A stretch of DNA of 21,531 nt from a virus, in the IMG/VR virus record IMGVR_UViG_3300040815_001340, positions 1 to 21,531 of that record. The stretch is one strand, 5' to 3'. Positions 1 to 21,531 of the stretch are shown here, piece after piece. The notes beneath the pieces are model-generated. The model was not told the DNA's origin and made no database searches. It worked only from the letters and a program-made list of their open reading frames with translations. Within the stretch, counting starts at the first letter, position 1; every line of letters starts with the position of its first letter. The translations under genes were made by a program, and so were the position numbers.

Positions 1-530
1 TTTACTGTAATATTAGCATCTGTTACGTCTAGTGTATCGGAATTTACAGAAGTAGTAGTACCATTTACTGTAAGATCACCATCGATTGTTAGGTTGTTAA
101 TACCTGTTACGTTATTTGAATCATCAACGTCAATTCCAGTAGCTTCTACATCAACTCCAGAAGTACCAATAGACTTAACAAGTTTGTTGTCAGTCATTGG
201 AGTTGCAGCATTAATCTTTGTATCTAACTCATCTTGGATCTTTTGTGAAGACCAAAGAGAAGTTGTTGTAGTTGCTGCGTCATCTAACGCTCTATGCTGA
301 TCTATATCATAGTTTAATAAATTATCATGGTTAATCTGAGTCTCATCAACATCAATTGCTAAGTCTTCATCTGCTCCGGGATTGTCTGTTCCTACCGTTA
401 CTTTAGTAGATCCAGCAACGACCTTCTCTTCAAGAAAGCCGGGAGAAGTATCATCAAGAGATACTTTAACTCTTTTATCATCTGTTGCACCAGTTGCATC
501 TAAGTTAAGCGATTTGTACGTATTCGCCAT
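1..530 (-). CDS. Tail fibre / appendage protein, N-terminal part (runs off the left edge)
   Basis: An open frame begins at ATG 528-530 after a GGAG-type site (GGAGATATAA) and stays open for 176 codons to the window edge, so the C terminus is missing. The visible protein starts MANTYKSLNLDATGATDDKR. It is rich in D, T, N and V, with low-complexity beta-type sequence and no cysteines. Near residues 150-176 it carries a DLTVNGTTTSVNSDTLDV-type segment, a motif I know from structural and fibre proteins of many marine phages. Its place downstream of other fibre genes in the same direction agrees with a tail fibre or virion appendage. Receptor target unknown. Virion role is fairly sure; the exact part is not. 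Confidence 0.75.
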   Translation of the reverse strand, partial: MANTYKSLNLDATGATDDKRVKVSLDDTSPGFLEEKVVAGSTKVTVGTDNPGADEDLAIDVDETQINHDNLLNYDIDQHRALDDAATTTTSLWSSQKIQDELDTKINAATPMTDNKLVKSIGTSGVDVEATGIDVDDSNNVTGINNLTIDGDLTVNGTTTSVNSDTLDVTDANITV

Positions 531-540
531 TTATATCTCC

Positions 541-897
541 TTAATGTCTTCTTTTTGCTTTATATCTACATTCATCTAAGTTAATACTACCAGTAGTAAC
601 TTCAACTTTAACTCTTACATAGTTAGTACCTGTTACTAATACGTCCCAAATATGAGAACCATCTGAATCAGTAATAGTTTGAATTGAATCGTCAATATCA
701 GCAAAGTTTACATTATCGTTACTTAATTGAAGTACTAAATTCATGTTTACATTAACTCCACCAGTATAAACTAACTGGATAGAGAATGGACCTTCCTTGA
801 AGGAAGTGTCGATAGATTCAGTTGTAAACTCGGAATTTACAGCAGTAGTACCGCCTATCATATCTCTGATTAATATAGTATCTAATACGTTACTCAT
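541..897 (-). CDS. Small beta-rich protein, probable virion component
   Basis: A 118-aa protein starting MSNVLDTILIRDMIGG. I chose the ATG at 895-897 because it has a purine-rich site (GAGGGAAAA) just upstream; an upstream GTG would add ten residues without support. The start overlaps the stop of the 54-aa membrane protein gene by 8 bp, so the two are probably translationally coupled. The sequence alternates hydrophobic and polar residues (SIQLVYTGGVNVNMNLVLQLS, VRVKVEVTTGSINL), which suggests a compact beta sandwich, and it ends in a basic tail (RYKAKRRH). I do not recognise the family. Its position between fibre genes suggests a small tail or decoration protein, but this is inference from context. 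Confidence 0.65.
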   Translation of the reverse strand: MSNVLDTILIRDMIGGTTAVNSEFTTESIDTSFKEGPFSIQLVYTGGVNVNMNLVLQLSNDNVNFADIDDSIQTITDSDGSHIWDVLVTGTNYVRVKVEVTTGSINLDECRYKAKRRH

Positions 898-1054
898 TTT
901 TCCCTCTTTTCTCAAAAGCATTAGCACCAGCTACACCAACACAAATCATAGCAATAGCTTGGCTAGTGTCTTGTCCAGACCACATTGCAGCTCCAAGAAT
1001 TATCATACCTAACAAAGCTAATGAACTTCTTCGGCAACTAAATATTTGTTTCAT
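890..1054 (-). CDS. 54-aa two-helix membrane protein, holin-like candidate
   Basis: A short frame starting MKQIFSCRRSSLALLGMI, with an excellent ribosome binding site (AGGAGG, seven bases before ATG 1052-1054). It has a basic N terminus (CRR), a first hydrophobic stretch at about residues 11-24, a polar turn (WSGQDTSQ), a second stretch at about 32-46 ending GVAGANAFEKR, and a charged tail. Two helices with a short turn and charged tail are typical of small class II holins and of other small phage membrane proteins. No lysozyme or spanin gene adjoins it in this window, so a lysis role is only a possibility. The stop lies inside the start region of the next gene (8-bp overlap). Confidence 0.6.
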   Translation of the reverse strand: MKQIFSCRRSSLALLGMIILGAAMWSGQDTSQAIAMICVGVAGANAFEKRGKNE

Positions 1055-1063
1055 ATATTCCTC

Positions 1064-1321
1064 CTAGCATTTCCAAGCTTTACGAGACCAGTAATTGGCA
1101 CTGAGCTTATTATTTTTACCTTTAATACCGCCACTTCTTGCGCAGTAACTTTTACGCCTGTCTGGATTACTAGTTCCATCTGGCATTGAATGACCGAATC
1201 TCACTAGCTTTTCTTCACCATCTTGACAAGCTTTAACTTTGTGAGTTTTTTCACCTTTTTTTTCACGAACAGGTTGATTACATTTAAGTTTACTTTTTAA
1301 TTTACTAAATCTTTCAGCCAT
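1064..1321 (-). CDS. Small basic Cys/Trp protein with RFG...YWS...W motif
   Basis: An 85-aa, strongly basic protein starting MAERFSKLKSKLKC. The N terminus carries the F-S-K-L-K peptide also found in the two genes before it. The rest has the pattern DGEEKLVRFGHSMPDG, then RRKSYCARSGG and a C-terminal YWSRKAWKC. I recall similar RFG/R-K-S/YWS-W small proteins in many phages and large viruses, of unknown function. It overlaps the preceding gene by 8 bp and ends 9 bp before the membrane-protein gene, so it belongs to the same translation-coupled cassette. High lysine and arginine content would suit contact with DNA or packaging inside the virion; this is inference. Confidence 0.65.
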   Translation of the reverse strand: MAERFSKLKSKLKCNQPVREKKGEKTHKVKACQDGEEKLVRFGHSMPDGTSNPDRRKSYCARSGGIKGKNNKLSANYWSRKAWKC

Positions 1322-1571
1322 TTTTAACTCTCTGTTTTAGTTTACTAAATCTTTTTTTACCGAATTGCTCATTTTCTCTATTAGCTTGGTTTTTATCAGC
1401 AATAGCACTTTTCTTTTCTGAAGTGCTCATTTCTCCCCAAGTTTTAGGAGTATCAGCACTTACTCTTTTAGATGGTCTACATTTACCGGGATTATTAGTA
1501 TCTTTATTAGATCCGCATTCAGATCCATCCGGCAAAGTCCATTTTTCTTTATGCCATCTCTTTAAACTCAC
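1314..1571 (-). CDS. Small basic protein with CRPSKRVS-TPKTWGEMS motif
   Basis: An 85-aa basic protein starting at a GTG (1569-1571) that overlaps the previous stop in a GTGA junction, with a GGGAAG site upstream. It contains W-H-K-E-K-W near the N terminus, a Cys pair (ECGSN...KCRPSKRVS) and TPKTWGEMSTSEKKSA, then a lysine-rich helix. Similar CRPS-R-V/TPKTW small proteins occur in phages and large DNA viruses, without known function. The C terminus ends KKRFSKLKQRVKNG, the same F-S-K-L-K peptide that opens both neighbouring proteins, here at the other end. Probably a minor virion or DNA-associated protein; the role is inferred only from charge and context. Confidence 0.65.
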   Translation of the reverse strand: MSLKRWHKEKWTLPDGSECGSNKDTNNPGKCRPSKRVSADTPKTWGEMSTSEKKSAIADKNQANRENEQFGKKRFSKLKQRVKNG

Positions 1572-1756
1572 GAGTACTTCCCGCCTCGAGATTTATACTC
1601 TTTTACGATCCAAGAACTTGCATAAGCACTTGGATATCTATCGAACTTTTGTTTAGCTTCGGCTTTTATTCTTTTGTAAAGCTCTTGATTAGTAGGTACA
1701 CTTCCATCAGAAGTTTTTCCCACTTTTTCTTTTAGCTTTTTGAACTTTTCCGCCAT
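1568..1756 (-). CDS. Small basic protein with YPSAYAS...YKSRGGKY motif
   Basis: A 62-aa lysine-rich protein starting MAEKFKKLKEKVGK after a GGAG site; its start follows directly on the previous stop (TAAATG). The C-terminal half (KRIKAEAKQKFDRYPSAYAS, then VKEYKSRGGKY) is a pattern I recognise from short uncharacterised proteins widespread in phages and algal or giant viruses, usually as single small genes. The first ten residues share F-K-K-L-K with the two following genes. Overlap with the next gene is 4 bp. A nucleic-acid-binding or packaged virion protein is plausible from charge and conservation across viruses, but no function is established that I can cite. Confidence 0.7.
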   Translation of the reverse strand: MAEKFKKLKEKVGKTSDGSVPTNQELYKRIKAEAKQKFDRYPSAYASSWIVKEYKSRGGKYS

Positions 1757-2290
1757 TTAATTCTCCAAGTATGCATTAAACTTTTTGATTATTCTTTTAG
1801 CTTTTCCACCATCCATAAATTCTTCAGGGTATTTTCTTCTAAGCCATTCTGAAAAAGTTTCAATTTTAATCTCAGAATACTCACCTAGCCTTTTTGGAAG
1901 GTCTCTAAGTAACTGTCTGTACTCTATATACTTTTTTCTATCAGCTTGTTCTACTTTAACATCAGGTAAAAATAACCAATCAGTTTTGCAAAGTATATGG
2001 TTACGTTCTTTACGAAGCCTATCCATTTTATTTTCACGATCATGTAAAGCTTCATCAATATATTCAACTTCATACTCAGCAGGAAGTTCTTGTTTTAAAA
2101 GTTTAACTCCCATTGGACCGTCAACTTCTTCTAATAACTTAGCTCCTTCAATTTTGTTAGGAGTAGTTATAATTTGAGAATCCTTACCTTTAGCCTTATG
2201 GTTTTTTACCCATTCCTCAGCTTCTTGTTTTGAATCAAATGACCCTGAGAATATAGCTCCGTCTTTACGGGTTAATATAACCCGGATCAT
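1757..2290 (-). CDS. Tail-fibre assembly chaperone-like protein
   Basis: A 177-aa protein. Residues about 88-140 read RKERNHILCKTDWLFLPD, then a tract ending YRQLLRDLPKRLG. The pattern R-N-x-L-L-x-x-(S/T)-D-W ... W/Y-x-x-Y-R-Q-x-L-R-D-L-P is the signature of phage tail-fibre assembly proteins (caudovirus tail assembly type), which help fibres fold and attach and are normally encoded just downstream of the fibre they serve. Here the ATG overlaps the stop of the 697-aa fibre by one base, exactly that arrangement. The N-terminal 60 residues look like a small alpha/beta domain (MIRVILTRKDGAIFSGSFDS), and the C terminus is helical and basic. Confident about family resemblance, less about which fibre is the client. 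Confidence 0.75.
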   Translation of the reverse strand: MIRVILTRKDGAIFSGSFDSKQEAEEWVKNHKAKGKDSQIITTPNKIEGAKLLEEVDGPMGVKLLKQELPAEYEVEYIDEALHDRENKMDRLRKERNHILCKTDWLFLPDVKVEQADRKKYIEYRQLLRDLPKRLGEYSEIKIETFSEWLRRKYPEEFMDGGKAKRIIKKFNAYLEN

Positions 2291-4383
2291 TATTTAATCC
2301 TATGTATAGAGAAGAAATTTCTAGTCCCATCTGTATATGCTGTTGTACTAACAGAGGAAAACCCGTTTATAGCTACAGTCTGATCTTTGTTTAAATATAA
2401 AGTTGTACTTATACTAGGCTCAACTGTAGAAGCAGCCCCTGATCCGTGTAAGGATTTATAGGAATGTAGAGAACCATCTACATGTAATCTTATCTGCATT
2501 ACTTGTGCTGTAGATAGATTTACAGATGCCCCTATTTGAGCAGATATATTGTACCAACCAGAGACAGGTATTGTATATGTTCCAGCCGACATAGCATTAT
2601 GAGAATCTGCCTCTAAATCTTCAAAATCAAATATAGATACAGATGAGTTAACTGTCTGACCACTATTACTAGTATACCTCGCAGCGACAGTCTCAGTCTC
2701 TAGAATTGTTTGTGGTGAAGATCTTTTTGCTATTGAAATTCTATGTAATTGAGGAGCACTTGAATTTAAAGTTCTATTCTGATCCATTCTCAAGCTTAGA
2801 ACTTGCCCCTTGCTTAAGGGCACTGATATAAAGTCGCCATTAGGAAATTCAGTTGAAGCTTCAGCTACATTGGCATAATTAGTTGCAACACCGTCTATGT
2901 AAAGTCTAAAAGTACCTTGTATTGCTGTTGTATACCTTAATGAATAATGTACATCATAGTAACCAGTTTCAGGACAAGTGAATTGATCACCATCCCAAGA
3001 AGAAGTTGTATCCTCAATTTCAGTAGTGCCAAATGGTATATTAGTTGTGTTGCCAGTTAATACCTGTGCCGAGTTACCATATGCCTGAACAACTACTTCC
3101 CTTCCACCAAGATCCTCGCTGGTTACAGCATTGCTCGACCAACCGACGATAGGTACTCTTATGTCCCATGTTATATTATCCCCAGAACCAGAAGCTACAG
3201 GGTTAGCAGTATCCCAAGCATCTGACCCTTCAGAAAAACCCCAAAATACATTACCAGATGGAACGTATGCACCGCCACCATAATAAGTATTCGCACTGGT
3301 ATCGTTGTAATGAACACTAGAATAAAAGAAACTTTGATTATTGGGATACTTGCTTAAATCTACATTTCCTATATTAGATATATCAATTCTAAATGCACCG
3401 CTTCCTGAACTATATACCCCCTTAACCCTAATGTGAGCGGTATCCCCAACCCTTTTATAAAGACCTGTTAACGAACTATAAGTAACATTGGTGTTGTCAT
3501 TTATTACCGTAAACTCTTTCCAATCAGTCATGGCTGCGCCTTTTACGACCTCTCTCGGACCAACTTGAACATTATCTAATTTAAACTGGTAAGAATCATT
3601 AACATTCATTGCTTTAGCTTGATGAATAACTAATCTATAACTAGTAGAATCTGCAGCAGTTTGGAATTGTGCAATGTGTGTATTTGAATTAGCGTTAAGT
3701 TTAATATTCTCACCATTAACTCTAATTAACTTATCATTAGTAATATCATAAACATATACTCTAAAGAATTCATCATCAGCGGCAGTTAATGAACTATCAT
3801 CAATTAAATAGTCAAAAGATATTGTAAGTTTCTTAGCTTTATCTGCAGCATCAATATTAAAGTCATAATAAACACCATGACCTTGCATATCTTCAGTACC
3901 TAGTTGATCATCTCCACCAAATACAAAAGATTTAGATCCTCTTAATGGATTAGATGAGTTTACGGCAATTCCTGTCCAGAATATTGCTAAAGACCCACCA
4001 AAATCATCTGGTAATTCACCCGGAGTTGTATTTGCATAGTTACTCCAACCATCAGCATTTACTTCAGCATCTGGATTAAGGATGTAATTAATACCAGCAG
4101 ATCCACCGCCAACTTCAGCTAAAGCTCCGTCAAGAACTTGAAACATCTTCTTAGAGTCAGTAGCGTAAACTAATTGACCGTTAGAAGCTGTACTAGCGTA
4201 AGTTTGAAGATTAGCTAGAGTATCTTTCTTAACATCAGATCTAGAAGGATCAATAATTGCAGGAGTTGTAATTGTAGCTCCATCTTGGATTACTGTTGAT
4301 CCATCTAAGGTTTTATTTTGTAATGTTTGAGACTCGTCCAAGTTTACATTGTTTGGAGCCGTTTTTCTTGAGCTAAAACTCAT
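2290..4383 (-). CDS. Large tail fibre with tandem jelly-roll-like receptor-binding modules
   Basis: A 697-aa protein. Residues about 20-94 form an attachment-like module (LQNKTLD ... RSDVKKDTLANLQTYASTA ... EVGGG) also present in the 548-aa fibre. Residues about 98-275 (NYILNPDAEVNADGW onwards) resemble a carbohydrate-binding beta sandwich. A middle module follows to about 415. Two C-terminal modules (about 425-553 and 562-697) share F-x-x-P-x-(S/T)-G-(Y/W)-Y and LYIDG/LHVDG spacing and look like C1q/TNF-type jelly rolls, folds that often form trimeric sugar-binding tips. The start has a GAGG site and overlaps the hydroxylase stop as ATGA; the stop overlaps the chaperone start. A receptor-binding fibre is well supported; domain borders are by eye. 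Confidence 0.85.
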   Translation of the reverse strand: MSFSSRKTAPNNVNLDESQTLQNKTLDGSTVIQDGATITTPAIIDPSRSDVKKDTLANLQTYASTASNGQLVYATDSKKMFQVLDGALAEVGGGSAGINYILNPDAEVNADGWSNYANTTPGELPDDFGGSLAIFWTGIAVNSSNPLRGSKSFVFGGDDQLGTEDMQGHGVYYDFNIDAADKAKKLTISFDYLIDDSSLTAADDEFFRVYVYDITNDKLIRVNGENIKLNANSNTHIAQFQTAADSTSYRLVIHQAKAMNVNDSYQFKLDNVQVGPREVVKGAAMTDWKEFTVINDNTNVTYSSLTGLYKRVGDTAHIRVKGVYSSGSGAFRIDISNIGNVDLSKYPNNQSFFYSSVHYNDTSANTYYGGGAYVPSGNVFWGFSEGSDAWDTANPVASGSGDNITWDIRVPIVGWSSNAVTSEDLGGREVVVQAYGNSAQVLTGNTTNIPFGTTEIEDTTSSWDGDQFTCPETGYYDVHYSLRYTTAIQGTFRLYIDGVATNYANVAEASTEFPNGDFISVPLSKGQVLSLRMDQNRTLNSSAPQLHRISIAKRSSPQTILETETVAARYTSNSGQTVNSSVSIFDFEDLEADSHNAMSAGTYTIPVSGWYNISAQIGASVNLSTAQVMQIRLHVDGSLHSYKSLHGSGAASTVEPSISTTLYLNKDQTVAINGFSSVSTTAYTDGTRNFFSIHRIK

Positions 4384-5045
4384 AATATACCTCTTTCCTT
4401 GTTTAGTTTAATTTGTTTTTCCATATAAGGATAAAATTTATTTGGCAGTAATGGTAAATAAGCTTCATATAAATTATTACTATATACGGTTGGAAAATAA
4501 CCTTCTCCGTATGTATGATGTTTAGAATGTAATCCTACTCCTAATGTTAAGGTATTAAATATTTTACCAACAACATTCCAAGACCACCAGTATTTGTTAT
4601 TAGTCCTTTCTTTAAGTGAGTAATGTGACCAATACTCAAATAGTTCCCAATGAAAGGTAAATCCTATTATCATCACTACATAATACCAATCAAAAAAATA
4701 TGTCATAACAATAAAAGTCAATATGTCTAAAGTTATAGATTTCCACCCTGCTAATAACCTTCTTTTTAAATGTGTTCTGTAAAAAAACTTATAAAAACTT
4801 TCATTTGTTCTTGCCCATGAAAAATCGTCAACATTTTCTAAAAATTCATCATGGTGTATTTTATGGAAAGGTTTTAAATACCATCCACATGTTAATATTG
4901 AAGTTATCCAATATACTTTGTTTTTCTTATGTATAGCTTCGTGATGCACACTCATCATGTACGCACCTATAAAAAAACTAAGAATGAAATAAATCACAAA
5001 GAGCCTGCTTGTAAGTTTCTTGTTGAGCCTCTGTTCCAAAGCCAT
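4380..5045 (-). CDS. Integral membrane di-iron hydroxylase/desaturase (AlkB / fatty-acid-desaturase type)
   Basis: A 221-aa membrane protein with the His clusters of membrane-bound non-haem di-iron oxygenases. Numbered from ATG 5043-5045, these are H35-x3-H39 (HHEAIHKK), H61-x2-H64-H65 (HKIHHDE), H132 to H141 (ending EYWSHYSLKER) and H173-x2-H176-H177 (LHSKHHTYGE). The third block resembles the N-Y-x-E-H-Y-G segment of alkane hydroxylases, and a following S-W-N resembles their H-S-W-N. Hydrophobic spans lie at about 15-32, 44-58, 104-131 and 158-170. The known family oxidises alkyl or acyl chains at the membrane; substrate here is unknown and no ferredoxin or rubredoxin is nearby. No good ribosome site precedes 5045; GTG 4995-4997 after AGCAGG is an alternative that keeps the first helix. 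Its stop overlaps the next fibre start (ATGA). Confidence 0.8.
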   Translation of the reverse strand: MALEQRLNKKLTSRLFVIYFILSFFIGAYMMSVHHEAIHKKNKVYWITSILTCGWYLKPFHKIHHDEFLENVDDFSWARTNESFYKFFYRTHLKRRLLAGWKSITLDILTFIVMTYFFDWYYVVMIIGFTFHWELFEYWSHYSLKERTNNKYWWSWNVVGKIFNTLTLGVGLHSKHHTYGEGYFPTVYSNNLYEAYLPLLPNKFYPYMEKQIKLNKERGIL

Positions 5046-5370
5046 AGTGCATATAAAAATTATTTTTACACATATCACTTGTACAAGAGATAACAGCTCC
5101 CATAGGATCTTCGCCTGTCTTTGCTGCAAGAGGGCTTGGAGTATTTGTTATGAACTCATTAATTTTAGATATTACCATAGCTTCCTTAGTAGCATCGCCT
5201 ATCCAATCAGCCCCTCCAAAGAGCCAAGCAACAAAATCCTCGAACTTAAAATCCAAATCATCTCTAACTAAATCAATTAAGCTATCTGTAGTGTACTCAG
5301 TATTCGGATCTACTTTTCCCTTCATCTTGTCACAAAAAATTGCGTCTAAGCTTGAACCTAATCTACTCAT
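4978..5370 (-). CDS. Uncharacterised 130-aa protein between adhesin and hydroxylase genes
   Basis: Starts MSRLGSSLDAIFCDKMKGKV one base after the stop of the glycine-rich gene, and its 3' end overlaps the hydroxylase start by 20-68 bp, depending on which start that gene uses. It is mildly acidic, with four cysteines (C13, then C95, C100 and C125 near the C-terminal half) and a motif FEDFVAWLFGGADWIGD. I do not recognise it. The cysteines and compact size might mean a small folded domain with disulfides or a metal site, but spacing gives no known zinc finger. By position it could be a fibre-associated protein or a partner of the hydroxylase; neither can be shown from sequence. Confidence 0.6.
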   Translation of the reverse strand: MSRLGSSLDAIFCDKMKGKVDPNTEYTTDSLIDLVRDDLDFKFEDFVAWLFGGADWIGDATKEAMVISKINEFITNTPSPLAAKTGEDPMGAVISCTSDMCKNNFYMHYGFGTEAQQETYKQALCDLFHS

Positions 5371-5371
5371 A

Positions 5372-6394
5372 TTATACCACCTGTAATGTTCCAGTTAACC
5401 CAGACTGACCTGCGCCACCGACTAAACCAGTTCTTGTACCACCTGCACCTGCTCCACCTGAACCTCCGGAGCCTCCGGAACCGCCTGATATAGAAGTAGA
5501 GAAAGCATAGCTAGGAGATTCTACAATGACCTTACCACCTGATCCACCAGCACCGCCGCCGCCGCCTCCACCAGAACTGGGCGTTCCTCCTTGACTAAAT
5601 GCTGTACCGCCATTACCTGCGTTAAAGCCATTTGTTCCAGATACATCTATAGAACCAGTACCAATTATTCCTGTAGTAGAGTATATGTAAACCATGCCGC
5701 CATGAAGCCCCTTGTGACCGCCGCCGCCACCACCACTTGAGGCAGATATAGTAATAATTTTACCACCTGAATTGTAGTAGGCACCACCGCCTCCACCAGA
5801 TCCACCACCGGAACCACCGTTACCGCCGACAGTAGAACTACCGTTACCACCATTACTACCAGCAGCATTTGTTACATTTCCAGATCCGCCAGACCCTCCG
5901 GCACCCACACCAGCAGAACCGTTCCCATTATTCGCTCCGCCGTTACCGCCTTTTAGACCATTACTACCGCCACCGCCGCCACCGCCGCCGTAACCATTCG
6001 TACCAGACCCACCTATGCCTCTCTCAGCAAGTGCAGTATACCCACCGTTACCGCCTGTACCGCCTAAGCGTTGAGTAGCTGTATGTGAGTAAGCCGTGCC
6101 TGATACAGCAGTTCCAGAATAAGAGTACCCATTTCTTTCAGTAGCTCTGTATTGGATAGTACCGTTGATAGTACAAGTACCGCATACAAGTATCTGAGCA
6201 AGATCTCCATCACCAGATATGTTAAGTGTACCACCTGCCTGAATATCTACAGATGTATAGTGTTTAGAAAAAGGTGCAGTTAAATTAACAGTCTGACCGT
6301 TAGTGATAACTAAATCACCGTCAGCACCAGTAAACCAAACTGGACAGCTTTCACCTGCTTTTTTATTTACCATTGAAAATGGAAATACTTTCAT
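5372..6394 (-). CDS. Polyglycine-rich adhesin-like appendage protein
   Basis: A 340-aa protein. Residues 1-110 are an ordinary beta-type domain (WFTGADGDLVITNGQTVNLT, ISGDGDLAQILVCGTCTING). The rest is dominated by long glycine runs (several of six to eight Gly) broken by S, N, A and short hydrophobic beta stretches such as KIITISASSG, MVYIYST and KVIVESPS. Such glycine tracts form polyglycine II helix bundles in the T-even/S16 gp38 adhesins, where distal loops bind the receptor. Similar Gly-rich proteins are frequent in marine phage tail loci. The ATG overlaps the stop of the upstream fibre (TAATG). Composition is GC-richer than its neighbours because of GGN codons. Adhesin role is inferred from composition and place. 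Confidence 0.75.
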   Translation of the reverse strand: MKVFPFSMVNKKAGESCPVWFTGADGDLVITNGQTVNLTAPFSKHYTSVDIQAGGTLNISGDGDLAQILVCGTCTINGTIQYRATERNGYSYSGTAVSGTAYSHTATQRLGGTGGNGGYTALAERGIGGSGTNGYGGGGGGGGSNGLKGGNGGANNGNGSAGVGAGGSGGSGNVTNAAGSNGGNGSSTVGGNGGSGGGSGGGGGAYYNSGGKIITISASSGGGGGGHKGLHGGMVYIYSTTGIIGTGSIDVSGTNGFNAGNGGTAFSQGGTPSSGGGGGGGAGGSGGKVIVESPSYAFSTSISGGSGGSGGSGGAGAGGTRTGLVGGAGQSGLTGTLQVV

Positions 6395-8040
6395 TAACTA
6401 AGCTCCTTAACTTCTGCAATGTATATACTACCATTAGACTTAACTAAAGTAAATATAGATTCTGTACTTGGTTCTACATTCCCATCATAATTAGGATCTG
6501 TTTTAACTCCTGCTGGCCAAGTTATAGCCTGAGCACTGACATCTGTATTTTCTATAATTATTAATATTGTTTGACCGTCAGAGTCATTTGAAAATGTAAA
6601 TGTTGTAGCAGCAGATATACTTTTATAATATACTCCTTCTAAACTCCAATCAATATCTAAAGCAGTTATGTTATTATTTGGATTACTCTCTACTGTGTCT
6701 AATCTTTCTTCAACTTCGTCAATAGCTTCTTGTACATCTGTAGCTGTAAGACCACTTGAACTATTATCATAAGTAACAGCAGTAGCTGTTGTAACTGGTG
6801 CGATATCTTTAGCTTCCCATCTTGAGTTTCCATTATCATAAATTAATGCTTGTCCATCAGTAGGGGCTGGAACAGAAATATCAGAAAGTTCGTCTAATAG
6901 AATATTATCACCAACAGCATTAGGTCTATAAACTTTAACCTGTAATGTGTTAGCGTCTTCAACATAAAATAATGGGTTCGAGAATCCCGATCCCGGTTCA
7001 GTAGTTGTTGCTAGTCCCGGAGTAGCTTCAGATAAGAAATAGTATTGTCCAATCGTATATCCGTGAGCTGTTGCTTCAATTCTTCCAAAGTCAGCCGCAA
7101 CAAATGTATTTGCATCAACAACTTCAATTACTACATAATAAGCTAGTGTAGCAGCATCATTTGCTTGAGCTTTAACCCAAGTAGTACCATTGTGATAGAT
7201 ACCATCACCAACAGCAAATCCGTGAGAAGCTTGACTAATCTCGAAAGAAGTAGACCCTCCTCCGCCTATTGGCTCAAGTGCGTTATCAATAATCTGATAC
7301 ATTTTTTGAGTATCAGTTGCAAATACGATCTGACCATCATCAGCAGTACTAGCATATGTAATTAAGTTAGCTTCAGTATCTTGTTTTACATCAGATCTCG
7401 TAGGAGTCTCAATAGATCCAGAGATCGTATTTGTTGAATCTAATGTTTTGTTTTGTAAAGTTTCTGAAACAGTCGGTCTTCCGTCCATTTCAGTTTGTAG
7501 CTCATCTAAGGCTCCCTGAACGTCCGTAGCAACTAAGTTACCAGAAGGTACGTTAGTGATTGCAGAAGCCGTATGAGCGTCTGTAACATCTGCTAGGTGG
7601 TCAGAAATACCAGTAGCGTTAGCAGCAGCAGAGTTAGCTACATCATCAACAGCGTCTTGAACATTTGTTCCGGTTACATTAGGGTTAGTATCGTCAAAAG
7701 TGATCTCAGAAGCTTCGTTTTGTCCTTCTAAAGCAGTTTTAACGGCTAATGCTGAAGGAAGTTCAGTATCGGAAGTAGCTGTGCTTATATCGGTTATTAG
7801 AACCCCAGCTTTTAAGTTATCTGTTTCTATATTTGAAATTGTATTGTTGTCTGCATCAATTGTTTTATTTTCTAATGTTTGAGCTTGATCTTCAGTTACG
7901 ATAGATCTCTCAGCACCGTCAACGTATGCTTTAAATTTAAGTGCCGATGGGTCTAATCTTAATTCACCTTCTGCTGCTGTAGCATTGGTAGATCCTTTAA
8001 GTCTGATCCCTTCAATAAATTTTCTTCTCTTAATCGTCAT
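6394..8040 (-). CDS. Tail fibre protein with repeated fibre modules
   Basis: A 548-aa protein with a GGGAG site before its ATG. Near the N terminus is TLENKTIDADNN, and near residues 190-262 TLQNKTLD ... RSDVKQDTEANLITYASTAD ... IGGGG, which is the module also found at the start of the 697-aa fibre. Two short heptad-like units (ATDVQGALDELQTEMD and ATDVQEAIDEVEERLDTVE) look like trimeric coiled-coil segments. A central domain (HGFAVGDGIYHNG ... HGYTIGQYYFLSEATPG ... VYRP) and a C-terminal domain (DIDWSLEGVYYKSIS ... SIYIAEVKE) match patterns common in marine phage fibres. It lies right after the beta-rich 8121-8597 gene in the promoter-led tail unit. Fibre assignment is firm; receptor is unknown. 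Confidence 0.85.
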   Translation of the reverse strand: MTIKRRKFIEGIRLKGSTNATAAEGELRLDPSALKFKAYVDGAERSIVTEDQAQTLENKTIDADNNTISNIETDNLKAGVLITDISTATSDTELPSALAVKTALEGQNEASEITFDDTNPNVTGTNVQDAVDDVANSAAANATGISDHLADVTDAHTASAITNVPSGNLVATDVQGALDELQTEMDGRPTVSETLQNKTLDSTNTISGSIETPTRSDVKQDTEANLITYASTADDGQIVFATDTQKMYQIIDNALEPIGGGGSTSFEISQASHGFAVGDGIYHNGTTWVKAQANDAATLAYYVVIEVVDANTFVAADFGRIEATAHGYTIGQYYFLSEATPGLATTTEPGSGFSNPLFYVEDANTLQVKVYRPNAVGDNILLDELSDISVPAPTDGQALIYDNGNSRWEAKDIAPVTTATAVTYDNSSSGLTATDVQEAIDEVEERLDTVESNPNNNITALDIDWSLEGVYYKSISAATTFTFSNDSDGQTILIIIENTDVSAQAITWPAGVKTDPNYDGNVEPSTESIFTLVKSNGSIYIAEVKELS

Positions 8041-8087
8041 TTTATTCTCCCTTTAAATCCCCTTATTCGATTCACGAAGTCCGGTTT

Positions 8088-8103
8088 CTAACCTATTGGT
8101 TAG
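8088..8103 (-). other. Small hairpin in the 80-base gap before the 548-aa fibre gene
   Basis: CTAACC and GGTTAG form a 6-bp stem with a 4-base loop. No U-run follows on the minus strand, so it is not an ordinary terminator. It sits about 50 bases before the fibre start and could mark an mRNA processing or stability point. Only the inverted repeat itself is seen. Confidence 0.35.
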
Positions 8104-8120
8104 CTACTAAAGTTTTTATA

Positions 8121-8597
8121 TTATAAAGCCTCTTCGTCAATAACTGCTTTAGCTGAGAACTTTATTTTTAATTCTAATGTATCTACTACGTCTGCTGATG
8201 TGAACTTAAACTGTCCACCAACAACGTAAAATTCTACTTCTGTATCATCTCCTGAGAATTCCTGAGTAATATTAAACTCAAGACCGTTATAAGCCCCCTC
8301 TATAACAAAGGACTCTACCTCTCTAGATTTACCAGAAGCTAATGTATATTCTCTTGTAATAATTCCTGTTACTGATATTCTTTGAACAAATGATGTGTCG
8401 AATTGAAGTCCAGATACGAACCCATCCAATCCAACTAGTATGGTTTCGGTAGTAGATATATCTCCCGGTCCCTTGATTTCTTTAGCAGCTTCTGTAATAG
8501 CGTCAGCCCAACCTGTGGCTTCTTCTCCGTAATTAGAGCTACCAGTTATAGGGTAGTCGAATATATCGTTACCTACTTGTAATTTTTTTGATGACAT
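8121..8597 (-). CDS. Beta-rich virion-like protein, first gene of the tail unit
   Basis: A 158-aa protein starting MSSKKLQVGNDIFDYPITG. I chose ATG 8595-8597, with AGAGGGG six bases upstream. The ATG 24 bases earlier has its purine tract only three bases away and lies at or before the likely transcription start of the adjacent promoter element. After an alpha segment (GWADAITEAAKEIKGPGD) the protein is mostly beta (TILVGLDGFVSGLQFDT, QRISVTGIITREY, VEFYVVGGQFKFTS). I recall the MSSKKLQVGND opening in other marine phage structural loci, of unknown function. As the first gene after the capsid terminator and just before the fibres, it is likely a virion protein, possibly a fibre-linking or neck protein. 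Confidence 0.7.
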   Translation of the reverse strand: MSSKKLQVGNDIFDYPITGSSNYGEEATGWADAITEAAKEIKGPGDISTTETILVGLDGFVSGLQFDTSFVQRISVTGIITREYTLASGKSREVESFVIEGAYNGLEFNITQEFSGDDTEVEFYVVGGQFKFTSADVVDTLELKIKFSAKAVIDEEAL

Positions 8598-8627
8598 TAA
8601 TAACCCCTCTAGAAAGGACATAATCCC

Positions 8628-8650
8628 CTATATATAGTTGTTAAATTTTC
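8628..8650 (-). promoter_or_regulatory. Phage promoter-like element, copy before the tail unit
   Basis: The 18-base core AAAATTTAACAACTATAT (minus strand, 8632-8649) is followed by ATAGGGG. It lies 35 bases before the chosen start at 8597 and just after the capsid terminator, so it can restart transcription for the tail block. Identical cores precede three other minus-strand units. Confidence 0.75.
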
Positions 8651-8703
8651 CAACCATAAACGGAATTATTTCGGATTTCCTAATGATAACAATATGTTAA
8701 CAT

Positions 8704-8731
8704 AAAAAAAAAGGGAGGTATTGCACCTCCC
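8704..8731 (-). terminator. Strong intrinsic terminator after the major capsid gene
   Basis: On the minus strand GGGAGGT, loop GCAAT, ACCTCCC, then nine T. This is a perfect 7-bp GC-rich stem plus U-run, 22 bases after the capsid stop. It ends or reduces capsid transcription before the tail unit, whose own promoter copy follows. Confidence 0.92.
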
Positions 8732-8752
8732 TGTATTTTAGGTTGCTTAGAA

Positions 8753-10015
8753 TTAAGCTACTTTGATATTCTTTAGGATACAAAGAGATGCTGGTCTAGC
8801 AGTAAATAATGCTTGATCAGTGTAACATCTCATTTCGATACCATGCTTACCTTCAAGAAGCTCTAAGTACTCTTCACCATCTGGTCTTTTGAAAGTAACT
8901 TCTTCAGAACCAATTCTCTTAAGGTCTTTCTCACAAATTAAGTAAGAGAATCCTTCTTTTACGAATGTAGAAGCAATAACTTTAATTGAACCATTTTGTC
9001 CGTGGAACATGATTTCTCTTGATCCATTCTCTTGTTTAGCTGGAGAGTAAGAACTATCATATTGTCTCTTAGCGTCGATTTCAGTTAATAGAGAGTTCCA
9101 TTGCTTAGGGTTAACATAACAAGAAACTTCTTCTTCCATTAATCCTTTCTCAACCATTGCAGCAATACCTTCTTCGATTTTAGCGAAAGAAAGAACAGCA
9201 GCGTTAGTTGTAGCATCAGTACCAACTTCTACGATAGACCCTTGGAAAAGAGGCTCAGAAGCGTTAGAGATGCCAAAAAGAGAAGTTGTTTCAGAAGCGA
9301 TTCCGTGAACACCTAAGAATTCGTTTTTAGCAGTATCAGTAGCTGCACCTTTAAAGTAGATAACATCATCTTCAGCGATTTCAGCAGCACCTAAGTTACC
9401 AGCAGATTTTTTAAGAGAAACAGTTTTATCAGCAAGAGAGTATCCAACGATTTCATACTCAGCAACTAGAGAACCAGCTCTAAATACTTCAACAGCAGCG
9501 TTAGTTGTACCATTCCAGATACCAGCAGCCCATTCAGCGTCTTGAATTTCAACTGCTTCAGATGGAGCACCACCAGTGATATCAGTCTTAACAACACCAA
9601 TTCCAGACTGTCCGTAGAACATCTGAACTTCTAATCTGTGGTAAACAGACTTAAGCATGTTACCAACCATAAGGTCCATTGCTTTTTCGATTGATTGCTT
9701 GTCAGAACCTGAACGAGAAAGAGCACCGATAGAGATAGCAGATCTTAATACTAATTCTCTAGCTTTGATAGAAGCTTTTCTCATTTTGAATTCTTTAACA
9801 TCATTAAGGTCGAAAAGAGATCCATCTTCTCCACCATAAGTGAATCCTGACTCTAAAGAAAGGATAACTGGTTCATTGTAGCTATCACCAACTTTTTTAG
9901 ATGTGTCAAATTTTACAGCATTGTAAAGTTTAACATGATCAGGTACTAATTGTTTTACTTTGTCAGCGTATCTTTCCTTAAAAAGACCGTTTAACGTACT
10001 TACTTCGTTTGCCAT
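8753..10015 (-). CDS. Major capsid (coat) protein
   Basis: A 420-aa protein starting MANEVSTLNGLFKERYADKVKQL, with a strong TAAGGAG site. Length, a helical N-terminal arm, the segment GDSYNEPVILSLESGFTYGGEDG, the long helix with RSGSDKQSIEKAMDLMVGNML and LEVQMFYGQSGIGV, and a C-terminal beta region (EMRCYTDQALFTARPASLCILKN) match a family of marine phage coat proteins, probably with the HK97 fold. It follows an acidic scaffold-like gene, the usual order. It is flanked by its own promoter copy and leader upstream and a strong terminator downstream, which suits the most abundant virion protein. No protease or cleavage site is evident. I am confident in the coat assignment; the fold is inferred. 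Confidence 0.88.
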   Translation of the reverse strand: MANEVSTLNGLFKERYADKVKQLVPDHVKLYNAVKFDTSKKVGDSYNEPVILSLESGFTYGGEDGSLFDLNDVKEFKMRKASIKARELVLRSAISIGALSRSGSDKQSIEKAMDLMVGNMLKSVYHRLEVQMFYGQSGIGVVKTDITGGAPSEAVEIQDAEWAAGIWNGTTNAAVEVFRAGSLVAEYEIVGYSLADKTVSLKKSAGNLGAAEIAEDDVIYFKGAATDTAKNEFLGVHGIASETTSLFGISNASEPLFQGSIVEVGTDATTNAAVLSFAKIEEGIAAMVEKGLMEEEVSCYVNPKQWNSLLTEIDAKRQYDSSYSPAKQENGSREIMFHGQNGSIKVIASTFVKEGFSYLICEKDLKRIGSEEVTFKRPDGEEYLELLEGKHGIEMRCYTDQALFTARPASLCILKNIKVA

Positions 10016-10219
10016 TTTATAACTCCTTAAAATTAAATAAAAAATGTTAAAATCTTACGATTTTATGATTAAAAAAGTTCGATTCTATCCACTTTTCACT
10101 TGACAACTTCAGTCTTAATAGGTATTCTTTACTACAGAGCCTCAATCCTTTCGGGTATGAAGATGGTTCAAGAAGCCGACATAAGCCTACAATTGTAAGC
10201 TAGAGGGACTTCCTCGTTA
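10016..10219 (-). other. Structured 5' leader of the capsid mRNA
   Basis: These 204 bases between the promoter element and the capsid start hold no gene. Just after the promoter is GAGG-AAGTC-CCTC (10203-10215), then a 7-bp stem AGCTTAC/GTAGGCT with a 4-base loop (10184-10201). A weaker pairing GCTTC/GAGGC encloses a CCCGAAAGG segment. The last 60 bases are very AT-rich and end in the ribosome site. A 5'-terminal hairpin is a known way to stabilise phage structural mRNAs; that role here is inferred. Confidence 0.5.
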
Positions 10220-10237
10220 ATATAGTTGTTAAATTTT
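10220..10237 (-). promoter_or_regulatory. Phage promoter-like element, copy before the capsid gene
   Basis: Carries the exact 18-base core AAAATTTAACAACTATAT (minus strand). It is followed by TAACGAGG rather than ATAG, so identity with the other copies ends at the core. It lies 205 bases before the capsid start, the longest leader of the four units, and separates capsid transcription from the scaffold gene. Confidence 0.75.
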
Positions 10238-10315
10238 TCTACAACTAATGGATTTTTATTGAAAAAAATTCAATATTCTAATAATTTCAGTATACTACAA
10301 CGTCATTTTTAATGA

Positions 10316-11305
10316 CTACATTCCCATAAAATCTTTCAAACTAATCTTTTTAACAGGTTCTTGTTTAGATTCTTCCTGCTTTGGAGTAGATTTGATGTTA
10401 TTTAGGGTTTTAACCTGTTGTTTAGCCTGTTGTACTCTCTCTTCTCTTAGATTATTAAGAATATCATCACCTAAAAGAGCTTTAAGAGCAGCATTTGACT
10501 TTAAAGAACCAGCAATAGATCTGAACTTATTCTGTAACTCAGCTTTTACAGTTGGTAGTACATCTGCAGCAGATACATCTTCCCAACCATTTTGCATAGC
10601 CCAAAGCATATTATCAGCAACCATTGCGATAACCTCAGGGTTAGCTGGAAGCTCAGGATCACCTTCTAGAGCACCCAAAATGTCAGTTTCGATCTCTTTC
10701 TCAACTTTAGCCATTTCAGCTTGTCTAGTTCTATCTTCAGCTTCTTTTCTAAGCCTTTCGTTTTCTTCTCTCATTCTTTGGATTTCAGAAGCAATTCTCT
10801 CTTGTTCTTGTTCTTCAGGACTTTTAGCACTTTCAGCTAAATGATTCTCAATAACTCTAGCAGCAAATTCAACAGGATCAATATCCAGCTCTTGAAGTAC
10901 TGATGCTGTATCAGTTTTAAGCCTATCAATATCGTTTCTGTAAGCCTTCTCAAGTTCTGCACTACGTTGCATAGCCTGACGACCAGCTAAAGCCATCTGA
11001 AGCTCTTTTTGAAGTGTATCTTCATCGCTAAGGTCGATCTTACGCTTATACTCTTTACCATTAACTTTAAGAGTAAATTCTCTGATCATTTCCTTAACTT
11101 CTTCTTCAGTAGCACCTTCTTCGATAGCTTGCTCTACTTCAGCTTGAAGTTCTTCTTCAGTTTCAGCTTGTACACCTTCTGAACTAGACTCGCTAGACTC
11201 TTCGCTACTTGCTTCAATTTCTTGTGATTCTTCATTTGATTCTACAGATTCTTCTGCAGACGTTGACTCTTCAACAGTCTCAACTGCTGTGTTTTCTTCA
11301 CTCAT
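10316..11305 (-). CDS. Scaffold-like capsid assembly protein
   Basis: A 329-aa protein. The first 75 residues are extremely acidic and low-complexity (E and S rich). A charged helical, coiled-coil middle follows at about 130-215 (EEQERIASEIQRMREENERL, DRTRQAEMAKVEKEIETD), and the C terminus is short and basic (KKISLKDFMGM). Acidic, helical, with a basic C-terminal hook and placed directly before the coat gene, it fits a scaffolding protein that binds coat subunits during procapsid assembly and leaves or is cleaved later. There is no visible protease motif. It has a TAAGGAG site. The downstream 78 bases before the capsid promoter hold only weak AT-rich hairpins. The role is inferred from order and composition, as scaffold sequences diverge quickly. 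Confidence 0.78.
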   Translation of the reverse strand: MSEENTAVETVEESTSAEESVESNEESQEIEASSEESSESSSEGVQAETEEELQAEVEQAIEEGATEEEVKEMIREFTLKVNGKEYKRKIDLSDEDTLQKELQMALAGRQAMQRSAELEKAYRNDIDRLKTDTASVLQELDIDPVEFAARVIENHLAESAKSPEEQEQERIASEIQRMREENERLRKEAEDRTRQAEMAKVEKEIETDILGALEGDPELPANPEVIAMVADNMLWAMQNGWEDVSAADVLPTVKAELQNKFRSIAGSLKSNAALKALLGDDILNNLREERVQQAKQQVKTLNNIKSTPKQEESKQEPVKKISLKDFMGM

Positions 11306-11340
11306 TTGTTTCTCCTTAATCAGTTTTTATATGATTAGTT

Positions 11341-11362
11341 ACTCCGCCTTTATGGTAGGAGT
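11341..11362 (-). other. Hairpin between the 107-aa gene and the scaffold gene
   Basis: ACTCC and GGAGT pair around a short inner stem, overlapping the last base of the 107-aa gene's stop codon. There is no U-run, so it is not a standard terminator. It lies 36 bases before the scaffold start and might shape expression between the two genes. Only the inverted repeat is seen. Confidence 0.35.
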
Positions 11363-11685
11363 TAGTTATTATTTTCGTGAATTTTTTGCGTGTAACCTTC
11401 CTTACAAAGCCCAAAGGTACGATCTCTGCTCTCTCTTGATAAGTTAACACCAAAAGATTCTAACTTAGATCTAGCGTTTCTTTTTAAAACATTCATATTA
11501 CCGTAACTTTTACTTTTAAAACTAAATTCTTTATTTCTTTCATTTCTTATACCAAACCACATTTCTTTAGTGTTAAGAACTATTTTATATCTAGCTCCTG
11601 TACTTTTAGAAACATACTCATTTAAAGAAATTAAACAATCTTCCTTTACTGGATGGTTAATATATCTAATTCTATTACCACTCAT
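11362..11685 (-). CDS. Uncharacterised 107-aa basic protein between portal and scaffold
   Basis: Starts MSGNRIRYINHPVKEDCLIS at an ATG that overlaps the portal stop by one base (TAATG), so it is coupled to the portal. It reads as a short beta part (ARYKIVLNTKEMWFGIRNER) followed by a basic helix-type part (MNVLKRNARSKLESFGVNLSRESRDRTFG). The beta strands plus a KR-rich helix are reminiscent of small DNA-binding domains of the AP2 kind, but I cannot establish this. The context among virion assembly genes suggests an assembly factor or minor structural protein; a small mobile passenger is the other possibility. Function not recognised. Confidence 0.6.
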   Translation of the reverse strand: MSGNRIRYINHPVKEDCLISLNEYVSKSTGARYKIVLNTKEMWFGIRNERNKEFSFKSKSYGNMNVLKRNARSKLESFGVNLSRESRDRTFGLCKEGYTQKIHENNN

Positions 11686-13787
11686 TACTGACCGCCTGTA
11701 TTTTTAGCCATCATCTCCGCAGGATTAGTAGGTTGAGGAGGTAATGTACCATCGCTTACTCCTGCTGGTTGAGCAGGTTGTGGTAAGTTCTGTGGTCCCA
11801 TATTAGGGTCCATCATTTGAGCTGGTCCACCTTGAGGCATGTTAGTACCTGCTGGTTGTTGTGGATTAGGAACTCCCGGTTGTCCAGCACCCGGTTGTTG
11901 CGGAGGTGGAGCTAACGGTTGTTCACCAACAATTGATAGTATATTAGGATCAGTTGTTTGTAATAAGTTAATGTGTTCTTGGATATGATCTAGTACTGAT
12001 TGAACTAACTCTGGATCTCTCCTAAGAGTGTAGTCAGCAAGTACTGACCTGTGCTCTTTAATATGTAAAGCGTGTTGGTCAGAGAAAATAGCAATAACTT
12101 CTTCTCCTCTAATCATAGCTTCGTTCTCACCTTTAATAGTCATCATCTCATCCATCTTACCTTCAGTTAAGTAATCAAGATTACCAGTATTCATAACCAT
12201 TAAATATTTCTCTGGACTATCAATAAGTCCCATCTGTAGTAAGTTTTCTGCTACTTGAGCACGACCAGCAGTAGTTTGCATTAATGCGTTACCTACATCT
12301 ACAACAACTCTGTTAATTGATTTAATATCATCAGACTTAAACTCTCTCATTTCTGTTGAGTTATTTAGCCCGGAAATGGCAGCAATTCTTGGAACATTAG
12401 CAAAGTCTTTTAGTAGATTAATAAGACCTGTACCAACGCTTTCTAGTAGTTGAATATAAGACTGTTGAAGTCCTGATACGAACTGTAATGCTTGCGATTG
12501 TACTAGTGCTAATGCGTTACCAGAACGTAATGATTGTTCAGGATTACCTCTAGCTACAGAGTTAACACCTGATAATGTTTCCATTGTCTTCTCAATAATC
12601 TGCATAAGCTGATAAACTTCTGGAGATGTCTTTACTAAATCTAATGGCTCAGGTTTACCTAAAGCCTGTTCATACTCAATAAAGTTCATTCCTTCAGATA
12701 CTTGCTCTACAGAAACACCGTTACCTCTTGGGTTAAGAATATTAATAACACCAAAAGCATTTACGTTTGTAGCTGCCGTAGAATAGAGACTATTAAGCAT
12801 ATCTTGTAATGGGAGTAAGTCGAACATGTCTGTGTAACCATAAGGAGTACCCATTATTTCACTTGGAGTAATTCGATGCACTGGCAAGTCTCTATAAGGC
12901 ATTACGGTATCTTCCATGATAGTATCTGAATCGGCGTATAAAATATACCTTCCATTTGGCATAGATTCCGTTCTTTTATGAAAAAATTCATATACTGCAA
13001 TATCTTCTGTTTGTTCAATAGGATTAGCTAAAACTCTTCTAGCTCTTTTTTCTTTCTTGTCTTTTGTATCTTGGTTAATTAGATTTTCAGCTAACTCTGG
13101 ATACTTTGCTGCAAGATCAAATTTATTAATAAAAGTCCTACATAGAACCCAATCGTTCTTCATGTAATCTTCTTTTGTAACATCAAAAACTACGTCAAAT
13201 GGAGATAATAGACTAAACTCTACATCTCCTTCATAGATAGGGAAAGGTTTTAACGCCTCACCTTTTTCTCCTAAAGGTTCACCATTTTCGTCATAGTCAA
13301 AGATTTCATCTTCATCAATATCAACATAATCATAAATCTTGCCTCTGGTACTATTCCACTCTAACTTTATATATCCTGACCCCAGAACAATGGCGTACTC
13401 AACGGCTTTCTTTATGATGGTTTCTAGCTTCATTTCACGCATATAATAATCTAGAAGTCCGTTTCCGAGTTCAGCCTGTAGCAATGATTTTCTATCAGTA
13501 TTGATAGCTCTACATTGAAAGCTAGGTCGTGTACTTGTTACCATAACGTGAATATGTCTAGCTAAGTTTCTATAATGATTTACTGCTAGGTTAACTAACT
13601 CTCCTTGTTCTCCACCAGAAGATAAGAAATGACCTCTATCGTAATACTGACCATAATAAGATCTCCAAGATCTTTTAATCTTGTCAATATAATCGGTATC
13701 CATAACACCTTTAAACCAGTGCTGAGATTTACCCATTAAAGTCTCAACCGCTTTTTCAGCGTCTTCTGCTGCGAAATATCTTTCCAT
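11685..13787 (-). CDS. Portal protein
   Basis: A 700-aa protein starting MERYFAAEDAEKAVETLMGK, with an AGGGA site. Large size, an N-terminal segment with WRSYYGQYYDRGHF, an early helical region (RPSFQCRAINTDRKSLLQAE), a typical portal core (SPFDVVFDVTKEDYMKNDWV, IAVYEFFHKRTE, LPVHRITPSEIMGTPYGYTD) and a long helical stem and crown are characteristic of P22-like portals, the dodecameric ring through which DNA is packaged and ejected. From about residue 625 a flexible tail rich in P, Q, G and N is predicted (APPPQQPGAGQPG onward). It lies between TerL and scaffold, the classic order, with its own promoter copy 27 bases upstream. Well supported. Confidence 0.9.
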   Translation of the reverse strand: MERYFAAEDAEKAVETLMGKSQHWFKGVMDTDYIDKIKRSWRSYYGQYYDRGHFLSSGGEQGELVNLAVNHYRNLARHIHVMVTSTRPSFQCRAINTDRKSLLQAELGNGLLDYYMREMKLETIIKKAVEYAIVLGSGYIKLEWNSTRGKIYDYVDIDEDEIFDYDENGEPLGEKGEALKPFPIYEGDVEFSLLSPFDVVFDVTKEDYMKNDWVLCRTFINKFDLAAKYPELAENLINQDTKDKKEKRARRVLANPIEQTEDIAVYEFFHKRTESMPNGRYILYADSDTIMEDTVMPYRDLPVHRITPSEIMGTPYGYTDMFDLLPLQDMLNSLYSTAATNVNAFGVINILNPRGNGVSVEQVSEGMNFIEYEQALGKPEPLDLVKTSPEVYQLMQIIEKTMETLSGVNSVARGNPEQSLRSGNALALVQSQALQFVSGLQQSYIQLLESVGTGLINLLKDFANVPRIAAISGLNNSTEMREFKSDDIKSINRVVVDVGNALMQTTAGRAQVAENLLQMGLIDSPEKYLMVMNTGNLDYLTEGKMDEMMTIKGENEAMIRGEEVIAIFSDQHALHIKEHRSVLADYTLRRDPELVQSVLDHIQEHINLLQTTDPNILSIVGEQPLAPPPQQPGAGQPGVPNPQQPAGTNMPQGGPAQMMDPNMGPQNLPQPAQPAGVSDGTLPPQPTNPAEMMAKNTGGQ

Positions 13788-13813
13788 AGTTAGTCCCTTT
13801 TTAGTACTTCTAT

Positions 13814-13831
13814 ATATAGTTGTTAAATTTT
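13814..13831 (-). promoter_or_regulatory. Phage promoter-like element, copy before the portal
   Basis: Core AAAATTTAACAACTATAT on the minus strand, followed by ATAGAAGT. It occupies the 56-base gap between the TerL stop and the portal start, 27 bases before the ATG. No terminator is seen ahead of it, so it probably adds transcripts to those from the packaging unit. Confidence 0.75.
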
Positions 13832-13843
13832 CCTAATAATGTA

Positions 13844-15322
13844 TTATTTTTTCTTAAGATTTAGCACTTTTCTAAAGAAATCAGTAGCTTCCGATACGTT
13901 TTTATGCTTGAATTTAGGTGACATAAATGTATTTTCATTAATACTTAGACCATAACCAAACGGAAATGGGTTCTTAGATGTCTGTACATTTCTAATAAGA
14001 TAATAAAGAGCAGGAATACCATCAACGTGACCCCCTCTTACAGATTTATCTGGAGTATCTGGCATCCTCTTGAAATCAGTACGTTTATCATTCCACTGAC
14101 CATATTCTAAATGGTATATTAAATGCTTACATCTTTCATGGATTTTAACTCTCCCTTTTGCTACCCACATTCTCATCTCATTAATTGCACCTTGTTTTCC
14201 ATCTTTTCTAGATGTAATAAAGTTCAAATCGTGAAGTAACTTAAGGTCTTGCTGAAGGCCCAAATTAACGTCCATAACTCTTAAATAAGCTTTGTGTTGT
14301 TCCTTTGTTTTTTCGTCATAAAACCTTATTTTTTCTTTAGCTATGATACCTTCTACCAGATCTTGTGTGGTCATAGTAGGGCCGTTCATTACCAGTTCAT
14401 CTATTATAACTAACGTAGCATTTTTAAAATCATAATAGCCAAATAAAGCCACTGTTAAATCTTTGTGACCAATATCCATTCCTACATAAAAATCCCTGAA
14501 ATCAGGTAATTCTGGTGCAGTTTCATCATCAAATATAATATTACCCTTATTCATTGAAAACTCAGGACATATAGTAGTTTCCTCGTCTACAAATACCTGA
14601 CAAAGGTACTCACGCCTAAAATCTGGATCTTCTTTACCTCTAGGATATTCTTCAATAATCTCTTCTATAATATCAGGAGTAAAGTTAGGGTTTTGGTATA
14701 TATCATAAATCCTTAACCTTCCAGAAGCTTTATATGGATTCATAAAGTGCTGAATAAACTCATGTTGAGGGTCTCTAGATGGAGTAGATGCTAGTATCAT
14801 CCTACCTCTAGTTGTACGGATAGTAGGTGATAAAATAGACCTAATGGTATATAGTAAATCGTTTACGAAACCTGCCTCATCAATCAAAACCAGATCTGCT
14901 CTAGTTCCCCTTAAAGATTCTGCAGATAAATCAGATCCACCTAGATGTATTTCAGATCCGTTATGGAATCTATATATCTTATCTTGCGTACTGTAATCAG
15001 GTCTAAGCTCTGCTGGACAAGTTTCGGTAATCTCTCTCATAAGAGGTTGTATAATAGTCTTAGCATCCTTCTGTTTTGGAAGTAAGAACTTTACGATAGA
15101 ATTAGGTTTACTTAGACATTGCTCAAGAGCTAATGTAACCATAAGCCAAGTCTTACCTAACCTTCGACTACATACTATAACACTAGTACGAGTAGTATCG
15201 TTAAATACGCTATTTTTCATGTCCTTTTGAACGTCTGTAAGTAGCCAACTCAACTCTCCCATTTCCCATAGTTTAGCCTGAGCTTCTTCTTTTGACATCT
15301 GCTTTTTGGACTTCTTAGCCAT
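13844..15322 (-). CDS. Terminase large subunit (TerL)
   Basis: A 492-aa protein with both terminase domains. ATPase: Walker A variant CSRRLGKTW at about 51-59, Walker B LVLIDEAG with D148-E149, and coupling motif ILASTP at 176-181. Nuclease (RNase H fold): [15 protein letters not shown] with D283, and a late GGHVDG with D434 before the final helix. TerL motors pump DNA through the portal and cut concatemers. The start overlaps the HNH gene by 8 bp, with a GGGTGG site inside that gene. Lysine-rich ends are usual. Compared with other TerL proteins it is full length and intact. Very sure. Confidence 0.96.
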
Positions 15323-15902
15323 CTAAACACCACCCTTCATTTTCTGAAGTTCCATCGAATTTGTTACTTTTTTTACAATTTAAAGATTTGAATATAATCT
15401 GAAGATTCCACGGGACGTGTAGTCCACAGACATTTTTGTTGTTTAAAGGTATTATGTGGTCTACTTGGAAATTACCTTTAAATTTTTCACACATATCTTG
15501 GCACTTGTCGTAAACCTCTTTTAACTCTAAATTAAACTGTTTAGCTAATTTACTGTTTGTTGTTCTATTTTTTCTATTTCTAGAGTTTAAAGCTATTTTA
15601 TGTTTATTATTCTCTCTAAACTTTTTAGAATACTCTTTTACTTTTTCAGGATTTTCATATTTCCATCTTCTTTGGTTTTCTTTTCCTTTTTTTAAGTAAT
15701 ATCTTTTTCTACATTCTTTTGCTACTTTAAGTTTATGCTCCTCGCTAACTTTTTTTCTGGGAGGTACTCCTTTTTTTCTAGCCCACTCCTGAGTTCTGTT
15801 CTTAACACATACTTTACATATAGTATCCAGTTTACCAGTAGATCTTTTGTAAAAATTATCTAAATTATGTTCCTTATCTTTTTTACATTTCCTACATATC
15901 AC
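15315..15902 (-). CDS. HNH endonuclease with N-terminal zinc ribbon, inserted in the packaging operon
   Basis: A 195-aa, very basic protein. C3-x2-C6 and C29-x2-C32 form a zinc ribbon. The middle is a lysine/arginine-rich helical DNA-binding stretch, and the C-terminal HNH core has V-D148-H149-I-I-P-L, then GLH162VPWN166LQ and LNCKKSNK. This closely matches the free-standing phage HNH homing endonucleases with V-D-H-I-x-P-L and G-L-H-V-P-W-N-L. It sits between the candidate small and large terminase genes, overlapping them by 4 bp (ATGA) and 8 bp. Either it is a homing endonuclease that settled here, or it takes part in packaging, since HNH proteins beside terminases stimulate cos cleavage in some HK97-like phages. 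The active-site residues look intact. Confidence 0.9.
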
Positions 15903-16255
15903 TTTTTATCCCCTTCTACTATTTTTAAAAGTTCTTGAGCTGTAACTTTTTTGCTACTTTTTTTGTCAGTATCTTTTTGTCCTCTTATCATTCTTAAATG
16001 TCTGTGGAGTATATCATAATTTTGTATGTCAATTTTTGTGTGAATCTTATGTTTTACTGCCTCTAGAATCTGCTCAATACCTAATAAGCATATCTCTTCT
16101 TCTGGACTAATAACCTTCTCAATGCCAATCTCATCATTAAGATCATTAGCTACAATAACATCTCTAAGATTTTGATTCTCTTTCTTAAGTTGGTCTATTT
16201 CTTTTCTTAGAGCCTTAAGTTCTAACTCTAATTCAATATTAATTAAATCATCCAT
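15899..16255 (-). CDS. Candidate terminase small subunit
   Basis: A 118-aa protein. Residues 1-45 form a clear coiled coil ([20 protein letters not shown]). A helical part follows ([20 protein letters not shown], then [18 protein letters not shown]), and a basic tail ([21 protein letters not shown]). The pattern P-E-E-x-I-C-x-x-x-I-E-Q-I ... D-x-x-x-x-D-I-L-x-x-x-L-R resembles small terminase proteins of T4-like and marine phages, which form rings that recognise DNA and control TerL. Placement upstream of TerL, apart from the HNH gene, supports this. The start has an AGGTAGT site. Sequence alone leaves some doubt because small terminases share little identity. Confidence 0.65.
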
Positions 16256-16262
16256 ATACTAC

Positions 16263-16550
16263 CTAAAATACGAATTTACTTTCTTCACGTTTCTTGTTAA
16301 TATCATTAATAGTAAGCTTACCGTAAGACTCATTGATCTTAAGAATCTCTTTTTGCATCTTAACAATTTCATCGTGGAAAATTCTAGTGTAGTCTGGTTG
16401 CTCTTTGTACATCAAATAGTATCTATATCCACATAATCCTGAGATTGCGAATACAATAATTGATTGAGCAATGTTTGGGGAACCGTAGTAAAAGAATGGT
16501 ACAAGTACCAATAGTAGCACAAATGGTAGTGCTTCGATAAATTTATTCAT
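16263..16550 (-). CDS. Small membrane protein with two helices and a cytoplasmic helical tail
   Basis: A 95-aa protein with an AGGAT site. The hydrophobic stretch FVLLLVLVPFFYYG at about 10-23 and a second (SIIVFAISGLCGYRYYLMY) at about 30-48 are joined by a short polar turn. The remaining half is charged and helical (HDEIVKMQKEILKINESYGK). Two membrane helices plus a long charged tail next to the packaging genes recall holins, which are sometimes coded beside terminase genes, but no lysin is nearby. It lies 7 bp before the small terminase gene. Membrane location is clear; a lysis role is only a possibility. Confidence 0.7.
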   Translation of the reverse strand: MNKFIEALPFVLLLVLVPFFYYGSPNIAQSIIVFAISGLCGYRYYLMYKEQPDYTRIFHDEIVKMQKEILKINESYGKLTINDINKKREESKFVF

Positions 16551-16601
16551 AAATATCCTTTTTATAAAGAAATATCAAATCAATCCAGTATGGGTATGAT
16601 T

Positions 16602-16751
16602 CTACTTCTTGTTATTAGGTTTTGCTTGTCTGTTAATTGCTTCTCTAATTCTAGAGAATTTCTTCCTTTTTTCTGTTTTAGTTTGTTTATCAGATCCTTC
16701 TTGGATCTTCTTCAGCATAGGGCTAATAGCTTTAACATCTAGTGCTGACAT
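16602..16751 (-). CDS. 49-aa lysine-rich peptide
   Basis: A short frame starting MSALDVKAISPMLKKIQEG after a GAGGA site eight bases upstream, two bases after the previous stop. The C-terminal half is strongly basic (KTEKRKKFSRIREAINRQAK). Ribosome site, tight spacing and consistent codon use argue that it is a real gene. It could be a small nucleic-acid-binding or virion peptide; the family is not recognised. Confidence 0.6.
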   Translation of the reverse strand: MSALDVKAISPMLKKIQEGSDKQTKTEKRKKFSRIREAINRQAKPNNKK

Positions 16752-16753
16752 TA

Positions 16754-17569
16754 TTATTTTAATCCTCTTCTTCTCATATCTTGTAGTATTTTTACTCTAT
16801 CTTCAGGAGACACTCTTTCCATAAATTTAGCAGTAGCCTTATCTTCATTCATTTGGTTATTAGATTCTTCTTGTAACCTTCTTCCAATTTCTTTAGCTCT
16901 AAGTACTGCAGGATCTTCAGAGACATCTCCAGATTCTCCTCTAAGTTTCATCTTCATATCTAAGCCTCTTAATAAGGCTTTCTTTTCTTCTGGGGAGTAT
17001 TCAGTAGATTCTATAATTTCATCTCTAGGAGAGATTCCTATTTCTGAAGCATCTGCCATTTCTGAAGCTAACATTAAAGGTCCACCAATAGCTAATCCAG
17101 CAGCTTTTCTTCCTAGTCCTTTACCGAACTTTCCAGCTATCTTCCTTAAAGCTCCCATCTCAACGCTATCTGCCATTCTAGATTTACCTAATTTATCTAG
17201 CTCTAATTGAGAAGCCATTCTAGATCCTGTGGCTTTCCTTTCTAACTTATCCATTATACCAGACTTTTTGTCTAGCATTTCTTTTTCAGCTTTAGATATC
17301 ATTCTAGAACCTTCAGGATCAAGTTTAGCTTTTCTAAGCATATCTTTTTCCATTGGTTGAGCCATTCTAGACAAACCAGCAGTGTCTGCGATTCTAGCAT
17401 CAGCAACAGGTATACCAGTTAGTTTTTGATCAGCTACAGCTTTTTTAAGAATATCATCATATTTATCAGGAGATGGTAATACTGATTCATCAACCGACAT
17501 TTTACCAGTATCATATACTCCAGTAGCGTCATCTAGTAATTTTAGTAATCTACTTTTTTTATCTTCCAT
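16754..17569 (-). CDS. Repeat-containing protein with SRMA motifs, possible internal virion protein
   Basis: A 271-aa protein. I chose ATG 17567-17569 because it has a GGAG site; a TTG 21 bases earlier lacks one. Residues about 58-143 hold repeated units with ARIA (58), SRMA (67), SRMI (88), SRMA (116) and SRMA (130), each followed by an acidic/lysine helix ending L-x-K. Residues about 147-172 form a glycine- and alanine-rich, partly hydrophobic segment (GKFGKGLGRKAAGLAIGGPL), like the membrane-active stretches of phage ejection proteins. The C terminus is charged and helical. It is the first gene of the minus-strand block, directly after a promoter copy. A minor or ejected virion protein is my inference; the family is not recognised. 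Confidence 0.65.
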   Translation of the reverse strand: MEDKKSRLLKLLDDATGVYDTGKMSVDESVLPSPDKYDDILKKAVADQKLTGIPVADARIADTAGLSRMAQPMEKDMLRKAKLDPEGSRMISKAEKEMLDKKSGIMDKLERKATGSRMASQLELDKLGKSRMADSVEMGALRKIAGKFGKGLGRKAAGLAIGGPLMLASEMADASEIGISPRDEIIESTEYSPEEKKALLRGLDMKMKLRGESGDVSEDPAVLRAKEIGRRLQEESNNQMNEDKATAKFMERVSPEDRVKILQDMRRRGLK

Positions 17570-17605
17570 TATTACTCCATGTAGATGCAAAGTACTGCAT
17601 CCAAT

Positions 17606-17623
17606 ATATAGTTGTTAAATTTT
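17606..17623 (-). promoter_or_regulatory. Phage promoter-like element, copy before the packaging unit
   Basis: Core AAAATTTAACAACTATAT (minus strand), followed by ATTGGATG. It lies 37 bases before the start at 17569 and is the only copy ahead of the genes through TerL, so it probably drives the packaging genes. Confidence 0.75.
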
Positions 17624-17979
17624 ATGATGTTATGTACAGAAAAATACGATAATTGAATAATTACAATAAGTTACAAATTTGCATAGCTTTCCACTACCCT
17701 TTATATGTAAAGAAGTTATTGAAAAGCCAGTATTCTTACTTGAGTTATAGAATAAAGGCGGCAGGTTATTAGCCCCATTGTATCCCTATGATGAGAGCCT
17801 TCCGCTAGTGCCTTCTGAGTGTCGGCGATCTAGTAAGCGACTTTCCTCACGCTTCCCTTCGGTCTTAACCTTTTTTACGGTCTCCGATCATAGTTAGTAC
17901 TAATACTACCTGTAAAATAAATTTTGTCAAATGTAATTTTTTACTTGACGGATTATTATATATGCTGCTACATTTAATT
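17624..17979. other. Divergent intergenic region with a GC-richer, possibly structured core
   Basis: About 356 bases between the minus-strand block and the plus-strand small genes. No convincing frame or tRNA is seen. The outer parts are AT-rich; the core at about 17755-17890 is GC-richer and has several pairings: AAGGC (17755) with GCCTT (17797) enclosing GGC/GCC, and AAGCG/CGCTT (17835-17854). CGGTCT occurs twice near 17869-17884. A TTGACG at 17945-17950 might be a host-type -35 for the plus strand, but the match for its -10 (TACATT) is weak. It may contain early promoters, a regulatory RNA or a replication element; none is proven. Confidence 0.5.
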
Positions 17980-18195
17980 ATGGGTAAGCGGGGAAATAGA
18001 TATAATAAATCTGTGGAGCCTGTTGGACAAGTTGTTGTGCCTCAGGTTCCTATGATTATGACCTTTGACGAAGATCACGTTAAATTCGTGGCTGAACATC
18101 TAGGTCAGGCTCTTGAAAGAGCTTACCAAGTCATAGACCTTTTCGGTGACGATGGGTATGATTTTGACCCATTTGAAGACGAGGGTGAAGATTAA
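17980..18195 (+). CDS. Small acidic-tailed unknown protein, first plus-strand gene
   Basis: A 71-aa protein from ATG 17980, MGKRGNRYNKSVEPVGQVVV; an ATG at 17962 would add six hydrophobic residues. Neither has a clear ribosome site, which is unlike most genes here. The N terminus is basic, a helix follows (DEDHVKFVAEHLGQALERAYQVID), and the end is strongly acidic (DDGYDFDPFEDEGED). Small acidic first genes of early phage operons often encode host-acting factors, but I do not recognise this one. Confidence 0.55.
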   Translation: MGKRGNRYNKSVEPVGQVVVPQVPMIMTFDEDHVKFVAEHLGQALERAYQVIDLFGDDGYDFDPFEDEGED

Positions 18196-18200
18196 GATAG

Positions 18201-18229
18201 TACGAATACCAGACAGTCCGAGATTCGTA
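18201..18229 (+). repeat. Inverted repeat between the first two plus-strand genes
   Basis: TACGAAT and ATTCGTA form a perfect 7-bp stem around a 15-base spacer, followed by an AT-rich stretch. It lies in the 61-base gap between two genes. It could be an operator, a processing hairpin or a weak attenuator; the large loop and lack of a T-run argue against a terminator. Confidence 0.45.
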
Positions 18230-18256
18230 TTAAAATATATAATACATTAAAAAAGG

Positions 18257-18706
18257 GTGACAGATATATTAGATCGCACGTATTTTAACATTAAGAATCT
18301 CAGGAAGGTGACGGATAATCGTAACGACAAAGAGGTAAAAGTAACTGTTCCAAGGTGGATATTCCCAGATTATTCCCACAATCAGATATTTGAACCTGAA
18401 TATGTCAGAAAACTTAACCTTTGGGAAGTTTTAGAAAGTCTTGCATTATGTTTTGACAGTAAAAGATACTGGTTAATGGCATCAGATTTTGAAAGATTCA
18501 TATCTAACCAGTTGGATTTGCAACTATGGCAATTAAATTTTGATATGGATTTATATGAAACTCATTTTGCTGCTATAAATTTAAGTGACTTATCCATGTT
18601 CTTATGTTGGGATGATGTCTTATATGTATACGATGATAGTAGAATATTCATAGCTAAAAGCGAGTTAGCCAAACAAAAATTTAGAAAATTAAGAGGTGTA
18701 GAATGA
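18257..18706 (+). CDS. Uncharacterised 149-aa protein
   Basis: Starts at GTG 18257 (MTDILDRTYFNIKNLRKVTD) with no clear ribosome site; the first internal ATG is too far in. The protein is rich in W, F, Y, D and L (PRWIFPDYSHNQIFEPEYVR, LWEVLESLALCFDSKRYWLM), like a compact globular domain, and ends in basic residues. Its stop overlaps the next ATG (ATGA). No known motif seen. The gene order of small coupled frames suggests early or middle phage genes; the function is unknown. Confidence 0.6.
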   Translation: MTDILDRTYFNIKNLRKVTDNRNDKEVKVTVPRWIFPDYSHNQIFEPEYVRKLNLWEVLESLALCFDSKRYWLMASDFERFISNQLDLQLWQLNFDMDLYETHFAAINLSDLSMFLCWDDVLYVYDDSRIFIAKSELAKQKFRKLRGVE

Positions 18707-19014
18707 AAATTCAAGCAATTGAAGAACTTATGTTGATATGCGATATGGATTCTACGCCAGATAAAGTTGGCTGGAGAAGACGTAGAGAAGCTATGGAAGA
18801 ATGGGTAAACAGGTATTTACATACGGTTGAGACCCGCCAAAGTGTATTAAATCCGGGAGTCTTCGATTCAGATTTTATGGACTTTATTAAAGAATCTCTT
18901 GCAAAAAAACTTGCAGAGGACTTGACAACCTCTACTAAATATGAAATAAACAATAAAGAGATTAGAGCTAAGATGGTGGTTCTTAATATTAACAAGAAGG
19001 GCAATAATGGGTAA
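18703..19014 (+). CDS. Uncharacterised 103-aa basic helical protein
   Basis: Starts MKIQAIEELMLICDMDSTPD at an ATG overlapping the previous stop by 4 bases. It is mainly helical (RRRREAMEEWVNRYLHTVET, FMDFIKESLAKKLAEDL) and basic toward the end. It overlaps the next gene by 8 bases. There is no recognised domain. Translational coupling with both neighbours supports a real gene in one plus-strand operon. An opposite-strand frame across this stretch is judged a shadow. Confidence 0.6.
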   Translation: MKIQAIEELMLICDMDSTPDKVGWRRRREAMEEWVNRYLHTVETRQSVLNPGVFDSDFMDFIKESLAKKLAEDLTTSTKYEINNKEIRAKMVVLNINKKGNNG

Positions 19015-19291
19015 ATATCCAAACCCTCTAGTGAGGAGAGGGAGGCTAAATACTTTGATTGTTCGGCTAGATGAAAGGAATAAGAATTTGGATTTTTTAA
19101 GCTTTAAAGACACAGAGAACGGAGTAGTTTACGCAGATACAAGTGGTTACGAGATTTCATTAGATAGAATTACTGTAGAATCTGGAAATGGAACTTTTAT
19201 GTTAAAGACAGTTAAAAAAACAGATCTAGCTAAATTTATGCTAGAAGTTCTTGGAGAAACTGAGAATTATTATATAGTTAAGGATATTTAG
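19007..19291 (+). CDS. Uncharacterised 94-aa protein
   Basis: Starts MGKYPNPLVRRGRLNTLIVR with a GAAGG site. A mixed alpha/beta pattern follows a basic N-terminal stretch (YADTSGYEISLDRITVESGN, then DLAKFMLEVLGETENYYIVK). The stop TAG overlaps the GTG of the next gene by one base. I do not recognise it; its size and basic start would allow a small regulator or DNA-binding protein, without evidence. Confidence 0.6.
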   Translation: MGKYPNPLVRRGRLNTLIVRLDERNKNLDFLSFKDTENGVVYADTSGYEISLDRITVESGNGTFMLKTVKKTDLAKFMLEVLGETENYYIVKDI

Positions 19292-19557
19292 TGAGAATAC
19301 CACCTAGAGCCAAGAAATGTCAGGAGATTATAGATCAAATGGTCGATTGGCTTGGGTATTATATGGGTAATAGTCCCGAATTTAGAAAATTTATTAAAAC
19401 TGATATCACTTACTTAGAAGAATATTTAGCTGAGATAAGTGAGGAACATAAATTACATAATATTAAACTCGCTGCTCGTTTAAAAGGTCAGTGGCAGCAA
19501 GAATTAGACGAAAAGAACGAAATGATTAAGATTTTAAAGGAGAAACTGGATGAGTGA
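19291..19557 (+). CDS. Uncharacterised 88-aa helical protein
   Basis: Starts at GTG 19291 (MRIPPRAKKCQEIIDQMVDW) with an AAGGAT site overlapping the end of the previous gene. Almost wholly helical and highly charged; the C-terminal half (QQELDEKNEMIKILKEKLDE) is a likely coiled coil, so it may oligomerise. It overlaps the next gene by 8 bases. No family recognised. Confidence 0.6.
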   Translation: MRIPPRAKKCQEIIDQMVDWLGYYMGNSPEFRKFIKTDITYLEEYLAEISEEHKLHNIKLAARLKGQWQQELDEKNEMIKILKEKLDE

Positions 19558-20017
19558 TAAGCCCGTAAAAGGCTCTGAGAGCATTTCAGATAATAAAGTA
19601 GACCTGACTATAGGGGATAAGGTAGAAAGTGTCTCTATCGGCGGATTAGAGGCTAATTTTAACGACTCTATAGAAGGTATGTGGAAGAGTCATAGGGATA
19701 TGATGGAAGAATGGGATAGATTACATGAAAAAAGAGCTAAACAAGCTCAAATTTTCCACAAAAAAGCCGCAGATAGGCTTGCAGACTTACTTGAAGATAC
19801 TGGAATTGATATAGCAGAGGAAGATTTAGGTGATTATGGTGCATTTTTTGGCAATATGGCTAATTTTAGTGAAGTAGAAGAGGCTGAAGGGTTTGCAGAT
19901 CTGTTATTTACCGCAATTTCAGGGGCATATGATAAAATAAATGCTAGTGATCTGGCTAAATTCATGTATCCAGACCATAAAGTTAGCTCAGATGGGTTTA
20001 TTTATGTCAAAAAGTAA
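19550..20017 (+). CDS. Uncharacterised 155-aa acidic helical protein
   Basis: Starts MSDKPVKGSESISDNKVDLT after an AAAGGAG site inside the upstream gene. A polar N-terminal 30 residues precedes a long charged helical region (SIEGMWKSHRDMMEEWDRLH, KRAKQAQIFHKKAADRLADL), then an acidic globular part (DTGIDIAEEDLGDYGAFFGN). No catalytic motif seen. It overlaps the following gene by 14 bases. The function is unknown; the coiled-coil character suggests a partner-binding protein. Confidence 0.6.
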   Translation: MSDKPVKGSESISDNKVDLTIGDKVESVSIGGLEANFNDSIEGMWKSHRDMMEEWDRLHEKRAKQAQIFHKKAADRLADLLEDTGIDIAEEDLGDYGAFFGNMANFSEVEEAEGFADLLFTAISGAYDKINASDLAKFMYPDHKVSSDGFIYVKK

Positions 20018-20339
20018 ATATAATCAACCAGTTATTTTAGGTTTAGAAGAAGGATTTCAATATATGACAAAAAGAGTTGAGATATACCCAAATATTAGAA
20101 TGGCTAAAATGGCTTTTGATGAAAAAATTGTAAACTCTAAAAATAACCTTAAAGGATTTGATAAAAGAAACTTAACAGTTCATACATTTGATAACCAAAT
20201 GGTGCAATTTTTTGGAAATATAGACTATTTACGAGGACATAGTTTCGATGAGATATATATTCACCCTAATGTAAAGGATAGAAAAACAATACTAGAAGGT
20301 ACTGTTTTTATTGACTGTAATATTGTATATAAAATATAG
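20004..20339 (+). CDS. Uncharacterised 111-aa protein
   Basis: I chose ATG 20004 (MSKSKYNQPVILGLEEGFQY). An ATG at 20064 with a GAAGGA site is the alternative. The part from YPNIRMAKMAFDEKI through VQFFGNIDYLRGHSFDEIYI loosely resembles the region before and including the Walker B strand of terminase-like ATPases (hydrophobics then D-E), but there is no Walker A, so it is not an ATPase by itself. This likeness may be chance. It is followed eight bases later by the next small gene. Confidence 0.55.
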   Translation: MSKSKYNQPVILGLEEGFQYMTKRVEIYPNIRMAKMAFDEKIVNSKNNLKGFDKRNLTVHTFDNQMVQFFGNIDYLRGHSFDEIYIHPNVKDRKTILEGTVFIDCNIVYKI

Positions 20340-20347
20340 GTGTATTA

Positions 20348-20527
20348 ATGTTAGAAGTTATTAAAATTATTATTTTAGCTTGTCAGGTTTCTTCTGGATC
20401 AGTAGTTCCAGCAGTTGTAGATCGTCACCAGAAAGCTTGTCAACAAGATATGATGAAGTGTGTAAGACCTGATTCAGATAAGATAGCTTCTGTTAAAAGG
20501 CTGGCTAAGTGTCTGGAGGAACGATGA
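20348..20527 (+). CDS. 59-aa cysteine-containing small protein, possibly exported
   Basis: Starts MLEVIKIIILACQVSSGSVV after an AGGTGTATTA site. A short hydrophobic N terminus is followed by a basic/polar part with cysteines at 12, 31, 38 and 55 (KACQQDMMKCVRPD, LAKCLEER). Four cysteines and a signal-like start would fit a periplasmic, disulfide-bonded peptide; the missing N-terminal positive charge makes the signal weak. It overlaps the next gene (ATGATTAA junction). No family recognised. Confidence 0.55.
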   Translation: MLEVIKIIILACQVSSGSVVPAVVDRHQKACQQDMMKCVRPDSDKIASVKRLAKCLEER

Positions 20528-20679
20528 TTAAAGTATTCGTTGTTGTAGTTGACAAAGGTACTAGACAGAGTGTAGACTCGGTTCATAGGTTCAGAAGTAA
20601 CGCAAATAATCGTAAATTCGAGCTATTGAACGACGAAGGTGTATTAAACGTAAACATTGTAGAAAAGGAATTAGAATGA
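20524..20679 (+). CDS. 51-aa uncharacterised protein
   Basis: A short frame with a strong GGAGGA site five bases before ATG 20524. It reads MIKVFVVVVDKGTRQSVDSV and ends NVNIVEKELE, a beta-helix-beta-like pattern. It overlaps both neighbours by four bases, so it is translated in a coupled series. The function is unknown. Confidence 0.55.
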   Translation: MIKVFVVVVDKGTRQSVDSVHRFRSNANNRKFELLNDEGVLNVNIVEKELE

Positions 20680-20903
20680 ACAAACTTAAAATAGATGGGA
20701 TAGTATCACAACAAACATTAGAAAATGCAGAAAAGCTGCTATCTCAACGTGATTTAGAGGTATTAGAACAAAATATAGAATTTTTGATTAGTGAAATGAC
20801 AGCATTACGTCAATGTCAATTAAGCTATGCTGAATCTCTATTAACTAAAGAAATGTTAAAAAAAGGGTATTTACTTGCTTATATAGATTCGGAGGTAGAA
20901 TGA
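20676..20903 (+). CDS. 75-aa helical protein
   Basis: Starts MNKLKIDGIVSQQTLENAEK with an AAAGGAA site and four-base overlaps on both sides. It is nearly all helix and acidic (RDLEVLEQNIEFLISEMTAL). No motif recognised. It sits directly before the lipoprotein gene. Confidence 0.6.
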   Translation: MNKLKIDGIVSQQTLENAEKLLSQRDLEVLEQNIEFLISEMTALRQCQLSYAESLLTKEMLKKGYLLAYIDSEVE

Positions 20904-21088
20904 AAGTATTAATACTAATAGGGCTTATTAGCTTCATATTTGGCTGTAGCAACGCTCCAGTACAGCAACCTGACATATGTTATGGATTACAAGGTGAAGC
21001 GTATGAGGACTGTATATTGAGGCATAGAGAACGTAGTGAGCATAGAGAGCCACCAGAATATGCTAGACCAGCTAGAGATAGAAGATAG
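20900..21088 (+). CDS. Small phage lipoprotein
   Basis: A 62-aa protein with a GGAGG site. MKVLILIGLISFIFGCSNAP is a classical lipoprotein signal: lysine, hydrophobic core, then lipobox I-F-G-C16. The mature part has two further cysteines (DICYGLQGEAYEDCIL) and a basic, proline-containing tail (EPPEYARPARDRR). Phage lipoproteins are known as outer-membrane spanin subunits and as superinfection-exclusion proteins. No inner-membrane spanin partner is visible next to it, so exclusion or envelope modification is at least as likely. Lipidation is well supported, the role is not. Confidence 0.75.
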   Translation: MKVLILIGLISFIFGCSNAPVQQPDICYGLQGEAYEDCILRHRERSEHREPPEYARPARDRR

Positions 21089-21097
21089 GTGTATTAA

Positions 21098-21241
21098 ATG
21101 ATTAATCTTATTAAAACTATATTTAAGAGAATCTGGAAAATATTAAAAAGAGACCCAGATAGAATGGATTGGGTAATTACTTGTAATAATGACGATTATA
21201 TAAAAACTTCCCCTTCTGGAAGTGTAGGATTATGGGATTAA
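21098..21241 (+). CDS. 47-aa basic small protein
   Basis: A short frame starting MINLIKTIFKRIWKILKRDP after the same AGGTGTATTAAATG start region used at 20348. The N-terminal 18 residues form an amphipathic basic helix, then a polar part with a tryptophan at each end. It could associate with the membrane. No family recognised. Confidence 0.5.
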   Translation: MINLIKTIFKRIWKILKRDPDRMDWVITCNNDDYIKTSPSGSVGLWD

Positions 21242-21242
21242 T

Positions 21243-21449
21243 ATGAAAGATCAGCTAATAAAAATAAATAGCTACCAACAAGAGACAGTTAACTCTATTA
21301 TAGAATTTAAATCAGAAGTGAGATTTAACCTTAAATATATCGTATATATGGAAGATTGGGAAGTAAGTAGTCAATATTATTATACAAAACTAGCCCACTG
21401 GGGAGCACCAGTTATAGTTAAAAAAGATGATATGGATAAGTACTTTTAA
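21243..21449 (+). CDS. 68-aa uncharacterised protein
   Basis: Starts MKDQLIKINSYQQETVNSII one base after the previous stop, with a GGGATT site. Aromatic-rich (EDWEVSSQYYYTKLAHWGAP) and mixed charge; likely a small folded domain. No family recognised. Confidence 0.55.
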   Translation: MKDQLIKINSYQQETVNSIIEFKSEVRFNLKYIVYMEDWEVSSQYYYTKLAHWGAPVIVKKDDMDKYF

Positions 21450-21476
21450 AGAAAACGGTTACCTAGGTGGTATTAA

Positions 21477-21531
21477 ATGACTAAAGATGAAAGAAAAATA
21501 TATATGAAGCTTCTAAAAAACGGCATACATT
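21477..21531 (+). CDS. Start of another small gene, cut by the right edge
   Basis: Eighteen codons are visible (MTKDERKIYMKLLKNGIH), preceded by TAGGTGGTATTAAATG, a start region like those at 20348 and 21098. The rest lies outside the window, so nothing can be said on function. Confidence 0.5.
   Translation, partial: MTKDERKIYMKLLKNGIH

Follow-up and report, generated by a model that had tools for sequence, protein, structure and literature searches.

A predicted minimal AlkB-derived membrane di-iron enzyme encoded in a fibre-gene cassette shared by two unlike phages

Structures have been solved for AlkB, a bacterial membrane-bound alkane monooxygenase with six transmembrane helices: in the Fontimonas enzyme, FtAlkB, nine histidines from four motifs bind the two irons together with Glu271, and the substrate tunnel opens between helices TM1 and TM2 (PMC10113152). 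Across the superfamily the spacing of the histidines varies, offset by helix shape, and a glutamate equivalent to Glu271 is absent from other enzymes of the group (PMC10110569). Viral members are known as fatty acid desaturases of cyanophages and of cold-brine phages (vFAD), for which a role in membrane fluidity has been proposed (PMC7300359). A precedent of another kind is llp of phage T5, which adjoins the receptor-binding gene and blocks the receptor; the llp of phage BF23 is unrelated and targets that phage's own receptor (PMC4728585, PMC9586334). Searches of the open-access literature gave no description of phage-encoded AlkB-type oxygenases. Here, we describe a short phage enzyme that is predicted to be an AlkB-derived core and whose gene lies among tail-fibre genes.

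The stretch of DNA analysed here (the window) is the 21.5-kb virus record IMGVR_UViG_3300040815_001340 (21,531 nt), which codes for a P22-type portal and a large terminase (Pfam). It was compared with a second, 28-kb record, IMGVR_UViG_3300009079_000092 (labels G004 and L002). The virion genes of the two phages are unlike, with the P22-type portal in the window and a tape measure gene (PhageMin_Tail) in the second record. The features around the enzyme gene are as follows.

8712..8732, minus strand: terminator-like hairpin, its 9-pair stem followed by 8 T, downstream of the 8753-10015 gene and ahead of the fibre block
6394..8040, minus strand: 548-aa fibre-type protein; PHROG gives weak matches to tail families, the best being tail fibre/baseplate at E 0.002-0.003
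5372..6394, minus strand: Gly-rich protein, presumed to be a fibre-tip adhesin; over its first 129 residues 64% identical to its counterpart in the second record
4978..5370, minus strand: 130-aa protein, 40% identical to its partner in the second record; 20-nt overlap with the enzyme gene
4380..4997, minus strand: predicted minimal AlkB-derived membrane di-iron enzyme, 205 aa, with a PF00487 match and nine His; start placed by comparison with the second record
2290..4383, minus strand: 697-aa fibre-type protein with a BclA_C domain, absent from the second record; its start overlaps the enzyme stop
1757..2290, minus strand: tail fibre assembly chaperone (Phage_tail_APC, E 5.6e-11; PHROG tail fibre assembly, E 9.4e-12)

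A preliminary description of this DNA had reported an open reading frame on the minus strand at 4380-5045, and the frame is present, translating to 221 aa from ATG 5045. That start was probably overextended. The most likely start by sequence comparison is GTG 4997, giving 205 aa, because the homologue, of equal length (205 aa), has its ATG at the matching place, preceded by an in-frame stop one codon upstream, and because the DNA similarity between both phages covers 4374-4995. The upstream start, disfavoured on both grounds, also lacks a Shine-Dalgarno-like sequence; GTG 4997 has a weak one. With this start the enzyme gene would share 20 nt with the 130-aa gene upstream of it, and at the other end its stop overlaps the start of the 697-aa fibre-type gene in an ATGA at 4380-4383, as had been noticed earlier. 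The two phage enzymes share 63% protein identity, and comparison of this one pair gives dN 0.245, dS 1.85 (near saturation) and dN/dS of approximately 0.13; the enzyme is maintained by purifying selection.

The window enzyme matches the Pfam family PF00487 (FA_desaturase) at E 4.4e-10 and 40.2 bits, and the second enzyme at 52.2 bits, both above the cut-off of 29.7. The profile match to a membrane di-iron family that had been proposed as a check was thus obtained, and the histidine clusters with family spacing that had been read from the letters are there. In 205-aa numbering the His boxes are H19-x3-H23, H45-x2-H48-H49 and H157-x2-H160-H161, kept in both phage proteins, and the third block in order is E118-x2-E121-Y122-x2-H125-Y126. 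None of 200,000 composition-preserving shuffles contained all four motifs in order. Each of the nine iron-binding histidines of AlkB is aligned with a phage histidine (9/9), whereas the position of Glu271 is Ser124 in both phage proteins and box 2 is one residue shorter than that of AlkB (H-x2-HH versus H-x3-HH). One might speculate that E121, one helix turn ahead of H125, serves as a substitute carboxylate ligand.

Alignment and modelling give the enzyme one N-terminal hydrophobic helix and two packed ones, corresponding to TM4-TM6 of AlkB and in agreement with the several membrane spans described earlier; TM1-TM3 have no counterpart in the alignment. Since the tunnel mouth of AlkB lies between two of the absent helices, substrate access must differ. 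A first fold model from a four-sequence alignment reached a pLDDT of 48, and an improved AlphaFold model, with AlkB sequences in its alignment, a pLDDT of 65 and a pTM of 0.62. The latter model gave Z scores of 9.4 to 8F6T, 8.8 to 8SBB and 5.6 to SCD1, and Foldseek returned 8F6T and 8SBB with probabilities of 1.00 and 0.99 but with E values of 0.04 and 0.12; the match to 8F6T runs from residue 120 onward only. The model is of modest confidence, and given the AlkB sequences in its alignment the fold match is supporting rather than independent. A BFVD fold search gave no significant match. Together, the identity as a membrane di-iron enzyme is supported by profile and motifs and moderately by the fold evidence. 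We also considered a split AlkB with its missing half encoded nearby, and rejected it: the only candidate seen, a small membrane ORF at 16263-16550, lies at a distance and outside the shared cassette.

Within the superfamily, several comparisons point to AlkB. A profile built from the two phage proteins (A1) matched weakly in 25 of 398 Pseudomonadota genomes (best E 1.2e-6), and the inspected loci have AlkB-like motifs. As a less selected check, PF00487 was searched in 60 Pseudomonadota genomes and the 27 members found were ranked by their A1 score; AlkBs take the first three places (36.8, 28.4 and 17.7 bits), and no other member exceeds 15.3. Against PDB sequences, the sole match of A1 was AlkB 8F6T (E 0.009), and a PDB search with the single enzyme sequence gave chance-level matches only. 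A tree separated the AlkBs and the phage pair from other desaturases with 91% support; the phage pair sits on a very long branch (2.3), and its sister grouping has 28% support. Hence, in this comparison within Pseudomonadota, placement of the enzyme on the AlkB side of the superfamily, nearest AlkB rather than ordinary desaturases, is supported. The earlier assignment as an AlkB/desaturase-type enzyme therefore stands for the membrane di-iron class and the AlkB side, and fails for a full AlkB, given that TM1-TM3 and the Glu ligand are absent; by sequence, the protein is an AlkB-derived core rather than an AlkB.

The gene recurs in the same company. In both phages the predicted proteins follow the same order: fibre tip, Gly-rich protein, 130-aa protein and enzyme. 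The 548-aa fibre has its last 91 residues in common with the second record (54% identity), which puts the start of the shared cassette within this gene. Past the enzyme the two differ, with a further fibre-type gene in the window and a different small gene in the second record; otherwise the two phages share one weak match (35%, E 3e-7) to fibre-type sequence elsewhere in the second record. We presume from its place and its Gly-rich repeats that the Gly-rich protein is an adhesin; it has no family match in Pfam or PHROG and no PDB sequence match. The 130-aa protein likewise has no Pfam match above cut-off and no PDB sequence match. It has conserved cysteines (C13, C96 and C101) and no library match, and the only other IMG/VR record in which it turned up is the second one.

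The hairpin at 8712-8732 is the strongest in the region, where the count of such sites is at chance level, as are promoter-like matches. No other minus-strand terminator-like site was seen from 8712 to 1000, and one transcript across the fibre block would be consistent with the hairpin at 8732-8712 and with none further down to 1000. The overlapping ends with fibre-type genes bear out the earlier view that the enzyme gene lies within a fibre operon. The view that it is made with late structural proteins holds as far as placement in the fibre block; late co-expression is what the gene overlaps and the absent terminator-like site suggest. A survey of related phages for the gene beside fibres, which had also been proposed, showed the same placement in another phage that is otherwise unrelated (n = 2 phages), and this suggests that the enzyme travels with a host-recognition cassette.

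The window terminase (13844-15322) is distant from all GenBank phages, and its best match, a Silvanigrella aquatica phage record at 28% identity, offers a weak hint at the host. One small ORF per phage has, by eye, a lipobox-like start of the lipoprotein type (20900-21088 in the window, L002:9484-9738 in the second record), which suggests that the hosts may be Gram-negative.

The enzyme appears to be rare. Peptide- or DNA-pattern scans of IMG/VR, which would miss divergent members, found the gene in just one other record, and its true spread may be wider. With tblastn, the two phage proteins had no match among 50,697 GenBank phage records, and the enzyme had none in PHROGs or PADLOC. Exact peptide patterns across all species genomes hit three Rhodobacterales loci only. 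Two pattern matches, L007 and L009, were judged to be chance after inspection.

Full-length AlkB-like enzymes are, by comparison, common in IMG/VR, with at least 120 motif-matching stretches, all coding for AlkB-profile proteins (for example L121:7640-8740 and L142:5677-6772). Among the matches listed, approximately 97 of the 103 full-length enzymes belong to related clusters whose neighbours are T4-like (terminase, neck and baseplate-type proteins and many 2OG-Fe(II) oxygenases), and carry Gln in place of the first box-3 His. Almost none occur in GenBank phages, and PHROGs has no family for them. By eye, a gene for a phosphate permease-like multi-span membrane protein lies near the AlkB-like gene in two contigs (L142:3619-4576 and L128:3065-4025). 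A further viral contig codes for a full-length AlkB with an intact HSDHH box (L067:5890-7080); by eye, the same contig has one ORF resembling a release factor and two resembling M16 peptidases. The T4-like viral AlkBs were rejected as a source of the window gene, given profile scores of at most about 22 bits versus 45 for a bacterial AlkB and a separate tree branch.

Our preferred reading, which we put forward as possible though short of probable, is that of a minimal oxygenase of the AlkB branch that oxidizes lipid chains in the inner membrane, is encoded in a host-recognition cassette and has a receptor-side role. In the scheme that we infer for its activity, topology, timing, donor, substrate and receptor-side role, the enzyme would be co-expressed late with the fibre proteins, and TM4-TM6 with the four-motif His cage would insert in the inner membrane, the cage facing the cytoplasm. 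Electrons from a host donor would reduce it; as the preliminary description had it, no electron donor gene is apparent nearby, and a scan of the window and of 20.6 kb of the second record gave no CxxC motif pair of the rubredoxin type. An O2-dependent hydroxylation or desaturation of an alkyl chain on a membrane-embedded host lipid could then follow. As the alkane-tunnel helices of AlkB are absent, the substrate is more likely to be a bulkier bilayer lipid than an alkane in free form. The altered envelope lipid would be one on which the cognate adhesin or its receptor depends, and infected cells and debris would then bind progeny or kin phages less well. Our model for such company of an envelope-acting gene with an adhesin gene is T5 llp. 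Release, superinfection block and receptor change had been put forward earlier as candidate roles. A more specific version has the enzyme matched to its adhesin and oxidizing the receptor lipid or its surroundings, such that a cassette swap would also bring a receptor-removing tool; in this strict form we consider it rather unlikely.

The chief rival, which we regard as unlikely but worth serious weight, is a general auxiliary metabolic gene that changes membrane fluidity during infection, with placement among fibre genes being incidental. Fibre regions of tailed phages do accept insertions, and the enzyme belongs to the same superfamily as the viral desaturases with that proposed role (PMC7300359). 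However, the profile puts it with AlkB and away from desaturases, and its placement with the same fibre cassette is conserved in two unlike phages. The same conservation bears on the idea of cargo (a moron) that moved along with the cassette by linked recombination, useful in itself and with no functional tie to the adhesin. Fibre modules recombine frequently and the enzyme sits at the end of the shared block, but the overlapping genes and their order were kept despite long divergence (dS near saturation), albeit in two records only, and we judge this reading to be a little less likely again.

Loss of Glu271 and of TM1-TM3 would suit a non-catalytic protein of AlkB fold whose work is to bind, either metal or a partner in the membrane, as an exclusion protein might. 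This seems improbable given that all nine iron-binding histidines are kept under purifying selection and that the glutamate is missing in other superfamily enzymes too (PMC10110569). Modification of the virion itself, whether of a fibre protein or of virion-associated lipid, is favoured by the gene company with fibre genes alone and is very improbable: judged by their virion genes, the two phages are of the ordinary tailed kind and give no hint of lipid in the virion, which leaves the earlier suggestion of action on virion lipid without support, and known relatives act on alkyl chains, not on protein.

If active, the enzyme would be an unusually small AlkB-type oxygenase for which TM4-TM6 and the His cage suffice, and it would be useful for studying substrate choice in the AlkB family. 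If tied to the adhesin, a lipid-oxidizing enzyme would join the means by which phages exclude rivals and avoid dead-end adsorption of progeny, and would caution against labelling all viral PF00487 genes as membrane-fluidity genes.

Compared with AlkB (8F6T and 8SBB), the phage enzyme has the four His motifs, the nine iron-binding histidines in order and the TM4-TM6 core, as well as the [NE]Y-x2-HY and SWN motifs. AlkB differs in its length of about 370-400 aa versus 205, in having TM1-TM3 and hence its type of tunnel entrance, in Glu271 where the phage enzyme has Ser, in an H-x3-HH rather than H-x2-HH box 2, and in its rubredoxin partner, for which the scan of the phage records gave no motif pair. 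The vFADs (PMC7300359) are likewise phage-coded PF00487 enzymes with His boxes kept, but they have been connected with stearoyl-CoA desaturase, whereas the window enzyme is a shorter protein that falls with AlkB by score and keeps company with a fibre cassette. The T4-like AlkB-like enzymes share the AlkB profile, but are 340-466 aa long, have other neighbours, form a separate branch and carry Gln at the first box-3 position, where the window enzyme keeps His. The locus resembles llp of T5 and BF23 in that a putative envelope-acting gene lies beside a presumed host-recognition gene; Llp is a small receptor-binding lipoprotein of the outer membrane, whereas the phage enzyme is a predicted polytopic membrane protein without a lipobox. 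The enzyme is ordinary for its superfamily, and unusual in its size, its missing parts and its gene company.
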